Shown here in pieces: positions 1 through 64,000 of a stretch of DNA of 64,000 nucleotides. The stretch lies in the NCBI RefSeq assembly GCF_019668465.1, contig NZ_AP024828.1, positions 2,666,001 through 2,730,000 on the forward strand. The letters are read 5' to 3'. Numbering within the stretch: the first letter of the stretch is position 1; every line of letters begins with the position of its first letter. Source of the DNA: Mycobacterium senriense (GTDB lineage: Bacteria; Actinomycetota; Actinomycetes; Mycobacteriales; Mycobacteriaceae). The translations under genes were made by a program, and so were the position numbers. Below the pieces are notes generated by a model. The model was not told the DNA's origin. It saw nothing but the letters and a program-made list of their open reading frames with translations, and made no database searches.

Positions 1-1145
1 ACCGCGACGTTCATCAGCTTGTTCGGCGCGTCGCGCAGGCCCAGCCACCGAAATGCGGCGGGCGCGAAGGCGGCCGGAAGGTAGGCCATCATTTTCCCGT
101 AGAGCTCCGGGCCGAGGACCTCGTGGTCTTCCTTGGCGATCTTGGTGGCCAGGGCGACCAGCCGGGCCCGCTCCTTGGGGTCGGCGACATGGACCGGCAG
201 CGAGATCATCAGCCCGCTGATCTCATTGCCGGTGATCCGGTCCGATTTGTCGGTGGCCGTCGGCACCGAGGCGATGATCGGGCGCTCGGACGCGCCGTCA
301 TAAGCCAGCAACAATGTCCGCAGCCCGCCGGTCGCCATGGCCAGCACCACATCGTTCACCGTGATGCCCAACGCCTTTGCGGTCGCTTTGACCTCCGGCA
401 GTGACAACGAGGTGCTGGCGAACCGGCGCCGCGGCGAGACGAGATGGTTGAGGAACGTCGGCGGCGCGTCGAACGCGTCGGCCAGGTCGGGGTGGGACCC
501 GCGCTCTCTGGAGCGGCGGCGCACCCGCGCCATGCCGACGGCCGCATCCTTGAGCAGCCTGGGCAGTTCCTCGATCTGCCGGACGTGGTCGCGCGCCGCC
601 GCGCGCAACAGGTCGGCATTGGACGCGGTGACGCCGGCCCCGTCGTTGTCGCGCTCGTCGGCGTGCCCGTCGCGCAGATCCATCGCTCGGGCCAGCAGGT
701 TGACCGATGCGACACCGTCGGCCAGCGCATGGTGAACCTTGCCGATCAAGGCGAATCGGCCACCGGCCAGCCCCTCGGCGAAATGGAACTCCCACAGCGG
801 GCGACTGCGGTCCAGCGGAGTGGACGCCACTTCGCCGATCACCTGATCGAGCTCGCGCCGGCCACCCGGCGCGGGCACCTGCACCCGCCGCAAGTGATAG
901 TCCAGGTCGACGTCGCAGTTCTCCTGCCACATGGGGTGATGCAATCGCCAGGGAATGTCAACGAGCTTGTAGCGCAACGGTTCTAGTAGGTGGAGCCGGC
1001 GACGCACGTGGCGACAGAACACCTCGAAACCGAATTCCCCGTCGAAGTCGGCGGGGTCGATGATGGCCACCTTCAGCGTGTGCGTGTGCAGGTTGGGCGT
1101 CTCGCTGTAGAGCAGCATCGCGTCCATGCCGTTGAGTCTTTTCAC
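1..1145 (-). CDS. WS/DGAT-family acyltransferase (wax ester synthase / diacylglycerol acyltransferase), C-terminus outside window
   Basis: Makes triacylglycerol or wax esters from acyl-CoA and diacylglycerol or alcohol; mycobacteria carry many paralogues. The frame opens at GTG 1145 with VKRLNGMDAMLLYSETPN, the typical family N-terminus. The catalytic HHxxxDG motif is HHALADG at residues 138-144. The frame is open to base 1 (about 381 residues), so roughly the last 80 residues lie outside. It starts 28 bp after the PlsC-like gene and probably shares its operon. Substrate cannot be inferred. Confidence 0.9.
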   Translation of the reverse strand, partial: MKRLNGMDAMLLYSETPNLHTHTLKVAIIDPADFDGEFGFEVFCRHVRRRLHLLEPLRYKLVDIPWRLHHPMWQENCDVDLDYHLRRVQVPAPGGRRELDQVIGEVASTPLDRSRPLWEFHFAEGLAGGRFALIGKVHHALADGVASVNLLARAMDLRDGHADERDNDGAGVTASNADLLRAAARDHVRQIEELPRLLKDAAVGMARVRRRSRERGSHPDLADAFDAPPTFLNHLVSPRRRFASTSLSLPEVKATAKALGITVNDVVLAMATGGLRTLLLAYDGASERPIIASVPTATDKSDRITGNEISGLMISLPVHVADPKERARLVALATKIAKEDHEVLGPELYGKMMAYLPAAFAPAAFRWLGLRDAPNKLMNVA

Positions 1146-1173
1146 ACGCCACCTCCACCGGCCCCGGGCGTCG

Positions 1174-1989
1174 TCAGCCCAGGATCGGGAACCGGCGCTG
1201 GCCGGCGAGCCGCTGCAGCGCGGCTTCCATGACGGCGCGGACGTGGGCGTCGACCTCGTCGACGTCGGGGTCGGCACCGAACTGAGCGGTGATGTCGATC
1301 GGCTCGAGAACCTCGGTGACGACCTTTGCCGGCAGGGGCACGTTGGGCGGGAAGATGACGCTCAGCCCGAAGGGGAATCCGATGCTGATCGGCAGGATGT
1401 CCATCCGTGCCTTGGTTAGCCCGAGCTTGCGGGCCAGCCAGTTGCCCCGGGTCAGGAACAACTGTGTCTCCTGGGCGCCGATGGACACGGTCGGGACGAT
1501 GGGCACCCCGGCTTCGATGGCGGTTCGCACGTAGCCCGTGCGGCCGTTGAAGTCGATGGTGTTTGCGCTGAAGGTGGGCCGGTAGGAGTCGTAGTCGCCG
1601 CCCGGGAACACCAGCACCACCGCGCCGGAATGCAGGGCGGTGGCGGCGTTTTCACGGCTGGCCTCGATGACCCCGAGGCGGCGCAGCCAGCCGTCCAACG
1701 GCCCGATGAACAGCCCGTAGTGGGCCAGCGTGTAGACCGGGCGGTCGTAGCCGAACCTGTTGTAGAAGGCGGGGGAGAAGATCAGCACGTCCGGGGTCAG
1801 CATGCCGCCCGAGTGGTTGGAGACCACCAGGGCTCCGCCCGACGACGGGACGTTGTCGATGTTTCGCACCTCGGCCCGGTAGTACCGCTTGATGGCCGGT
1901 CCGAGCACCTTCGTCACCTGTTCGGTGAAAGCCGGATCCCATTTCGCGGTTTCGTGGTTCTGTGCCGCGTCCACACCGTTGCCCTTCAT
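1174..1989 (-). CDS. PlsC-like lysophospholipid acyltransferase
   Basis: 271 aa, glycerophospholipid-type acyltransferase fold. The acceptor motif region reads SNHSGGMLTPD at residues 57-67; His59 to Asp67 are seven residues apart rather than the usual four, as in divergent DGAT-like PlsC members. A second block FPGGDYDSYRP near residue 130 corresponds to the FPEG motif. It lies directly upstream of a WS/DGAT gene, which suggests a lipid-acylation role. The exact acceptor lipid is unknown. Confidence 0.82.
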   Translation of the reverse strand: MKGNGVDAAQNHETAKWDPAFTEQVTKVLGPAIKRYYRAEVRNIDNVPSSGGALVVSNHSGGMLTPDVLIFSPAFYNRFGYDRPVYTLAHYGLFIGPLDGWLRRLGVIEASRENAATALHSGAVVLVFPGGDYDSYRPTFSANTIDFNGRTGYVRTAIEAGVPIVPTVSIGAQETQLFLTRGNWLARKLGLTKARMDILPISIGFPFGLSVIFPPNVPLPAKVVTEVLEPIDITAQFGADPDVDEVDAHVRAVMEAALQRLAGQRRFPILG

Positions 1990-2067
1990 GGCTCCCCGCC
2001 GTCCGTTCTGCTCTTTGCTATTTGTTGCCGGTGTGACGCCGGTCTCAAACCTGAGCTCCCGGTCAGA

Positions 2068-2100
2068 ATATGCTACTCTCCATTTAAGAGAATGTCATAT
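2068..2100. promoter_or_regulatory. Nested inverted repeat between divergent acyltransferase and epimerase genes
   Basis: ATATG-N4-TCTC-N7-GAGA-N4-CATAT is perfectly symmetric in spacing. It sits in the 145-bp gap between the divergent starts at 1989 and 2135. It is probably an operator for a dimeric regulator. The regulator is not identified. Confidence 0.5.
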
Positions 2101-2134
2101 CCGTTTGCTGGGGGCGAGCGCACGGTGGGGGTGT

Positions 2135-3205
2135 ATGTCCGAAAAGGTTCTGGTCACTGGGGGTTTCGGTCTCGTCGGCTCGCAAACGGTGCGCCGGCTG
2201 GTTGCCGACGGCCACCGCGTCGTCGCGACCGACCTGGGCACCGCCGCCCAGCGCAAAGCCGCGGCGGCGCTGCCGGCCGGGGCCGAGGCGCACTGGGCGG
2301 ATCTGACCGACCCCGGTCAGGTTGATCGGCTGCTCGCCGAGACGTCGCCGGCCGCCATCGTCCACCTGGCCGCGGTGATCCCGCCGCTGATCTATCGCCA
2401 GCCCACGCTGGGGCGCCGCGTCAACGTCGACGCGACCGTCACGCTGCTGCGCGCGGCCCAGTCGAGCCCGCACCCGGTGCGGTTCATCCAGGCGTCGAGC
2501 AACGCCGTGTACGGCGCGCGCAACCCGCACCGGCACCACGAGCTGTTGCGCCCGGACAGCCCGATGAACCCGGCCGACCTCTACGGCTCGCACAAGGCCG
2601 AAGCGGAACAGCAGCTGCGGGCGTCGGATCTCGAGTGGGTCATCCTGCGCCTGGCCGGGGTGATCAGCGTCGAACCGGACGCCATGCCGTTCAGCCTCGA
2701 CGCGTTGTTCTTCGAGAGCGCTCTGCCGGCCGATGGCCGCATTCACACCGTCGACGTCCGCGATGTCGCGCGCGCGTTCGCCGCCGCGGTCACCGCCGAT
2801 GTCGCCGGTGAGACGCTGCTGATCGCCGGCGACCAGTCGCACCTGCTTCGGCAGGGGGAGGTCGGCAAGGCGCTGGCCGCCGCGCGCGGTCTGGTCGACG
2901 TCCTGCCCGGTGGCCGGCCGGGCGATCCGGACAGCGACGACGACTGGTTCGTCACAGACTGGATGGATACGGCTCGGTCCCAGCAGGTCCTGCAATTCCA
3001 GCGCCACTCGTGGCCGGACATGCTCACCGAGATGCGGGCGGCCGCCGGGTGGCGGCGCTACCCGATGCGGTTGATCTCGCCGCTGGCCCGACGGTTCCTC
3101 AAAAGCCGTGCGGCCTACCGAAATACGCCCGGACGCTACGCCGATCCGTGGGGCGCGATCCGGGCCGGGCTGGGCGAACCGCGCCCGGATGCTCCGTCCA
3201 ACTAG
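2135..3205 (+). CDS. NAD(P)-dependent epimerase/dehydratase (extended SDR)
   Basis: 356 aa. Rossmann signature TGGFGLVG at residues 8-15 and active-site Tyr150-x3-Lys154 (YGSHK) identify an extended SDR acting on a nucleotide sugar or similar keto/hydroxy substrate. The start at ATG 2135 is chosen because the protein then begins immediately before the Rossmann strand (MSEKVLVTGG). A longer open frame upstream would read through the promoter region. It is divergent from the acyltransferase pair. The substrate is not predictable. Confidence 0.85.
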   Translation: MSEKVLVTGGFGLVGSQTVRRLVADGHRVVATDLGTAAQRKAAAALPAGAEAHWADLTDPGQVDRLLAETSPAAIVHLAAVIPPLIYRQPTLGRRVNVDATVTLLRAAQSSPHPVRFIQASSNAVYGARNPHRHHELLRPDSPMNPADLYGSHKAEAEQQLRASDLEWVILRLAGVISVEPDAMPFSLDALFFESALPADGRIHTVDVRDVARAFAAAVTADVAGETLLIAGDQSHLLRQGEVGKALAAARGLVDVLPGGRPGDPDSDDDWFVTDWMDTARSQQVLQFQRHSWPDMLTEMRAAAGWRRYPMRLISPLARRFLKSRAAYRNTPGRYADPWGAIRAGLGEPRPDAPSN

Positions 3206-3221
3206 GGAGGCGGTCCAGACG

Positions 3222-3746
3222 TCAGCCGGCGTCGCGCAGCTGCGGGCGTTCCGTGGACGGCAATTCGACGGTGGGGCTCAGCTCATCGAAGAGCTCGGTG
3301 GCGTCCGCGACGGTCCGGTCGACGAACGACGCGAAATCGTTGAAGGAGACGTCGTTTCGGATCCACTGCGACTTGCGGGCGGTCACGCCGATGCGCTGCG
3401 GGTCCGACGAGCCGTGCACGATCGCGGTGGCCTCGCGGTCGAGGCGGTTCCACCGGTCGCAGAAGTACGTCAGCCACGGGCGGTCGGCCGCCGGGAAATA
3501 GCATCCTGGAGTGACGCGGATGATCAACACGTCGTCGTGCGCGGGAGAGATCTCGAAGTGAACGTGCAGGCGCCGCGGCGCGTTGGTGACGAAGAAGTAT
3601 TCGCCGTCGTGGTGGCCGCGAAAATATCGCCGCCCGCGGGTGCGCAGGTAACGTTCGACCAGGCCCGCGCACAGCTGCTCATTCATCATGAGTTCGATGG
3701 TGCGGCCCGCGGCTTTGGGAATGCTTGGAGCCGAGCGAAGCGGCAC
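3222..3746 (-). CDS. YbjN-like domain protein, function unknown
   Basis: Up to 174 aa with alpha-beta content typical of YbjN-type sensory/chaperone-like domains (RYFRGHHDGEYFFVTN, then an FEISPAHDDVLIIRV strand pair). No catalytic motif is seen. Internal Met-Met at 3689 (MMNEQLCAGLVERYL) is a plausible alternative start because the first 19 residues look non-conserved. It converges with the epimerase gene, 16 bp apart. Confidence 0.65.
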   Translation of the reverse strand: MPLRSAPSIPKAAGRTIELMMNEQLCAGLVERYLRTRGRRYFRGHHDGEYFFVTNAPRRLHVHFEISPAHDDVLIIRVTPGCYFPAADRPWLTYFCDRWNRLDREATAIVHGSSDPQRIGVTARKSQWIRNDVSFNDFASFVDRTVADATELFDELSPTVELPSTERPQLRDAG

Positions 3747-3806
3747 CGAAGAATCTGTTGAGAATTGGCTGAGTGGGCGCCGGCTCGCAGGAGTTTTAGC
3801 CCGCGC

Positions 3807-4634
3807 TCAGCTGCGCTCGCGCCGCTCCACGATGCCGGCGCCCGGGCTGGGCACGGTGCGCGGCAGCGTGACCGAAAACCTATACCTCTCGGGGCGGTAG
3901 TGGAATTCCACGACCTCGAGGGGCTTGTCGCCATGGCTGTAGCTGGTGCGTTCGAGCACCAGCACGGGAGACCCCAGCGGCAGGTTCAGAGCGCCCGCGA
4001 CTTCCAGCGATGCCCCGGCCGCATGAATCTCATAGGAGGCTCGGGAGATCGGGACTTCCAGCCGACGCTCCCACATCGTGTAGGTGCTTTCCATCGCCTG
4101 CGCGGTCTGCTCGTCGGTCGCGCTCTTCAGCAGTGGTTCCACGGCCGTGCCCAATCCCGGTGGCAGGTAGGCGATCATCAGGGCGAGCGGCTGGTCGCCA
4201 TCGCGAAAACGCCGGTGCACACACAGGACTTTGGGCAGTCCCAGTATTTCGGCAACCCGTTGCGGAGCGTCTTCAACGCGATGCGACAGGACGTCGACGT
4301 TGGGTGTGATCCCGGAGCCGGCCAGTACCTCGGTGATGGTGCGCACGCCGGGCCCGAGTTCTTGTTTGACCGGGTTGGCCACGAACGTGCCCAGGCCCTG
4401 CTTTCGGACCAGCCACCCCTGACGCTCGAGAAGCCCGACCGCCGCGCGCACGGTCACCCGGCTCACGCGGGTGCGATCGATGAGCTCTCGCTCGGTCGGA
4501 AGTCGCGCGCCACGGGGCAGACGCTGCTTGACGATGGCCGCCTTGAGGGCTTCGGCGAGCTGGGTGCTGGCCGGCACGCTGCCACGAGATATCCGGAGGT
4601 CGGCAACGTCGAGGTCCAGCTGATCGGAAGCCAC
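3807..4634 (-). CDS. GntR-family transcriptional regulator (HutC/UTRA subfamily)
   Basis: 275 aa. N-terminal winged HTH (about residues 20-85; ARLPTERELIDRTRVSRVTV is the GntR signature) followed by a UTRA effector domain. Position and sequence match my recollection of Rv0792c. It is divergent from the VOC gene at 4792, with an inverted repeat between, so it probably represses that promoter and its own. The ligand is unknown. Confidence 0.88.
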   Translation of the reverse strand: MASDQLDLDVADLRISRGSVPASTQLAEALKAAIVKQRLPRGARLPTERELIDRTRVSRVTVRAAVGLLERQGWLVRKQGLGTFVANPVKQELGPGVRTITEVLAGSGITPNVDVLSHRVEDAPQRVAEILGLPKVLCVHRRFRDGDQPLALMIAYLPPGLGTAVEPLLKSATDEQTAQAMESTYTMWERRLEVPISRASYEIHAAGASLEVAGALNLPLGSPVLVLERTSYSHGDKPLEVVEFHYRPERYRFSVTLPRTVPSPGAGIVERRERS

Positions 4635-4660
4635 GAGATGTATTAAAACGTTCTATGCGC

Positions 4661-4682
4661 GGGACGTAAAGCAATGCGTCCC
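4661..4682. promoter_or_regulatory. Candidate GntR operator
   Basis: Perfect inverted repeat GGGACG-N10-CGTCCC, 27 bp upstream of the GntR start and between divergent genes. AT-rich DNA with AACGTT lies just beside it at 4646-4653. Operator role is inferred from position only. Confidence 0.45.
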
Positions 4683-4791
4683 GGTGCCGGCGGCACAGAC
4701 GACCGGATTACTCTGGCAACGAATGCTTTTCGCGCGTTGGCAGCCCGGCGAACAGTCGGGTGAAGCTTTGCGCGGGTCAGGAGGACCGAAG

Positions 4792-5190
4792 GTGGCGCTC
4801 ACCGTGGAACGGTTCGACCACATTGTCCTGAATTGCCGCGACGTCGAGGCCACCGCCGCGTGGTATGAGCGGGTGCTGGGCATGCGGCGCGAGACGTTCG
4901 GGCCGTCGCGGCGAACGGCGCTGTGCTTCGGGGATCAGAAGATCAACCTGCGACCGGTCGGCGCCTTATCCGACGATGCCGACTGGTTCACCGGGGCGGT
5001 CGAGGCCGCCGGTTCCGAAGACCTGTGCTTCATCACCCACACCAGCCCGGATGACGTTCGCGCCCACCTCGCCGCATGTGGCGTGGACGTGATCTCCGGC
5101 CCGGTCACCAAGACAGGGGCGCTGGGCGAGATGACCTCGCACTACTGCCGTGACATCGACGGCAACCTGATCGAGATCGCCGTCTACTGA
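4792..5190 (+). CDS. VOC superfamily protein (glyoxalase-like)
   Basis: 132 aa, two beta-alpha-beta-beta-beta modules. The first metal ligand is His in FDHIVLNC and the last Glu in NLIEIAVY. GTG 4792 is chosen over upstream starts because it follows a strong AGGAGG ribosome site (4779-4784) and begins right at the VOC fold. Likely a metal-dependent lyase, isomerase or dioxygenase. The last 7 bp overlap the convergent cupin gene. Confidence 0.8.
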   Translation: MALTVERFDHIVLNCRDVEATAAWYERVLGMRRETFGPSRRTALCFGDQKINLRPVGALSDDADWFTGAVEAAGSEDLCFITHTSPDDVRAHLAACGVDVISGPVTKTGALGEMTSHYCRDIDGNLIEIAVY

Positions 5191-5651
5191 GGGTCGGCCA
5201 GCGGATACAGGGCCGGAAGATTGATCACGATGGCCTCCTGGCTGCTGCGCGCGATCACCACCTCGGCGGCGGTGTCGGGGTCGGGGTTCTCCTCACGGTG
5301 CGGCAGGTACGGCGGGATGAAGACGTAATCGCCGGGCGCGGCGGCGATGCGAACCTCTCCGGTGCCGTCATGAAAGACGAATTCCGGGTTCCCGCTTCGT
5401 ACATAGATGGCGGTCTCCGAGTCACCGTGATGGTGGTTGTCCGAAGCCGATTGCGGGGACGCGTGCGTCTCGCCCATCCAGAGCTTCTCCGCGCCGACCG
5501 AGCTGCCGGACAGGGCGGCGAAGCGCCGTAGCCCCTCCGATTGTGCTGTGTCGGAGCTGATTTCCGATGCCTTGATGTGGTGTACCCGGTTGCGCGCGGC
5601 GGGCGCCGCCGTGTCGTCGAAGTCTGGATGGAATCCGTCTGTGGTGGCCAT
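5184..5651 (-). CDS. Cupin-domain protein
   Basis: 155 aa. Cupin motif 1 is seen as NHHHGDSETAIYVRSG (metal-binding His cluster plus Glu) and motif 2 around PGDYVFIPPYLPHREEN. It follows the flavoprotein gene by 3 bp on the same strand, so the two are co-transcribed. Could be a small dioxygenase or isomerase, or a non-catalytic binding protein. Confidence 0.8.
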   Translation of the reverse strand: MATTDGFHPDFDDTAAPAARNRVHHIKASEISSDTAQSEGLRRFAALSGSSVGAEKLWMGETHASPQSASDNHHHGDSETAIYVRSGNPEFVFHDGTGEVRIAAAPGDYVFIPPYLPHREENPDPDTAAEVVIARSSQEAIVINLPALYPLADPQ

Positions 5652-5654
5652 GGG

Positions 5655-7109
5655 TCAATTATCGTCCGACTGATCCCGGTACGCCTCGAGCAGGCGAAGC
5701 CACAGCTCGCTGATGGTCGGGAAGCACGGCACGGCGTGCCACAACCGGTCAATCGGCACCTGGCCGGCGACGGCGATGGTGGCCGAGTGCAGCAGTTCGG
5801 TCACGCCCGGACCGACCATCGTGACGCCGAGCAGGTGGCCGCCGTCCACATCGACCACCATCCGCGCGCGGCCGGTGTAGCCGTCCGCGTACAGCTTGGC
5901 TCCCATCACCACGTCACCGATTTCGATATCGACTGTGCGGAACCGATGTCCGGCGTCCTCGGCTTGTTGAGCCGTCAGGCCGACGGCGGCGGCTTCGGGG
6001 TCGGTGAAGAAGGCTTGCGGCACCGCGTGGTGGTCGGCGGTCGTCGCATGCGCGCCCCACGGTTCGGTATCCAACGGCTTGCCCGCCGCGCGGGCTCCGA
6101 TCGCCGCACCCGCGATGCGGCCCTGATACTTGCCCTGGTGGGTAAGCAGCGCCCGGTGATTGACGTCGCCCGCGGCGTAGAGCCAGCCGTCCTCGACACC
6201 CTGAACACGGCAGGTGTCGTCCACCTCGAGCCAGCTGCCCGGCGTCAATCCGACTGTTTCCAGCCCGATGTCGTCGGTCAGCGGTGCACGGCCGGTGGCG
6301 AAAAGCACTTGGCTGACCGACAACTCGGTGCCGTCGTCCAGGTCCAGGACAACTGTGGAATCGTCCGGGCGGTGCAGCGCGCGAACCGATACCCCGGTCC
6401 GCACGTCGACGCCGGCGGCGATGAGCCCGCGCCTGATCAATTCACCCACAAAGGGCTCCATTCGGGGCAGCAGTCCCGATCCGCGCGCCAGCAGCGTCAC
6501 TTGCGAGCCCAATCCCTGCCAGGCCGTGGCCATTTCGACGCCGACGCCCCCGGCGCCCACGACCGCCAGCCGCTCCGGGACCGCACTGCTATCGGTGGCT
6601 TGCCGATTGGTCCATGGCCTCGCCTCGGCCATGCCGGGCAGCTCGGGTAAGGCTGAGCGGCTTCCGGTGCAGATGACCACGGCGTGCCGCGCGGTCAGCG
6701 TCACCTGTTCGCCGTCGCTGTTGGTGACGATGACTCGGCGCGGACCGTCCAATCGTCCATGCCCGCGGATCAGGGTGGCGCCGATGCCGTCCACCCAGTC
6801 AGCCTGGCCGCTATCGTCCCAGTCGGTGACGTAGCGGTTGCGGCGACCGAAGACACCGTCGGCGTTGATGGAGCCGGTGACGGCCTCCCGCGCGCCGTCG
6901 ACCCGGCGGGCATCGGAAAGCGCAATGACGGGGCGTAGCAATGCTTTACTCGGCACGCACGCCCAGTACGAGCATTCGCCGCCCACGAGTTCGCGCTCGA
7001 CCATAGCGACGCGCAGTCCTGCGGCGCGGGCGCGTTCGGCGGCATTTTGGCCGATCGGCCCGGCGCCGAGCACCACGACATCGGGCTCTCGTTCGCTGGC
7101 TGATGTCAT
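5655..7109 (-). CDS. FAD/NAD(P)-dependent pyridine nucleotide-disulfide oxidoreductase
   Basis: 484 aa, class I family (lipoamide dehydrogenase / mercuric reductase type). FAD motif GAGPIG at residues 15-20, redox-active Cys46 and Cys51 ([12 protein letters not shown]), central NAD(P) motif GAGGVGVE, and C-terminal dimerisation block with [11 protein letters not shown]. The Cys-x4-Cys spacing is canonical but the residues between are unusual. Resembles Rv0794c as I recall it. Substrate unknown; not a true Lpd by context, since no 2-oxoacid dehydrogenase genes are nearby. Confidence 0.88.
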
Positions 7110-7141
7110 GGTCGACGGTCCTTTCGCTTGGTGGCGATGAC

Positions 7142-7834
7142 TCAGTGCTCAGCGGATCCGTTGATGAGTTGCGCGGCGAGCTGGCGGACATCGCTGACGA
7201 CGATGTTCGGCTGCGGCATGCCGTCGACGCGCAGCGGTGCATTGCCGCGCCGGGTGATGAGAGCGCCGCTGAAGCCGACGCGCTGTGCACCGATGGTGTC
7301 CCACACGTGCGCGGCAACCATCATGCAGTCCGCGGGGGCCACCCCGAGCGTTTCGCACGCATACCGATAGACGGTGGGCGACGGCTTGAAGACGCGGCGA
7401 GCGTCGACGCTCAGCTGGTGTTCGAAAAAACCGGCCAGCCCGGAGTTTTGCAGTGCCGTCGGGCCATCCGGGTTGGGCGGGGAGTTGGTCAGGGTAACCA
7501 GCCGAAAACCGTTGTCACGCAGCGCGGCAAGGCCTTCGGCGGCGTCGGGGTGTGCCGGCATGGTGAGCAGCGCGGTCTTCAGGCGGTCCGTATCGCGGTC
7601 GGTGACATCGACCCGGTAGATGTCGCCCAGCATGCGCAGGACCCCCTGGCCGAGCACCGGGAAGGGCACGTAGTTGTCGGCCAGGGTGATGGTCATCGAG
7701 TACATAACCAGTTGAGCGAACCATTCCCGCAGCATTAGTTCGTCACCGAACAGCTCGCCGAAAAGCGGTGCGAGGGACTCGATATCGAGCAACGTTTCGT
7801 TGACGTCGAAAACGAGGACGGACGGTATAGCCAT
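7142..7834 (-). CDS. Haloacid dehalogenase type II (HAD superfamily)
   Basis: 230 aa from ATG 7834. Nucleophile Asp10 in [10 protein letters not shown], motif II Thr/Asn in LVTLTNSP, motif III Lys in [12 protein letters not shown]. The C-terminal [12 protein letters not shown] matches L-2-haloacid dehalogenases, including the HxxD element. It lies 2 bp after the TMEM175-like gene and is probably translationally coupled. It may act on other small phosphorylated or halogenated acids. Confidence 0.85.
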
Positions 7835-7836
7835 GG

Positions 7837-8430
7837 CTAGTGCTCGACCTTCTTCCTTGGAGGTATGTCCGGTCGTAGATACCCCACGAGACACAACACG
7901 ATCAGCACCATCGCCGCCGCGGGCCACCGCAGGGCGACCAGCGCCGCCGTCACGAACACCCCGAGCGTGATGAACGACCTCATCCTCAGCAGCCTGCGCA
8001 TTCGCGTTGAAACATCTTGATGGGTGGGTCGATCCACCGCTTCCCAGCACAGCGCGAGGTAGGTGACGTTGACCAGGACGAAGACCGCGGCGTACAAGGC
8101 AACCGGTGCCGCGGCCAGCCTGCTGTCGGCGATCCACTCGGTGGTGAACGGGATCAGCGACACCGAGAACAGGTGCGCGAAGTTCGACCAGACCAGTCGC
8201 GGCGTGGCGACCTGGGCGTAGTTGAACAAGTGATGATGGTTGACCCAGACGATCGCGATGAACAGGTAGCTGACCACATAGCTCAGTCCGGTGGGCCATA
8301 GCGGGAGCAGGGCCCTGAATCCGTGGTCGCCGGGCGGCCTGAGCTCGAGCACCAGGATGGTGATGAGCACCGCGAAGACGCCGTCGGAGAACCCGCGCAC
8401 CCGCTCGGGCGTGGTGTCTCGTTCCGCCAC
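7837..8430 (-). CDS. DUF1211/TMEM175-family membrane protein (putative K+ channel)
   Basis: 197 aa with about six hydrophobic segments. The diagnostic (R)xxxFSD motif is RVRGFSDG at residues 10-17, and WVNHHHLF is the second family hallmark. Bacterial members form tetrameric potassium-selective channels. Operon with the downstream HAD gene. Confidence 0.85.
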   Translation of the reverse strand: MAERDTTPERVRGFSDGVFAVLITILVLELRPPGDHGFRALLPLWPTGLSYVVSYLFIAIVWVNHHHLFNYAQVATPRLVWSNFAHLFSVSLIPFTTEWIADSRLAAAPVALYAAVFVLVNVTYLALCWEAVDRPTHQDVSTRMRRLLRMRSFITLGVFVTAALVALRWPAAAMVLIVLCLVGYLRPDIPPRKKVEH

Positions 8431-8469
8431 CGCTACCTTCCGATCTTCCGCAATGCGCCTGAGCCGCTT

Positions 8470-8901
8470 TCAGGCAGGCTGATGGTTCCGCTCCTGCACC
8501 ACCCAAGCATTGTCATCGGGATCGCGGAAGTCGGCGAAGCTCGCATAGTCACCGCGATCCGGATCGGTACCCGCGAGGAAGGTGCCGCTCCAGCCGCCAT
8601 CGGTGTCCTTGTGGCGTATTTCGCTGACGCTTACGCCGCGACCGGTCAGTTCGGCGCGGCAGGCCTCGATGTCGGAGACCACAAGATACAAGCCACGCAC
8701 GGAGCCAATCGGTGCATCGGTCAGGCCCACACCGAATTGTATTGAGGTTCCTGATCCCTCGGGCGTCAATTGGATGACCCGGAACCCGGGTGTGGGCGCG
8801 TAATCGACTTCGAGGTTGAAGCCAACCTGGTCACGATAGAACCGCAACGACCGATCGGGATCCGCGACGGGCAGGATCACGACTTCCAAGGACATCCTCA
8901 T
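8470..8901 (-). CDS. VOC / glyoxalase-bleomycin resistance-like protein
   Basis: 143 aa. Starts MRMSLEVVILPVADPDRSLR (strand plus conserved helix) and ends with DPDDNAWVVQE, a typical VOC C-terminus. Its 5' 71 bp overlap the 3' end of the DUF427 gene in another frame. ATG 8895 (MSLEVV) is an alternative start. Substrate unknown. Confidence 0.8.
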   Translation of the reverse strand: MRMSLEVVILPVADPDRSLRFYRDQVGFNLEVDYAPTPGFRVIQLTPEGSGTSIQFGVGLTDAPIGSVRGLYLVVSDIEACRAELTGRGVSVSEIRHKDTDGGWSGTFLAGTDPDRGDYASFADFRDPDDNAWVVQERNHQPA

Positions 8902-9778
8902 GGTGCGCTCCCGGCCGGCTCTTCCCTAAGACCTCCTCTGTGTCGAGCCCGCGATCCACGCCGTGTGGAATGACGGTCTGGCCGGGCTCGAGTTGAAGCT
9001 GCTTGCCGTCGAGGTGCACGTCGATTTTGTCCGGCTCGAAGGACACCAGATTGCGCACCCGTGCGACTTCCGTCCAAGCGTCGACGTAGGACCACGCCGC
9101 GTGTTGGTGGCCGCCGATGTCGTAGTAGGAGCATATTCCTTTGTAGGGGCAAAACGTCTGGATATCAACGGGTTTGAGAGCCGACTCGTCGATATCCTCA
9201 CGCGGCACATACCATCTGGGCGCAAAGCCGGATTCGTACAGCGCCAGTGGGCGATGTGTATCGGCAATCACCCGCTCGCCGTCTCGGACTGCGAGATGGC
9301 GTGCAGTAGAACGTATGTCGATGCGATGATAAGCGTCCGCGGCGTGCCCGACGATCCGTTCCTCTTCTTCGTAGAAGGCGTCCATGGCACGCCAGGCAAA
9401 CGCCACCCTGCCATCAAGCACGGTCGCATGGGCGGGCAGTCCGGTGTGTTCCCAGGCGCCATGGTTGGTCTCGCGTTCTGGTGCCTTGACGGTGTACCAC
9501 TGTGTGGCCCCGAGGTCGCGGTGCTGCGTCACCCGATCCTCGGCGAGCAACGTCTTCTCTTCAATGTCACCGCGGGGGAAGTAGGCGACCGGATAGCGGC
9601 CCGGTTCGTGTAAGAGGATCACGTCCTCGCTGTCGGCGATCCACCGGTCCGCGAAGCGGACCCGCATCCGGCGACGCAACGGCTCGGCGAACAGTAGCCG
9701 CGGTGGCATCGGCTGTCCGGTGAGGAAGTGTCCAAGCGATCCCGCCGCGAGCGGACCTTGCTGCCATGCCAGACCCAT
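8831..9778 (-). CDS. DUF427 double-domain protein
   Basis: 315 aa with two DUF427 modules, about residues 40-140 and 165-265. Each carries Trp/Tyr-rich blocks (ATQWYTV, AFAWRAMDAFYEEEERIVGH; TFCPYKGICSYYDI, AAWSYVDAW, VSFEPDKIDVHLDG). The last about 24 residues are encoded in DNA that is also the start of the VOC gene, and they look unconserved. Function is not known; DUF427 proteins are small beta-tent folds. Confidence 0.8.
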   Translation of the reverse strand: MGLAWQQGPLAAGSLGHFLTGQPMPPRLLFAEPLRRRMRVRFADRWIADSEDVILLHEPGRYPVAYFPRGDIEEKTLLAEDRVTQHRDLGATQWYTVKAPERETNHGAWEHTGLPAHATVLDGRVAFAWRAMDAFYEEEERIVGHAADAYHRIDIRSTARHLAVRDGERVIADTHRPLALYESGFAPRWYVPREDIDESALKPVDIQTFCPYKGICSYYDIGGHQHAAWSYVDAWTEVARVRNLVSFEPDKIDVHLDGKQLQLEPGQTVIPHGVDRGLDTEEVLGKSRPGAHHEDVLGSRDPARRGSRSVVAVLS

Positions 9779-9836
9779 GTGAAGGCCGTCCTCTCCTGAA
9801 AACCGTTCGCGCAGTGTTGGTTCTAGCGGATCCGAA

Positions 9837-10898
9837 TCACTCCATCACGACGACAAGCTTTCCCGCGGCTTCACCCGCCTCAGCGACACGGTGCGCTTCG
9901 CGGACTTCGTCGAAGGAGAAAATCCGCGCCGGTGCCGCGTCGAGCTTGCCGTCGGCTATCTGCTGGGCGATTTCACCGAAGGGCACATCCGATACCGGGA
10001 AGCCCGGACTCCCAAACACGGGGCTGGCGAAGAAACTGAAGCTCACGCCGCTGGCCATTCGCGCGAGTGGATTGAAATCGCGGATGGGTGCCAGACCACC
10101 CAGCCATCCGGCGAGGCAGGCGGTACCGCCGCGGCGCAACATGTCCAGTGAGTCGAGGATGGTGCTGTTACCGACGAGGTCGAGGACGGCGTCGATACGT
10201 TTGGCGTCCGCGATGTGGGCGGCAAGGTCACCGCGCTCCACCTCGACGCGGGTCGCGCCCATTTCTTCCAGGATGCCGTAGCGTTCACGGCTGCGTGTGG
10301 TGGCAATGACCTTGGCGCCGGTAATCACGGCCATCTTCAGTGCGGCCTGCCCCAATGCCGAAGTGGCCCCACGGATCACCAATGTCTGTCCCGCGGTCAG
10401 ATTCAGGTTGCGGTACAGGCACGTCCACGCCGTCGCATAGGTTTCCGGCAGCGCCGCCAGCTGCGACCACGGCAGGTCGGATTCGATGGGCGCGACATTG
10501 GCCGCGCGGACGCGGGTGTATTCGGCGTAGCTCCCGTTGATGGTGCGCCCAAGACCACCCATCAGCGCCGCGACCTTGGCCCCGACCGGGAACTCGCCGC
10601 CTGGGCACGAGTCGACGACGCCCACACATTCGATCCCGCTGACCTCCGCCGCCTCCGCCCATTCCCCGCGACGCATGTGGATTTCGGCGTGATTGATGCC
10701 GAAACCCTTTACCGCAATTACGACTTCGCCGTCTTTGGGCAGCGGCTTGGGGATGTCGGTGTAGACCAGGCTGTCAAGACCGCCGAACTTTTCCAAGACG
10801 ATCGCCCGCATGGTCGGCCCACCGGATTGCTCGCGTACGACCGCCGGGGCGGTCGGCAACTGAGGTGACTCGATTGTGGACATCGACGCCTCTTTCAT
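9837..10898 (-). CDS. MDR-family alcohol dehydrogenase / quinone oxidoreductase
   Basis: 353 aa. GroES-like N-domain (MRAIVLEKFGGLDSLVYTDI from residue 30) and Rossmann domain with the motif ATSALGQAALKMAV. The catalytic-zinc ligands of alcohol dehydrogenases are absent, which points to the zinc-free quinone-reductase branch (NADPH). The N-terminal 29 residues are an extension; Met30 could be an internal start. A TGGG-N8-CCCA operator lies 36 bp upstream. Confidence 0.85.
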   Translation of the reverse strand: MKEASMSTIESPQLPTAPAVVREQSGGPTMRAIVLEKFGGLDSLVYTDIPKPLPKDGEVVIAVKGFGINHAEIHMRRGEWAEAAEVSGIECVGVVDSCPGGEFPVGAKVAALMGGLGRTINGSYAEYTRVRAANVAPIESDLPWSQLAALPETYATAWTCLYRNLNLTAGQTLVIRGATSALGQAALKMAVITGAKVIATTRSRERYGILEEMGATRVEVERGDLAAHIADAKRIDAVLDLVGNSTILDSLDMLRRGGTACLAGWLGGLAPIRDFNPLARMASGVSFSFFASPVFGSPGFPVSDVPFGEIAQQIADGKLDAAPARIFSFDEVREAHRVAEAGEAAGKLVVVME

Positions 10899-10933
10899 AA
10901 CCGTTGGCGGGCGACGACGCCGGCTGGCGCGGC

Positions 10934-10969
10934 CGCATAAGAATGGGCCAACTGACCCAGTATTATGCG
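10934..10969. promoter_or_regulatory. Operator-like double palindrome upstream of the MDR dehydrogenase
   Basis: CGCATAA-N3-TGGG-N8-CCCA-N3-TTATGCG, a 36-bp sequence with 7+4 bp matched arms. The inner TGGG-N8-CCCA also occurs at 12427-12442 and 13408-13423. Probably bound by one of the neighbouring TetR proteins. Confidence 0.6.
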
Positions 10970-11006
10970 CCGACCAGATCGACCATGTCCAGCGAAAGGT
11001 CGCTAC

Positions 11007-11678
11007 TCACGGTTTGCGCTGACCGCGAGACGACGCGGACCGACCCTTACTCGGCGGGCCTTGGGCTGCGAAGGAGCGCACGTAGTCGACGGCGGCGTTG
11101 ACGGCGGCCTGCAACGGTTGCGGATCGCCGGTGACGTGGGTGAGCATCGCGCCGCCCTGATGGGCGGTGACCAGGGAGACGGCCAGATGCCGCGGATCCG
11201 CGTCGGGGCGCAGGTCGCCGCGGTCGCGCATCGACTCGAGGCCGGCCCGAAACAGCTCAATCCATTGGTCGTATCCCGCGGCGAGGTCGTCGTGTAGTTC
11301 GCGGTCGGCCTCGATCAGTTCGCCTGCCAAGGACCCATACACACAACCCCCGACCAGGTATACGGCGTCGATGTCGGACACGCAGGCATCGGCCCATCCC
11401 TGCAGGGCGTCGAAGCTGTCGAGTTCGGCGAATTGCGGCCGAGTGTGGAAGGCCCGCACGTCATTACTGCGCGCCCCGACGACGTGCCGGGTCAGGTCGC
11501 GCTTGTCGGTGAAGTAGTGCGAGATCTGGGACCCGCCCACCCCGGCGGTGCGCCGCACCTGGTCGACGCTCGTGTTGGCGACGCCCCGCTCGAACATCAG
11601 CCGGGCAGCGACCTCGATGATCCGCGAACGCGTTGCCAGTCCCTTGCGGGTGAACCGCGATGGGGGTCCTTCAGTCAC
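11007..11678 (-). CDS. TetR/AcrR-family regulator (first of tandem pair)
   Basis: 223 aa. N-terminal HTH about residues 15-60 (ATRSRIIEVAARLMFERGV; GGSQISHYFTDKRDL recognition helix). Its ligand domain contains the HQGGAML motif also found in the next gene. The pair are paralogues, 19 bp apart, and probably one operon. It may control the MDR gene downstream. Confidence 0.88.
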   Translation of the reverse strand: MTEGPPSRFTRKGLATRSRIIEVAARLMFERGVANTSVDQVRRTAGVGGSQISHYFTDKRDLTRHVVGARSNDVRAFHTRPQFAELDSFDALQGWADACVSDIDAVYLVGGCVYGSLAGELIEADRELHDDLAAGYDQWIELFRAGLESMRDRGDLRPDADPRHLAVSLVTAHQGGAMLTHVTGDPQPLQAAVNAAVDYVRSFAAQGPPSKGRSASSRGQRKP

Positions 11679-11697
11679 GTCGTCACCTCGGACAGCC

Positions 11698-12393
11698 TCA
11701 GCTTGCTCGTCGCGCCGGCCGGCGCGTGCGCGACCGGCGCGGTGGACGGGGCACTCGTTCGGCGCTGTCGGTGGCGAACAGGCGCAGGTAGTTCACCGCG
11801 AAACGAATCGCGTCGGCGTGCGGCCATTCCTCCTGATAGGTGAAGGTCAGCACGCCACCTCCCTGGTGGGCGGCGATGATCACCAACGCCAGCCGCCGCG
11901 GGTCGGCGTCGCGAACCAGCAGCCCGCCATCCTTCATTCGCTGAATTGCCTGCTCTAACAACTCGATCCACTGCCGGTAGCCCGACGCCAGGGCGTCGCG
12001 CGTGGTGTCGTCCGACTTCGCCAGCTGGGCGGTCAGCGCGTGATAGGTGGGGGTGCCGAAATAGCCGATGCGCCGCAGGTAGCGCATGTTGAGGTCGATC
12101 CATCGCTCGAAGTCCTCAAAAGAACCCAGGCCCCGAAGCGAGGGCTGGCGGTGAAAGTCCAGCACCACGCCGATCTGGCGCCGGATGACCGCGCGAATCA
12201 GCGCCGCCTTATCGGCGAAATAGTGGGCGAGCTGCGAGCCGCTGACCGAGGCCGCGCGGCGCACGTTCTCCAGATTGGACGCGGACAGGCCCTCGGTGAC
12301 GATCAGCTGGGCGGCGGCCTGCACGATCCGGTCGCGGGTGGCGCGCCCCTTGGCGGTCAACCGTTGTTCGTCGTGAACATCGGGATGGGCCAT
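11698..12393 (-). CDS. TetR/AcrR-family regulator (second of tandem pair)
   Basis: 231 aa. HTH about residues 18-62 (GSQLAHYFADKAALIRA recognition helix nearly identical in layout to its neighbour) and a shared HQGG element in the ligand domain. The C-terminal tail is Arg/Pro-rich. A TGGG-N8-CCCA palindrome 34 bp upstream suggests autoregulation. Confidence 0.88.
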   Translation of the reverse strand: MAHPDVHDEQRLTAKGRATRDRIVQAAAQLIVTEGLSASNLENVRRAASVSGSQLAHYFADKAALIRAVIRRQIGVVLDFHRQPSLRGLGSFEDFERWIDLNMRYLRRIGYFGTPTYHALTAQLAKSDDTTRDALASGYRQWIELLEQAIQRMKDGGLLVRDADPRRLALVIIAAHQGGGVLTFTYQEEWPHADAIRFAVNYLRLFATDSAERVPRPPRRSRTRRPARRAS

Positions 12394-12424
12394 CGCGTCA
12401 GGCTAACCCGGCAGGGCCTCTATT

Positions 12425-12444
12425 TATGGGATCTCCAGCCCATA
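12425..12444. promoter_or_regulatory. Candidate autoregulatory TetR operator
   Basis: TATGGG-N8-CCCATA, a perfect inverted repeat between the TetR start (12393) and the end of the hydrolase gene. Same TGGG-N8-CCCA core as at 10944-10959 and 13408-13423. Confidence 0.6.
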
Positions 12445-12451
12445 CACGGGA

Positions 12452-13321
12452 TCAGGCCGCGAGGTGCTTGGCGAGGAAGCTCCGGGTCAGCTGGGCGACC
12501 TCGTCGCCGGCCGACTCCAACAAGAAGTGCCCGCCATCGAGCAGGTGGATCTCGGCGTCGGGCAGGTCGTCGGCGAACGCTTCGGCACCGGCCGGGCCGA
12601 AGATCTCGTCGCCACGACCCCATACCGCAAGGAGCGGCACCCGGCTGGCGCGGAAGTACTCGTGCAGGCGTGGATACAGGGGCGCATTGGTGGCGTAGTC
12701 CCGAAATAGTTTGAGCTGTACCAGGTCGTTGCCGGGCCGGGAGAGCAGCGCGAAGTCGTGGTACCAGGACCCGGGATCGACCAGCGTCTCGTCGCTCACC
12801 CCGGTCAGGTACTGCCAACGGGTGGCGTCGAGCGTGAGGAACTGGCGCACCGGCGCCTCGGTGTCTGTCGTCTGTTCCCGTTGGTACGCCTGCACGACCT
12901 TCCAGAAGCTCTCGACGAATCCCGCGTCATAGCCATTGCCGTTCTGGCTGATGATCGCGGTGATCGCGGCCGGGTTTCGCAGCGCGAGCCGCCAGCCGAT
13001 CGGCGCGCCGTAATCCTGGACGTACATGGCGTACCGGTCGATGCCCAGGTGCTGCAGCAGACGCACCGTGAGGTCGGTCAGCGCATCGAAGGTGTAGTCG
13101 AACTTTTCGACCGGTGGGGCGTCGGACAGCCCGAAACCCAGGTGATCTGGCGCGATGACGTGGTAGCGGTCCGCGAGGGCCGGGATCAGGTAGCGGAACA
13201 TGTACGAGCTGGTGGGAAACCCGTGCAGCAGAATCACCGCCGGAGCGGCCGGATCGCCGGCATCGCGGTAGAAGAGCCGATGGCCGTCGATGACGGCGTA
13301 TCGATGATGAACGGCAGGCAT
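12452..13321 (-). CDS. Alpha/beta hydrolase (epoxide hydrolase / haloalkane dehalogenase-like)
   Basis: 289 aa. Oxyanion motif HGFPTSS (residues 33-39), nucleophile Asp103 in VQDYGAP, acid region GRGDEIF, and catalytic His in DGGHFLLE near the C-terminus. An Asp nucleophile indicates dehalogenase or epoxide hydrolase chemistry rather than esterase. ATG 13321 is chosen because it follows AGGAGG by 6 bp; the frame is open further upstream without conservation. Confidence 0.87.
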   Translation of the reverse strand: MPAVHHRYAVIDGHRLFYRDAGDPAAPAVILLHGFPTSSYMFRYLIPALADRYHVIAPDHLGFGLSDAPPVEKFDYTFDALTDLTVRLLQHLGIDRYAMYVQDYGAPIGWRLALRNPAAITAIISQNGNGYDAGFVESFWKVVQAYQREQTTDTEAPVRQFLTLDATRWQYLTGVSDETLVDPGSWYHDFALLSRPGNDLVQLKLFRDYATNAPLYPRLHEYFRASRVPLLAVWGRGDEIFGPAGAEAFADDLPDAEIHLLDGGHFLLESAGDEVAQLTRSFLAKHLAA

Positions 13322-13407
13322 GAGGTTCCTCCTGACCCAACGCATTTCGCCATCGAGCGCCACCTGGGCACCCACGGCAGATATCTGAAACCACAGTCCT
13401 GGCGTTC

Positions 13408-13423
13408 TGGGTTATGCAACCCA
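13408..13423. promoter_or_regulatory. TGGG-N8-CCCA operator in divergent hydrolase / MOSC promoter
   Basis: TGGGTTATGCAACCCA, with a 12-bp-spaced repeat of TTATGC at 13412 and 13424. Lies 87 bp upstream of the hydrolase and 133 bp upstream of the MOSC-reductase gene. The core is shared with two other sites nearby. Confidence 0.58.
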
Positions 13424-13556
13424 TTATGCATCAAACCGGCACCGCGCAACAGTGCGTGAACCGGATATCTTGCCGAGCGCATTTGGCTGCCATATTCTGG
13501 GCGAACCATCCCAGTTGGGCGACTCGTGCGATGGCGAGCTACTTCGAGGTGACACA

Positions 13557-15266
13557 GTGGGCAGGCTTGTTTCGGTGAACGTGGGCATGCCTAAGAACGT
13601 CCAATGGCGGGACAAAACGGTCTACACCGGTATATGGAAGGTTCCGGTTGAGGGACCGGTGATGGTGCGCCGGCTGAACATTGACGGCGACGGACAAGGC
13701 GACCTCGCCGGCCACGGTGGGGAACAACGCGCCGTCATGGTCTACCAGAGTGAGTCCTACGACTTTTGGAGAACATACCTGGATCGCGACGACCTGCGAC
13801 CAGGCCACTTCGGCGAGAACTTCACCGTCACCGGGCTCGCCGACGACGACGTCTGCATCGGTGACCGCTACCGCATCGGCGACGCGGAATTCGAGGTCAC
13901 TCAGCCGCGTGTCACGTGCTTTCGGGTGGGTCTGCGGTTGAACGAGCCCGACATGCCCAATTTGCTCGTCTCCCAACATCGCCCCGGCTTCTACTTCCGC
14001 GTCATCACCGAAGGCCGGGTGCGCGCCGGCGACGACATCGTGCGGATCCACCGCGGCCGCCACGAGCTCAGCGTCGCTGAGGTGGACGCGTTGCTCTACC
14101 TGCCGGACCGCAACTTCGAACGGCTGCGCGAGGCGACCGACGTCACGGCGCTCAGTCCCGGGTGGCAACAGTCTTTTCATGACATGCTGGCAGCGCGCGA
14201 CGGCGCGGACGCTGCGGCACCGCCCATCGGAGTTGAACCGGGATGGAAGGGCTTTCGCAGTTTGCGGGTGACCCAAACATGCCGGGAGAGCCCGCAAGTA
14301 CTGTCGATCCGGCTCCAGGCCGACGACCACGGTCCGCTACCGCCCGCGCTTCCGGGTCAATACCTGACAGTCAAGATCACCGGTGCCGGCGAGCCCGCAC
14401 CATTGCGCAGCTACTCGCTGTCGGACGATTCCGCCGCCGGCCATTACCGCATCAGCGTCAAGCGCGAGGACCACGGTGTGGTGAGCCGGTGGCTGCACGC
14501 CCACATCCAGCCGGGGTCGGTGATAGCGGCGGCCGCCCCACGCGGCGACTTCTTCCTCGCCGAGGACGGCGGTCCGGTCATCCTGTTGTCTGCCGGTATC
14601 GGGGCGACGCCGGTCCTCGCGATGCTGCATGCGCTGTCCGCGGCCGGGAGTCAACGCGACATCTGGTGGTTGCACACCACCCGCAATCGCGAAACGCAGT
14701 CCTTCGCAGCCGAAGTCACGGCACTCATCGCGTCGTTGCCACACGCCAGGCAGCTGGTCTTTTACACCGAAAAGCAGGGCCGTTTGAGCCGAGAATCGAT
14801 CGCCGCATTGGGACTGCCCACCGATGCCTCCGTCTACCTCTGCGGGCCTACACAATTCATGACGGATATGCGCGACGATCTAGTGGGGATGGGATTCGAC
14901 CCCGCCCGCATTCGCAGCGAGCTGTTCGGCGCGCTGCCCGCCATCAATCCGGGTGTTGTCGAGACCGGGGAGCGCAAGCCCCCGCACCCGCCGATCGGAC
15001 AGCGGGGAACCGGACCGGCGATTACGTTCGCGCGCAGCGGATTAACGGTCAACTGGTCACCCGGTTACCGAAGCATCCTCGATCTCGCCGAAGCCTGCGA
15101 CGTGCCAACCCGTTTTTCCTGCCGAAGCGGGGTATGTCACATGTGCGTCACCGGGATGGTCGCGGGTTCGGCCACTTACGTCCAGCAGCCGTTGGAGCCG
15201 CCCGCTGACGGGTCGGTCCTGATCTGCTCGGCGGTCCCGGAAACCGATGTGGTGCTGGACCTCTAG
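13557..15266 (+). CDS. MOSC domain - ferredoxin-NADP reductase - [2Fe-2S] fusion protein
   Basis: 569 aa in three parts: MOSC (about 1-215, with Cys in RVTCFRVGLRL), flavin/NAD(P)H reductase (about 235-465; LRSYSLSD flavin motif, SAGIGATPVLAML nucleotide motif, LCGPTQFM), and plant-type ferredoxin (about 485-569; Cys522, Cys527, Cys530, Cys557). MOSC domains bind sulfur/Mo-cofactor-linked substrates. This architecture is a self-contained reductase for N-oxygenated or sulfur substrates. GTG 13557 is chosen; it begins VGRLVSVNVGMPK, the MOSC start. Confidence 0.88.
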   Translation: MGRLVSVNVGMPKNVQWRDKTVYTGIWKVPVEGPVMVRRLNIDGDGQGDLAGHGGEQRAVMVYQSESYDFWRTYLDRDDLRPGHFGENFTVTGLADDDVCIGDRYRIGDAEFEVTQPRVTCFRVGLRLNEPDMPNLLVSQHRPGFYFRVITEGRVRAGDDIVRIHRGRHELSVAEVDALLYLPDRNFERLREATDVTALSPGWQQSFHDMLAARDGADAAAPPIGVEPGWKGFRSLRVTQTCRESPQVLSIRLQADDHGPLPPALPGQYLTVKITGAGEPAPLRSYSLSDDSAAGHYRISVKREDHGVVSRWLHAHIQPGSVIAAAAPRGDFFLAEDGGPVILLSAGIGATPVLAMLHALSAAGSQRDIWWLHTTRNRETQSFAAEVTALIASLPHARQLVFYTEKQGRLSRESIAALGLPTDASVYLCGPTQFMTDMRDDLVGMGFDPARIRSELFGALPAINPGVVETGERKPPHPPIGQRGTGPAITFARSGLTVNWSPGYRSILDLAEACDVPTRFSCRSGVCHMCVTGMVAGSATYVQQPLEPPADGSVLICSAVPETDVVLDL

Positions 15267-15275
15267 CGAAAATGC

Positions 15276-16016
15276 TTACGCGGCAATCGCTCGCTGGCCT
15301 CCGGTCGCATGCAGTATGGCGCCGTTGACATAGCTGGCGTCCGGAGAGGCGAGAAAGACCACGGCGCTGGCGATTTCGCTGGAATCGGCGACTCGCTGCA
15401 GTGTGGTGATCGTTGCGATCGTGTCGAGGACACCCGGAAGGGCGGCGGCCCCAGGCGTTTCGGTCGGTCCCGCGGCGACCGCGTTCACCCGTACACCCGA
15501 CTCGCCGAACTCATCGGCCCACACGCGGGTCAACTGCTCCAAGCCGGCTTTGGTGGCCCCGTAGATCCCCGCGCCGCGTGTTGCTACCGATGCGGCCAGG
15601 GTGCTCACGTTGACCACCGCGCCGGCGCCCCGAGCGGCCATGCCCGGCACCAACTGCTGCACCAGGATGTACGGCGCGCGCAGGTTCACGTTGACGTGTT
15701 CGTCGAAGGTCGCGTCGTCGGCGTCCGCCGTGGGGCCGAATTCGTAGATTCCGGCATTGTTGATCAGGATGTCCACCGGTCCCGCCTCGGCCGCCAACCG
15801 CCGGACATCATCGGCGACGTTGAGGCCGGCGGCGACGAAACGCGCCTTGCCGCCGGCATTTTCAATGTCACGAACGGTTTTTGCGCCCCGCTCGGCATTG
15901 CGGCCCTGCACCACGATTTCGGCGCCGCGACTCGCGAGCTGCAGTGCGATTTCCCGCCCGATCCCCGATGTCGCGCCCGTCACCAATGCGGTCGACCCTG
16001 CCAAAGTTGTTGCCAT
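15276..16016 (-). CDS. Short-chain dehydrogenase/reductase
   Basis: 246 aa classical SDR: cofactor motif TGATSGIG (residues 14-21), NNAG, catalytic Ser in NVSTLAA and YGATK. The C-terminus ends in the usual FLASPDASYVNGAILHATGG block. Converges with the MOSC fusion gene, 9 bp apart. Substrate unknown. Confidence 0.88.
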   Translation of the reverse strand: MATTLAGSTALVTGATSGIGREIALQLASRGAEIVVQGRNAERGAKTVRDIENAGGKARFVAAGLNVADDVRRLAAEAGPVDILINNAGIYEFGPTADADDATFDEHVNVNLRAPYILVQQLVPGMAARGAGAVVNVSTLAASVATRGAGIYGATKAGLEQLTRVWADEFGESGVRVNAVAAGPTETPGAAALPGVLDTIATITTLQRVADSSEIASAVVFLASPDASYVNGAILHATGGQRAIAA

Positions 16017-16033
16017 CGAAACCCTGCCTCCAG

Positions 16034-16054
16034 GAGAGAAGTTCGTTTTCTCTC
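16034..16054. promoter_or_regulatory. Inverted repeat just upstream of the SDR
   Basis: GAGAGAA-N7-TTCTCTC, perfect 7-bp arms, 18 bp upstream of the SDR start at 16016 and overlapping the GGAG ribosome-binding region. Candidate operator or RNA hairpin controlling translation. Confidence 0.45.
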
Positions 16055-16085
16055 ACGGTAAGCAGTGGCTTGCCGGCAATTATTC

Positions 16086-16883
16086 CTACGGGCTGAGCGG
16101 GACGGAGGCCTCCGCGGTGTAGCACAGGAAGGTCATTGTCTCCTGGAGATAAAGCTGCACGGTGTCGGCGTCATGGCTGGTGTACCCGATCGACACGTCC
16201 GTCCCGAGCTGCAGGTCGAAGTCGCCGCCGCGGGTGGTCAGCACGAAGGCGCCGTCGATGGCCGGCGCCCAGATGATGTCTCCGGGGACCAGCCGGTCGA
16301 TGTGTTCGAGAATCGGATAGCCGTGTTCGGTCGTCTCGCTGACCCGCGTGTAGACGTCGGCGGACAGCAGCACCGAGTAGGGGCCGTCGACACCGGCCAG
16401 CCGGAGTTCGGAGATCGCCTGGGTGACGACGTCGGGAATCTCGCGCGGATCCGCCGGCAGGGTCAGCGACTTGTTCGAGCTGGCCGAACGGATGCCTTCG
16501 ATGGCTGCCGCGGCGTAGCCCTCGAAGATGGCCCGGTCTTCCACGAAAGCCAGCTTCTTGGCGGCATCCTTGACCGGGTCCCAGTCGGAGTCGTTGGCTC
16601 CGCGCTCGACGTTGTCGATCTCATAGCGCGACAGGGTGAATGGAACCCGCAGTCGGACAAGGGGTTTGCTTTCCCGCAGGTGGGCCTCCACGCCGTCGGT
16701 GGGGGACGCCACGTTCGCGAGCCGACCGGTGCTCACCGCGGCGGTGACCGGGCCGCCGGGCTCGCTCACGTCGACCACCCGGCGCCCGGCGATGTGGCGT
16801 TTGAAGGTGCGGGTCGCCTCCAATTCGATTTCTTCCCAAGCGGCTTCGGTGACCGGTGCCAGGTCGCGATAGAGGTTGTTCAT
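16086..16883 (-). CDS. cfp29: Encapsulin nanocompartment shell protein (Cfp29)
   Basis: 265 aa, the usual length. N-terminus MNNLYRDLAPVTEAAWEEIE and C-terminus with FLCYTAEAS are hallmarks of family 1 (HK97-fold) encapsulins; it assembles a closed protein shell. The start codon overlaps the DyP stop as ATGA (16880-16883), so shell and cargo are translationally coupled. Corresponds to Rv0798c, a secreted culture-filtrate antigen of M. tuberculosis. Confidence 0.95.
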   Translation of the reverse strand: MNNLYRDLAPVTEAAWEEIELEATRTFKRHIAGRRVVDVSEPGGPVTAAVSTGRLANVASPTDGVEAHLRESKPLVRLRVPFTLSRYEIDNVERGANDSDWDPVKDAAKKLAFVEDRAIFEGYAAAAIEGIRSASSNKSLTLPADPREIPDVVTQAISELRLAGVDGPYSVLLSADVYTRVSETTEHGYPILEHIDRLVPGDIIWAPAIDGAFVLTTRGGDFDLQLGTDVSIGYTSHDADTVQLYLQETMTFLCYTAEASVPLSP

Positions 16884-17890
16884 GAAGTGGTTCCTTTCAG
16901 GCTGCCGATCGAAAGTGAGCCGTTCTGTGCAACAGGCGTTTCCGCCGCCGGCGCTGCTGGCAGCGGTGGTGGATCGTCGAGAAAGTCGAGGGTGGGGGAG
17001 AAGAACAACCCGCCGGTGACGGCCGTGGAGAAGTCCAGGATGCGGTCGGTGTTGCCGGGCGGGTCGCCGAGGAACATGTTGCGCAGCATCCGTTCGGTGA
17101 CTTGCGGCGTGCGCGAATAGCCGATGAAGTACGTGCCGTATTCGCTCTTGCCGAGCTCGCCGAACGGCATGTTGTGCCGCACGATCTTCAGTTCGGTGCC
17201 GTCGTCGTCGGTGATCACGTTGAGGGCGATGTGGGCGTTGCCCGGCTTGACGTCGTCGTCGAGCTCGATGTCATCGAGCTTGGTGCGACCGATCACGCGC
17301 TCCTGCTCGGTGACCGGGATCGAACTCCACGACGACATGTCGTGCAGGTACTTCTGCACGTGCACATAGCAAGAGCCGGCGAAGTCGGGGTCCTCGTCGC
17401 CGACGGAGGTGGCGCTGGTGGCCAGCGCGCCGTCCGGGTTCTCGGTGCCGTCAACGAATCCGAGTAAGTCGCGGTTGTCGAAGTAGCGGAAACCGTGCAC
17501 CTCGTCGACCACGGTGACCGCGCCGCCCATCGATTTGAGGATCCGGTCGGCCAGCTCGAAGCAGACGTCCAAGCTCTCCGCCCGGATGTGGAACAACAGA
17601 TCGCCGGGTGTGGCGGGGGCGCTGTGCCGCGGTCCTTTCAACTCGGGGAAACGATGCAGTTCGGCGGGCCGCGGTCCGGAGAACAGGCGATCCCACGCGT
17701 CGGAGCCGATCGAGGCGATCGCCGACAACCGTTTCTGCGGTTCGCGGAAGCCGATCGCGCGGACCAGCCCGGGAATGTCGGGCAGCGCGTCGTGCACCGC
17801 CGCCTCGCCGCCGTCGTCGATGGTCACCACCAGGAAGATCGCCGCGGGGGTCAGCGGCGCGAGGATGGGCTGCGGCTGGACGGGGGGCAC
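16880..17890 (-). CDS. dyp: DyP-type heme peroxidase, encapsulin cargo
   Basis: 336 aa from GTG 17890; this start matches the family length and the N-terminal PQPILAPLTPAAIFLVV. The family motif GFVDGTENP places catalytic Asp at 147, and YFIGYSRTP is conserved near the C-terminal heme region. The tail is a Pro/Ala-rich linker ending GSLSIGSLKGTTS, a typical encapsulin targeting peptide. An upstream extension of the frame would overlap the divergent pepC gene and was rejected. Confidence 0.94.
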   Translation of the reverse strand: MPPVQPQPILAPLTPAAIFLVVTIDDGGEAAVHDALPDIPGLVRAIGFREPQKRLSAIASIGSDAWDRLFSGPRPAELHRFPELKGPRHSAPATPGDLLFHIRAESLDVCFELADRILKSMGGAVTVVDEVHGFRYFDNRDLLGFVDGTENPDGALATSATSVGDEDPDFAGSCYVHVQKYLHDMSSWSSIPVTEQERVIGRTKLDDIELDDDVKPGNAHIALNVITDDDGTELKIVRHNMPFGELGKSEYGTYFIGYSRTPQVTERMLRNMFLGDPPGNTDRILDFSTAVTGGLFFSPTLDFLDDPPPLPAAPAAETPVAQNGSLSIGSLKGTTS

Positions 17891-17987
17891 TCTGAGGACC
17901 CTAGCGTGGCGACGGCGAGCGCCGGAAGCGGCGCGAGTAAGGAGCGCGCAATCGAACCCAGCGAAAACTCCATGAGCGCGGACAGCC

Positions 17988-19298
17988 ATGATGTTCAACA
18001 TGTCCGGCGGGCCTCGAAACCAGGCGAAGTCCTCAGCGAGTGCGCAAGGACTCTGCGATTTCATCGACGCCTCTCCGTCGCCGTTTCACGTGTGCGCCAC
18101 GGTGGCCGCCCGGCTGATCGCTGCCGGATACACCGAACTGAGCGAGGCTAAACACTGGCCGTCGGAGCCGGGGCGCTACTTCACCGTGCGGGCGGGCTCG
18201 CTGGTCGCCTGGAATTCGGTGGGCGCCCACGGGCCGTTCCGAATCGTGGGAGCGCACACCGACAGTCCTAACCTCAGGGTCAAGCAGCATCCCGACCGGG
18301 TGGTCGCCGGCTGGCGGGTGGTGGCGCTGGAACCCTATGGGGGCGTGTGGCTCAACTCGTGGCTGGACCGCGATCTGGGCATCAGTGGGCGCCTGTCGGT
18401 GCGGGCGGACGGTGAAGACGGCGGGATCGCGCACCGGCTGGTGCGTATCGACGAGCCGATCCTTCGGGTGCCACAGCTGGCCATCCATCTGGCCGAGGAC
18501 CGCAAGTCGCTGACGCTGGACCCGCAGCGACACGTCAACGCGGTGTGGGGTGTCGGGGAGACGCCGCGGTCATTCGTCGATTACGTCGCCCAGCGCGCCG
18601 GCCTGGCGGCGTCCGACGTGCTGGCCGCCGACCTGATGACTCACGACCTGACTCCCGCCACGGTGATCGGGGCCGACGCCAGCTTGCTGAGCGCGCCCCG
18701 GCTGGACAATCAGGCCAGTTGCTACGCGGGGCTGGAGGCGCTGCTGGCCGTGGAACGGGCCGGGCCCCAGCTGCCCGTGTTGGTGATCTTCGATCACGAG
18801 GAGGTCGGATCGTCGTCGGATCACGGCGCGCAATCCGACCTGCTGGGCACCGTGCTGGAGCGGATCGTGCTGGCGGCCGGCGGTAGCCGCGAGGACTACC
18901 TGCGCCGGCTGCCGGCCTCGCTGCTGGCCTCGGCGGACATGGCGCACGCCACCCATCCCAACTACCCGGAGCGACACGAGCCCAGTCACCCGATCGCGGT
19001 CAACGCCGGGCCGGTGCTCAAGGTGCACCCGAATCTGCGTTACGCCACCGATAGCCGCACCGCCGCGGCGTTCGCGCTGGCCTGTCGGCAGGCCGGGGTG
19101 CAGCTGCAGCGCTACGAACACCGGGCCGACCTGCCGTGTGGGTCGACGATCGGGCCGCTGACCTCCGCGCGCACGGGCATCCCCACCGTCGACGTCGGCG
19201 CCGCTCAACTGGCGATGCATTCCGCGCGCGAGTTGATGGGCGTGCACGACGTTGCCGCCTACTCGGCCGCGATGCAGGCGTTCCTTTCCGCCGACTAG
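17988..19298 (+). CDS. pepC: M18-family aminopeptidase
   Basis: 436 aa, dinuclear-zinc aminopeptidase (aspartyl aminopeptidase type). Zinc ligands and catalytic residues are visible in [21 protein letters not shown] and the C-terminal [16 protein letters not shown] and [15 protein letters not shown] are family-specific. Met5 (18000) is a possible alternative start. Ortholog of Rv0800. Divergent from dyp, 97 bp apart. Confidence 0.93.
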
Positions 19299-19317
19299 CG
19301 GCATAGGGTCTGCCGGT

Positions 19318-19665
19318 ATGGCGCTCAGCGTGGAGATGTTGACCTTCGACTGCGACAACCCCGCGAAGCTGGCCGGCTGGTGGGCCGAGCAGTTCGGCGG
19401 GACGACGCACGAGGTGCTCGCCGACGAGTTCACCGCGGTGACCTTCGGCGACGGGCTGCGGCTCGGATTCCAGAAGGTGCCCGATCCCACGCCCGGCAAG
19501 AACCGCGTGCACCTCGACTTGAGTGCGGCCGACGTCGACGCCGAGGTGTCGCGGCTGACGGCGGGCGGAGCGACCGAGATCGGCCGGCACCAGTTCGGCG
19601 AAAGCTTCCGCTGGGTGGTGCTGGCCGACCCCGAGGGCAACGTGTTCTGCGTCGTGCGTCAGTAG
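19318..19665 (+). CDS. Small VOC-superfamily protein
   Basis: 115 aa, single glyoxalase-like module: NRVHLDLSAADVDAEV and the terminal VVLADPEGNVFCVV are family blocks. It begins ALSVEMLTFDCDNPAKLAGW. The -10-like TAGGGT (19304-19309) lies 8 bp before the ATG with no ribosome site, so the mRNA is probably leaderless. Rv0801-like. Function unknown. Confidence 0.82.
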   Translation: MALSVEMLTFDCDNPAKLAGWWAEQFGGTTHEVLADEFTAVTFGDGLRLGFQKVPDPTPGKNRVHLDLSAADVDAEVSRLTAGGATEIGRHQFGESFRWVVLADPEGNVFCVVRQ

Positions 19666-19679
19666 CTCGCGGCCGCTGC

Positions 19680-20075
19680 TCAGTCCCGGCCCACAAAGAC
19701 CGGGTCGTAGCGGATGACGTTCTCCACGACGATCCCGTCACGGGTGCGAACCCGGTCCAGGCCCCGGATCTGGAAAGGTCCGTCCGGGCCGGTGCCGTGA
19801 CCCACATAGTGCAAGAACACCAGCTCCTCGTTCTCGGCGGCGCCGGGAACCGTCGCGCTGTCCACCACCTCGAGCCGCAAATCCGGTGCAGCGTCCAGCA
19901 ATTCGGCTATCTTCGCCGTGTATGGCTCGATGCCTCGGACCGGCTCGGGGTCGCCCGGCCAGTAGCCGACGATGTCGTCGGCCAGGATGTCGAAACCGCG
20001 CGACATGGTGGGCGCCGCCCAATACGCGGCGAACACCTCGGCGCTGAATTTCGGGGCGGATTGGACGTCGGTCAT
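19680..20075 (-). CDS. SnoaL/NTF2-like fold protein
   Basis: 131 aa from ATG 20075, which follows AGGAGG by 5 bp. Cone-shaped NTF2-like domain suggested by FAAYWAAPTMSRGFDILADD at the start and RTRDGIVVENVIRYDP at the end. Such proteins are isomerases, hydrolases or binding proteins; no catalytic residues can be assigned. Converges with the VOC gene. Confidence 0.75.
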   Translation of the reverse strand: MTDVQSAPKFSAEVFAAYWAAPTMSRGFDILADDIVGYWPGDPEPVRGIEPYTAKIAELLDAAPDLRLEVVDSATVPGAAENEELVFLHYVGHGTGPDGPFQIRGLDRVRTRDGIVVENVIRYDPVFVGRD

Positions 20076-20200
20076 CGTTCCTCCTTGACTCGCGCGCTCC
20101 GGTCGAGCGCGTCGTATCCAGCCTCTGCGGATACCGTGCGGCGGCACAATTACCTCCGAGGTCATCGCCGCCGACGCACCGGCGTGGTTACCGTTGGTTG

Positions 20201-20986
20201 GTGAGTCACGCTGCAGTTGGCACCTTGTTGCGCGAGTGGCGGACGCGCCGACGCGTGAGTCAGCTCGACCTGTCGCTCAGTGTCGGCGTGTCGGCGCGGC
20301 ATCTGAGCTTCATCGAGACGGGACGCTCCCGCCCCAGTCCCGAGATGGTGCTTACCCTCGCCGACGGCCTCGATATACCGCTGCGAGAACGCAACACGCT
20401 GCTCCTGGCCGCCGGGTTCGCGCCGCGCTACCAATCGCGACCGCTCGAGGATGCCGCACTCTCACCGGCCCGGGATGCGGTGCAGCGCCTGCTCGATGCG
20501 CATGACCCCTACCCGGGCATCGTCATCGACCGCTGCTGGAACATCGTGGGGGCCAACGCCGCAGCCTCCGCGCTGACCGCCGGCCTGCCCGAGGAGCTGG
20601 TGGGCCCGCCGGCCAATGTCTACCGGTTGTGCCTGCATCCAGACGGTCTGGCCGGGCGAACCCTGAATTTCCCAGACTGGGCGGGCTACCTGCTGCACCA
20701 GCTGAAGCGCACGGCCGCGCTCACCGGCGACCCGGGGCTGGCGGCGCTCGAGGAGGAGGTGCGCGGCTATCCGGGGGTCGCGGCGGCCAAGGCGCGGGGC
20801 GCACTCCCGGACAGCGCGTCACTGCTCATTCCGTTCGTCCTCGACGCCGGCGAGGGCCGGCGGTTGTCGATGTTCACGACGCTGACCACCTTCGGCACCC
20901 CCCTCGACGTGACCCTCGCCGAACTGGCCGTCGAATTGTTCTATCCCGCCGACGCCGAAAGCGAGGACCTGCTCCGCTGCGGATAG
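20201..20986 (+). CDS. XRE-family regulator with MmyB-like ligand domain
   Basis: 261 aa from GTG 20201. N-terminal helix-turn-helix about residues 8-65 (LREWRTRRRVSQLDLSLSVG; SARHLSFIETGRSRPSPEMV) followed by the MmyB-like domain. The latter binds fatty acids or similar ligands in homologues (YPGIVIDRCWNIVGANAAA; FTTLTTFGTPLDVTLAELAV). Divergent from the SnoaL-like gene, 125 bp apart, which it may regulate. Confidence 0.85.
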   Translation: MSHAAVGTLLREWRTRRRVSQLDLSLSVGVSARHLSFIETGRSRPSPEMVLTLADGLDIPLRERNTLLLAAGFAPRYQSRPLEDAALSPARDAVQRLLDAHDPYPGIVIDRCWNIVGANAAASALTAGLPEELVGPPANVYRLCLHPDGLAGRTLNFPDWAGYLLHQLKRTAALTGDPGLAALEEEVRGYPGVAAAKARGALPDSASLLIPFVLDAGEGRRLSMFTTLTTFGTPLDVTLAELAVELFYPADAESEDLLRCG

Positions 20987-23374
<2,388 letters not shown>

Positions 23375-23393
23375 GTTCCCGCAGCGAAACCTG

Positions 23394-24023
23394 ATGTCTG
23401 ACAAGTGTTTCCGTCGGGCTGGCGCATTGTCTCTGGCCGCCGCCCTGGTCGGCTGGAGCTTCGTCAGTCCTCGGTTGCCGGTAGCGTGGCGGACAGCGTT
23501 GCAGGCGGGTGCGGGTGGCCTGCTCGTGTTGCTGACGCGGGCGCCGCTGGGTCTGGGCCCGCCCCGGCTATGGGCCGGGCTGCGGCTGGGTTCACTGGCC
23601 GCCTTCTCGACGGCGAGCGGGGTCGCCGCGACCACTCTGCTGCCGCCGGTGCGCCGATCGATGGCCGACCGCGACCCGCCGGCGACCGCGCCGGACTGGC
23701 TGCTGTTGCGGATACCGGTGGGCACCGTGTGGTCGGAGGAATCCGCCTTTCGCGGGGCACTGGCCACCGCCGGCTCGGCTGCTTTCGGTGCCCGCGGCGG
23801 ACGGTTGTTGCAGGCCGGCGCTTTTGGCCTCTCGCACATCGCCGATGCGCGCGCGACGGGTGAGCCGGTGATCGGGACCGTGCTCGTCACCGGAATCGCG
23901 GGCTGGCTCTTCGGTTGGCTGGCCGACCGGTCGGGCAGCCTGGCCGCGCCCATGCTGGCGCACCTGGCCATCAATGAAGCCGGGGCGGTCGCCGTGCTGG
24001 CTGTGCAGTCGGCGAACCGCTGA
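23394..24023 (+). CDS. CPBP-family intramembrane protease-like protein
   Basis: 209 aa, several hydrophobic helices. The three CPBP (Abi/Rce1) motifs are present in order: EESAFRGAL, FGLSHIADA and HLAINE. Rv0804-like, same length. It starts 19 bp after purL. Protease activity is predicted from the family; targets unknown. Confidence 0.85.
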   Translation: MSDKCFRRAGALSLAAALVGWSFVSPRLPVAWRTALQAGAGGLLVLLTRAPLGLGPPRLWAGLRLGSLAAFSTASGVAATTLLPPVRRSMADRDPPATAPDWLLLRIPVGTVWSEESAFRGALATAGSAAFGARGGRLLQAGAFGLSHIADARATGEPVIGTVLVTGIAGWLFGWLADRSGSLAAPMLAHLAINEAGAVAVLAVQSANR

Positions 24024-24026
24024 TCG

Positions 24027-25241
24027 TCAGGGGTTGATGGTGTAGTCGCCGAGTTGGCGGCCCCACACGAAATCGACCGCGAGCGGCGAGCCGACTTCGA
24101 AGTGGTTGTAGGGAGCCATGCTCGCGCCGGTGTCCATCACCAGGAACGGCGCGGGCCACAGTTCCCGGGTGATCTTCTGCCAACAGCCCGCCCGTCCGCC
24201 CGGGCCGCCCCTGGCGTTGGTGCGCGGCAGGTTCTCCGGCCAGATGTAGGGATTGGGCGCGCCCGCGATGGCGCCCGAGGCGTGGGCGCCCAACGAGTAG
24301 CCGTTATCGCCCAACGCGTTGTGGATTCTCGGGGCGACTTCATCGAAATTGTGGATCGTGCAATAGATTTCGGGACTGTATTCGTCGAGCAGCTGGCTAC
24401 TCGGAACCAGGTCGGCTGCGCCGCGGACGAAGAATGGCCCGCTGCGGCCCAAGACGTCGGCGCCGGTGTTGCCCAGCCCGGCGGCCGCCAACAGTGCGGC
24501 ATCGAGGTCGCGTTGCCGCGAATCGAGTGTGCGCGCGGTCGTCACCGCGTGGTCGAGCGCGTCCCACAGGTCGGGTGAGGCGTTCGCATAGGTATCGCCT
24601 AGGGCCGCCAGCCGCCGAATGTCGTTGCGCAGGGCCGGGATCCGGGGGTTCAGGTCGTCGAGGACGGCGTTGCCGTTGACCAACGAGACGCCGAACCTCT
24701 CGCCCAGCCCGGCCAGCGCCTGGGCGGCGGCGCTGAGCGTGAGATTCACCTTGACCGGATCGACTTTCTCCGCGATCGAGGTCAGCGTCTCGAAAAGGGT
24801 GTTGAACTCGGTCGTCACCGACGTCGCATCGATCACCATCGACGGCCTGATCGATTGCACCGCAGGCTGTTTCGGTGAGCTCAAGGCGACATATTTGTTG
24901 CCGAACACGGTGGTCGCCTTGACCGCGGCCGCGACGTTGGCCGGGATCTGCTTGACGTATTTCGGGCTGATGTCCAGGATTATCTTGGCGGCCGGCCTGC
25001 CATCATGCATGGTTTCCGAGATGCTGGACACCCGGCCGATCTGCACCCCGTTGTAGGTGACCTTGGAGCCGGGATCCATCACCAATCCCGCTCGCGCGGC
25101 GACCATCGTCAGCTTTGTGCTCGGCGTGAGGGCACCCCGAAATTGCAGGTACAGGAGCGACCCGATCAGCCCGATGACCGCGATCGTCACCAGGCCGGCG
25201 GTCTTGTACGGCGGCCGCGCCCTCGAGCGCCGGGGCTCCAT
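24027..25241 (-). CDS. Orphan MCE-family (MlaD-domain) lipid-binding protein
   Basis: 404 aa. One N-terminal TM helix (about 15-35) then an MCE/MlaD domain (about 40-120: AGLVMDPGSKVTYNGVQIGR), followed by the helical MCE C-terminal region. Usual members act in six-protein lipid import machines with YrbE permeases, but no mce or yrbE gene adjoins here. As I recall M. tuberculosis, cpdA and cpsY occupy this site, so the gene is probably an exchange. Converges with the CPBP gene (3 bp) and is divergent from the next gene with only 19 bp between starts. Confidence 0.88.
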   Translation of the reverse strand: MEPRRSRARPPYKTAGLVTIAVIGLIGSLLYLQFRGALTPSTKLTMVAARAGLVMDPGSKVTYNGVQIGRVSSISETMHDGRPAAKIILDISPKYVKQIPANVAAAVKATTVFGNKYVALSSPKQPAVQSIRPSMVIDATSVTTEFNTLFETLTSIAEKVDPVKVNLTLSAAAQALAGLGERFGVSLVNGNAVLDDLNPRIPALRNDIRRLAALGDTYANASPDLWDALDHAVTTARTLDSRQRDLDAALLAAAGLGNTGADVLGRSGPFFVRGAADLVPSSQLLDEYSPEIYCTIHNFDEVAPRIHNALGDNGYSLGAHASGAIAGAPNPYIWPENLPRTNARGGPGGRAGCWQKITRELWPAPFLVMDTGASMAPYNHFEVGSPLAVDFVWGRQLGDYTINP

Positions 25242-25260
25242 GATTTTGAGACCCTAAAGT

Positions 25261-25650
25261 ATGGCCCCCCGCGACAAAGCCGATCCGGCGCAGACCCGGC
25301 AGGCCGTGTTGGCCGTCGCGGACTGGCTACGCGACGAATCTCATCCGGCGCCCGGCCGCCAGGAGTTGGCGACGGCCGTGCGGCTGACCGCCCGCACCCT
25401 GGCCGCCGTGGCGCCCGGGCGAAGCGTCGAGCTGCGCATCCCGCCGTTCGTCGCCGTGCAGTGCATCGCCGGGCCCACCCACACCCGGGGCACACCGCCC
25501 AATGTGGTGGAAACCGACCCGCGCACCTGGCTGCTGCTGGCCACCGGAAAGTCGTCGTTCGCCGAGGCCCAGAGCACCGGTGCGCTGCGGCTTTTCGGCT
25601 CGCGTGCCGGTGAGATTGGACACTGCCTGCCCTTGTTCGATGTGGGCTGA
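25261..25650 (+). CDS. Sterol-carrier-like conserved actinobacterial protein
   Basis: 129 aa, Rv0807-like. The family signature is RIPPFVAVQCIAGPTHTRG followed by NVVETDPRTWLLLATG and FGSRAGEIGHCLPL. Often annotated as a sterol carrier family protein (SCP2-like), but no ligand is proven. Start codons of this and the divergent MCE gene are only 19 bp apart, so the promoter of each must lie inside the other gene. Confidence 0.82.
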   Translation: MAPRDKADPAQTRQAVLAVADWLRDESHPAPGRQELATAVRLTARTLAAVAPGRSVELRIPPFVAVQCIAGPTHTRGTPPNVVETDPRTWLLLATGKSSFAEAQSTGALRLFGSRAGEIGHCLPLFDVG

Positions 25651-25741
25651 ATATAACCCTGAACTGCAGGTTTAGGCATATTCGCCGGCAATTCGTCGCT
25701 CAACACGCCCGGGGGATTCGTCGGCGCGGCTTTTGTGCCCG

Positions 25742-25747
25742 TAGACT
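25742..25747 (+). promoter_or_regulatory. Candidate purF promoter -10
   Basis: TAGACT lies 40 bp upstream of the purF GTG; a GGGGAG ribosome site follows at 25772. No clear -35. Confidence 0.35.
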
Positions 25748-25787
25748 CCGTTACGTCACCAACCGTTCCCCGGGGAGCTGCCTAATC

Positions 25788-27314
25788 GTGACCGTCCAAG
25801 AGCCCGAAGAGGATTTCAGCGCACCCCGTGAAGAATGCGGTGTATTCGGGGTCTGGGCCCCGGGCGAGGACGTCGCCAAACTCACCTATTACGGCTTGTA
25901 CGCGTTGCAGCATCGCGGCCAGGAAGCCGCCGGCATCGCCGTCGCCGATGGATCCCAGGTGCTGGTCTTCAAGGACCTCGGCCTGGTCAGTCAGGTGTTC
26001 GACGAGCAGACGCTGGGGGCCATGCCGGGCCACGTCGCCATCGGGCACTGCCGCTACTCGACCACCGGCGACACGACCTGGGAGAACGCCCAGCCGGTGT
26101 TCCGCAACACCGCGGCCGGCACCGGGGTCGCGTTGGGACACAACGGGAACCTGGTCAACACCGCCGAGCTCGCCGCCCGCGCCCGCGACGAGGGGCTGAT
26201 CGCCAAACGCGCCCCCGCGCCGGCGACAACGGATTCGGACATCCTGGGGGCGCTGCTGGCCCACGGCGCGGCGGACGCCACCCTGGAGCAGGCGGCGCTG
26301 GACCTGCTGCCGACCGTGCGCGGCGCGTTCTGCCTGACCTTCATGGACGAGAACACCCTGTATGCGTGCCGCGATCCGCATGGGGTGCGGCCACTTTCGC
26401 TGGGACGGCTGGACCGCGGCTGGGTGGTGGCCTCGGAGACGGCGGCCCTCGACATCGTCGGCGCCTCGTTCGTGCGCGACATCGAGCCGGGCGAACTGCT
26501 GGCTATCGACGCCGACGGCGTCCGCTCCACGCGTTTCGCCAACCCCACGCCCAAGGGCTGCATCTTCGAGTACGTCTACCTGGCGCGACCGGACAGCACG
26601 ATCGCCGGCCGGTCCGTCCATGCGACGCGGGTGGAGATCGGTCGCCGATTGGCCCGGGAGCGTCCCGTCGAGGCCGACCTGGTGATCGGCGTCCCCGAGT
26701 CGGGCACGCCCGCCGCGGTCGGATACGCCCAGGAGTCGGGCATTCCCTACGGCCAGGGGTTGATGAAGAACGCCTACGTCGGGCGCACTTTCATCCAGCC
26801 GTCGCAGACCATCCGCCAGCTCGGTATCCGGCTGAAGCTCAACCCCCTTCGTGAGGTGATCCGGGGTAAGCGACTGATCGTCGTCGACGACTCGATCGTG
26901 CGCGGCAACACCCAGCGCGCCCTGCTGCGGATGCTGCGCGAGGCCGGCGCCGTCGAAGTGCACGTGCGGATCGCCTCGCCCCCGGTCAAATGGCCCTGCT
27001 TCTACGGCATCGACTTCCCGTCACCGGCCGAACTGATCGCCAACGCGGTCGAAGACAAAAAGGAGATGCTCGAGGCGGTGCGGCACGCCATCGGCGCCGA
27101 CTCGCTGGGCTACATCTCGCTGCGCGGCCTGGTCGCGGCCTCCGAGCAGCCGGCCTCGCGGCTGTGCACCGCGTGCTTCGACGGCCAGTATCCGATCGAA
27201 CTGCCCGGGGAAAGCGCGTTGGGCAAGAACGTCATCGAGCACATGCTCGCCAATGCCGCGCGCGGCGCCGGCCTCGACGATCTCGCGGCCGACGAAGTGC
27301 CCGTCGTGCACTGA
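25788..27314 (+). CDS. purF: Amidophosphoribosyltransferase
   Basis: 508 aa; first committed step of purine synthesis (PRPP + Gln to phosphoribosylamine). N-terminal glutaminase with Cys17 (REECGVFGVW), which becomes the N-terminal nucleophile after removal of a 16-residue propeptide. PRPP-binding loop VVDDSIVRGNT. C-terminal Cys residues (RLCTACFDGQYP) fit an Fe-S type PurF. GTG 25788 follows a GGGGAG site. Confidence 0.97.
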   Translation: MTVQEPEEDFSAPREECGVFGVWAPGEDVAKLTYYGLYALQHRGQEAAGIAVADGSQVLVFKDLGLVSQVFDEQTLGAMPGHVAIGHCRYSTTGDTTWENAQPVFRNTAAGTGVALGHNGNLVNTAELAARARDEGLIAKRAPAPATTDSDILGALLAHGAADATLEQAALDLLPTVRGAFCLTFMDENTLYACRDPHGVRPLSLGRLDRGWVVASETAALDIVGASFVRDIEPGELLAIDADGVRSTRFANPTPKGCIFEYVYLARPDSTIAGRSVHATRVEIGRRLARERPVEADLVIGVPESGTPAAVGYAQESGIPYGQGLMKNAYVGRTFIQPSQTIRQLGIRLKLNPLREVIRGKRLIVVDDSIVRGNTQRALLRMLREAGAVEVHVRIASPPVKWPCFYGIDFPSPAELIANAVEDKKEMLEAVRHAIGADSLGYISLRGLVAASEQPASRLCTACFDGQYPIELPGESALGKNVIEHMLANAARGAGLDDLAADEVPVVH

Positions 27315-27385
27315 GGGAACTCGGTTGCACACCTTCACCGAGGTTTGATACCGGCCACCAGCGGCGCCCGGTAGCCTTTATCGCG

Positions 27386-28480
27386 ATGACGGATCCCGGA
27401 AAGAGCCCCGGACGCCACCACGGCAGTCAAGGCATCACCTACGCGTCGGCCGGGGTGGACATTGAAGCCGGCGACCGCGCCGTCGAACTGTTCAAGCCGC
27501 TGGCCACGAAAGCCACGCGACCCGAGGTTCGGGGCGGCCTGGGCGGATTCGCCGGCCTGTTCGCGCTCCGCGGCGACTACCGCGAGCCGCTGCTCGCGGC
27601 GTCCACCGATGGCGTCGGCACCAAGCTGGCGGTCGCCCAGGCGATGGACAAGCACGACACCGTCGGGCTGGATCTGGTCGCGATGGTGGTCGATGACCTG
27701 GTGGTGTGCGGCGCCGAACCACTGTTCCTGCAGGACTACATCGCGGTGGGCCGCACGGTGCCGGAACGGCTGAGTGCCATCGTCAGTGGCATCGCCGAGG
27801 GATGTGTGCGGGCCGGCTGCGCGCTGCTGGGCGGCGAGACGGCCGAGCACCCCGGTCTGATGGAACCGGACCACTACGACATCTCGGCCACCGGCATCGG
27901 TGTCGTCGAGGCCGACGACGTGCTGGGGCCCGACCGGGTCAAACCCGGTGACGTCATCATCGCGATGGGCTCGTCCGGCCTGCACTCCAACGGGTATTCG
28001 CTGGCGCGCACGGTGCTGCTCGAGATCGACCGGATGAACCTCGAGGGCTACGTGGAGGAGTTCGGCCGCACCCTTGGTGAAGAGCTGCTCGAACCCACCC
28101 GCATCTACGCCAAGGACTGCCTGGCGCTCGCGGCCGAAACCCACGTCCGCACCTTCTGCCACGTCACCGGCGGCGGACTGGCCGGCAACCTGCAACGCGT
28201 CATCCCGCACGGGCTGGTCGCCGAGATGGACCGCGGCACCTGGACGCCCGCGCCGGTGTTCGCCATGATCGCCCAGCGCGGCCGCGTGACGCGCGAGGAG
28301 ATGGAGAAGACGTTCAACATGGGCGTCGGCATGATCGCCATGGTGGCTCCCGAAGACACCGACCGCGCTCTGGCCATCCTGACCGCCCGGCACTTGGACT
28401 GCTGGGTACTGGGCACCGTCGGCAAAGGCGGGAAAGAGGGTCCGCGGGCCAAGATGGTCGGTCAGCACCCGCGATTCTAG
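27386..28480 (+). CDS. purM: Phosphoribosylformylglycinamidine cyclo-ligase
   Basis: 364 aa; closes the imidazole ring (FGAM to AIR, ATP-dependent). Typical GITYASAGVDIEAGDRAVE start, STDGVGTKL and GGETAEHPG (ATP/substrate loops), THVTGGG-type block near 245. ATG 27386 lies 8 bp after TAGCCT (27372-27377), a leaderless-type layout. 71 bp after purF. Confidence 0.97.
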   Translation: MTDPGKSPGRHHGSQGITYASAGVDIEAGDRAVELFKPLATKATRPEVRGGLGGFAGLFALRGDYREPLLAASTDGVGTKLAVAQAMDKHDTVGLDLVAMVVDDLVVCGAEPLFLQDYIAVGRTVPERLSAIVSGIAEGCVRAGCALLGGETAEHPGLMEPDHYDISATGIGVVEADDVLGPDRVKPGDVIIAMGSSGLHSNGYSLARTVLLEIDRMNLEGYVEEFGRTLGEELLEPTRIYAKDCLALAAETHVRTFCHVTGGGLAGNLQRVIPHGLVAEMDRGTWTPAPVFAMIAQRGRVTREEMEKTFNMGVGMIAMVAPEDTDRALAILTARHLDCWVLGTVGKGGKEGPRAKMVGQHPRF

Positions 28481-28507
28481 GAGCTCGGACTTCGGTACGA
28501 CTGAGGC

Positions 28508-28534
28508 GGCGCCGGTGCACTACGCATCGGCGCC
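28508..28534. terminator. Bidirectional hairpin between purM and the DUF3073 gene
   Basis: GGCGCCGGTG-N7-CATCGGCGCC, 9 of 10 Watson-Crick pairs plus one G-T, in the 66-bp gap between convergent genes. No long T-run, as usual in mycobacteria. Confidence 0.68.
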
Positions 28535-28546
28535 GGGTTGTTGGCT

Positions 28547-28732
28547 CTACCGCCGCCAGCTGTCCTGGTCGTCCCAGGATTCGTCGGATCCGTCGCTGTC
28601 CAGTTCGTTGGACTCGCCCGAACCCGTTCCGGACAGCTCTTGCTGAAGCCGCTGGAAGTCGGTCTGCGGAGAACTGTATTTGAGTTCTCGAGCAACCTTG
28701 GTCTGCTTTGCCTTAGCCCGGCCGCGGCCCAT
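28547..28732 (-). CDS. DUF3073 small conserved protein
   Basis: 61 aa, Rv0810c-like. Basic N-terminus MGRGRAKAKQTKVARELKY, then an acidic, Ser-rich disordered tail (SNELDSDGSDESWDDQD). Highly conserved in actinobacteria. Function unknown; the charge pattern suggests nucleic-acid or protein interaction. Confidence 0.88.
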   Translation of the reverse strand: MGRGRAKAKQTKVARELKYSSPQTDFQRLQQELSGTGSGESNELDSDGSDESWDDQDSWRR

Positions 28733-28880
28733 GGGGGAACCCCCTCGCGCAATAACGGAGCGGCCTAACGAGTAGGCGGCTCCGATCTCCTGGTGTGTCG
28801 TATTGTCCTGCCGACAGTTTACCGTGCCCCGCCACCGGGCGTTGGCGCCCCCTGCTTGCTGTGGCGGACGTTACCGTTCA

Positions 28881-29975
28881 TTATCCCGCACCGCCCCGCA
28901 ACCGCTCAACAGCTAACCGCCCGGCGCCGATCTGTTCGGTTTCCGGCAGGGAATCGGCATCGATCACCGCAGCCACCGAGGCCTCCGCTCCGGTGGCCAA
29001 TTCCGTGTCGGCGGGCAGCCCGCGCTTCAGCAGTGCCAGCGCTACGGGGCCGAGATCCACGTGGTCGACGACGGTGCCGAGGCGGCCGACCGTGCGGCCG
29101 CCGGCCAGCACCGGATCCGCGGTCGACGGCCGGTCCCCCGAACCGTCGAGGTGCAGCAGCACCAGCATGCGCGGCGGCCTGCCCAGGTTGTGCACCCGCG
29201 CGACGGTCTCCTGCCCGCGGTAACAGCCCTTGTCCAGATGGACGGCCCCGGCGCCGGGGCCACCGATCCATCCCACCTCGTGCGGGATCGTGCGCTCATC
29301 GGTGTCGACGCCGAGACGGGGCCGCACCGCCGCCACGCGGTGGGCTTCGTAGGCCCACACCCCGCTGGGCCGTACCCCGACCTGTGTCAGGCGATTTCGC
29401 CAGTCGCCGACCGCGGCGCGCGGAACCAGCAGATCCAGCTCGATCTGGCCGCCCGGCGTGCCCGGCATCCGCCGCACGAAGCCGTCGCCGACGGCAACCG
29501 CGGTCAGCTCGGCGGGCAGCGCGTCCACCCCGAGCGCGTCGAGAACTGGCTGATCAGCCAGCTTCGGGCCGAGCAACGACAGCACCGCCAGGTCGGCGCC
29601 GGCCGGGGTGACCTCCGACCAGAACACCATCTTGCGCAGGTATTGCAGCAGCGGCTCGGCCCGCCACGGCTCGGTGTCGAGGTAGGTGGTGCCGGACAGC
29701 TCCGTCTGAATCCAGTGATCCTCGACGCGGCCCTGGCCGTCGAGGCTGAGGTTCTGCGTGCTGGCGCCGTCGGGGAGGTCGCTGACGAATTGCGTCGAAA
29801 TGCTGTGCAACCAGGTCTGCCGGTCGTTTCCGGCCAGGGTGAGCACGCCGCGGTGCGAGCGGTCGACCAGTATCGCCTCGGTGTCGGCCGCACGCTGCTC
29901 GCCGAGCGGGTCGCCGTAATGCCAGACGGCACCGGCGTCGGGTCCGGTCTCGGGTGCGGGAACAGCGCGGGTCAC
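28881..29975 (-). CDS. YgfZ/GcvT-like folate-binding protein
   Basis: 364 aa. The YgfZ signature KGCYRGQE is at residues 249-256, with Cys251. Family members bind tetrahydrofolate and help repair or assemble certain Fe-S clusters. Rv0811c-like. The start ATG overlaps no other gene; the divergent 4-amino-4-deoxychorismate lyase-like gene (folate route) begins 93 bp away, a meaningful functional pairing. Confidence 0.9.
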   Translation of the reverse strand: MTRAVPAPETGPDAGAVWHYGDPLGEQRAADTEAILVDRSHRGVLTLAGNDRQTWLHSISTQFVSDLPDGASTQNLSLDGQGRVEDHWIQTELSGTTYLDTEPWRAEPLLQYLRKMVFWSEVTPAGADLAVLSLLGPKLADQPVLDALGVDALPAELTAVAVGDGFVRRMPGTPGGQIELDLLVPRAAVGDWRNRLTQVGVRPSGVWAYEAHRVAAVRPRLGVDTDERTIPHEVGWIGGPGAGAVHLDKGCYRGQETVARVHNLGRPPRMLVLLHLDGSGDRPSTADPVLAGGRTVGRLGTVVDHVDLGPVALALLKRGLPADTELATGAEASVAAVIDADSLPETEQIGAGRLAVERLRGGAG

Positions 29976-30067
29976 GAGTCAACTCTACGGACCGGCCGGC
30001 GCCTTGCGGCCCGGCGTCGCCGCGCTTGCGGTCGCGGGCTGGGGGGCATTGGATAGGCTTCTGCACC

Positions 30068-30943
30068 ATGGCCGGCCCACCGGGTGTGATCGTCACGCTG
30101 GACGGCGAGATGCATTCGCCCGACGCACCCTTGCTGCACGCGGACGACCTGGCCGCGCTCCGCGGCGACGGTGTCTTCGAGACGCTGTTGGTCCGCGACG
30201 GCAGGGCCTGTCTGATCGAGTCGCATCTGCAGCGGCTGACCCAGTCGGCCGCGCTGACCGATCTGCCCGAGCCGGACCGGCCGCGGTGGCGAAGCGCGAT
30301 CGAAGTAGCCACCCGGCAGTGGTGCGCGGGCGGCGCCGACGAGGGCGCGATGCGGTTGATCTACAGCCGCGGGCGCGAGGGCGGTTCGGTGCCGACGGCC
30401 TTCGTCATGGTCAACGCCGTTCCCGAACGGGTGACGGCGGTCCGGCGGGGTGGGCTGGCGGCGATCACGCTCGATCGCGGACTGCCCGCCACCGGTGTCG
30501 ATGCGATGCCGTGGCTGCTGGCCGGCGCCAAGACCCTGTCCTACGCGGTCAATATGGCGGCCTTGCGCCATGCGGCCCGTCAGGACGCCGGTGATGTGAT
30601 CTTCGTCAGCACGGACGGTTACATCCTGGAAGGCCCACGCTCGACGGTGGTGATCGCCACCGCCTCCGAGACGCCGTGCCTGTTGACACCGCCGCCGTGG
30701 TATCCGATCCTGCGCGGCACCACCCAGCAGGCCTTGTTCGAGGTGGCCAGGGACAAGGGTTATGACTGCGACTACCGGGCTCTGCGCGTCGCGGATCTGC
30801 ATGCCGCCCAAGGCGTTTGGTTGATCTCCAGCATGACCTTGGCCGCACGCGTGCACACCCTCGATGGCCGTCCACTGCAGCCGTCACCGATGGCGGCAGA
30901 CTTCGCCGAACTGATCGACGCCGCCATCGTCAGTGATCGCTGA
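30068..30943 (+). CDS. Class IV aminotransferase, aminodeoxychorismate lyase-like
   Basis: 291 aa, PLP fold type IV. PLP Lys155 in AGAKTLSYAVNM, catalytic-domain end block GYILEGPRSTVVI, and FETLLVRDG near the N-terminus. Likely makes p-aminobenzoate for folate (pabC role) or acts on a D-amino acid. The TAGGCT element (30054-30059) lies 8 bp before the ATG, so leaderless. Rv0812-like. Confidence 0.88.
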   Translation: MAGPPGVIVTLDGEMHSPDAPLLHADDLAALRGDGVFETLLVRDGRACLIESHLQRLTQSAALTDLPEPDRPRWRSAIEVATRQWCAGGADEGAMRLIYSRGREGGSVPTAFVMVNAVPERVTAVRRGGLAAITLDRGLPATGVDAMPWLLAGAKTLSYAVNMAALRHAARQDAGDVIFVSTDGYILEGPRSTVVIATASETPCLLTPPPWYPILRGTTQQALFEVARDKGYDCDYRALRVADLHAAQGVWLISSMTLAARVHTLDGRPLQPSPMAADFAELIDAAIVSDR

Positions 30944-31298
30944 GCGCTGAATTCTGTTGTCGGCTGGCCGATCCGCCGGTACGGTCGGTCGTACACAAGG
31001 AAGGAGGTGGTCCGCGAAATTGATAGCTTCATGGACATGTGAGGTGGCTGCGCGCTAGCAGCACCTGCTCGGAAGAGCTGGCGTCACGAGTGCGCTAGTG
31101 AATTCCCCGCAGTCACCCGGCCCCCGAGCTTCCGGTTTTGTCCAACCAGGAACGCGGCTCGGGGGCCGCTCCATGTCTGCAGGCCGTTACCGGCTCACCT
31201 TCGCGGCGACCTTGCCGGCCTTGGTTGACGGACCGACCACTGGTGGTGTGCCGCAGGCCCTTCCGCGACGGTCGTCGCTGCCCGCTGCGGCCCGGCCG
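30944..31298. other. 355-bp intergenic region with Shine-Dalgarno-like site, tiny ORF and long hairpin
   Basis: No ordinary gene. It contains a consensus AGGAGG (31002-31007), a 13-codon reading frame from TTG 31020 to TAG 31058, and a 12-bp-stem hairpin (31118-31168). The layout resembles a conserved leader or small RNA rather than spacer DNA. Right of the hairpin (31169-31298) I see nothing. Confidence 0.4.
31118..31168. terminator. Long GC-rich hairpin between convergent genes
   Basis: CGGCCCCCGAGC (31118-31129) pairs perfectly with GCTCGGGGGCCG (31157-31168). A small inner TTCC/GGAA stem is possible. It sits between the Rv0812-like gene and the nitrobindin gene and could terminate both strands. 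Confidence 0.6.
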
Positions 31299-31955
31299 TC
31301 AGCCGGCGAAGCGGGACAGCCGCGCCGAGAGATGCGGCACCAGACCGCCGTCGGCGTCCACCCGCTCCTCGACGTAGGCGAGGTCGCCACCCTCGACGAT
31401 GCCGTAGAGGCGTTTGGCGCCGCCGACCAGCAGGCCCGACCTGCTGCGGGCCAGCGCATCGGTGACCAGCTCCCACGACGACTGGGTCAGCGGGCGGCCG
31501 TAGAACAGTTCGACGTAGCCCGCCGAATGGGCCAGCAGCAGTTCGATCGCGTGAGACTCGCCGGGGTCGTCGGGATCGGGGACAAAGCGCCAGAAACCGG
31601 TCTCGCGTAAGCCGCGTTCTTCGTAGTCGCCCGTCTCGCTGAGCCGCCACGATCGGGCTTCCCAGTTCAGATAGTCGCCGCCGTCGTGCGAGACCACGAT
31701 CTGCTGGCCGAACCGGTAGTCGCCGTCGTGCCCACGGCCTTCGCCTTCGCCACGCCAGACACCCACCAGTGGCAGCAGCGCCAGCAGGTCATCGCTCAGG
31801 TTGGCGCCTTCGCGCAGGTTCGCGGTGTCGGCGGGCAGGGGCAGGTCATCGTAGGACGGGATGTTGCGGCCGGCGGTCACCTTGGCGCGCTCAGCGGCGG
31901 CGGCCACCGCCCGGTCCGCAGAGCCGGCGGAACTCAGCGGTTCGTCGGGACTCAC
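31299..31955 (-). CDS. Nitrobindin / FABP-like heme protein (peroxynitrite isomerase family)
   Basis: 218 aa, Rv0813c-like ten-stranded beta-barrel. The family motif [11 protein letters not shown] occurs about residue 65 and the heme-side block [19 protein letters not shown] about 130. A variable ~35-residue N-terminus precedes it. Start GTG 31955 overlaps the stop of the small membrane ORF as GTGA, so it is probably translationally coupled. Confidence 0.9.
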
Positions 31956-32050
31956 GACTCGTCAGTGATGAGCCGATAGAGGGTGTACAGGGCGAACCAT
32001 GAAATCACCACGACCGCCACAACCAGCATGATCTCGAAGAACAGCACCAC
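31952..32050 (-). CDS. Short single-span membrane protein upstream of nitrobindin gene
   Basis: 32 codons plus stop from GTG 32050 (or the adjacent GTG 32047). The peptide is a hydrophobic helix ([19 protein letters not shown]) followed by [10 protein letters not shown]. Its TGA overlaps the nitrobindin GTG (31952-31955). Length and gene fit suggest a real small protein; function unknown. No clear ribosome site. Confidence 0.6.
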
Positions 32051-32101
32051 GGGGACAAGTCTATTCGTCCCGCGGCGTCCCCGTCGGGGGCGGCTGGCGG
32101 G

Positions 32102-32404
32102 TCAGGCGATCTTGACGTCGACCTCGTGGATGCCCGCACCGGACGGCGCCACCACGGCGTCGCCGTTGCCGGCCTTGGACAGGGCACGCAGGGTCCAGGA
32201 ACCCGGTGCGGCGAAGAACCGGAAGTCACCGGTGGCCGACGCCACCACCTCGGCCGTGAACTCGTCCGAGGAGTCCAGCAAGCGGACGAACGCGCCCCCC
32301 ACTGCCTGGCCCTCGCCGTCCACGACGCGACCGGTGATCACCGTTTCCTTCTCCAGGTCGACGCTGGCGGGCAACGTCATTCCTTGTTTCGGTGCAGAGC
32401 ACAT
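32102..32404 (-). CDS. sseC: DUF1416 protein SseC
   Basis: 100 aa from ATG 32404 (MCSAPKQGMTLPASVDLEKE), essentially the M. tuberculosis SseC sequence and length as I recall it. A carboxypeptidase-regulatory-like beta-sandwich (TGRVVDGEGQAVGGAFVRLL). Always next to the CysA thiosulfate sulfurtransferase; 1 bp after it here. Role presumed in sulfur metabolism. Confidence 0.92.
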   Translation of the reverse strand: MCSAPKQGMTLPASVDLEKETVITGRVVDGEGQAVGGAFVRLLDSSDEFTAEVVASATGDFRFFAAPGSWTLRALSKAGNGDAVVAPSGAGIHEVDVKIA

Positions 32405-32405
32405 A

Positions 32406-33239
32406 TCAGCTTCCCAACTCGATCGGGGCACCCACCAGGGAGCCGTATTCCGTCCAACTGCCGTCGTAGTTCTTCACATTCCGATGCCCGAGCAATTCAT
32501 AAAGAACGAACCAGGTGTGCGACGACCGCTCGCCGATGCGGCAGTAGGCGATCGTCTCCTTCTCGCCGTCGAGGCCGGCGGCGGCGTAGAGCTTGGCCAG
32601 CTCTTCGTCGGACTTGAAGGTGCCGTCCTCGTTCGCGGCCCTGCTCCATGGCACGTTGATGGCGCCGGGGATGTGGCCGGGCCGCTGGCTTTGCTCCTGC
32701 GGCAGGTGCGCGGGCGCCAGGATCTTGCCGGAGAACTCGTCGGGGGAGCGCACGTCGACCAGGTTCTTGACGTTGATGGCGGCGATGACGTCGTCGCGGA
32801 ACGCCCGGATGCTGTTGTCCGGCGCGGCGGCGGTGTACGAGGTCGCCGACCGGCTGACGGGGTCGCTGGACAGCGCCCGGCCGTCGAGCTCCCACTTCTT
32901 GCGGCCGCCGTCGAGCAGCTTGACCTTCTCGTGGCCGTACAGCTTGAAGTACCAGTAGGCGTAGGCGGCGAACCAGTTGTTGTTGCCGCCGTACAGGATC
33001 ACGGTGTCGTCGTTGGAAATACCCCGCTCGCTGAGCAGTTTGGAGAACTGCTGGGCGTCGACGAAGTCGCGTTTGACCGGGTCCTGCAAGTCGGAGCGCC
33101 AGTCCAGCTTGATCGCGCCGGGGATGTGGCCGGCGTCGTAAGCGCTGGTGTCTTCGTCGACTTCGACGAAGACGACGCCTGAGGCGTCGAGATTGCTCTC
33201 AGCCCAGTCGGTGGAGACCAGGACGTCGGAGCGTGCCAT
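32406..33239 (-). CDS. cysA2: Thiosulfate sulfurtransferase (rhodanese) CysA2
   Basis: 277 aa, tandem rhodanese domains. Active Cys233 in AYCRIGERSSHTW; the N-terminal domain lacks the Cys. Transfers sulfane sulfur from thiosulfate to thiol acceptors. Part of the operon controlled by the poly-Cys leader: leader - DUF4395 - cysA2 - sseC. Confidence 0.94.
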   Translation of the reverse strand: MARSDVLVSTDWAESNLDASGVVFVEVDEDTSAYDAGHIPGAIKLDWRSDLQDPVKRDFVDAQQFSKLLSERGISNDDTVILYGGNNNWFAAYAYWYFKLYGHEKVKLLDGGRKKWELDGRALSSDPVSRSATSYTAAAPDNSIRAFRDDVIAAINVKNLVDVRSPDEFSGKILAPAHLPQEQSQRPGHIPGAINVPWSRAANEDGTFKSDEELAKLYAAAGLDGEKETIAYCRIGERSSHTWFVLYELLGHRNVKNYDGSWTEYGSLVGAPIELGS

Positions 33240-33275
33240 GGGGTGGATCCTTTCAATCGCTTTTGTTACAGCAGG

Positions 33276-33746
33276 TCAGGTGGGACGCGCGGGACGTCGG
33301 AAACGGGCCACCAGCGGGTAGAGCTGGCAGCCCAGGCAAATGCCGAAGGCCGCGTTGAGAAACGCGGCCGCGAGGGCGGCCGCGGTGGCGATGACGCCGA
33401 ACAGGACGGCGCCGGTGGCGAATCCGGCGGTTCCGAGCACCGCGAAGATCAAGCCGACGAGTTGGGCGAACTTCAGCGGTGGGGTCGGCTCGCGATCCTG
33501 CACCGGGCCCAGCCGCGGCGCGACGACGGTGGCGAAGATCCGGCCGTACGGGTGCTTGCGCGGCCCACCGGCCGCGCCGATGGCGAAGATGACGGCCTGG
33601 CCGGCCAGGATCACAGCGGCGGCCTGCGGACTTGCCGCGGACACGACGAGCGCGAGCAGCAAGACTGCGGTGGTGACCCAAGCGGCGAATCGGGGTCCAC
33701 GCACGTCGACCAGGTCGGGCTGCGTGGTGGTGTTGCTGCTTGGCAA
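33276..33746 (-). CDS. DUF4395 membrane protein
   Basis: 156 aa from TTG 33746, chosen because GAGGAG lies 7 bp upstream and the preceding frame is leader RNA. Four hydrophobic segments. Conserved Cys pair in FGICLGCQLYPLVARF near the C-terminus suits a thiol or sulfur function, in line with its operon (cysA2, sseC) and its cysteine-attenuated leader. Confidence 0.85.
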   Translation of the reverse strand: MPSSNTTTQPDLVDVRGPRFAAWVTTAVLLLALVVSAASPQAAAVILAGQAVIFAIGAAGGPRKHPYGRIFATVVAPRLGPVQDREPTPPLKFAQLVGLIFAVLGTAGFATGAVLFGVIATAAALAAAFLNAAFGICLGCQLYPLVARFRRPARPT

Positions 33747-33850
33747 GGTACTACTCCTCGATACCTCTGTTGCTGACGGAAACGACGAATGGAGACGTGC
33801 CACGGTCTGGAACCCGGGCCGCTCCGAGTGCTACGCGGAAGCGCGGCTAC

Positions 33851-33940
33851 TCAGCAGCAACAGCAACAACAACAGCCCGCAGTGCGGCACAGTTCAACTG
33901 CGCGACGCTGGGTGAGCATGGGCTCGAGGCGGGCTGACAC
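33851..33940 (-). CDS. Poly-cysteine leader peptide (cysteine attenuator)
   Basis: 29 aa from GTG 33940 (VSARLEPMLTQRRAVELC...) ending in seven consecutive Cys codons (residues 23-29), with Cys18 upstream. The -10 TAAGCT ends 7 bp before the GTG, so the ORF is leaderless. Poly-Cys leaderless ORFs are known cysteine-responsive attenuators upstream of this operon in mycobacteria: stalling when Cys-tRNA is scarce frees the downstream ribosome site. An internal ATG at 33919 is an alternative start. Confidence 0.88.
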   Translation of the reverse strand: MSARLEPMLTQRRAVELCRTAGCCCCCCC

Positions 33941-33947
33941 GTCGGTC

Positions 33948-33953
33948 AGCTTA
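33948..33953 (-). promoter_or_regulatory. -10 element of the poly-Cys leader transcript
   Basis: TAAGCT on the minus strand, seven bases before the leader GTG. It lies 17 bp upstream of the thiX stop, so the sulfur operon can be transcribed independently of thiX. Confidence 0.6.
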
Positions 33954-33969
33954 CCCAATGACACGGTGG

Positions 33970-34389
33970 TCAAGCCAACAGCGGTTTCAGGGCGGACCGC
34001 AGGTCGGCACTGCTGGGCACTCCGGACGTGCGGTATCGCTGCCTGCCGTCGACGTCGAAGATCAACGTGGTGGGCAGGGACAGGACCGAATACCGGCGTG
34101 CGGTCTCCGGATCGGCGTCCAGGTCGACCTCGACGTGTGCCACGTCGCCCAGGTCGTCGCAGACCTGCTCGACGACCCGGCGGACCCGATCACACGGCCC
34201 GCACCACGGTGCACTGAAATGCACCACCGTGGGCCCGCTGCGGGACAGCCCCAGCGCCGCGATGTCGGCGTCGGTATCCCGATCCGGCTTGGTGTCGACT
34301 TCCCGGATGCGTCCGGATCGCCGGGTCAGCAACCACCCGGCCAGGGTTGCCGCGGCGAGCACCGCGACGGCCACGACGATGACGGTCAT
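33970..34389 (-). CDS. thiX: Membrane-anchored thioredoxin-like protein ThiX
   Basis: 139 aa. N-terminal TM helix (residues 2-20) and a thioredoxin fold with active site WCGPC (Cys63, Cys66) and cis-Pro in LPTTLIF. Probably a periplasm-facing or membrane-tethered disulfide reductase. Start overlaps the lmeA stop (ATGA). Confidence 0.9.
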   Translation of the reverse strand: MTVIVVAVAVLAAATLAGWLLTRRSGRIREVDTKPDRDTDADIAALGLSRSGPTVVHFSAPWCGPCDRVRRVVEQVCDDLGDVAHVEVDLDADPETARRYSVLSLPTTLIFDVDGRQRYRTSGVPSSADLRSALKPLLA

Positions 34390-35255
34390 GACTGCTTAAA
34401 CCCGTCGAGGGTCACGGTTACTCCATGGGCGATGCCCTCGATGATGACGTCGGATCCCCGAGCGCCCTCGGTGGTCGGTGCGACACCGAAGGGCAGGCGC
34501 TGGTTGGGCAGCCTTCCGCTGAAGGCGTGCAGCACGGCGGCCTGTTTGTCCGCCGGCACGGTCTGGTTGGCGGTGTCCGATCCGGTGAGCACGCCGGTCG
34601 GGGTGAACACCAGCGTCGCCGGGTCATCGGGGGCGATGGACAGGTCGACCGAGACACTGACCCGGCGATCGAATCCCGCCGATTTGGGTGTGCCGGTGAA
34701 CACCAGCCCGTGGCTGTCCGAGATGCCCGATGCGGTCACGCCGCCGGTGGAGGTGTTGGTTTCCTTAGGCGGCGCCTCGACCATCAGGTCGCTGATGCCC
34801 ATGAACCGGCCCAGGTGCGTCGAGTCGACGATGATGCGGCTCTCCAGCTTGCCCACCGCGAGCTTCGCGGCCGGGCCGATCAGCCACGACGCCTGGGCGA
34901 GGTCCACCGAGTACATCGTGGCCTCCAGGGTGGCCCTGCCGGTCATCGCGTGGTCCACGGCGTTGGCCTTGATCTCCACCTGGCTGTAGTTGCCACGCAT
35001 GGCCTGCGGAATGAAGGGAAACGCCACGATGGCCACGAAGGGGTCGGTGCCCAGCCTGGCCGCTTTACGGACGCTGGACGACAGCCGGTATTCGGCATAG
35101 ATGCTGGTCCCGTAGTCGACGCCGGTCGCGCCCAGGGCGAGCACCGCAACCAGGATCGCGGTCGCGGTCACAGCGATCAGCACCTTGCGCACCCGCATAT
35201 TGTGGCGTAACACCCGAGAGCCGGTCGCCGCCGGATCGGTCGTGGCGGGGCTCAC
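34386..35255 (-). CDS. lmeA: LmeA-family phospholipid-binding exported protein (DUF2993)
   Basis: 289 aa. TM/signal anchor about residues 24-48, then the DUF2993 lipid-binding domain. LmeA is required for normal mannan elongation of lipomannan and lipoarabinomannan in mycobacteria. Rv0817c-like. Operon lmeA-thiX with ATGA overlap. Confidence 0.88.
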   Translation of the reverse strand: MSPATTDPAATGSRVLRHNMRVRKVLIAVTATAILVAVLALGATGVDYGTSIYAEYRLSSSVRKAARLGTDPFVAIVAFPFIPQAMRGNYSQVEIKANAVDHAMTGRATLEATMYSVDLAQASWLIGPAAKLAVGKLESRIIVDSTHLGRFMGISDLMVEAPPKETNTSTGGVTASGISDSHGLVFTGTPKSAGFDRRVSVSVDLSIAPDDPATLVFTPTGVLTGSDTANQTVPADKQAAVLHAFSGRLPNQRLPFGVAPTTEGARGSDVIIEGIAHGVTVTLDGFKQS

Positions 35256-35297
35256 ACCGGCTCGTCTGCCACGCGAAAAAGCCAGGTGACACGTTAT

Positions 35298-35321
35298 CGT
35301 TAGATGACCTGGTAACTAACG
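35298..35321. promoter_or_regulatory. Inverted repeat between lmeA and glnR
   Basis: CGTTAG-N12-CTAACG in the 120-bp divergent gap. May be a GlnR/OmpR-type or other regulator site; assignment is tentative. Confidence 0.38.
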
Positions 35322-35326
35322 TTTGA

Positions 35327-37081
<1,755 letters not shown>

Positions 37082-37246
37082 CGCGGGTACGAGCCGCATC
37101 TACCCAGATCGTTAATCTGGTCCTGGCCACCGAGACGTTGCTGTGGACCAAGTCGGCGCATATTTTCGTCGGCGCTTGGCAACCTCACATGGCAGATGGC
37201 CAGCGGCGCCCACATGCGTCCGGAACGCGTCAGGAAAGCGAGATCG

Positions 37247-38368
37247 GTGAGGCTCGACAGGCAGGGCAGGGCGCTGGCCGCCGTGGCGTTGGCGGCGGCG
37301 CTCGGGGCCGGAACGCTCACCGCCTGCGGCAGCGACGAGAACCCCCGCGGGGCCAGTGCGCCCAGCTCCGGCGTCACCGGAACGGCGGGGTGCGGCGGCA
37401 AGGACAAGCTGACGGCGGAGGGCTCGACCGCTCAGGAAAACGCGATCACGGTGTTCAACCAGGTGTGGGGTCAGTTCTGCCCGGGCAAGGGCCTGGCCTA
37501 CAACCCGACCGGATCGGGCGCCGGACGCGAGCAATTCATCGCCGGACATGTCGATTTCGCGGGTGCGGACTCTCCCTTGGTTGCCGACCAGATCGGGCCC
37601 GCGGCCAAACGCTGCGACGGGAACCCGGCGTGGGACCTGCCTCTGGTCTTCGGCCCCATCGGGATCGTCTACAACCTGCCCGGAGATCCGGCCCTGGTGA
37701 TCAACAGCGACGCGCTGGCCAAGATCTTCACCGGAAGGATCACCAGCTGGAACGACCCGATTCTGGCCGCCCTGAATCCGGGCACGGCGCTGCCCGACGC
37801 CAAGATCACACCGATCTACCGGACCGACTCGTCCGGAACCACCGACAACGTCCAGAAGTATCTGACCGCGGCCGCGCCGCAGAGCTGGTCCAAAGGGGTT
37901 GGCACGGAATTTCAGGGCGGCGTCGGCGAAGGCGCCGCGAAGTCTGCCGGCGTCATCCAGGCGGTGCGGGCCACCCCGGGCGCCATCGGATACGTCGAGA
38001 AGGGCTTCGCCGACCAGGCCGGTGTGCCCTACGCCAAGATTGCCACCCGCGGCGGCGTGATTCCGCTGACCAACGAGACGGCCGGGAACGCCGTCAACGC
38101 GGCCCGATTCCTGGCCGAGGGCGATGACCTGGTGCTCGACCTCAATGCCATGTACGGCTCGGAGGAACCGGGCGTCTACCCGTTGCTGCTGGTCACCTAC
38201 GAGATCGTGTGCTCAACTGGCTACGACGCGCAGACCGCCGCGGCCGTCAAATCGTTTCTCTCCGTATCCGCCACGAGCGCGCAGGGCGAACTCGCCAAGG
38301 CCGGCTACGTCCCGCTGCCCGATAAGGTCAGGGAGCGACTGATCGTCGCCATCAATGCGATGCAGTAA
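37247..38368 (+). CDS. pstS: Phosphate-binding lipoprotein PstS
   Basis: 373 aa from GTG 37247. Signal peptide with lipobox LTAC (Cys27). Phosphate-binding loops TGSGAGREQF and RTDSSGTTDNVQKY are characteristic. The substrate-binding protein of the high-affinity Pst transporter, anchored to the outer face of the membrane. First of pstSCAB, 165 bp after mshD. A phosphate regulator box is expected there but I could not place one. Confidence 0.93.
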   Translation: MRLDRQGRALAAVALAAALGAGTLTACGSDENPRGASAPSSGVTGTAGCGGKDKLTAEGSTAQENAITVFNQVWGQFCPGKGLAYNPTGSGAGREQFIAGHVDFAGADSPLVADQIGPAAKRCDGNPAWDLPLVFGPIGIVYNLPGDPALVINSDALAKIFTGRITSWNDPILAALNPGTALPDAKITPIYRTDSSGTTDNVQKYLTAAAPQSWSKGVGTEFQGGVGEGAAKSAGVIQAVRATPGAIGYVEKGFADQAGVPYAKIATRGGVIPLTNETAGNAVNAARFLAEGDDLVLDLNAMYGSEEPGVYPLLLVTYEIVCSTGYDAQTAAAVKSFLSVSATSAQGELAKAGYVPLPDKVRERLIVAINAMQ

Positions 38369-38419
38369 CCAAGTGAACCGGGTTTCAAGGAGCGACAGCA
38401 GAACTGTGGCGGGATCACA

Positions 38420-39454
38420 GTGACAACGCCTAATCCCATCGACGCGGGTTCGGGTGCGGTTGTGGCCGCGCCGTATCCGGATAAGCAGGTCACTCCCACC
38501 AGCCCCTGGGGAGAGGGGCGGCCGCATGTGGCGGACCGGATCTTCCGCCGGCTCGCGCAGTCGTCGGGCGTGGTCATCATCGTTGTCATCGCCGCGATCG
38601 CCGCCTTTCTGCTCGGACGCGCGATACCGGCGCTGCACCGCAACAGGGAGAACTTCTTCAGCTACGGCGGCGTGTGGGTCACCACGAACCCCTCCGCGAT
38701 GCACTTCGGCATCGCCAGCCTGGTGCCGGTCACCGTGTTCGTGTCGCTGTTCGCGTTGAGCCTGGCCATGCCGGTCGCGCTGGGCGTGGCGATCTTCATC
38801 ACGCAGTACGCGCCGCGGCGGGTCGCCACACCACTGGCCTACTCGGTCGACCTACTGGCCGCGGTGCCCTCGATCATCTACGGAGCGTGGGGCCTGTACG
38901 TGCTGGCGCCGCTGCTGCGGCCCGTCGCCGTTTGGCTCAACCGCTCGCTGGGCTGGTGTTTTCTGTTCGCCAGCGGCAACGCGTCGCCGGCCGGTGGGGG
39001 CACCATCTTCACCGGCGGCATCGTCCTGGCGGTGATGATCCTGCCGATCATCACCGCGGTCACGCGCGAGGTATTCGTCCAGACACCGCAGGACCAGATC
39101 GAGGCCATGCTGGCGCTCGGTGCCACGCGGTGGGAAGTGGTCAAGACGGTCACGCTTCCGTTCGGGCGATCGGGCTACGTCAGCGGCTCGATGCTGGGGC
39201 TGGGCCGCGCCCTGGGCGAGACCGTGGCGCTGCTGATCATCCTGCGGGGCACCCAGTCGGCGTTCGGCTGGTCGCTGTTCGACGGCGGTTCCACCTTCGC
39301 GACCAAGATCGCCGGCGCCGCGGCCGAATTCGACGACCGGTACAAGGCCGGCGCGTACATCGCCGCCGGGCTGACCTTGTTCGTGCTCACCTTCCTGGTC
39401 GACGCCCTGGCGCGGGGCGCCGTCGCCGGAGCGGGGCGGAAGGGCGCCCGATGA
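38420..39454 (+). CDS. pstC: Phosphate ABC transporter permease PstC
   Basis: 344 aa, GTG start. Six TM helices and the permease EAA loop MLALGATRWEVVKTVTLPF. Its N-terminal cytoplasmic region is Pro-rich. Stop overlaps the pstA start (ATGA). Confidence 0.95.
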   Translation: MTTPNPIDAGSGAVVAAPYPDKQVTPTSPWGEGRPHVADRIFRRLAQSSGVVIIVVIAAIAAFLLGRAIPALHRNRENFFSYGGVWVTTNPSAMHFGIASLVPVTVFVSLFALSLAMPVALGVAIFITQYAPRRVATPLAYSVDLLAAVPSIIYGAWGLYVLAPLLRPVAVWLNRSLGWCFLFASGNASPAGGGTIFTGGIVLAVMILPIITAVTREVFVQTPQDQIEAMLALGATRWEVVKTVTLPFGRSGYVSGSMLGLGRALGETVALLIILRGTQSAFGWSLFDGGSTFATKIAGAAAEFDDRYKAGAYIAAGLTLFVLTFLVDALARGAVAGAGRKGAR

Positions 39455-40365
39455 CCTCGATGCTGGACCGCCCACTCAAGCCGCGGACGTTCTCGACGGT
39501 CGGCTGGCGCCGGCGTATCACGAATTACGTTGCGACCCTGCTGGTTTCGCTCTCGCTGCTGGTCGCCGTGACCCCGCTGGTGATGGTGCTCTGGTCGGTG
39601 GTCGCCAAGGGCTTCAAGGCGGTGGCGTCAACCACATGGTGGTCGCACTCGCAAGCGGGTATGACGGCATTCGTGACCGGCGGTGGCGCCTACCACGCGC
39701 TGGTCGGCACCGTGCTGCAGGGATTGGTATGCGCCGTCATCTCCGTCCCGCTCGGCCTGATGGTCGCGATCTATCTGGTCGAGTACGGCGGCGGCACCGC
39801 GCTGGGCAGATTGGCCTCGTTCATGGTGGACATTCTCACCGGTGTGCCGTCAATCGTTGCGGCACTGTTCATCTATGCGTTGTGCGTGGCAACGCTGGGA
39901 CTTCCCCGGTCCGAGTTCGCGGTATCGCTGGCGCTGGTCCTGCTGATGCTGCCGGTGATCGTGCGCGCCACGGAGGAGATGCTGCGGATCGTCCCGATGG
40001 ACCTTCGCGAGGCCAGTTACGCGCTGGGCATCACCAAATGGAAAACCATTGCCCGGGTGGTCATCCCCACCGGACTGTCCGGCATCGTCACCGGGATACT
40101 GCTGGCCATGGCCCGGGTGATGGGGGAGACGGCGCCGCTGCTGATCCTCGTCGGTTACGCACAAGCGATGAACTTCGATATCTTCAGTGGGTTCATGGGA
40201 ACGCTGCCCGGCATGATGTTCAACCAGACGACGGCCGGCGCGAGCCTCAACCCCATCCCCACGGATCGGTTGTGGGGTGCCGCATTAACCCTCATCCTGG
40301 TGATCGCCACCATCAACGTCGCGGCCCGAGTGATAGCGCGATACCTTGGCGCAAGAAAGTCATAG
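39451..40365 (+). CDS. pstA: Phosphate ABC transporter permease PstA
   Basis: 304 aa. EAA loop EASYALGITKWKTIARVVIP and PstA end block LLWGAALTLILVIATINVAAR-like helix. Forms the channel with PstC. Confidence 0.95.
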   Translation: MTSMLDRPLKPRTFSTVGWRRRITNYVATLLVSLSLLVAVTPLVMVLWSVVAKGFKAVASTTWWSHSQAGMTAFVTGGGAYHALVGTVLQGLVCAVISVPLGLMVAIYLVEYGGGTALGRLASFMVDILTGVPSIVAALFIYALCVATLGLPRSEFAVSLALVLLMLPVIVRATEEMLRIVPMDLREASYALGITKWKTIARVVIPTGLSGIVTGILLAMARVMGETAPLLILVGYAQAMNFDIFSGFMGTLPGMMFNQTTAGASLNPIPTDRLWGAALTLILVIATINVAARVIARYLGARKS

Positions 40366-40378
40366 GCAGGAGCACTAA

Positions 40379-41155
40379 GTGGCCAAACGGTTGGACCTCA
40401 AGGCCGTCAACATCTATTACGGATCGTTTCACGCGGTCTCGGATGTGACGCTATCGGTTCTGCCCCGCAGCGTGACGGCGTTCATCGGTCCGTCGGGTTG
40501 CGGCAAGACGACGGTGTTGCGCACGCTGAACCGGATGCACGAGGTGGTGCCCGGTGGGCGGGTCGAGGGCAGCGTGCTACTCGACGACGAAGACATCTAC
40601 GGCGCCGGCGTCGACCCGGTTGGCGTGCGCCGGGCCATCGGGATGGTGTTCCAGCGACCGAACCCATTCCCCGCCATGTCAATTCGTGACAACGTCGTCG
40701 CCGGCCTCAAGCTGCAGGGTGTGCGCAACCGCAAGCTGCTCGACGAGACGGCCGAGTATTCGCTGCGCGGGGCGAACCTGTGGGACGAGGTCAAGAGCCG
40801 GTTGGACCGGCCCGGCGGCGGACTGTCCGGCGGGCAGCAGCAGCGCCTGTGCATCGCGCGGGCCATCGCCGTGCAACCCGATGTGCTGCTGATGGACGAG
40901 CCGTGTTCGGCCCTGGACCCGATCTCGACGATGGCGATCGAGGAGCTGATCAGCGAACTGAAGCAGGACTACACCATCGTCATCGTCACGCACAACATGC
41001 AGCAGGCGGCCCGGGTCAGCGACTACACGGCGTTCTTCAACCTGGAGGCCGTCGGAAAACCGGGGCGGCTGATCGAAGTCGACGACACCGAGAAGATCTT
41101 CTCCAACCCGAGTCAGAAGGCCACCGAGGACTACATCTCCGGCCGGTTCGGCTAG
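40379..41155 (+). CDS. phoT: Phosphate ABC transporter ATPase PstB (PhoT)
   Basis: 258 aa, GTG start after AGGAG. Walker A GPSGCGKT (37-44), signature LSGGQQQR (149-156), Walker B VLLMDEP and the His switch VTHNM. PstB-specific [15 protein letters not shown] present. Rv0820-like. Confidence 0.95.
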
Positions 41156-41166
41156 CCGGGCGTCGC

Positions 41167-41835
41167 TTACTGCGAGGCGGATTTCGCTTCTTCCTCGGGA
41201 AGTCTGCCGGTCGCCTGGAAGATGACCCGCCGGGCCACCTCCACGGCGTGGTCGGCGAAACGCTCGTAGAACCGGCCCAGCAACGTCACGTCGACGGCCG
41301 CCGCGACGCCGTGCTTCCATTCCCGGTCCATCAGCACCGAGAACAGATGCCGGTGCAGATCGTCCATGGCGTCGTCTTCTTCGCGAATCCGGGCGGCCTT
41401 CTCCGGGTCGCGCGACAACACCACCTCTTGTGCGCTGTTGCCCAATTCGACTGCGATGCTACCCATTTCGGCGAAGTAGCCGTTGACCTCTTCGGGCAAC
41501 GCGTGCTGGGGATGGCGTCGACGGGCGATCTTGGCGACGTGCAGTGCCAGCGCGCCCATCCGGTCGATGTCGGCCACCATCTGGATGGCACTCACGATGG
41601 CCCGCAGATCGCCGGCCACCGGTGCCTGCAAAGCCAGTAGTACGAAGGCGCTTTCTTCGGCCTGCGCACTCAGCGCGGCGATGGCTTCATGATCTGAGAT
41701 GACTTGCTCGGCCAGCACCAAGTCGGCCTGCAGCAGGGCCTGGGTGGCCCGCTCCATGGCGATTCCTGCCAAGCCGCACATCTCGCCGAGGCGCTCGGAC
41801 AACCCCGAAAGTTGCTCGTGGTAAGCGGTCCGCAT
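41167..41835 (-). CDS. phoY2: Phosphate transport regulator PhoU (PhoY2)
   Basis: 222 aa from ATG 41835 (MRTAYHEQL), matching the family N-terminus; a longer frame upstream has no support. Two three-helix PhoU repeats with metal-binding ExxxD motifs ([31 protein letters not shown]). Links Pst activity to SenX3-RegX3 and contributes to persister formation in M. tuberculosis. Convergent with phoT, 11 bp apart. Confidence 0.93.
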
Positions 41836-41892
41836 AGCACCAAGCGTACGGTCTCGCCGCCGAAACGGGCAGCGGAACGCCGTCAAAAGCGG

Positions 41893-43953
41893 TTACTCGC
41901 AGGTGGTATCGGCCGCGTTGGTGACGGTCAGGTCCTCGGGCAGCTTGGCCGGCGCGTTGCTCGAACCGCGTTCGATCTGCAGGCTCATCGACGATCCGCT
42001 GGGCTGCGGGCTGGCGACCGACTTGAAGTCGGGGCCCAGGACCACCTGCACGACCTGCCCGTAGCCCGAAACCCGCTGCACTTTCGCGTTGGCGAACGAG
42101 GATGCGACGGTGGCGGCGGCCTCTTCGTTGCCGGGCGAGAACAGCACGGTAGTCGCGTTCACCGAGCTCGGATAGTCGTCGGGCGACATCACGTTGAACC
42201 CGTCCTGCTTGAGCTGGGTGGTCGCGGTGGCCGCCAGGCCGGTTTGCGTGGTCGCGTTGGAAACCCGCACCGTAACGCCGCTCGGCGAGGTCGTGGTCAC
42301 CTGCTCGTGTTGCGCCTCCGGCGCCGGTGCCGGAGTTTTCTTGGTGGTCGGCGCCCTCGATGGGCCCTTGGTCGGAGACGTACTCAGATTCTGCGCGTTC
42401 TGGTCGTTCTCCTCGGGCAGCGGATCGTCGTTGATGACGGCATCGAACAGTGCCCGCATGTCGGCCATCCGGGGCGGCTCGTCGCCGTTCTGGTCGGTCA
42501 CACCGGTCGGCACGGTGACGAACGTCACGTGCCCGGCCGCCATGCCCTGCAACGACTGACCGAGCTGGATCAGGTCCTTCGACCGCACGTTGTCGACGAC
42601 GGTGTCGCTGATGAACATGTTGACGACGTTGTTGAGCTTGTTGGGGTCCAGCAGCGTGTCTTCGGAGATCAACGACCGCAGCAACGACGACAAGAACAGC
42701 TGCTGGCGCTTGATCCGGCCGTAATCGCCGTTGACCTCGGTGGTGACCTGGCGTGCCCGCACGTAGTTCAAGGCGGTGGAGCCGTCGAGGACCTGGCGCC
42801 CACCGTGTTCGAGGACCGTGCCCAACTCGTAGTCGTGCAGCGGCGTGCTCGAACAGACCTCGACGCCGCCGAGCGCGTCGACCATCTTCGCGAAGCCGGA
42901 GAAGTCGACGGCGATGAAGCGGTTGATGTTCAAGCCGGACAGCTTCTGGATTTCCTTCACCAGGCATTTCGGGCCGCCGAACGCGAACGCCGAGTTCAGT
43001 TTGGTCTCGGTGTAGACCATCTTCGGGCCGTAGGTCTTGGTCTTCGGGTCGTAGAGGGGCCCGTACTTGCCGGTTTCGGGGTTCCACGCTTCGCACTGCA
43101 TCGGGGTGATCGCCAGGTCGCGGGGGAACGACACCGCCACCACGCGCTTACGGTTGGCCGGAATGTTGACCAGCATGACCGTGTCCGAGCGTTCCCCGTC
43201 GGCGTCGTCGGTGGTACCGGCGCCCATGTTGGCGTTGTCGCCCGAACGCGAGTCGAGGCCCACGATCAAGAAGTCCTCGTCGCCGTACTGTCCGCCCGGG
43301 TCGCGGATGTCGCTGGAGTTCTGGTCCAGCGCGCTGATCGTGTTCAGCCGGGCGTTTTTCGACGAACTCCACTGCCACGCCCCGCCGGTCATGGCCAGGG
43401 CCAGCACCGCAGCCAGCGCGGCCGTCGACCGCGCGGCCACCAGCAGCGGACGGCGCCGGCGTTTAGGTTCCTCGGCGCTGGTGTCTTGGGCCGGATCCTC
43501 GGGGTCGTCGTCGATCGGATACTCGGCGGCTTCAAGGGCGCGGAGCTCGGCGACGGCGTCCATGGAATAGGCCAGGTCGTCGATCACCTGCGTTTTCTGC
43601 AGCTCGATCGGCAGGCCCGGCTGGGCGCCGAACGGCTCGACCTCCGGATCCTCCGGAGCGGCACGATGATGGACCGGCCGGGCGGGGGCACCGATTTTGG
43701 CGATCAGATCGGCGACGCTGACACCACCGCCGGTGTGGGATCCGCCCTGTTCGGGTTCCTCCTGGCGCGGTGCGACGGGCTCGGGCGGGGACTCGGGCTG
43801 CCAGCGGTGCAGGTTGTCGTCGGCGGGGGGCTCGAAGAATCGCTCCCAGGGAGCGGCGCCCAACGGCGCCGGGTTCGCCGCGATCGGGTGGGCGTGTGCC
43901 CCGCCCGGGCCGCGCCGACCATTGCGAGTGGCGTCGCTCTCGGCGTCACTCAT
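41893..43953 (-). CDS. cpsA: LytR-CpsA-Psr family ligase (CpsA)
   Basis: 686 aa. Long disordered Pro/Glu-rich cytoplasmic region, TM helix about 172-190, LCP domain about 240-430 (SRSGDNANMGAGTTDDADGE, VVAVSFPRDL, TKLNSAFAFGG), then LytR_C domain about 545-640. Attaches arabinogalactan to peptidoglycan and counters phagocyte NADPH oxidase in M. tuberculosis. Rv0822c ortholog. Confidence 0.93.
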   Translation of the reverse strand: MSDAESDATRNGRRGPGGAHAHPIAANPAPLGAAPWERFFEPPADDNLHRWQPESPPEPVAPRQEEPEQGGSHTGGGVSVADLIAKIGAPARPVHHRAAPEDPEVEPFGAQPGLPIELQKTQVIDDLAYSMDAVAELRALEAAEYPIDDDPEDPAQDTSAEEPKRRRRPLLVAARSTAALAAVLALAMTGGAWQWSSSKNARLNTISALDQNSSDIRDPGGQYGDEDFLIVGLDSRSGDNANMGAGTTDDADGERSDTVMLVNIPANRKRVVAVSFPRDLAITPMQCEAWNPETGKYGPLYDPKTKTYGPKMVYTETKLNSAFAFGGPKCLVKEIQKLSGLNINRFIAVDFSGFAKMVDALGGVEVCSSTPLHDYELGTVLEHGGRQVLDGSTALNYVRARQVTTEVNGDYGRIKRQQLFLSSLLRSLISEDTLLDPNKLNNVVNMFISDTVVDNVRSKDLIQLGQSLQGMAAGHVTFVTVPTGVTDQNGDEPPRMADMRALFDAVINDDPLPEENDQNAQNLSTSPTKGPSRAPTTKKTPAPAPEAQHEQVTTTSPSGVTVRVSNATTQTGLAATATTQLKQDGFNVMSPDDYPSSVNATTVLFSPGNEEAAATVASSFANAKVQRVSGYGQVVQVVLGPDFKSVASPQPSGSSMSLQIERGSSNAPAKLPEDLTVTNAADTTCE

Positions 43954-44163
43954 GTCGTACCGGCCTCCGAAGCTCTGCTGCAGGCGTCAGCGTGTCCGTG
44001 CCTAATGTCTAGCGCGGCCTCGCATTGCGCGAGCGCTGCCGCTGGTGCCAACCACTTTTGTTGCCCTGGTGCGGCGGCCGGAACACATCCGCCACCCAGA
44101 CGTATGCAACAAAGCCCACATCGTACTGAGTTATTGGTCCAGACGCGATTTCGAGTTGTCGGT

Positions 44164-45297
44164 TCAGCCGCCGGAGTGCATGACGTCGGCCCCGGCCGGC
44201 ACGGTGCAGTCGTCCGGATCGGTCAGCCATCCCTCCGGCAGCACGACCCGGGCCGGTGAACCCTGCCGGCCGCGCGGGCCCGTCGCCTCGTCGGGAAACG
44301 GCATGGTGCCGTCCAGCCGGTCGAGCAGAGCGTCCAGCTCGTCGAGCGTCTTGACCATCGCCAGGGCCCGGCGCAGCTCGGAGCCGGCCGGAAAGCCGTG
44401 CAGGTACCAGCCGATGTGCTTGCGGATGTCGCGCATGCCCTTGTCCTCGCCGAAGTGCGCGGTAAGCAGCCGCCCGTGCCGTCGCACGATGTCGGCGACC
44501 TCGCCCAGCGTCGGCGGTGTGGGCGGGGGGCTGCCGGTGAACGCGGCCGACAGCTCGGCGAAAAGCCAGGGCCGACCCAGGCAGCCGCGGCCGATGACGA
44601 CGCCGTCGCAGCCCGTGGTGGCCATCATGGTCAGCGCGTCACTGGCGTCGTAGATGTCGCCGTTGCCGAGCACCGGGATCGTCCGCACCTGCTGCTTGAG
44701 CCGGGCGATCTCCTCCCAGTCGGCGGTGCCGGAGTAGCGCTGCGCCGCCGTGCGGGCATGGAGCGCGACCGCGGCGGCCCCTTCGGATTCGGCGATGCGG
44801 CCGGCGTCGAGGTGCGTGTGGTGTTCGTCGTCGATGCCGATGCGGAACTTGACGGTCACCGGTATCTGGGTGCCCTCGGTGCCGCGCACCGCCGCGGCGA
44901 CGATCTGGCCGAACAGCCGCCGCTTGTACGGCAGCGCCGACCCGCCCCCGCGCTTGGTCACCTTGGGCACCGGGCAGCCGAAATTCATGTCGATGTGATC
45001 GGCCAGGCCTTCGTCGGCGATCATCTTGGCGGCCGCGTAGGTGGTCGCCGGGTCGACGGTGTAGAGCTGCAGCGAGCGCGGCGACTCGTCGGCGGCGAAC
45101 GTGGTCATGTGCATGGTCGCCGGATGACGCTCGACAAGCGCACGCGCCGTTACCATCTCGCAGACGTAGAGCCCGCTGACGGTGCCGACCTTGGCTAACT
45201 CGAGCTCGCGGCACAACGTCCGGAATGCGACGTTTGTCACGCCCGCCATCGGTGCCAGAACCACTGGGCTGGCGAGCGCGATGGAACCGATGCGCAC
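44164..45297 (-). CDS. dus: tRNA-dihydrouridine synthase
   Basis: 377 aa from GTG 45297. FMN enzyme reducing uridines in tRNA D-loops. APMAGVTNVAFR start motif, active Cys108 in NFGCPVPKVTKRGGGS, ALHARTAAQRYSG and GNGDIY. Rv0823c ortholog; 7 bp after desA1 on the same strand. Confidence 0.94.
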   Translation of the reverse strand: MRIGSIALASPVVLAPMAGVTNVAFRTLCRELELAKVGTVSGLYVCEMVTARALVERHPATMHMTTFAADESPRSLQLYTVDPATTYAAAKMIADEGLADHIDMNFGCPVPKVTKRGGGSALPYKRRLFGQIVAAAVRGTEGTQIPVTVKFRIGIDDEHHTHLDAGRIAESEGAAAVALHARTAAQRYSGTADWEEIARLKQQVRTIPVLGNGDIYDASDALTMMATTGCDGVVIGRGCLGRPWLFAELSAAFTGSPPPTPPTLGEVADIVRRHGRLLTAHFGEDKGMRDIRKHIGWYLHGFPAGSELRRALAMVKTLDELDALLDRLDGTMPFPDEATGPRGRQGSPARVVLPEGWLTDPDDCTVPAGADVMHSGG

Positions 45298-45304
45298 CGC
45301 TTGG

Positions 45305-46327
45305 TTACCGCCGGCTCATGGTCAGCGTGCCCGCGGTCTGGTGCAGTTCGGCCGCGGTGGTCCGCTTACCCGTGCGGGCTTCGCGGTCGAGTTGGCGCTG
45401 CTTGGACAGCTCGAACTTGTCGCAGGTCTGCTCGAGCTCTTTGATCAGCAGGGCAAGGTCGTCGCGCATCGCGGCCGCCTCACCGGTGAAGTCCTCGCGC
45501 TCGAAGATGCGCCATTTCTTCAGCACCGGCATGACCACGTCGTCGAGGTGGATGCGCGGGTCGTACACGCCGCCCACGGCGATGACGACGGCCTTGCGGC
45601 GGAACTCGGGCACCTGGTAGCCCGGCATCTGGAAGTTGCGCAGCACCTTGTGCAGCGACCTCATCGCCTGATTGGGCGCGGCCGCGAAACCGGCGTCGCT
45701 GACGTCGCGGTAGAAGATCATGTGCAGGTTCTCGTCGGCGGAGATCTTGGCCAGCAGCTGGTCGGCGATCGGCTCGTTGCAGGCCTTACCGGTGTTGCGG
45801 TGCGAAATCCGGGTCGCCAGCTCCTGGAACGTGACATAGATGACGGAGTCGAACAGGCTCTCGGCGAACAGATCGGCCCGAATCTGCTGGTTCTGGCCCG
45901 GGCTGAAGCCCCGGTTCACCACCTCGATGCGCAGCTTCTCCAGCTCGACCGGGTCGACCGCGCGGGTCACCACCAGGTAATCGCGCAGCGCGATACCGTG
46001 CCGGTTCTCCTCGGCGGTCCAGCGGTTGACCCACTGGCCCCAGGCGCCGTCCATGCCGAAGTTCATCGCGATCTCGCGGTGATATGAGGGCAAGTTGTCT
46101 TCGGTCATCAGGTTCTGCACCATCGCCACCTGGGCGACGTCAGACAGCTGGGACTGACCGGGCTCCCAGTCCTGCCCACCGAGTGCGTAGTAGTTCTTGC
46201 CGTCCGACCACGGGATGTAGTCGTGCGGGTTCCAGTTCTTGTGCATGCTCTCGTGCCGATTCAGGTACGTCTCGACGAACGGCTCGAGCTCGTGCAGCAG
46301 CTGTAAGTCGGTCAGCCTGGCTGACAT
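45305..46327 (-). CDS. desA1: Acyl-ACP desaturase DesA1
   Basis: 340 aa from ATG 46327 (MSARLTDLQLLHELEPFVE). Soluble diiron desaturase in mycolic acid/oleate synthesis. Diiron ligands in TAEENRHG and SADENLHMIFYRD. The open frame extends upstream, but this start matches family length. Rv0824c, essential in mycobacteria. Confidence 0.95.
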   Translation of the reverse strand: MSARLTDLQLLHELEPFVETYLNRHESMHKNWNPHDYIPWSDGKNYYALGGQDWEPGQSQLSDVAQVAMVQNLMTEDNLPSYHREIAMNFGMDGAWGQWVNRWTAEENRHGIALRDYLVVTRAVDPVELEKLRIEVVNRGFSPGQNQQIRADLFAESLFDSVIYVTFQELATRISHRNTGKACNEPIADQLLAKISADENLHMIFYRDVSDAGFAAAPNQAMRSLHKVLRNFQMPGYQVPEFRRKAVVIAVGGVYDPRIHLDDVVMPVLKKWRIFEREDFTGEAAAMRDDLALLIKELEQTCDKFELSKQRQLDREARTGKRTTAAELHQTAGTLTMSRR

Positions 46328-46497
46328 ACGGCCTCCAGTTATCTGTGTCGATGGGTAGCAGTCAATATATCTGTGAACTTCAGTAGCATCAAGTTTCTCG
46401 TCCGGCGCGCCAGGTGACGTTTTGATGCCGGTTGCCCACCGAAGCGTTTTAGGTTCAGTTGTACGGCTTGCCGATGCGGCGGAAAAGAAAACGCGCG

Positions 46498-47112
46498 CTA
46501 CTGCGACTTGCCGAGCTCGGCGGCCGGGACGTACGGGGCGGCCGTGATGTACAGCATGTTGATGCAGTAATCGATGAACTGCTTGCGGGTGGCGCCCAGC
46601 TGCCCGTGCAGGTAGGCGGTGAAAAGGCTGGAGAGCCCGCCTATCAGGCTGGTGGCGATCATCTTCTGCAGTACGGCGTCGCCGATCCGCGACAGCTTGC
46701 GCTGCAAGAGATCGATGAAATTGGGCATCCACTCCGCGCCGGAGCGGGTCAGCACCGGCTCCACCGCCGGCGCCAGCAACAGGACCCGTCCGCGGACCGG
46801 GTCGTCGACCATCAGCTCGACGAACCGCTCGACGGCCTCGCGTGGGGTCGCGGCCGACGTCAGGGTGTTCATCGCGCGCGTGCAGACGTCGTCGTAGACC
46901 GCGCGCACGAATTCGTCACGGTCGGCGAAGCTTTCGTAGAAGTAGCGTTCGGTCAGCGCGGCCTCACGGCAGACCGCGCGCACGGTCAGCGCCGGCCCGC
47001 CGGGACTGCCGAGTAGCTGCACGCCGGCGCTGATGAGGTTGTCACGACGAAGCGCGAGGCGACTCTCCAAGGGGACGCCCGTCCAGCGTCCCCGTCGTTG
47101 ACCCGTCTGCAC
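46498..47112 (-). CDS. TetR-family regulator
   Basis: 204 aa from GTG 47112, preceded by TAGGAGCG. HTH about residues 18-65 (RRDNLISAGVQLLGS; CREAALTERYFYESFADRDE). Rv0825c-like. Divergent from the MpaB-like oxygenase gene, with a palindrome between, so a likely repressor of that gene. Confidence 0.85.
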   Translation of the reverse strand: MQTGQRRGRWTGVPLESRLALRRDNLISAGVQLLGSPGGPALTVRAVCREAALTERYFYESFADRDEFVRAVYDDVCTRAMNTLTSAATPREAVERFVELMVDDPVRGRVLLLAPAVEPVLTRSGAEWMPNFIDLLQRKLSRIGDAVLQKMIATSLIGGLSSLFTAYLHGQLGATRKQFIDYCINMLYITAAPYVPAAELGKSQ

Positions 47113-47131
47113 ATCGCTCCTAAGCTCTAGA

Positions 47132-47151
47132 TTGACAACGGTTGTAGTCAA
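47132..47151. promoter_or_regulatory. Candidate TetR operator
   Basis: TTGAC-N10-GTCAA, with AAC/GTT pairing inside, between the divergent starts at 47112 and 47181. Probably also spans a promoter -35. Confidence 0.48.
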
Positions 47152-47180
47152 AAATTCACGATACCTATAGGGATCCAATA

Positions 47181-48254
47181 GTGACTCAAGATACGTCCGC
47201 ATCGCGCCCTCTGACCAGCGACGTAGCACGTGGGGACCTCGTCGGCGCCGCTGAGCAGTCGGTTTCGGCCGGTCCGGCCGACGCGTCCGACGGCGTCGCG
47301 GCTGGCTGCCCGGTGTCGCCGGCGGGGTACGACGCGCCGCCGGCACCGCTGGGACCCGACTCGCTGACCTGGCGATACTTCGGGGACTGGCGGGGCATGC
47401 TGCAGGGTCCGTGGGCGGGTTCGATGCAGAACATGCACCCGCAGCTGGGGGCGGCCGTCATCGATCACTCCACCTTCTTCCGCGAGCGCTGGCCACGCCT
47501 ACTGCGTTCGTTGTATCCCATCGGGGGAGTCGTGTTCGACGGGGACCGCGCCCCGGGCACGGGTGCGGAGGTCCGCGACTACCACACCGACATCAAGGGC
47601 GTCGACGAACAGGGCCGGCGCTACCACGCGTTGAATCCCGACGTCTTCTACTGGGCGCACTCCACCTTCTTTATGGGCACCATCCATGTGGCGGAGCGAT
47701 TCTGCGGCGGGATCACCGAGGAGCAGAAGCGTCAGCTGTTCGACGAACACGTGGAGTGGTACCGGATGTACGGCATGAGCATGCGGCCGGTGCCGGCTTC
47801 CTGGGAGGAATTCCAGGTCTACTGGGACCACATGTGTCGCAACGTGCTGGAGAACAACTGGGCGGCCCGGGCCGTGCTCGATCTGACCGAGCTGCCGAAA
47901 CCCCCGTTCGCGCAATGGATTCCGGACCCATTATGGGCCGCGCAACGCAAACTGTTGGCGCCGTTCTTCGTCTGGCTGACGGTCGGCCTGTACGACCCAC
48001 CGGTGCGGAAGCTGATGGGCTACCGCTGGTCACGCCGTGACGAGTGGCTGCATCGCCGCTTCGGCGACCTCGTCCGCGCCGTGTTCGCCCTGGTACCGCC
48101 CAGATTCCGCAAGCACCCGCGGGCCCGGGCCGGCTTGGACCGCGCCAGTGGCCGTATCCCGCTCGACACGCCCCTGGTGCAAACACCGGCGCGCAACCTG
48201 CCGCCCGAAGACGAGCGCGGCGACCCCAAGCATTACTGCCCGATGGTTTCCTGA
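47181..48254 (+). CDS. MpaB-family oxygenase (DUF2236, latex-clearing-protein-like)
   Basis: 357 aa. Signature residues of heme-b MpaB/Lcp oxygenases: YHTDIKGVDEQGRRYHALNP, TFFMGTIHVAERFCG, and the helix EEQKRQLFDEHVEWYRMYGM. Rv0826-like. Physiological substrate unknown. Confidence 0.85.
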   Translation: MTQDTSASRPLTSDVARGDLVGAAEQSVSAGPADASDGVAAGCPVSPAGYDAPPAPLGPDSLTWRYFGDWRGMLQGPWAGSMQNMHPQLGAAVIDHSTFFRERWPRLLRSLYPIGGVVFDGDRAPGTGAEVRDYHTDIKGVDEQGRRYHALNPDVFYWAHSTFFMGTIHVAERFCGGITEEQKRQLFDEHVEWYRMYGMSMRPVPASWEEFQVYWDHMCRNVLENNWAARAVLDLTELPKPPFAQWIPDPLWAAQRKLLAPFFVWLTVGLYDPPVRKLMGYRWSRRDEWLHRRFGDLVRAVFALVPPRFRKHPRARAGLDRASGRIPLDTPLVQTPARNLPPEDERGDPKHYCPMVS

Positions 48255-48275
48255 GTCGGCCGGGCCCCGGTCGCG

Positions 48276-48479
48276 CTATGGGTGGGTGTGACCGTGAACT
48301 TCTTCCAGGCCCGCCTGATGCAGGTGCTGATGGGTGTGTTCGGTTCCGTCCGCATGCGCGTGCGAGTGTTCGTGCTCGACGTGGTCGTGCTCGTGGGTCG
48401 TGTGCGCGTGGTCGTGCGTCACATCGCCGTGCTGGTGCTCGTGCGCGTGTGGCTCGTCGTGGGTGTGCTGTTCGCTCAT
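48276..48479 (-). CDS. Histidine-rich metal-binding small protein
   Basis: 67 aa with about 20 His arranged as HD/HE/HT repeats (HEHQHGDVTHDHAHTTHEHD). Likely binds Ni, Co or Zn. Located 43 bp downstream of the Ni/Co sensor KmtR gene on the same strand, so probably the metal-storage or chaperone partner controlled by it. Strongly repetitive, so antisense frames are also open. Confidence 0.82.
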   Translation of the reverse strand: MSEQHTHDEPHAHEHQHGDVTHDHAHTTHEHDHVEHEHSHAHADGTEHTHQHLHQAGLEEVHGHTHP

Positions 48480-48522
48480 TGCTGATCTCTCCTTTGTGAA
48501 TTGCGTTGTGGCAATTGGTTGC

Positions 48523-48930
48523 TCAGGAGCCGGCGCTGCGCTGTCGGCTCGGCGGGCGGGACGACTCGGCGACGGCCTTGAGTCCGCTGTCGCGGCGGTG
48601 GTGACCGGGCACCCCGGGCCCGGCGTGCTCGGCGTTGAAGACGGCGTCGATGACGAGCTGACGGACGTGCTCGTTTTCCAGGCTGTAGAAAATCGTCGTG
48701 CCCTCCCGGCGGGTGCGGACCAGGCGTGCCATCCGCAACTTCGCGAGGTGCTGGGAAACCGACGGCGCCGGCTTGCCCACGTGCTCGGCGAGTTCGTTGA
48801 CCGACATTTCGTGGTCGGTCAACGACCAGAGCACCTGCACGCGAGTGGCATCGGCCAGCATCCGGAACACCTCGACCACCAGGCTGGCCTGGTCGTCCGG
48901 CAACCGGCCTTTGCCATTACCTGCATGCAT
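48523..48930 (-). CDS. kmtR: ArsR/SmtB-family Ni/Co sensor KmtR
   Basis: 135 aa. Winged HTH with the recognition helix PAPSVSQHLAKLRMARLV. The C-terminal tail FNAEHAGPGVPGHHRR carries metal-binding His residues as in KmtR of M. tuberculosis (Rv0827c). ATG 48930 lies 6 bp after -10 TAATAT, so the mRNA is leaderless. Confidence 0.92.
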   Translation of the reverse strand: MHAGNGKGRLPDDQASLVVEVFRMLADATRVQVLWSLTDHEMSVNELAEHVGKPAPSVSQHLAKLRMARLVRTRREGTTIFYSLENEHVRQLVIDAVFNAEHAGPGVPGHHRRDSGLKAVAESSRPPSRQRSAGS

Positions 48931-48936
48931 ACGCAG

Positions 48937-48942
48937 ATATTA
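48937..48942 (-). promoter_or_regulatory. kmtR -10 element
   Basis: TAATAT on the minus strand, ending 6 bp before the kmtR ATG. ATGCATG at the start codon and TATGCAT beside it form a short palindrome that may be the KmtR operator. Confidence 0.5.
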
Positions 48943-48974
48943 GCGAAAACCGGTCCCGCTGCCAAGGGCGCGGA

Positions 48975-49472
48975 TCACGCCGACGGGACCACCGTCGACT
49001 GGCGGCCGCCGTTGCGCTCGTTCCAGAGTCGGTAGACCTCCACGGCGTCGTCTTTGGCCTCGTAGCGCATGGGCAGGCGTCGCTGGTCCCATTCCTTCGC
49101 GAATTCTTCGTAGAACGTGGACAACTCGAAGTACTTGCGGTCATCCAGGTAGTACGGCTCGTAGCTTTCCCGGGTGGTCAGGAAGACGACCTCCTTGGGC
49201 GAGCAGTAGTACAGCGAGCCCAGACACATCGGGCATGGATGGGCCAGCACGTAGATGGTGGCGTCGACGAGGTGCTCGGTGTTCAGCTTCACGCAGGCCT
49301 CGCGGATCGCGAGGATTTCCGCGTGGGCGGTGGGATCGTTCGTCTGGGCCACCTTGTTGGGGCTCTCGGCCAGCACCGCGCCGTCCTGGACGATGACGGT
49401 CGCGAACGGGCGGCCACCCTCGGTCACGTTTCGGCGAGCCAGGTCGATCGTCCGCGGGGCGAAATCGGTCAT
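48975..49472 (-). CDS. CDA-fold nucleoside deaminase
   Basis: 165 aa from ATG 49472 after GGAGGACC. Zinc-deaminase motifs THAEILAIREA-like (PTAHAEILAI) and PCPMCLGSLYY. Resembles guanine or cytosine deaminases of the Rv0828c type. Substrate not certain. Confidence 0.88.
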   Translation of the reverse strand: MTDFAPRTIDLARRNVTEGGRPFATVIVQDGAVLAESPNKVAQTNDPTAHAEILAIREACVKLNTEHLVDATIYVLAHPCPMCLGSLYYCSPKEVVFLTTRESYEPYYLDDRKYFELSTFYEEFAKEWDQRRLPMRYEAKDDAVEVYRLWNERNGGRQSTVVPSA

Positions 49473-49591
49473 GGGTCCTCCGGCGTAGAACGGGAGCAGA
49501 TGACTCGGAGAGTAGTCCCGCCGGCCGGGCTGCGACCTTGTGATACTAACTAGATCGTCTATGTTTTTTCTGACCCGATTAAGGGGGCACC

Positions 49592-50491
49592 ATGGCGCGC
49601 GCCGAACGTGATCGTTGGGACCTGGCGACGAGTGTCGGGGCAACGGCGACGATGGTGGCCGCTCAGCGGGCGCTGTCATCCGACGCGAAGTTGATCGACG
49701 ACCCGTACGCCGCACCGCTGGTGCGCGCGGTCGGGATCGACGTCTACGTCCGGCTGGTCAACGGCGAAATCGCGGCCGACGGGAACACAGAGTTCGACCC
49801 GCAGCGGATGGCGCAGGGGATGGCCTGCCGAACCCGGTTCTACGACCAATTCTTTCTGGACGCGACCCGCAACGGCATCGGCCAGGTGGTGATTCTCGCC
49901 TCGGGCCTCGACTCCCGCGCCTACAGACTGCCCTGGCCGGCCGGGACGGTCGTCTACGAGGTCGACATGCCAGAAGTGATCGAATTCAAGACGCTGACGC
50001 TGGGCGACCTGGGAGCCGAGCCGACCGCCGAGCGCCGCACCGTCGCCATCGACCTGCGCGACGATTGGGCCTCGGCCCTGCAGGCGGCCGGATTCGATCC
50101 GCAGGCCCCGTCGGCGTGGAGCGCCGAAGGCCTGGTGGTGTACCTGCCCGACGAAGCTCAAGATGCGCTGTTCGACAACATCACGACCCTGAGTGCCCCC
50201 GGCAGCCGTCTCGCCTTCGAATTCGTGCCTGACACTGCCGTTTTCGCGGACCCGCGGTGGCGTGCGCACCACGACCGGATGAGCGAACTCGGGTTCGAGA
50301 TCGACTTCAACGATCTCGTCTACCACGGCCAGCGCAGCCACATCGTCGACCATCTGAACCGGCGCGGCTGGCAGACCAGCTCCCAGACCATTGCGGAGCT
50401 GCATGCGGCCAACGGGTTTGTCTACGCCGACGACGACGTCGCGGCGGCCTTCGCCGATGTCACCTACAGCAGCGCGGTGCTCGGGCGATAA
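49592..50491 (+). CDS. SAM-dependent methyltransferase (mycobacterial PPM/LCMT-like family)
   Basis: 299 aa. [19 protein letters not shown] start, SAM-binding [13 protein letters not shown] and the block [14 protein letters not shown]. Rv0830-like; one of a large mycobacterial family. Methyl acceptor unknown. Ends 39 bp before the tRNA-Lys remnant. Confidence 0.92.
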
Positions 50492-50530
50492 GCCGTCGTT
50501 GCGGCGCGCATCGCCGGGCCGTGCGCGTTG

Positions 50531-50579
50531 TGGTGCCCCCACTAGGACTCGAACCTAGGACCTGCGGATTAAAAGTCCG
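50531..50579 (-). pseudogene. lysT: Host tRNA-Lys(UUU) 3' fragment, separated by insertion
   Basis: Minus-strand tRNA from C28 to encoded CCA (50531-50533): anticodon loop CTTTTAA, T-arm CTAGG/CCTAG, acceptor strand TGGGGGC. The 5' part of the same gene is at 55025-55052, 4.4 kb away; its acceptor GCCCCTA pairs fully with TGGGGGC. No functional tRNA can be made from this fragment alone. Confidence 0.92.
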
Positions 50580-50699
50580 TAGTTATCTGTGTGGCTATCT
50601 GGCTGTCATTTGCGTTGTCGGCGTGTCTGTGTAAGCGGATCGACGTTCCGTGTGAACATCAGGACGGCTGGTTGTCATTTCCGACATGGGAGGCGCCGT

Positions 50700-51815
50700 T
50701 TGCGGGCACAGGTGATCGGCAGGACGCCGCGCGGCGTTCCGAATGAGTGGACCGTCGTCAACGCCGAAGGGCTCCCCGACCCGATGGCTGCTGGCTACCT
50801 CAACCACCTCACGAATGTGGAAGCACCTCCGACGACGCGACGTGCGTACGCCTACGACCTCGCGGCCTATCTGACGTTCCTCGATGTCCGACAGCTCTCG
50901 CTGGATGACGTGACGAACGAGGTTCTGGGACAGTTCATCCGCTGGCTACGCGCGCCGGAAGCCAACGTTGTCGCTGTATCCGATGTGTCCGCAGCTCGCG
51001 CTCGGTCGACGACTAATCGTGCATTGTGTGCCATCTCAAGCTTCTACCGATATCTGGGAACGGGCGAGCCGGACGCTATGGGGTATCGGGGATATCAACG
51101 CCTCCGCGATTCTGCTTCGATCTTCCGGAGAGCCGACATGGGTCTTCTCGACAACGTCGGCAATGCACGCCAACACCGCGAGCGACAACGACTCGGACCT
51201 CGATTGGCGCCCAGCGAGGGGAAGCTGACAATCCTCAGCGTTCAGCAGGTGCACCGCATCTTGGAAGCATGCCCGACCTACCAGTACCGGTTTTTCTTCA
51301 CGCTAGCGTTCACCACCGGCATGCGCATCGGACAAATCCTCGGCCTGCGCCACTCTGACATCGACACCCGTCGGCGAACCGTGGAAATCGTTCCACGTGA
51401 CGACAATGAGAACGGTGCACGAGCCAAGACCCGGAGACCCCACCAATTGCCCATTACCCGTGAAGTTGCACGCCTCCACACGACCTATATGCATGAGGAG
51501 TACGGCTACATCGACAGCGATTATGTATTTGTCTCATTGTCCGGCAAGCACCTTGGCGAGGCTCTGACAGCCAGCACGATCTACAGCGCTGTCGATAGCA
51601 TCAAGCGTCGTACGGGGCTCGAGGGCTGGACCCCGCATACCCTCCGGCATACCTACGTCACGCTGCAACGCCGCGCCGGTGTTCCTATCGACGTGATCAG
51701 CAACCTAGTCACGCACGCCAACCTGCAAACCACCGTCGATATTTACAGCCACCTATCGGTGGAAGATCTCCGTAACGAGCTCATCCGTGCCGGCGCTTGG
51801 GAGACCGTCGCGTGA
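50700..51815 (+). CDS. tnpA: Tyrosine recombinase (TnpA-like)
   Basis: 371 aa from TTG 50700, 6 bp after GGGAGG; a longer open frame runs back into the element end. N-terminal SAM-like core-binding domain then catalytic domain with Arg209 (TTGMRIGQIL), His313-x2-Arg316 (HTLRHT), and Tyr349 (DIYSH). Tn554 TnpA is about the same size. Stop overlaps the next start (GTGA). Confidence 0.9.
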   Translation: MRAQVIGRTPRGVPNEWTVVNAEGLPDPMAAGYLNHLTNVEAPPTTRRAYAYDLAAYLTFLDVRQLSLDDVTNEVLGQFIRWLRAPEANVVAVSDVSAARARSTTNRALCAISSFYRYLGTGEPDAMGYRGYQRLRDSASIFRRADMGLLDNVGNARQHRERQRLGPRLAPSEGKLTILSVQQVHRILEACPTYQYRFFFTLAFTTGMRIGQILGLRHSDIDTRRRTVEIVPRDDNENGARAKTRRPHQLPITREVARLHTTYMHEEYGYIDSDYVFVSLSGKHLGEALTASTIYSAVDSIKRRTGLEGWTPHTLRHTYVTLQRRAGVPIDVISNLVTHANLQTTVDIYSHLSVEDLRNELIRAGAWETVA

Positions 51816-53788
51816 GCACTGCTGTTGTCCCGATACGAAGAAGCGACGACGACACGCAAGCGTACCGGCGATGGCTCATCAGGTTGGTGCCCGAAAAGTT
51901 TTTGCTTGACCGAGTTGGGCCAGATCCGCATGGTATCTACTCGTTTCCGCCGTGCCGCGTACGGCAGTGCCCACGTATGGCGAAGAGCCTCAGCGTGAGC
52001 CTGTGCCGCGTCCATGCCGCCGGGCTGACCGAGTCGGGCGCCGACCTAGACACCTTCCTCCGCCGCACATCCAGCGACAGCAGCCTCGGTAGGAACAGAT
52101 CCAGGTCCGGCGTTTCCGTTTGTGGCATCTTCGATTTCGGCTCGGTAGCCAACGCAACCGTTAGAGCTGAACTCGCATACGGGCTCAGCAGGCGGGCGGT
52201 CCCTGACACCGCGTGCGGGCCCGCACTCCCGGAAGCCTTCAACAAGCTTGTGGCGGCATTGAACAACGTGGCGGCCGAAAGCGTCCTCGACTTGACCGAC
52301 GAGCAGCAAGATAGCGTCAGAGCATCGTGCGGTGGGCGATGGACGTCAGCTCGGTCACTGCTGAATCAAACTGTTCGCGAGATCCGCATCGCCCGGGGCG
52401 ACAACGATGTGCGGTTCCGTCTCGGTTCCCGCCGGGGCGGCTCGTCACGATTCTCGCGGCACCAGGAGATCGCCCAGCCCTGGCTGCGGGACCTGGTGGC
52501 CCGATGGGTCCAATTTCGACTCAACACCGAGGCGGCGTCAGCCCAACACATCGGACAGCAAGAAGCGATGCTCGTCCAATTCGCGAGCTGGTGTGCAGCC
52601 AAGCCCATTTCGTCGCCCGCAGACTTCACAAGAAGCCTCCTCGTCGACTGGCTGGGCCATGTCCGAATCCTCACTAACGACAAGACCGAATCGCCGATCA
52701 GCGCAAGCTACCGGGCGAAGTTCGTCACCACGGTGGAACAGTTCATCGAGGTCACTCGCACCGAATTCGACCAACGGGTGCCGGCCAACGCGCGATACCT
52801 CAGCGGCGAAAGGCCAACACGCGACATTCCCCAGCCGCGGTTCCTGGAACCTCATGTCATCGAGACGCTCCGGCGGCCCCAGAACCTGGAGCGCATCAAG
52901 GACCCCGCCCACCGATTAGCGATCACGATCATGATGAATGTCGGTCTTCGCGCCGGCCATACATGCGCCCTCCCGTTCGACTGCCTCCGCGACCTCAACA
53001 GCGGTGACAGCACCGACAAATGGGCGCTCAACTTCATTGACACAAAGTCCAAACGCAACATGATGCTGCCCGCTGCACCCACCGTTGCTACCGCAATTCA
53101 GACCTTCCAGACCGCGCAGCTCAAACGTCTCGCTCACCCTCCAGAACTGCTCTTCCACAACCCGAAGGCATATAAGACCAACCAACTCGCACCCGAGAAG
53201 TTGAACATCACCATCAACCGCTGGGTGGCCGAACTCAATCTCAAAGAATCTGACGGATCACCGGTCAAGGTGACACCGCACCGGTTTCGACACACCTTCG
53301 CAACCGAGATGCTCGACAAAGGCGTCCCTATCGACGTGGTCTCCCAACTGCTCGGTCATCGAAACCTCACGAGCACGCAGATCTATGCCACGGTCACCGA
53401 TAAGCGACTCCGCCAAGAGTGGGAAAAGTCCCAGATTGTCAACGTCCGTGGAGACGTCATCGCCCTGCCAACCGGCCCAGAAGCCGACGCCGAATGGCTA
53501 CTTCACCGCATCGGTCGGGCCATCCAGCCGCTGCCGAACGGTTACTGCGGGCTGCCAATTCAGCAGACCTGTCCACACGCCAACGCCTGTCTTGACGACT
53601 GCGATCACTTCATGACCACCAAGGACTTCCTTCCCGTGCTGGTCGAACAACGCGACACCCACGCACGTTTTGTCAGCAAAGCTGAACTCGAAGGACACCT
53701 GCGGATCGCCGAAATCAACCGGCGGCCCATGGAAAACCTGAACCGAATCATCCGAACAGTGGAGGGCGCCAGCAATGTCGAGTCTTGA
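51812..53788 (+). CDS. tnpB: Large tyrosine recombinase (TnpB-like)
   Basis: 658 aa from GTG 51812. Catalytic residues Arg380 (GLRAGHT), His490-x2-Arg493 (HRFRHT) and Tyr525 (QIYATV). A long Cys/His-containing N-terminal part and a C-terminal part with CPHANACLDDCDHF (a possible zinc site) are as in large Tn554 TnpB proteins. Acts with TnpA. Translation coupled by GTGA and by a 14-bp overlap to the next gene. Confidence 0.9.
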   Translation: MSTAVVPIRRSDDDTQAYRRWLIRLVPEKFLLDRVGPDPHGIYSFPPCRVRQCPRMAKSLSVSLCRVHAAGLTESGADLDTFLRRTSSDSSLGRNRSRSGVSVCGIFDFGSVANATVRAELAYGLSRRAVPDTACGPALPEAFNKLVAALNNVAAESVLDLTDEQQDSVRASCGGRWTSARSLLNQTVREIRIARGDNDVRFRLGSRRGGSSRFSRHQEIAQPWLRDLVARWVQFRLNTEAASAQHIGQQEAMLVQFASWCAAKPISSPADFTRSLLVDWLGHVRILTNDKTESPISASYRAKFVTTVEQFIEVTRTEFDQRVPANARYLSGERPTRDIPQPRFLEPHVIETLRRPQNLERIKDPAHRLAITIMMNVGLRAGHTCALPFDCLRDLNSGDSTDKWALNFIDTKSKRNMMLPAAPTVATAIQTFQTAQLKRLAHPPELLFHNPKAYKTNQLAPEKLNITINRWVAELNLKESDGSPVKVTPHRFRHTFATEMLDKGVPIDVVSQLLGHRNLTSTQIYATVTDKRLRQEWEKSQIVNVRGDVIALPTGPEADAEWLLHRIGRAIQPLPNGYCGLPIQQTCPHANACLDDCDHFMTTKDFLPVLVEQRDTHARFVSKAELEGHLRIAEINRRPMENLNRIIRTVEGASNVES

Positions 53789-54167
53789 AGCCAGAATCGA
53801 GACACTCGCCGCTGCAAACCTTGTGCGCCACAACAGAAAACGTCAGGCCGTCGAGACAGCCCTCAAGTCCCTCCGAAGCGAAAGAAGCCGGATGACAGTG
53901 AGCGCGGTAGCCAGTCGCGCACAAGTTTCGCGCAACTTCGTCTACGGCCAACCCGACCTCCTCCGGGAGATCCAGACCGCCGTCGCCGAACAATCTGACC
54001 GATTGATCCGCGCTCAATCAACCACGTCCACCGAAGCAAGCCTGCGAAGGCGACTTGCCAACGCGCTGGACGCACTTAAGGAGAACAAACGCGTTATCGC
54101 CCAACAACAGGCGACTATTGAACGGCTTACCGGCGAACTCAGCCGGCGGATGACACCGGGCGTGTGA
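53775..54167 (+). CDS. tnpC: TnpC-like accessory protein (DUF6262-type)
   Basis: 130 aa. N-terminal HTH (MTVSAVASRAQVSRNFVY) and a C-terminal coiled coil (ALDALKENKRVIAQQQATIE). TnpC of Tn554 modulates integration efficiency and orientation. Overlaps tnpB by 14 bp, so it is coupled. Confidence 0.85.
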   Translation: MSSLEARIETLAAANLVRHNRKRQAVETALKSLRSERSRMTVSAVASRAQVSRNFVYGQPDLLREIQTAVAEQSDRLIRAQSTTSTEASLRRRLANALDALKENKRVIAQQQATIERLTGELSRRMTPGV

Positions 54168-54173
54168 CCACCA

Positions 54174-54512
54174 ATGACCGGCAATCGCACAAGACTCGCT
54201 CGCTTCACGCACCGAACTACCCGCCACCCATGCCATTACCGTGAGGCCATGCGCTTGCGCCATATCTGCGAGGTCTGCGGCACCGAGGAAATTCTGACCG
54301 CCGAGGCCGCCTATCACGCGGGGTGGGACTACCCACCACGAATGGGCGTATTCGGCGTCATCGGCCCACGCACCTGCTCCAACTGCGCAGTCAATCGGAC
54401 CGTGTGGTGGGCGATCACGGTCGACGGGTACACCACCGACATGCTCACACCACAGCAGAAAGCAGTCATCGCGCGAATCCTCGGGGAGCCAGCCAGCATC
54501 GCAGAGCCCTGA
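54174..54512 (+). CDS. Zinc-ribbon hypothetical protein in the element
   Basis: Up to 112 aa, 6 bp after tnpC. Two CxxC pairs (ICEVCGTEE and RTCSNCAVN) make a zinc ribbon; the rest has TAEAAYHAGWDYPPRMGVFG. ATG 54249 (MRLRHICEVCG) is a likely alternative start because the first 25 residues are low-complexity and lack a ribosome site. Function unknown. Confidence 0.68.
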   Translation: MTGNRTRLARFTHRTTRHPCHYREAMRLRHICEVCGTEEILTAEAAYHAGWDYPPRMGVFGVIGPRTCSNCAVNRTVWWAITVDGYTTDMLTPQQKAVIARILGEPASIAEP

Positions 54513-54609
54513 AATAGACCTGACGCAAGAACCGATGGATGAGCCGGACTGGCGACCGCCAAGTACACACCTACAGATATGGATGTCCTCCACGGCTGTA
54601 GTGATGAAG

Positions 54610-54899
54610 TGGGCCCTGTGGGAATCGAACCCACAACCCGCGGATTAACTTGCCACTTCGGCTTTCGCCGCCGCTACGAATAGCGTTCGTGGTCTGGACC
54701 GTCCCTTCACCCTGACTGTCGTCGAGGGTGCCACCCGTCCGGTCTCTACACCTTCCGAGGATTAACCTCGGCTTGGCTCGGGATTGCCATCTGACCGAAG
54801 CCAGGAAGGGTTCCCCGAATTTGAGTGGTGTCATCCATGGGGTTTCCCCCGTGGCGCTCCTATTGAAGTCCGCTGCTCTGCCAATTGAGCTAAAGGCCC
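54610..54899 (-). tRNA. tRNA-Lys(UUU) interrupted by a group I intron
   Basis: 5' exon 54866-54899 (G1 to U34), 3' exon 54610-54648 (U35 to A73). Spliced product is 73 nt with anticodon UUU, full D-arm GCTC/GAGC, anticodon stem GCGGA/TCCGC, T-arm GTGGG/CCCAC, acceptor GGGCCTT/AGGGCCC. CCA is not encoded. The sequence differs from the host tRNA-Lys remnant (acceptor GCCCCTA), so it is carried by the element rather than a duplicate. Confidence 0.92.
54649..54865 (-). ncRNA. Group I self-splicing intron (IC3-like) in tRNA-Lys anticodon
   Basis: 217 nt. Core elements in order: P (AAATTCGGGGAACCC), Q (GGCAATCCCGAGCCAAGCC), R (GTGTAGAGACCGGACGG), S (AAGGGACGGTCC), matching cyanobacterial tRNA-Leu introns. 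5' exon ends U34; P1 is CUUC/GGAG with U34 facing G, the required U.G pair. The intron ends in G (54649), the omega-G. No homing endonuclease. Confidence 0.92.
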
Positions 54900-54956
54900 T
54901 TGTCGAAGGAGTCTACCCAACAATCTGCTGCGGTCGCTCACCCTCCTTCTCACTCG

Positions 54957-54974
54957 GCGTGAACATGTTCACGC
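54957..54974. repeat. 18-bp perfect palindrome near the right end of the element
   Basis: GCGTGAACATGTTCACGC. Half of it (GTGAACAT) is repeated at 50652-50659 near the left end. Lies between the cargo tRNA and the right terminal repeat; probably a recombinase or regulator site. Confidence 0.6.
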
Positions 54975-55024
54975 GGACATTTGCGCAGGTCCACCCCCTC
55001 TCAGCTCGATTTGGGCAGATAACA

Positions 55025-55052
55025 GCTGCTCTACCAACTGAGCTATAGGGGC
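55025..55052 (-). pseudogene. lysT: Host tRNA-Lys(UUU) 5' fragment
   Basis: G1 to C28: GCCCCTA acceptor strand, D-arm GCTC...GAGC. Ends at the element. Pairs with the fragment at 50531-50579 to reconstruct one 76-nt tRNA-Lys(UUU) with encoded CCA. Its promoter (-10 at 55064-55069) lies outside the element. Confidence 0.9.
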
Positions 55053-55063
55053 CGCGGAGATTC

Positions 55064-55069
55064 AGGATA
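55064..55069 (-). promoter_or_regulatory. Host tRNA-Lys promoter -10, now upstream of the element
   Basis: TATCCT on the minus strand, 11 bp before the tRNA 5' end at 55052, with TTTGCG-like -35. It reads through the 28-nt remnant and ~125 bp of element DNA into the intron-containing tRNA. Confidence 0.5.
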
Positions 55070-55176
55070 CTTGGACGCAAAACGAGGCTCGTTTGAGGAT
55101 TGGGCACACCGTGACCTAAGCTGACGTGGCTCCCAACGAAACCACGTTGCGAGTACCCCGGAGTGATTCGGTTCTG

Positions 55177-55249
55177 GCCCCCATCGTCTAGTGGCCTAGG
55201 ACGCCGCCCTTTCACGGCGGTAGCACGGGTTCGAATCCCGTTGGGGGTA
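55177..55249 (+). tRNA. gltT: tRNA-Glu(UUC)
   Basis: 73 nt, cloverleaf complete: acceptor GCCCCCA/TGGGGGT, anticodon loop CTTTCAC (TTC), T-loop GGTTCGAATCC. CCA not encoded. First of Glu-Asp-Phe tRNA cluster. Confidence 0.95.
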
Positions 55250-55278
55250 CGCGACGCGGTGACGCGGAGCAGCAGCAA

Positions 55279-55355
55279 GGCCCTGTGGCGCAGTTGGTTA
55301 GCGCGCCGCCCTGTCACGGCGGAGGTCGCGGGTTCGAGTCCCGTCAGGGTCGCCA
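55279..55355 (+). tRNA. aspT: tRNA-Asp(GUC)
   Basis: Acceptor GGCCCTG/CAGGGTC (G2.T71 wobble), anticodon loop CTGTCAC (GTC), encoded CCA at 55353-55355. Confidence 0.95.
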
Positions 55356-55382
55356 AGCGCGGCGAGACAATCGCTGCCCTCC

Positions 55383-55459
55383 GGCCAGGTAGCTCAGTCG
55401 GTACGAGCGTCCGCCTGAAAAGCGGAAGGTCGGCGGTTCGATCCCGCCCCTGGCCACCA
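55383..55459 (+). tRNA. pheU: tRNA-Phe(GAA)
   Basis: Acceptor GGCCAGG/CCTGGCC, anticodon loop CTGAAAA (GAA), encoded CCA at 55457-55459. End of the cluster. Confidence 0.95.
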
Positions 55460-55489
55460 AGGATCTGCGAGTCTCGTGTAACCCGCCGG

Positions 55490-56965
55490 TCAAACCATGT
55501 AGGGCGCAATCAGAGTGGTGGCACCCAACACCACCAACCCGATCAGGAACGCCACGATCGTGAAGCCCATCACCTGACGGACATTGAGTTTCGCGATCGC
55601 AAGCAGGGGCAGCAGCCAGAAGGGCTGGATCATGTTCGCGACTCCTTCGCCGACGGCGACCGTCATGGACATCAACCCGAGGTAGGCCGGCGAGGTCTGG
55701 CCGACCGCGCGCGCCGAGTCGACCGCGATCGGGCCCTGCACGGCCCAGTGCCCGCCGCCGGACGGCACGAACAAGCTGATGATCAACGAGCCGATGAAGG
55801 TCAGGAACGGCAGCGTGTACTGCGTCGCGCCGCTCACCAGCCCGTGGGCCACCAGCGTCTGCAGGGGCACGGCCTTGCCGCCGGCGTGCGGGGGCGCATA
55901 GCCGAGCAGGGCAACCAGACCGCCGTAGAGCGGGTACTGCAGCAGCAGCGGACCAGACACCTTCGCGGCACCGGTAAATGCCCGGATGAACCGGATCGGC
56001 GTGCCGTGCAGCAGCGCGCTCGTGATCGTGAACAACATGATCATCGACGCGATGTTCAGCGCGAAACCGCTGAGGCAGAAGTAGGCAATGCCCGCGGCGA
56101 ACACGAGAACGTTGAGAATCCATTGATTTTCCAGCCATTCGGCGAACGATCGCTTGCCCTCGGCCTTGGCCTCGGAACGGTCCTCGTCCTCGAACACGGC
56201 GGGATCGGGCGGAAGGCCTTGCGTCGGCTGCATGCGCCAGATCGCAAGCGCGAGCAGCGCCAGCACGACGATCACCGACAGCCAGCTGTAGGGCTCAAAG
56301 ATCGTCAGCTTGAGCGGCACCGTGGCGCCAGTCATCTTGTGGATCACATTGATTGGGCTGCCGTCGTCCGTATTCGCCAGCGCGATCGACGACGAGAGTC
56401 CCTGCGTCCAAACGATGAAGCCCATGAATGCAGCCGCGATGAGGTAGCCGAAATGTGCGTCGGTGAAGCGCTTCGCGACCTGGCGCGCGATCAGCGCACC
56501 TGCGACCAACCCGAGGCCCCAGTTCAGCAGGGAGAGCGCGGAGCTCAAGCCGAAACAGAGCAGGGCTCCCTGCACCTGGTTCCTCGGCTTGCCCGCGATG
56601 TAGACGATGGCCCGCTTGAGAACCGGCGCCTCGGCGAGCGTGTAACCGGTCACGAGGATCAAGACCATCTGGAACGCGAAAGTGAAGATATTCTGCGATC
56701 CCCACACGCCCCCGTACCACGCCTTGAGCATTCCGCCCGCCGAGGCGCCGCGTACCAAGAGCGCAACCAGCACGGCGACGATGACGGTGAGGATGACCGC
56801 GAACAGGTAGGGGTCGGGCATCAGCCGTTCGACATACCGGACACAGAGTGCGGTGAAAGCCTGGATGACGCTGCGGTGTCTGGGTTTATCGTCTTCTTCG
56901 GGCGCGCTTGGCCGCTCGCCCTCGGGCGACTCGGTTGCGGCCTTGGGTTCTTCGCTCGTCGTCAT
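55490..56965 (-). CDS. Short-chain fatty acid transporter (AtoE family)
   Basis: 491 aa from ATG 56965 (GGACAG upstream); a 16-residue longer form is possible. About 10-12 TM helices. The conserved AtoE blocks are LLNWGLGLVAGALIARQVAK, PSGGGHWAVQGPI and GVANMIQPFWLLPLLAI. Imports short-chain fatty acids such as acetoacetate or butyrate in homologues. No ato metabolic genes adjacent. Confidence 0.88.
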   Translation of the reverse strand: MTTSEEPKAATESPEGERPSAPEEDDKPRHRSVIQAFTALCVRYVERLMPDPYLFAVILTVIVAVLVALLVRGASAGGMLKAWYGGVWGSQNIFTFAFQMVLILVTGYTLAEAPVLKRAIVYIAGKPRNQVQGALLCFGLSSALSLLNWGLGLVAGALIARQVAKRFTDAHFGYLIAAAFMGFIVWTQGLSSSIALANTDDGSPINVIHKMTGATVPLKLTIFEPYSWLSVIVVLALLALAIWRMQPTQGLPPDPAVFEDEDRSEAKAEGKRSFAEWLENQWILNVLVFAAGIAYFCLSGFALNIASMIMLFTITSALLHGTPIRFIRAFTGAAKVSGPLLLQYPLYGGLVALLGYAPPHAGGKAVPLQTLVAHGLVSGATQYTLPFLTFIGSLIISLFVPSGGGHWAVQGPIAVDSARAVGQTSPAYLGLMSMTVAVGEGVANMIQPFWLLPLLAIAKLNVRQVMGFTIVAFLIGLVVLGATTLIAPYMV

Positions 56966-57147
56966 CGACCTGTCCTCGCGTTCTCTGGCCAGCTCGCGTT
57001 CGACCGCGCGCATTGGCTGATCGTAATAGCGGAACTGATGAGGCCTGAACCTGACGGGAGATGTCGCGGCTATGAACTGTCCGTGGCCGCCGGGTTGCGC
57101 TCCGGAGCAACACGGTGTTGGAGCGGGCCGGCAACAGGCGCCTGCCG

Positions 57148-57252
57148 CTATTTCAGCATGCTCCCGGCGTCGACGGTGACCGGAAGGCCTGTGATGTAAC
57201 GCGATTCGTCGGATGCCAGGAACGGCACCGTGGAATAAAGCGTTTTCGTCGG
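57148..57252 (-). pseudogene. C-terminal remnant of an SDR
   Basis: Minus-strand frame encoding TVPFLASDESRYITGLPV then TVDAGSMLK and a stop at 57148-57150. This is the standard SDR C-terminal block, but an in-frame TAG just upstream removes the rest. A decayed dehydrogenase gene of about 33 remaining codons. Confidence 0.72.
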
Positions 57253-57732
57253 CTAGTAGCCGGAAGACCGTTCACATTGTTGTTGTGCGGCCCGCAGGAT
57301 CGCCTCCGCGGCAAGGAATGCGGGCTTGGCGCGGTCGGCACCCTCGACGGGCAGGTCTGCCGCGCAGCGCAGCACCATCAGGGCCAACGCACTGTGGGTC
57401 GCGTAGGAGACGATCAGCAGGTTCGCGCAACCATGCGCGCCGCTCACCGTCATGACGTGCTGGCGTTTGCCTTCCCACCCCGGCCAGTTGAAATCGGGTG
57501 GTCGCTGCAGCGATGACCAGTTCACGTTTATGGAAGTGACATCCCCGAGCAACGGAGTCAGGACCGCAACGAGCTCGGGTAATTCATTGGTGATGCGATC
57601 TGCACGCGGCCACCACGCGCCGTCGATATCGCGGCCGAGGCGGCGAGCAACGGACAGCCGGATGGGAGTGGCCTGGCGCCGGGTCCTGACCGCATAGCTC
57701 ATCGGAGGTACCACAGTCGGCAATTCGCGCAC
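57253..57732 (-). CDS. DUF5994-type hypothetical protein
   Basis: 159 aa from GTG 57732 (or Met11 at 57702). DUF5994 features: IDGAWWPRADRITNELPELV and an ending of Trp/Gly-rich strands. Function unknown. Its stop abuts the SDR remnant. Confidence 0.68.
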   Translation of the reverse strand: MRELPTVVPPMSYAVRTRRQATPIRLSVARRLGRDIDGAWWPRADRITNELPELVAVLTPLLGDVTSINVNWSSLQRPPDFNWPGWEGKRQHVMTVSGAHGCANLLIVSYATHSALALMVLRCAADLPVEGADRAKPAFLAAEAILRAAQQQCERSSGY

Positions 57733-58138
57733 CTATTCACGAAGGTGCGGTTATCCGCAGAATTTGTCCGAGTCTTCCGGTATTCGGTGATGGCCGGGTT
57801 TGCGCAACTCATGGGCGGTTCCTTCGCGCTCGGCGTCGTCGGGCCCGCGGGTGCGGGACCAACGGAAGAATCACATTGCCCGGGGGTGCCATCCGCGCCG
57901 GCCGCGCGGTGGACCACCGCTGACAACGAACGGCTCTCGGCTGACGCTACGCCACCACTCGGCCACTCGGACGGTTGGGTAACCAGCGAAAGCGCGTAAA
58001 CGCGGCACGTGCATGCCCCACCGCGTTGGGTGATGCACTAATTCCCTTGCACTGCAACGGATAAGGCGGCGATGTCGACCATCTGCCACCGTGAGCCGGG
58101 ATTGCGGGTAGGGTGGTGGCAACGCGAGGACGGATTAC
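57733..58138. other. 406-bp region without supported gene
   Basis: Open frames exist on both strands (for example 57745-57999 plus) but none has a ribosome site or a recognisable domain. A TGCGG-TTAT-CCGCA palindrome (57746-57759) lies near the DUF5994 start. Promoter of the small gene at 58139 is presumably at the right end. Confidence 0.4.
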
Positions 58139-58372
58139 ATGGCAATGGAGAACTGGTGCGACGCGGTTGAGATCCATCCGTCGCAGATCCGGGTCGGTGA
58201 CATCATCGGCACGCGGCGTCCCACCGAATTGCGCCTGACCGTCAGGATGATCAGTGGTCCGCAGAGCGGTCCGCGGCAGTGGACTTTCTTCAGCCGAGAC
58301 GATCACGGCCAGCAGCGAACCAGTACGTTCGGAGAAGACGAATTGGTCCGCAGGTACGCCAAATCGTCCTGA
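58139..58372 (+). CDS. Small hypothetical protein
   Basis: 77 aa: WCDAVEIHPSQIRVGDIIG and a C-terminal TFFSRDDHGQQRTSTFGED. It resembles mycobacterial basic/acidic small proteins with a beta-rich core (VGDIIGTRRPTELRLTVRMI). ATG 58139 follows GAGGACGG by 5 bp. No function known. Confidence 0.6.
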   Translation: MAMENWCDAVEIHPSQIRVGDIIGTRRPTELRLTVRMISGPQSGPRQWTFFSRDDHGQQRTSTFGEDELVRRYAKSS

Positions 58373-58394
58373 CCTCCGAAAACGACGACGCCGA

Positions 58395-58538
58395 TCAGCG
58401 CCGTTGCGTCGGGGAATTGTGGGGGTCGGCGTCGGGCCGATCCGAAAACGTCGGGTACTCGACCGGTTTGCCGGAGGTTTCGTCCGAGACGACCTGTTTT
58501 GGTGCCTCGGTGTGGGAAAATAGGTTGGATTGGTCCAT
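58395..58538 (-). CDS. Small hydrophilic hypothetical protein
   Basis: 47 aa from ATG 58538, preceded by GGAAGG with 6-bp spacing. Low-complexity, polar (PKQVVSDETSGKPVEYP). No known domain. Supported only by ribosome site and frame. Confidence 0.4.
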   Translation of the reverse strand: MDQSNLFSHTEAPKQVVSDETSGKPVEYPTFSDRPDADPHNSPTQRR

Positions 58539-58931
58539 GGGTTGTCCTTCCGAATGAAGAGTTCGGCCGTTACGCACGATTGCCTGTAGTCGGACGACGA
58601 TCGAATCGCACGGAGATCTAATTCGTGATGCGTTCACGATTGGCGATCACCACTGAAACGTGGTTCATCCTCCACTGTACAGGCAGTTCACGCGGTGCAT
58701 GCGGTAACCGGTGAGCTGGTGCCCGCCGCGCTTCGGGCACCGGGGACGCGGCTTCGTGGGCAGCCTGGGCTCCCGGGTTTCGCGGGCCGCCGGAACGGCC
58801 ACCGTATTCGCCACAATGGGCAAGGAGTTGGCCAGCGCGACAACCGTTTTCAAGTCGTGACAGACTCGTGCTACTCTAACCCCGCAATGGGTGTGTTGGT
58901 ACATCCGCATTTGAATGAGAGAAGTAAGTAA
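58539..58931. other. Region upstream of the cold-shock gene
   Basis: 393 bp with no supported CDS; an open plus-strand frame at 58695-58931 lacks a ribosome site. It contains the cold-shock promoter (-10 TACTCT 58872-58877) and an untranslated leader of about 50 nt. Confidence 0.4.
58872..58877 (+). promoter_or_regulatory. Candidate cspA promoter -10
   Basis: TACTCT with TTTTCA 19 bp upstream. Gives a transcript start near 58884 and a leader of about 48 nt that could fold as a cold sensor. Confidence 0.4.
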
Positions 58932-59135
58932 ATGGCACAGGGAACTGTGAAATGGTTCAACGGTGAAAAGGGCTTCGGCTTCATCACCCCTGACGACGGC
59001 GCGAAGGACCTCTTCGTCCACTACTCGGAGATCCAGGGAAACGGCTATCGCTCGCTCGAGGAGAACCAGCGTGTTCAGTTCGAGGTTGAGCAAGGAGCCA
59101 AAGGACCCCAGGCAGTAGGAGTCACGGCCGTCTAA
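58932..59135 (+). CDS. cspA: Cold-shock protein (CspA family)
   Basis: 67 aa, single OB-fold with RNP1 [10 protein letters not shown] and RNP2 [12 protein letters not shown] chaperone. Followed by a strong terminator hairpin. Confidence 0.95.
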
Positions 59136-59154
59136 TAAATTCACATACCTCAGG

Positions 59155-59188
59155 GTGGGCTGGTGCGGATTGCTTCGCACCGGCCCAC
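59155..59188 (+). terminator. cspA terminator
   Basis: GTGGGC-T-GGTGCG, 8-nt loop, CGCACC-G-GCCCAC followed by TGGTGTTTT. Intrinsic-type stem with short T-run. Confidence 0.8.
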
Positions 59189-59325
59189 TGGTGTTTTCGG
59201 TCCTGACGCCGATGACTCGGTGATTCGGCTCGCCGACGGCGCAGTCTAGTTCGGGCGGCAACGTCGGCTGCGACATCGCCCGGCGCTTCATCCGATCCGG
59301 ACCGAGTGGCCGGGATAATGACCCC

Positions 59326-60024
59326 ATGCGTCTCGCGTGGGTGCTGCGGCTGGCGGCCGTGGTGGCGCTGGTCTCGGTGAGCGGGATGCCGTGGGCCTCG
59401 GCGGGCCCCGACGTGCCGCCGGTCGGCGACGCCGCGCGTGCCGCCGGCTTCGTGGACATCCGCACCGTCGTTCCCGACGCCGTGCTCGATCTGCGCTACG
59501 CGACCACGAACAACTTCACCCACACGCAGCTGTATCCGTCCGACGCCAGATGCCTTGTGCACCAATCGATGGCCCCCGGGCTGGCAGCCGCGGCCGGGGC
59601 ATTGCGCCCGCAGGGCCACCTGCTGGTGTTCTGGGACTGCTATCGGCCGCACGACGTCCAGGTCAAGATGTTCAACCTGGTCCCCAATCCCGCATGGGTG
59701 GCACGCCCGGGCCCGTATGCGCACAGCCACGAGTCGGGGCGCTCGGTCGACGTGACCTTCACCACGGCGCAGCAGCCCTGCTCGTCCGGGCTGCATGCGG
59801 GCGGACTTTGCCTGGCCGACATGGGCACCGACTTCGACGACTTCACCTCTCGGGCAACCGCTTTCAACACCCAGGGCATCAGTGCTGACGCCGTGGCGAA
59901 CCGGGCAGCGCTGCGGAACGCCATGAACTACGGCGGGCTGAAGGCGTATTCGGGGGAGTGGTGGCATTTCGACGGCCCGGGAGCCGGTATCGACCAACCG
60001 ATTCTCGACGTGCCCGTCGACTAG
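59326..60024 (+). CDS. D-alanyl-D-alanine dipeptidase (VanX / M15D-type), secreted
   Basis: 232 aa. Signal peptide (residues 1-26, AAVVALVSVSGMPWASAG), then VanX zinc motifs HSHESGRSVDVTF (His, Asp) and GEWWHFD (Glu, His). Rv0838 LpqR-like but lacks a lipobox Cys, so secreted rather than anchored. The -10 GATAAT (59314-59319) lies 6 bp before the ATG: leaderless. Confidence 0.87.
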   Translation: MRLAWVLRLAAVVALVSVSGMPWASAGPDVPPVGDAARAAGFVDIRTVVPDAVLDLRYATTNNFTHTQLYPSDARCLVHQSMAPGLAAAAGALRPQGHLLVFWDCYRPHDVQVKMFNLVPNPAWVARPGPYAHSHESGRSVDVTFTTAQQPCSSGLHAGGLCLADMGTDFDDFTSRATAFNTQGISADAVANRAALRNAMNYGGLKAYSGEWWHFDGPGAGIDQPILDVPVD

Positions 60025-60109
60025 ATGTCTCATTGTATGAGACGTGAATTTCATAATGTGACCTGACCGCGTAAGCTGCCAGACGAGACGGGGCAGGCAA
60101 GGGGCCACA

Positions 60110-60922
60110 GTGAGCGACGAACATCGAGCGACCTACACGCACGGACACCACGAGTCGGTGTTGCGCTCGCATCAGCGGCGCACCGCCGAGGACTCCGCGG
60201 CCTATCTGCTGCCGCATCTGAAGCCGGGGCTGTCCGTGCTTGACGTCGGGTGTGGACCCGGCACCATCACTGCCGACCTGGCCGCCCTTGTTGCGCCCGG
60301 ATCGGTCACCGCCGTCGACCAGGTCGCCGACGTTCTCGGCGTTGCCCGCGCCGAAATCGAGCGACGCAATCTGTCCAACGTCTCGTTCGCGACCGCCGAC
60401 GTGCAGAACCTCGAGTTTCCTGACGACACTTTTGATGTCGTCCATGCGCATCAGGTGCTGCAGCACGTCGCCGATCCGGTCGCGGCCTTGCGGGAGATGC
60501 GGCGAGTGTGCGCGCCGGGCGGCATTGTGGCGGCCCGCGACGCCGACTACTCGGGGTTCGTCTGGTACCCCGAAATGCCGGCGCTCGACTTATGGCGAGA
60601 CCTTTACCAGCGCGTCGCGCGCGCCAACCGCGGCGAGCCGGATGCGGGCCGGCGACTGCTGTCGTGGGCGCAGCAGGCGGGATTCGGCGACGTCACGCCC
60701 ACGGGCAGCCTGTGGTGCTACGCCACGCCCGCGACGCGCGATTGGTGGGGCGGAATGTGGGCCGACCGAATTCTGCACTCCACCGTGGCGCGCGACCTGG
60801 TGAGTCTCGATCTGGCGACCACCGCACAACTCGAGGAGGTCTCCGCCGCGTGGCGGGAATGGGCCGCCGCGCCGGACGGCTGGATCGCGGTCCCGCACGG
60901 CGAAATCATCTGTCGCGCATAG
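60110..60922 (+). CDS. UbiE-type SAM-dependent methyltransferase
   Basis: 270 aa. SAM motif I LDVGCGPGTITADLA, and VVHAHQVLQHVADPVAALRE as motif II/III. Rv0839-like. Substrate unknown. Confidence 0.88.
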   Translation: MSDEHRATYTHGHHESVLRSHQRRTAEDSAAYLLPHLKPGLSVLDVGCGPGTITADLAALVAPGSVTAVDQVADVLGVARAEIERRNLSNVSFATADVQNLEFPDDTFDVVHAHQVLQHVADPVAALREMRRVCAPGGIVAARDADYSGFVWYPEMPALDLWRDLYQRVARANRGEPDAGRRLLSWAQQAGFGDVTPTGSLWCYATPATRDWWGGMWADRILHSTVARDLVSLDLATTAQLEEVSAAWREWAAAPDGWIAVPHGEIICRA

Positions 60923-60925
60923 ACC

Positions 60926-61135
60926 TCAGTCGAGAAACAGGCCCGGAGTCGGTTGGTCGCCGCCGCGGCACCGGGACAGGTTTTTTGGCTCCGACGAAGT
61001 GTCGGTCTTGGCCGGGAGCACCACGTTGTCGCCCTGCCCGGCCGCACCGATTCCGAATCGCGAGCCCGATTCCGCGGCCGCCACCGGGATGACGACGGTG
61101 CGATCGACGAGCGAACCGTTGGACGGAGCCTCCTT
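60926..61135 (-). pseudogene. Possible remnant of a reading frame, unknown origin
   Basis: Minus-strand frame of about 70 codons without a start, high GC3, reading VIPVAAAESGSRFGIGAAGQ and ending GGDQPTPGLFLD. Bounded by an upstream TAA. It may be a gene remnant or chance. Confidence 0.3.
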
Positions 61136-61194
61136 TTACCTGGTCAAGCAGGTGGTATTGGCATTCTCTTTTTTTGCAAGTACGTTATTCACCG

Positions 61195-62772
61195 ATGGAT
61201 AATATGGCCCACACTCCGTCTGGTATCCCGCTGCAGCCCGTCTACGGGCCGGCGGATGTAAGCGCGGAGCCTCCGCAGCCGGGAGAGTTCCCCTTCACCC
61301 GGGGTAACTTCGCGTCCGGCTATCGCGGCAAGCTCTGGACCTTCCGCCAGTACTCGGGATTCGGCACCGCCGAGGAATCCAACCGCCGTTATCGCTACCT
61401 GCTGGAGCAGGGCGGGACGGGGCTGTCGGTGGCGCTCGACCTGCCCACCCAGTGCGGATACGACTCCGACGACCCCGAGTTCGGTGAGGAGGTGGGCCGG
61501 GTCGGCGTCGCGGTGGACACCCTGGCCGACTTCGAGATCCTGTTCGACGGCATCCCGTTGGACAAGCTCAGCACGAGCATGACGATCAACGGGACGGCGG
61601 CGATCCTGCTGGCGTTCTACGTCGCCGCCGCCGAGAAAAAGGGCATCCCGCGGGCCAAGCTCACCGGGACCATCCAGAACGACATCCTCAAGGAGTACGC
61701 CTCGCGCGGTACCTGGATCTGGCCGCCCGAGCCGTCGCTGCGACTGATCGCCGACACCATCGAATTCTGCGCGGCCGAGGTTCCGCGGTTCAACGCGATT
61801 TCGGTGGCCGGCGCGCACTTCCGCGATGCGGGGGCCAACGCGGTGCAGGAGATGGCGTTCACCCTGGCCGACGGGGTGACCTACTGCGACACCGTGGTCG
61901 AACGCGGTCGCATGACGATCGACCAGTTCGCGCCGCAGATCTCGTTCTTTTTCTACACGCACGGGGATTTCTTCGAGGAGATCGCCAAATACCGTGCGGG
62001 ACGCCGGCGTTGGGCGACCATCGTGCACGAGCGCTACGGGGCGAGAACGGCGAAGGCGGCGATGTTCCGCTTCGGTTGCGTCTGTGGTGGCGCGTCGCTG
62101 TACGCACCGCAGGCCCACAACAACATCGTCAGGGTGGCCTACGAGGCGATGGCCGCGGTGCTCGGCGGTGTGCAGTCGATGTTCACGGCGGCCTGGGACG
62201 AGCCGTTCGCCCTGCCGACCGAGGAAACCACCACACTGGCGCTGCGCACACAGCAGATCCTGGCGCACGAAACCGGCGTCGCCAGCGTCGCCGACCCGCT
62301 CGGCGGCTCCTACTTCGTGGAGGCGCTGACCGATGCGACCGAGGAGCGCATCGTCGAGATCATGTCCGACCTCGAGCGGCACGGCGGAATGGTGCAGGCC
62401 ATCGAGGACGGTTACCTGCAGGGCCTGATCGCCGACGAAGCCTTCAACATGCATCAAGAGGTCGAAGCAGGCACCCGGCCCGTCGTCGGGGTCAACCGGT
62501 TTGTGACGGAGGAACTGGCGCACGATGTCGTCACCTACGAACTCGACGCCGAAGGACGTGATCTGCAGCTCAAGCGCCTGGCCAAGGTAAAAGCCGAAAG
62601 GGATACGACCGCAGTGAAATCCACGTTGTCTGCGCTGTCGCGGTCAGCCGAGGGAGACGACAATCTGATGCACAAGCTGATCGACTGCGCCAACGCGTAC
62701 TGCACGGTCGGGGAAATGGTCTCCGCGCTCAAGGCGGTATGGGGCGAGTTCCAGCAACCGGTGGTGTTCTAG
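61195..62772 (+). CDS. Acyl-CoA mutase large subunit (methylmalonyl-CoA mutase family)
   Basis: 525 aa from ATG 61195. TIM-barrel mutase domain: QYSGFGTAEESN, LPTQCGYDSDDP, GTIQNDILKEYASRGTWIWP, and DPLGGSYFVEALTD. B12-dependent carbon-skeleton rearrangement. B12 domain is separate in the next gene, as in isobutyryl- or 2-hydroxyisobutyryl-CoA mutases. Substrate specificity not decidable here. Confidence 0.88.
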   Translation: MDNMAHTPSGIPLQPVYGPADVSAEPPQPGEFPFTRGNFASGYRGKLWTFRQYSGFGTAEESNRRYRYLLEQGGTGLSVALDLPTQCGYDSDDPEFGEEVGRVGVAVDTLADFEILFDGIPLDKLSTSMTINGTAAILLAFYVAAAEKKGIPRAKLTGTIQNDILKEYASRGTWIWPPEPSLRLIADTIEFCAAEVPRFNAISVAGAHFRDAGANAVQEMAFTLADGVTYCDTVVERGRMTIDQFAPQISFFFYTHGDFFEEIAKYRAGRRRWATIVHERYGARTAKAAMFRFGCVCGGASLYAPQAHNNIVRVAYEAMAAVLGGVQSMFTAAWDEPFALPTEETTTLALRTQQILAHETGVASVADPLGGSYFVEALTDATEERIVEIMSDLERHGGMVQAIEDGYLQGLIADEAFNMHQEVEAGTRPVVGVNRFVTEELAHDVVTYELDAEGRDLQLKRLAKVKAERDTTAVKSTLSALSRSAEGDDNLMHKLIDCANAYCTVGEMVSALKAVWGEFQQPVVF

Positions 62773-63198
62773 ATGGCCGTCCGCGTTCTCGTTGCCAAAC
62801 CCGGCCTGGACGGGCATGACCGCGGCGCGAAGATCGTCGCCCGCACCCTGCGTGACGCCGGGTTCGAGGTCATCTACACCGGCATCCGCCAGCGCATCGA
62901 GGACATTGCGTCCATCGCCGTCCAGGAGGACGTGGCGGTGGTGGGGTTGAGCATCCTGTCGGGTGCCCACCTGGCCCTCACCGCGCGCACCGTGCAGGCC
63001 TTGCGCGCCGCCGATGCCGCCGACATCGCCGTCGTCGTCGGGGGCACCATCCCGCACGCCGACGTCCCCAAGCTGCTCTCCGCCGGCGCCGCCGCGGTAT
63101 TCCCCACCGGGACACCGTTGGACGACCTGGTGCGCGACATCCGCGCGCTGACCGGGACTCCCGATCCAGTCACGGAGGAACCATGCGCGTCGGAGTAA
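62773..63198 (+). CDS. Acyl-CoA mutase small (cobalamin-binding) subunit
   Basis: 141 aa, directly after the large subunit. Base-off cobalamin motif DGHDRG (Asp13-His15-Gly18), then the Rossmann-like strands (VAVVGLSILSGAH and VVVGGTIPHADV). Forms the holo-mutase with the preceding protein. Overlaps the next gene by 16 bp. Confidence 0.92.
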   Translation: MAVRVLVAKPGLDGHDRGAKIVARTLRDAGFEVIYTGIRQRIEDIASIAVQEDVAVVGLSILSGAHLALTARTVQALRAADAADIAVVVGGTIPHADVPKLLSAGAAAVFPTGTPLDDLVRDIRALTGTPDPVTEEPCASE

Positions 63199-64000
63199 TG
63201 ATCGGCGCCGAGCGTGGCGACATGGCCCGCAAGGTGGACAAACTGGCCTCCGATATCGAATGGGCCGAATCCGCGGGCCTGGACACGGCGTGGATGCCGC
63301 AGGTGCCCAACGACTTCGACTGCCTGACCATGGTGTCGCTGATGGCCGCCCACAGCTCGCGCATCGAGTTGGGCACCGCCGTGGTGCCGCTGCAGGCCCA
63401 GCACCCGATCGCCCTTGCCCGCCAGGCGCTCTCGACGCATGCGGTGGCCGGTGGACGGCTGGCGCTTGGCGTTGGGCCGTCGCACCACTGGATCATCCGG
63501 GACATGCTCGGCCTGCCCTACGAGAAGCCGGCCGCCTACACCCGCGATTACCTGCAGGTGCTCAATGCCGCCGTTGCCGGGCCGGGATCGGTTGATGTCG
63601 AAAACAATTCGTTTACCGTGCACAATCCGTTGGCGATCGGGGCCGATACACCGATGCCGGTGCTCGTCGCCGCGCTGGGACCGGTGATGCTGCAGATCGC
63701 CGGTGAACTCGCCGACGGTACCGTGCTGTGGATGGCCGACGAGCGCGCGATCGGCGATCACATCGCGCCGAAGATCACCAAGGCCGCCGCGGACGCCGGG
63801 CGGCCCGCACCGCGGATCGTCGCGGGAATCCCGGTATGCCTGTGTGGGCCTGGGCAAGTCGATGAGGCCAAGGAGCGGGCCAACCGCATCCTGGGCGAGG
63901 CCGAGGTGTCGCCCAACTACCAGCGCCTGCTCGACCGCGGCGACGCCCGCGATGTCGGTGATCTGTGTGCGGCCGGTGACGAGGAGGCGATCCTGGCCCG
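63183..64000 (+). CDS. F420-dependent LLM-class oxidoreductase, C-terminus outside window
   Basis: 272 residues visible from ATG 63183, after GAGGAACC. Luciferase-like TIM barrel: MIGAERGDMARKV, QAQHPIALARQALSTHAVAGG-type and ALGVGPSHHWI. In operon with the mutase subunits. Role in the same acyl-CoA pathway is inferred only from context. Confidence 0.88.
   Translation, partial: MRVGVMIGAERGDMARKVDKLASDIEWAESAGLDTAWMPQVPNDFDCLTMVSLMAAHSSRIELGTAVVPLQAQHPIALARQALSTHAVAGGRLALGVGPSHHWIIRDMLGLPYEKPAAYTRDYLQVLNAAVAGPGSVDVENNSFTVHNPLAIGADTPMPVLVAALGPVMLQIAGELADGTVLWMADERAIGDHIAPKITKAAADAGRPAPRIVAGIPVCLCGPGQVDEAKERANRILGEAEVSPNYQRLLDRGDARDVGDLCAAGDEEAILA

Follow-up and report, generated by a model that had tools for sequence, protein, structure and literature searches.

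A Tn554-like transposon splits the tRNA-Lys(UUU) gene of Mycobacterium senriense and carries a probable intron-containing replacement

How does a bacterium keep an essential tRNA when a mobile element has broken the gene that encodes it? Within the window (the 64,000-nucleotide stretch of Mycobacterium senriense contig NZ_AP024828.1 that we analysed, and to which all positions refer), a Tn554-like element of 4,440 bp splits a tRNA-Lys(UUU) gene at nt 25-30. The 5' part of the native gene (nt 1-24) lies at 55029-55052 and the 3' part (nt 31 to CCA) at 50531-50576, both on the minus strand, and a cluster of tRNA-Glu, tRNA-Asp and tRNA-Phe genes at 55177-55459 (plus strand) marks the native locus. 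When the flanks were joined in a script with the left hexamer kept, ARAGORN returned an intact tRNA-Lys(TTT); it returned no tRNA from the 5' half alone or the 3' half alone, nor, in default mode, from the filled site. The halves lie where the original prediction placed them, but the perfect acceptor-stem pairing it ascribed to them does not stand: the stem has 7 bp, not all of them Watson-Crick, because one pair is U-G.

The two ends of the insertion differ in origin. The left hexamer, CCGTAG (50577-50582), is the native target core (tRNA nt 25-30, CTACGG), and intact relatives have CTACGG at the same place in tRNA-Lys. This crossover hexamer spans the end of the D stem and part of the anticodon stem's 5' strand, which refines the earlier placement of the split in the anticodon stem. 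The right hexamer, CAGCTG (55023-55028), is foreign and presumably a footprint from the previous site. It suggests that the element's previous insertion site was also a tRNA-Lys gene; one genome of the genus, G271, has a second tRNA-Lys(UUU)-like match with CAGCTG at the place of the element's right hexamer. Neither element junction rebuilds the host tRNA-Lys gene.

The element is bounded by the inverted terminal repeats TTATCTG (50583-50589, plus strand) and CAGATAA (55016-55022, minus strand), between which lie four genes, all on the plus strand. A tnpA-like tyrosine recombinase (50589-51815, a 408-aa frame whose true start is uncertain; PF00589, E 1.3e-30; PF02899, E 1.3e-10) is followed by a large, 657-aa tnpB-like tyrosine recombinase (51815-53788; PF00589, E 2.5e-22), the frame of which opens at 51797 (663 aa), by a 130-aa DUF6262 protein (53775-54167; PF19776, E 3.1e-8), and by orf4 (54174-54512, 112 aa), which has two in-frame CxxC motifs and no family match in Pfam, NCBIfam or PADLOC. 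We equate the DUF6262 gene with tnpC, as its place and size would suggest. The order of an ordinary and a large tyrosine recombinase and then a small TnpC-like gene is the Tn554 plan, and the target hexamer at the tnpA side with a foreign hexamer at the far side is the Tn554 footprint. None of the four genes has a phage structural or repressor match, so the element is not a temperate phage. Gene content, inverted ends and 6-bp footprint thus agree in layout with the proposed 4.4-kb Tn554-type element; no Tn554 model is among the NCBIfam matches of the element proteins. Tn554-related transposons have been described with inverted terminal repeats and a 6-bp footprint, and the hosts given in the accessible part of that description are Staphylococcus and Enterococcus (PMC10214605). 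By contrast with these, the present element sits in a mycobacterium, where it interrupts a tRNA gene and has a tRNA among its cargo.

The tnpB-like recombinase aligns with 29 relatives at 46-96% identity; its named relatives include proteins from Sinomonas (S. atrocyanea), Arthrobacter (Arthrobacter sp. MAHUQ-56) and Marisediminicola, and others come from metagenome contigs. In the genus sample, with at most three candidates scored in each of 395 further genomes, nothing closely related to the element was found (best E 5.3e-80): identity was 30-36% over long matches and reached 49% in short partial ones. The other 393 genomes of the class sample held no relative at E 1e-85, and scans of genome contigs with the TnpB and TnpA recombinases yielded none. 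Seventeen of 29 distant Tn554-like loci were scanned for tRNAs, and none was found by ARAGORN in default mode, which is blind to intron-containing tRNAs.

Inside the element, on the minus strand, ARAGORN in intron mode identifies a single tRNA-Lys(TTT) (54609-54899) interrupted by a 217-nt intron between U34 and U35 (54649-54865); we place the cargo gene itself at 54610-54899, 290 nt in all. The joined exons read as tRNA-Lys(ttt) and fold as such. The Rfam group I model RF00028 matches 54875-54674 (minus strand) with 48.9 bits (E 3.4e-10), a score slightly below the Rfam gathering score of 50; the intron also has the conserved core, a P1 with U-G at the 5' splice site and the terminal G of a group I intron. 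Across five intron sequences, both sides have changed in some sequence for 34 of the 85 predicted pairs, and the 5' splice-site pair is U-G in four and C-G in one. These results bear out the prediction of a complete, different tRNA-Lys(UUU) with a group I intron inside the element. The cargo tRNA would be transcribed, spliced and charged. Bacterial group I introns occur in tRNA-Leu(UAA) and tRNA-Arg. They are also described in the anticodon loop of tRNAs fMet and Ile2 (PMC8450103). The present intron resembles known bacterial tRNA group I introns in its anticodon-loop site, the U-G at its 5' splice site and the lack of a long open frame, and differs from them in that its tRNA is tRNA-Lys(UUU) and lies within a mobile element. 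The introns reported for cyanobacterial tRNA-Lys measure 22-49 nt (PMC5733544), which we judge too short for group I.

The assembly offers no other source of this tRNA. A tRNA model detects 45 genes in it, the cargo not among them; the only tRNA-Lys besides the cargo is CUU (ARAGORN: one Lys, CTT), and the single copy of the 11-mer GACTTTTAATC in the assembly lies within the broken 3' half. A search of the assembly gave no further tRNA-Lys(UUU), and so no additional intact copy that would speak against the original prediction. Relatives generally have the native-type gene: 76 of 80 genus genomes carry it, with one match each, as do 260 of 286 genomes (five of the 260 with two matches) and 251 of the 266 of high quality, where the overlapping 80- and 286-genome sets both include the present genome. 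It occupied the same locus in all 30 loci inspected of the 76 matches, so in relatives that lack the element the site holds an unbroken tRNA-Lys gene, contrary to the second refutation that the original prediction allowed for.

From these data we consider it highly probable that the transposon breaks the sole tRNA-Lys(UUU) gene and supplies a foreign, intron-containing replacement, whose intron may shield it. In this model, a Tn554-like transposon would insert into the single-copy tRNA-Lys(UUU) gene and destroy it, leaving the host to read AAA codons solely with the foreign tRNA-Lys(UUU) that the element brings. Less certainly, the cargo would no longer be a target because the intron breaks one recombinase arm. 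What can be read directly from the genomes is the interruption of the gene, the element with its cargo tRNA, the lack of any other tRNA-Lys(UUU) in the assembly search and the intact gene in relatives; because the host's only such gene is split and a substitute is carried, the host probably depends on the element and its cargo tRNA. Genome evidence thus supports the predicted rescue well, and the predicted lethality of losing the single tRNA-Lys-TTT is supported by plasmid and phage experiments in M. smegmatis, in which Fionnbharth att-int plasmids transform only when they carry the phage tRNA-Lys-TTT (PMC10865867). That work established the rescue principle for temperate phages as "tRNA-dependent lysogeny" (Guerrero-Bustamante and Hatfull 2024, PMC10865867). 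Here the carrier is instead a 4.4-kb Tn554-like transposon and the cargo has a group I intron, whereas the accessible part of that paper describes no intron-containing cargo tRNA.

Could the cargo be dead, with AAA read by tRNA-Lys(CUU) or otherwise? AAA is indeed rare (13 AAA against 39 AAG codons in seven open frames counted), but an anticodon with C34 would not be expected to decode AAA, and the cloverleaf of the cargo and the pairing of its intron are intact; we regard this as very improbable. Somewhat less remote, though still unlikely, is that the insertion came second, a foreign intron-containing tRNA-Lys already present having made the native gene dispensable and open to disruption, so that the element need not have brought the rescue. 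Genome G107, which has no native tRNA-Lys(UUU) match, carries at the same locus an intron-containing tRNA 94% identical to the cargo, without the transposon, and five more genomes (G011, G039, G040, G066 and G180) have a foreign tRNA-Lys where the native gene would be. Against this order, the cargo is enclosed by the terminal repeats of the element, and joining the halves of the native gene still yields a perfect tRNA, from which we take the insertion to be recent and rescue in one step to be the simpler reading.

Whether the intron protects the cargo is more evenly balanced. It lies 4 nt outside the crossover hexamer and divides sequence common to cargo and target, and it is plausible that it makes the cargo immune to re-insertion, a reading that agrees with this geometry and with a parallel in Gordonia phage Daredevil. 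Daredevil, which according to its published description has no tRNA and makes clear plaques (PMC10865867), has an intron-containing tRNA-Lys(UUU) adjoining its attP, the joined exons of which match the intronless tRNA-Lys of G011 and G180 at 69 of 73 positions, in support of the assigned splice junction; an IMG/VR scan for the intron-exon junction found one contig, with Daredevil's integrase. Given its clear plaques despite this related tRNA, such an intron tRNA may fail to rescue. The chances are about equal that the intron simply rides in the anticodon and confers no immunity, as the anticodon-loop introns of other bacterial tRNAs would suggest (PMC8450103), together with phages Cain and BrutonGaster, which play the same replacement trick with intronless tRNA-Lys(ttt) genes near the integrase. 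What a passenger leaves unaccounted for is an intron in the cargo of two unrelated element classes, the transposon and Daredevil, dividing target-shared sequence in each; in addition, an intronless plasmid tRNA has been speculated to act as a second attB (PMC10865867).

The intron tRNA of G107 adjoins a TnpB nuclease gene whose guide matches the native tRNA-Lys gene, and the same layout recurs in four further genomes with an intronless foreign tRNA. In all five, guide and adjacent motif are in register with the native gene and mismatched to the foreign neighbour. The likeliest origin of the guide is a flank left by a past TnpB insertion into the native gene, which calls for no new function; a guide stretch of 13-15 bases that is exact in four of the five, with both sides diverged, exceeds that reading. 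We dropped the view that a D-arm fragment next to the foreign tRNAs is mere debris once it proved to lie in register with where other TnpB copies have their right ends. The TnpB nuclease tree covers 30 of 32 rows; G107 and G039 are absent because their broken frames did not fit the start motif. A further match, in G293 (68%), is an intron-containing tRNA whose variable arm is long; its 4.8-kb contig carries sequence that looks conjugation-like by eye, and the match was taken for contamination rather than the genome's own. We tentatively propose, as a possibility that falls short of an even chance, that tRNA-Lys(UUU) in mycobacteria and their phages is a battleground, where elements as unrelated as a Tn554-like transposon, phages and TnpB loci each exchange an essential gene for a version their own machinery cannot hit; the intron would be the immunity device here, and TnpB with its linked foreign tRNA in five genomes would be a natural cleave-and-rescue system cutting incoming or restored native alleles while the linked tRNA sustains the cell.

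In the literature searched, most subscription papers and bioRxiv excepted, we met no transposon with a replacement tRNA on board, no cargo tRNA-Lys that contains an intron and no TnpB whose guide is directed at tRNA-Lys. Relative to the phage cases, what is new is that the carrier is a transposon and that the crossover hexamer has an intron only 4 nt away. The finding adds a transposon to the phages known for tRNA-dependent integration, and offers a testable reason for the persistence of a group I intron in a tRNA, namely that it hides the replacement from the element's own recombinase. Because default tRNA annotation misses intron-containing cargo, as the published case of Daredevil illustrates, the phenomenon is probably more frequent than counts show. 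The TnpB loci suggest that in nature an essential gene may be replaced and its old allele then attacked under RNA guidance.

As the original prediction had it, the host tRNA-Lys(UUU) gene is split by the 4,440-bp Tn554-like element: both halves were located on the minus strand, the 5' part at 55052-55029 and the 3' part at 50576-50531. When the flanks were joined in a script with the left hexamer retained, ARAGORN returned a tRNA-Lys(TTT) adjoining the tRNA-Glu gene, and it found no tRNA-Lys(TTT) in either half by itself. A left hexamer, CCGTAG (50577-50582), precedes the left terminal repeat TTATCTG (50583-50589), and the right terminal repeat CAGATAA (55016-55022) is followed by a right hexamer, CAGCTG (55023-55028). 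Between the two repeats sit the tRNA and the genes of the element, which encode two tyrosine recombinases, the second of them large (the transposon TnpB), a DUF6262 protein and an orphan of 112 residues with no Pfam, NCBIfam or PADLOC match. According to PMC10214605, Tn554-related elements copy 6 bp of the donor site's left flank to the right of the new site, and the element matches this six-base footprint, with the native hexamer on its left and a foreign one on its right. Because CAGCTG occupies exactly the hexamer position in the second of two tRNA-Lys(UUU)-like matches in another genome of the genus (G271), these six bases suggest that the element probably sat in a tRNA-Lys gene before as well.

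The cargo is a tRNA-Lys(TTT) at 54609-54899 on the minus strand, interrupted at position 35 by a 217-nt intron (ARAGORN intron mode); its joined exons read as tRNA-Lys(ttt). The Rfam group I model scores the intron at 48.9 bits (E 3.4e-10, 10 kb searched), slightly under the gathering score of 50. We aligned five intron tRNAs, few and collected by similarity (the cargo and those of G107, Daredevil, plasmid pCTX-M3 and G293). The alignment folds into cloverleaf arms enclosing a structured intron; both sides are changed in some sequence for 34 of 85 pairs, and the 5' splice site pair is U-G in four sequences and C-G in one.

An extra intact tRNA-Lys(UUU) elsewhere in the genome would speak against rescue, and none was found by tRNA model, ARAGORN or 11-mer search in the assembly (5,831,451 bases, 3 contigs, completeness score 100%). 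The tRNA model search returned 45 genes, the cargo not among them; ARAGORN, run on the 44 loci holding these genes, gave a single Lys tRNA, CTT. Only one copy of the 11-mer GACTTTTAATC is present, within the broken 3' half.

The prediction also depended on relatives without the element having an intact tRNA-Lys at this site, as all 30 loci returned (of 76 matches) do. In each, tRNA-Lys lies beside a tRNA-Glu/Asp/Phe cluster, head to head with it in 29 and arranged differently in L093. Allowing one mismatch, and counting the element's own genome, the native pattern is present in 76 of 80 genomes (few-contig assemblies chosen out of 396, plus G107) and in 260 of 286 in a second, overlapping draw, including 251 of 266 high-quality genomes. 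Five of the 260 have two matches each; these second tRNA-Lys(UUU)-like matches (G139, G148, G164, G215 and G271) could represent contamination, or cargo of a phage or element. Fifteen high-quality genomes, the element's own included, are without a native match: G011, G039, G040, G066 and G180 have a foreign intronless tRNA-Lys, G107 an intron tRNA, G033 and G067 a native-type gene truncated at a contig end and G209 a native-like gene with small indels, and G013, G032, G048, G127 and G145 gave no pattern match.

The transposon TnpB has 29 aligned relatives (46-96% identity), mostly context-free metagenome sequences, with Sinomonas, Arthrobacter and Marisediminicola among the named hosts. Among the matches listed for 396 genomes of the genus (at most three candidates scored per genome), E 5.3e-80 is the best value outside the window; identity is 30-36% over long matches and reaches 49% in short, partial ones. 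A search of 394 class members at E 1e-85 found only the window itself. At the distant Tn554-like loci, ARAGORN in default mode, which is blind to intron tRNAs, found no tRNA in the 17 scanned of 29.

In G107, an intron tRNA of 94% identity occupies the same locus, with the transposase absent. There, and in G011, G039, G180 and G040, a gene for a different TnpB, an RNA-guided nuclease, separates tRNA-Glu from the foreign tRNA-Lys (L083 10360-11772, L119 9869-11295, L120 9819-11281, L171 1964-3358 and L172 1387-2844, respectively); the window locus has none between tRNA-Lys and tRNA-Glu. All three of the five proteins searched carry Pfam OrfB_IS605 and Cas12f1-like TNB. The frame is open in G180 and G040 (dN 0.28 and dS 1.86, saturated, for this pair) and disrupted in the other three. 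Relatives occupy at least 63 places in at least 47 of 396 genomes (at most four candidates scored per genome). Right ends were read at 50 of the 63 places: 47 carry CACGCTTTA, a conserved end, or a variant of it, and L134, L142 and L150 do not. Past it, the flank is unlike tRNA-Lys in 42 of 47 (one interrupted by a contig end) and reads TAGCTCAGTTGGTAG or a variant in the five, matching the native gene exactly from nt 8 on for 15 (G107, G011, G180), 13 (G039) and 9 (G040) bases. The left end was located in 16 of 30 loci searched, which represent 15 distinct sites, and C precedes it at 14 of the 15. Because one copy's empty site in a relative reads GTGTGCC-TA-AGCTGCG, that copy's pre-guide motif would be CCTA, other relatives having different bases there. 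In the native gene the sequence is GCCCCTA-TAGCTCAGTTGGTAG, so motif and guide are in register with that gene; the foreign tRNAs mismatch the guide at two or three of 16 positions. A single old insertion is likeliest, since the three tRNA-guided TnpBs that the tree includes cluster together (99/95). Speaking against a strict link, G066 has at its native locus an intronless tRNA-Lys of the Daredevil type (L197 83-158), with TnpB absent. By sequence, the five loci would amount to a natural cleave-and-rescue layout. A second TnpB copy in G060 (L189, about 267-330) is followed by the tRNA T arm-like sequence GGTCGCAGGTTCGATT.

Related intron tRNAs were also seen elsewhere. On plasmids, a related group I intron interrupts an unannotated tRNA-Leu(UAA) near aac(3)-II (L075 4001-4244, L077 4001-4245, L078 4001-4244; 1,271 records match the query in part, three examined and two aligned). 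The uncultured 595-kb phage record LR756511 (L079, about 2820-3160) has another; on visual inspection, the intron of this tRNA seems to contain an HNH-like reading frame. A G293 contig (L082 478-800), perhaps contamination of that assembly, joins an intron tRNA-Leu-like gene to conjugation-like sequence.

The Gordonia phage Daredevil is described in PMC10865867 as integrating at tRNA-Lys-TTT, with no tRNA of its own and with clear plaques. Although published as encoding no tRNA, its genome (L076) holds an unannotated intron-containing tRNA-Lys(UUU) near attP at 2998-3310, whose joined exons form tRNA-Lys(ttt). This gene lies about 150 bases beyond the 21-base CTACGGACTTTTAATCCGCAG (2826-2846, upstream of the integrase gene), which is common to native mycobacterial tRNA-Lys, and its intron interrupts the tRNA sequence matching CTACGGACTTTTAATCCGCAG. 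G011 and G180 have identical intronless tRNA-Lys genes on the chromosome, which agree with the joined exons of Daredevil in 69 of 73 positions and so support the predicted splice junction. Clear plaques speak for a failed rescue by this phage tRNA in G. terrae, or for some other defect of the isolate. In the element, 4 nt separate the crossover hexamer from the intron, which would alter most of one putative recombinase arm; that the intron acts as a shield of the cargo is a tentative reading, at or a little below even odds.

We consider it very probable that insertion of the element breaks the native tRNA-Lys(UUU) and that the cargo tRNA rescues the host. The literature searched gave no report of a transposon form or of the intron. 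In tRNA-dependent lysogeny, phages use tRNA-Lys-TTT or other tRNA genes as integration sites, leave the target gene unrebuilt and encode the missing tRNA themselves (Guerrero-Bustamante and Hatfull, PMC10865867). Because M. smegmatis has a single tRNA-Lys-TTT and no transformants arose from a Fionnbharth att-int plasmid lacking the phage tRNA (PMC10865867), dependence on a replacement tRNA for tRNA-Lys-TTT in a mycobacterium is demonstrated biology.
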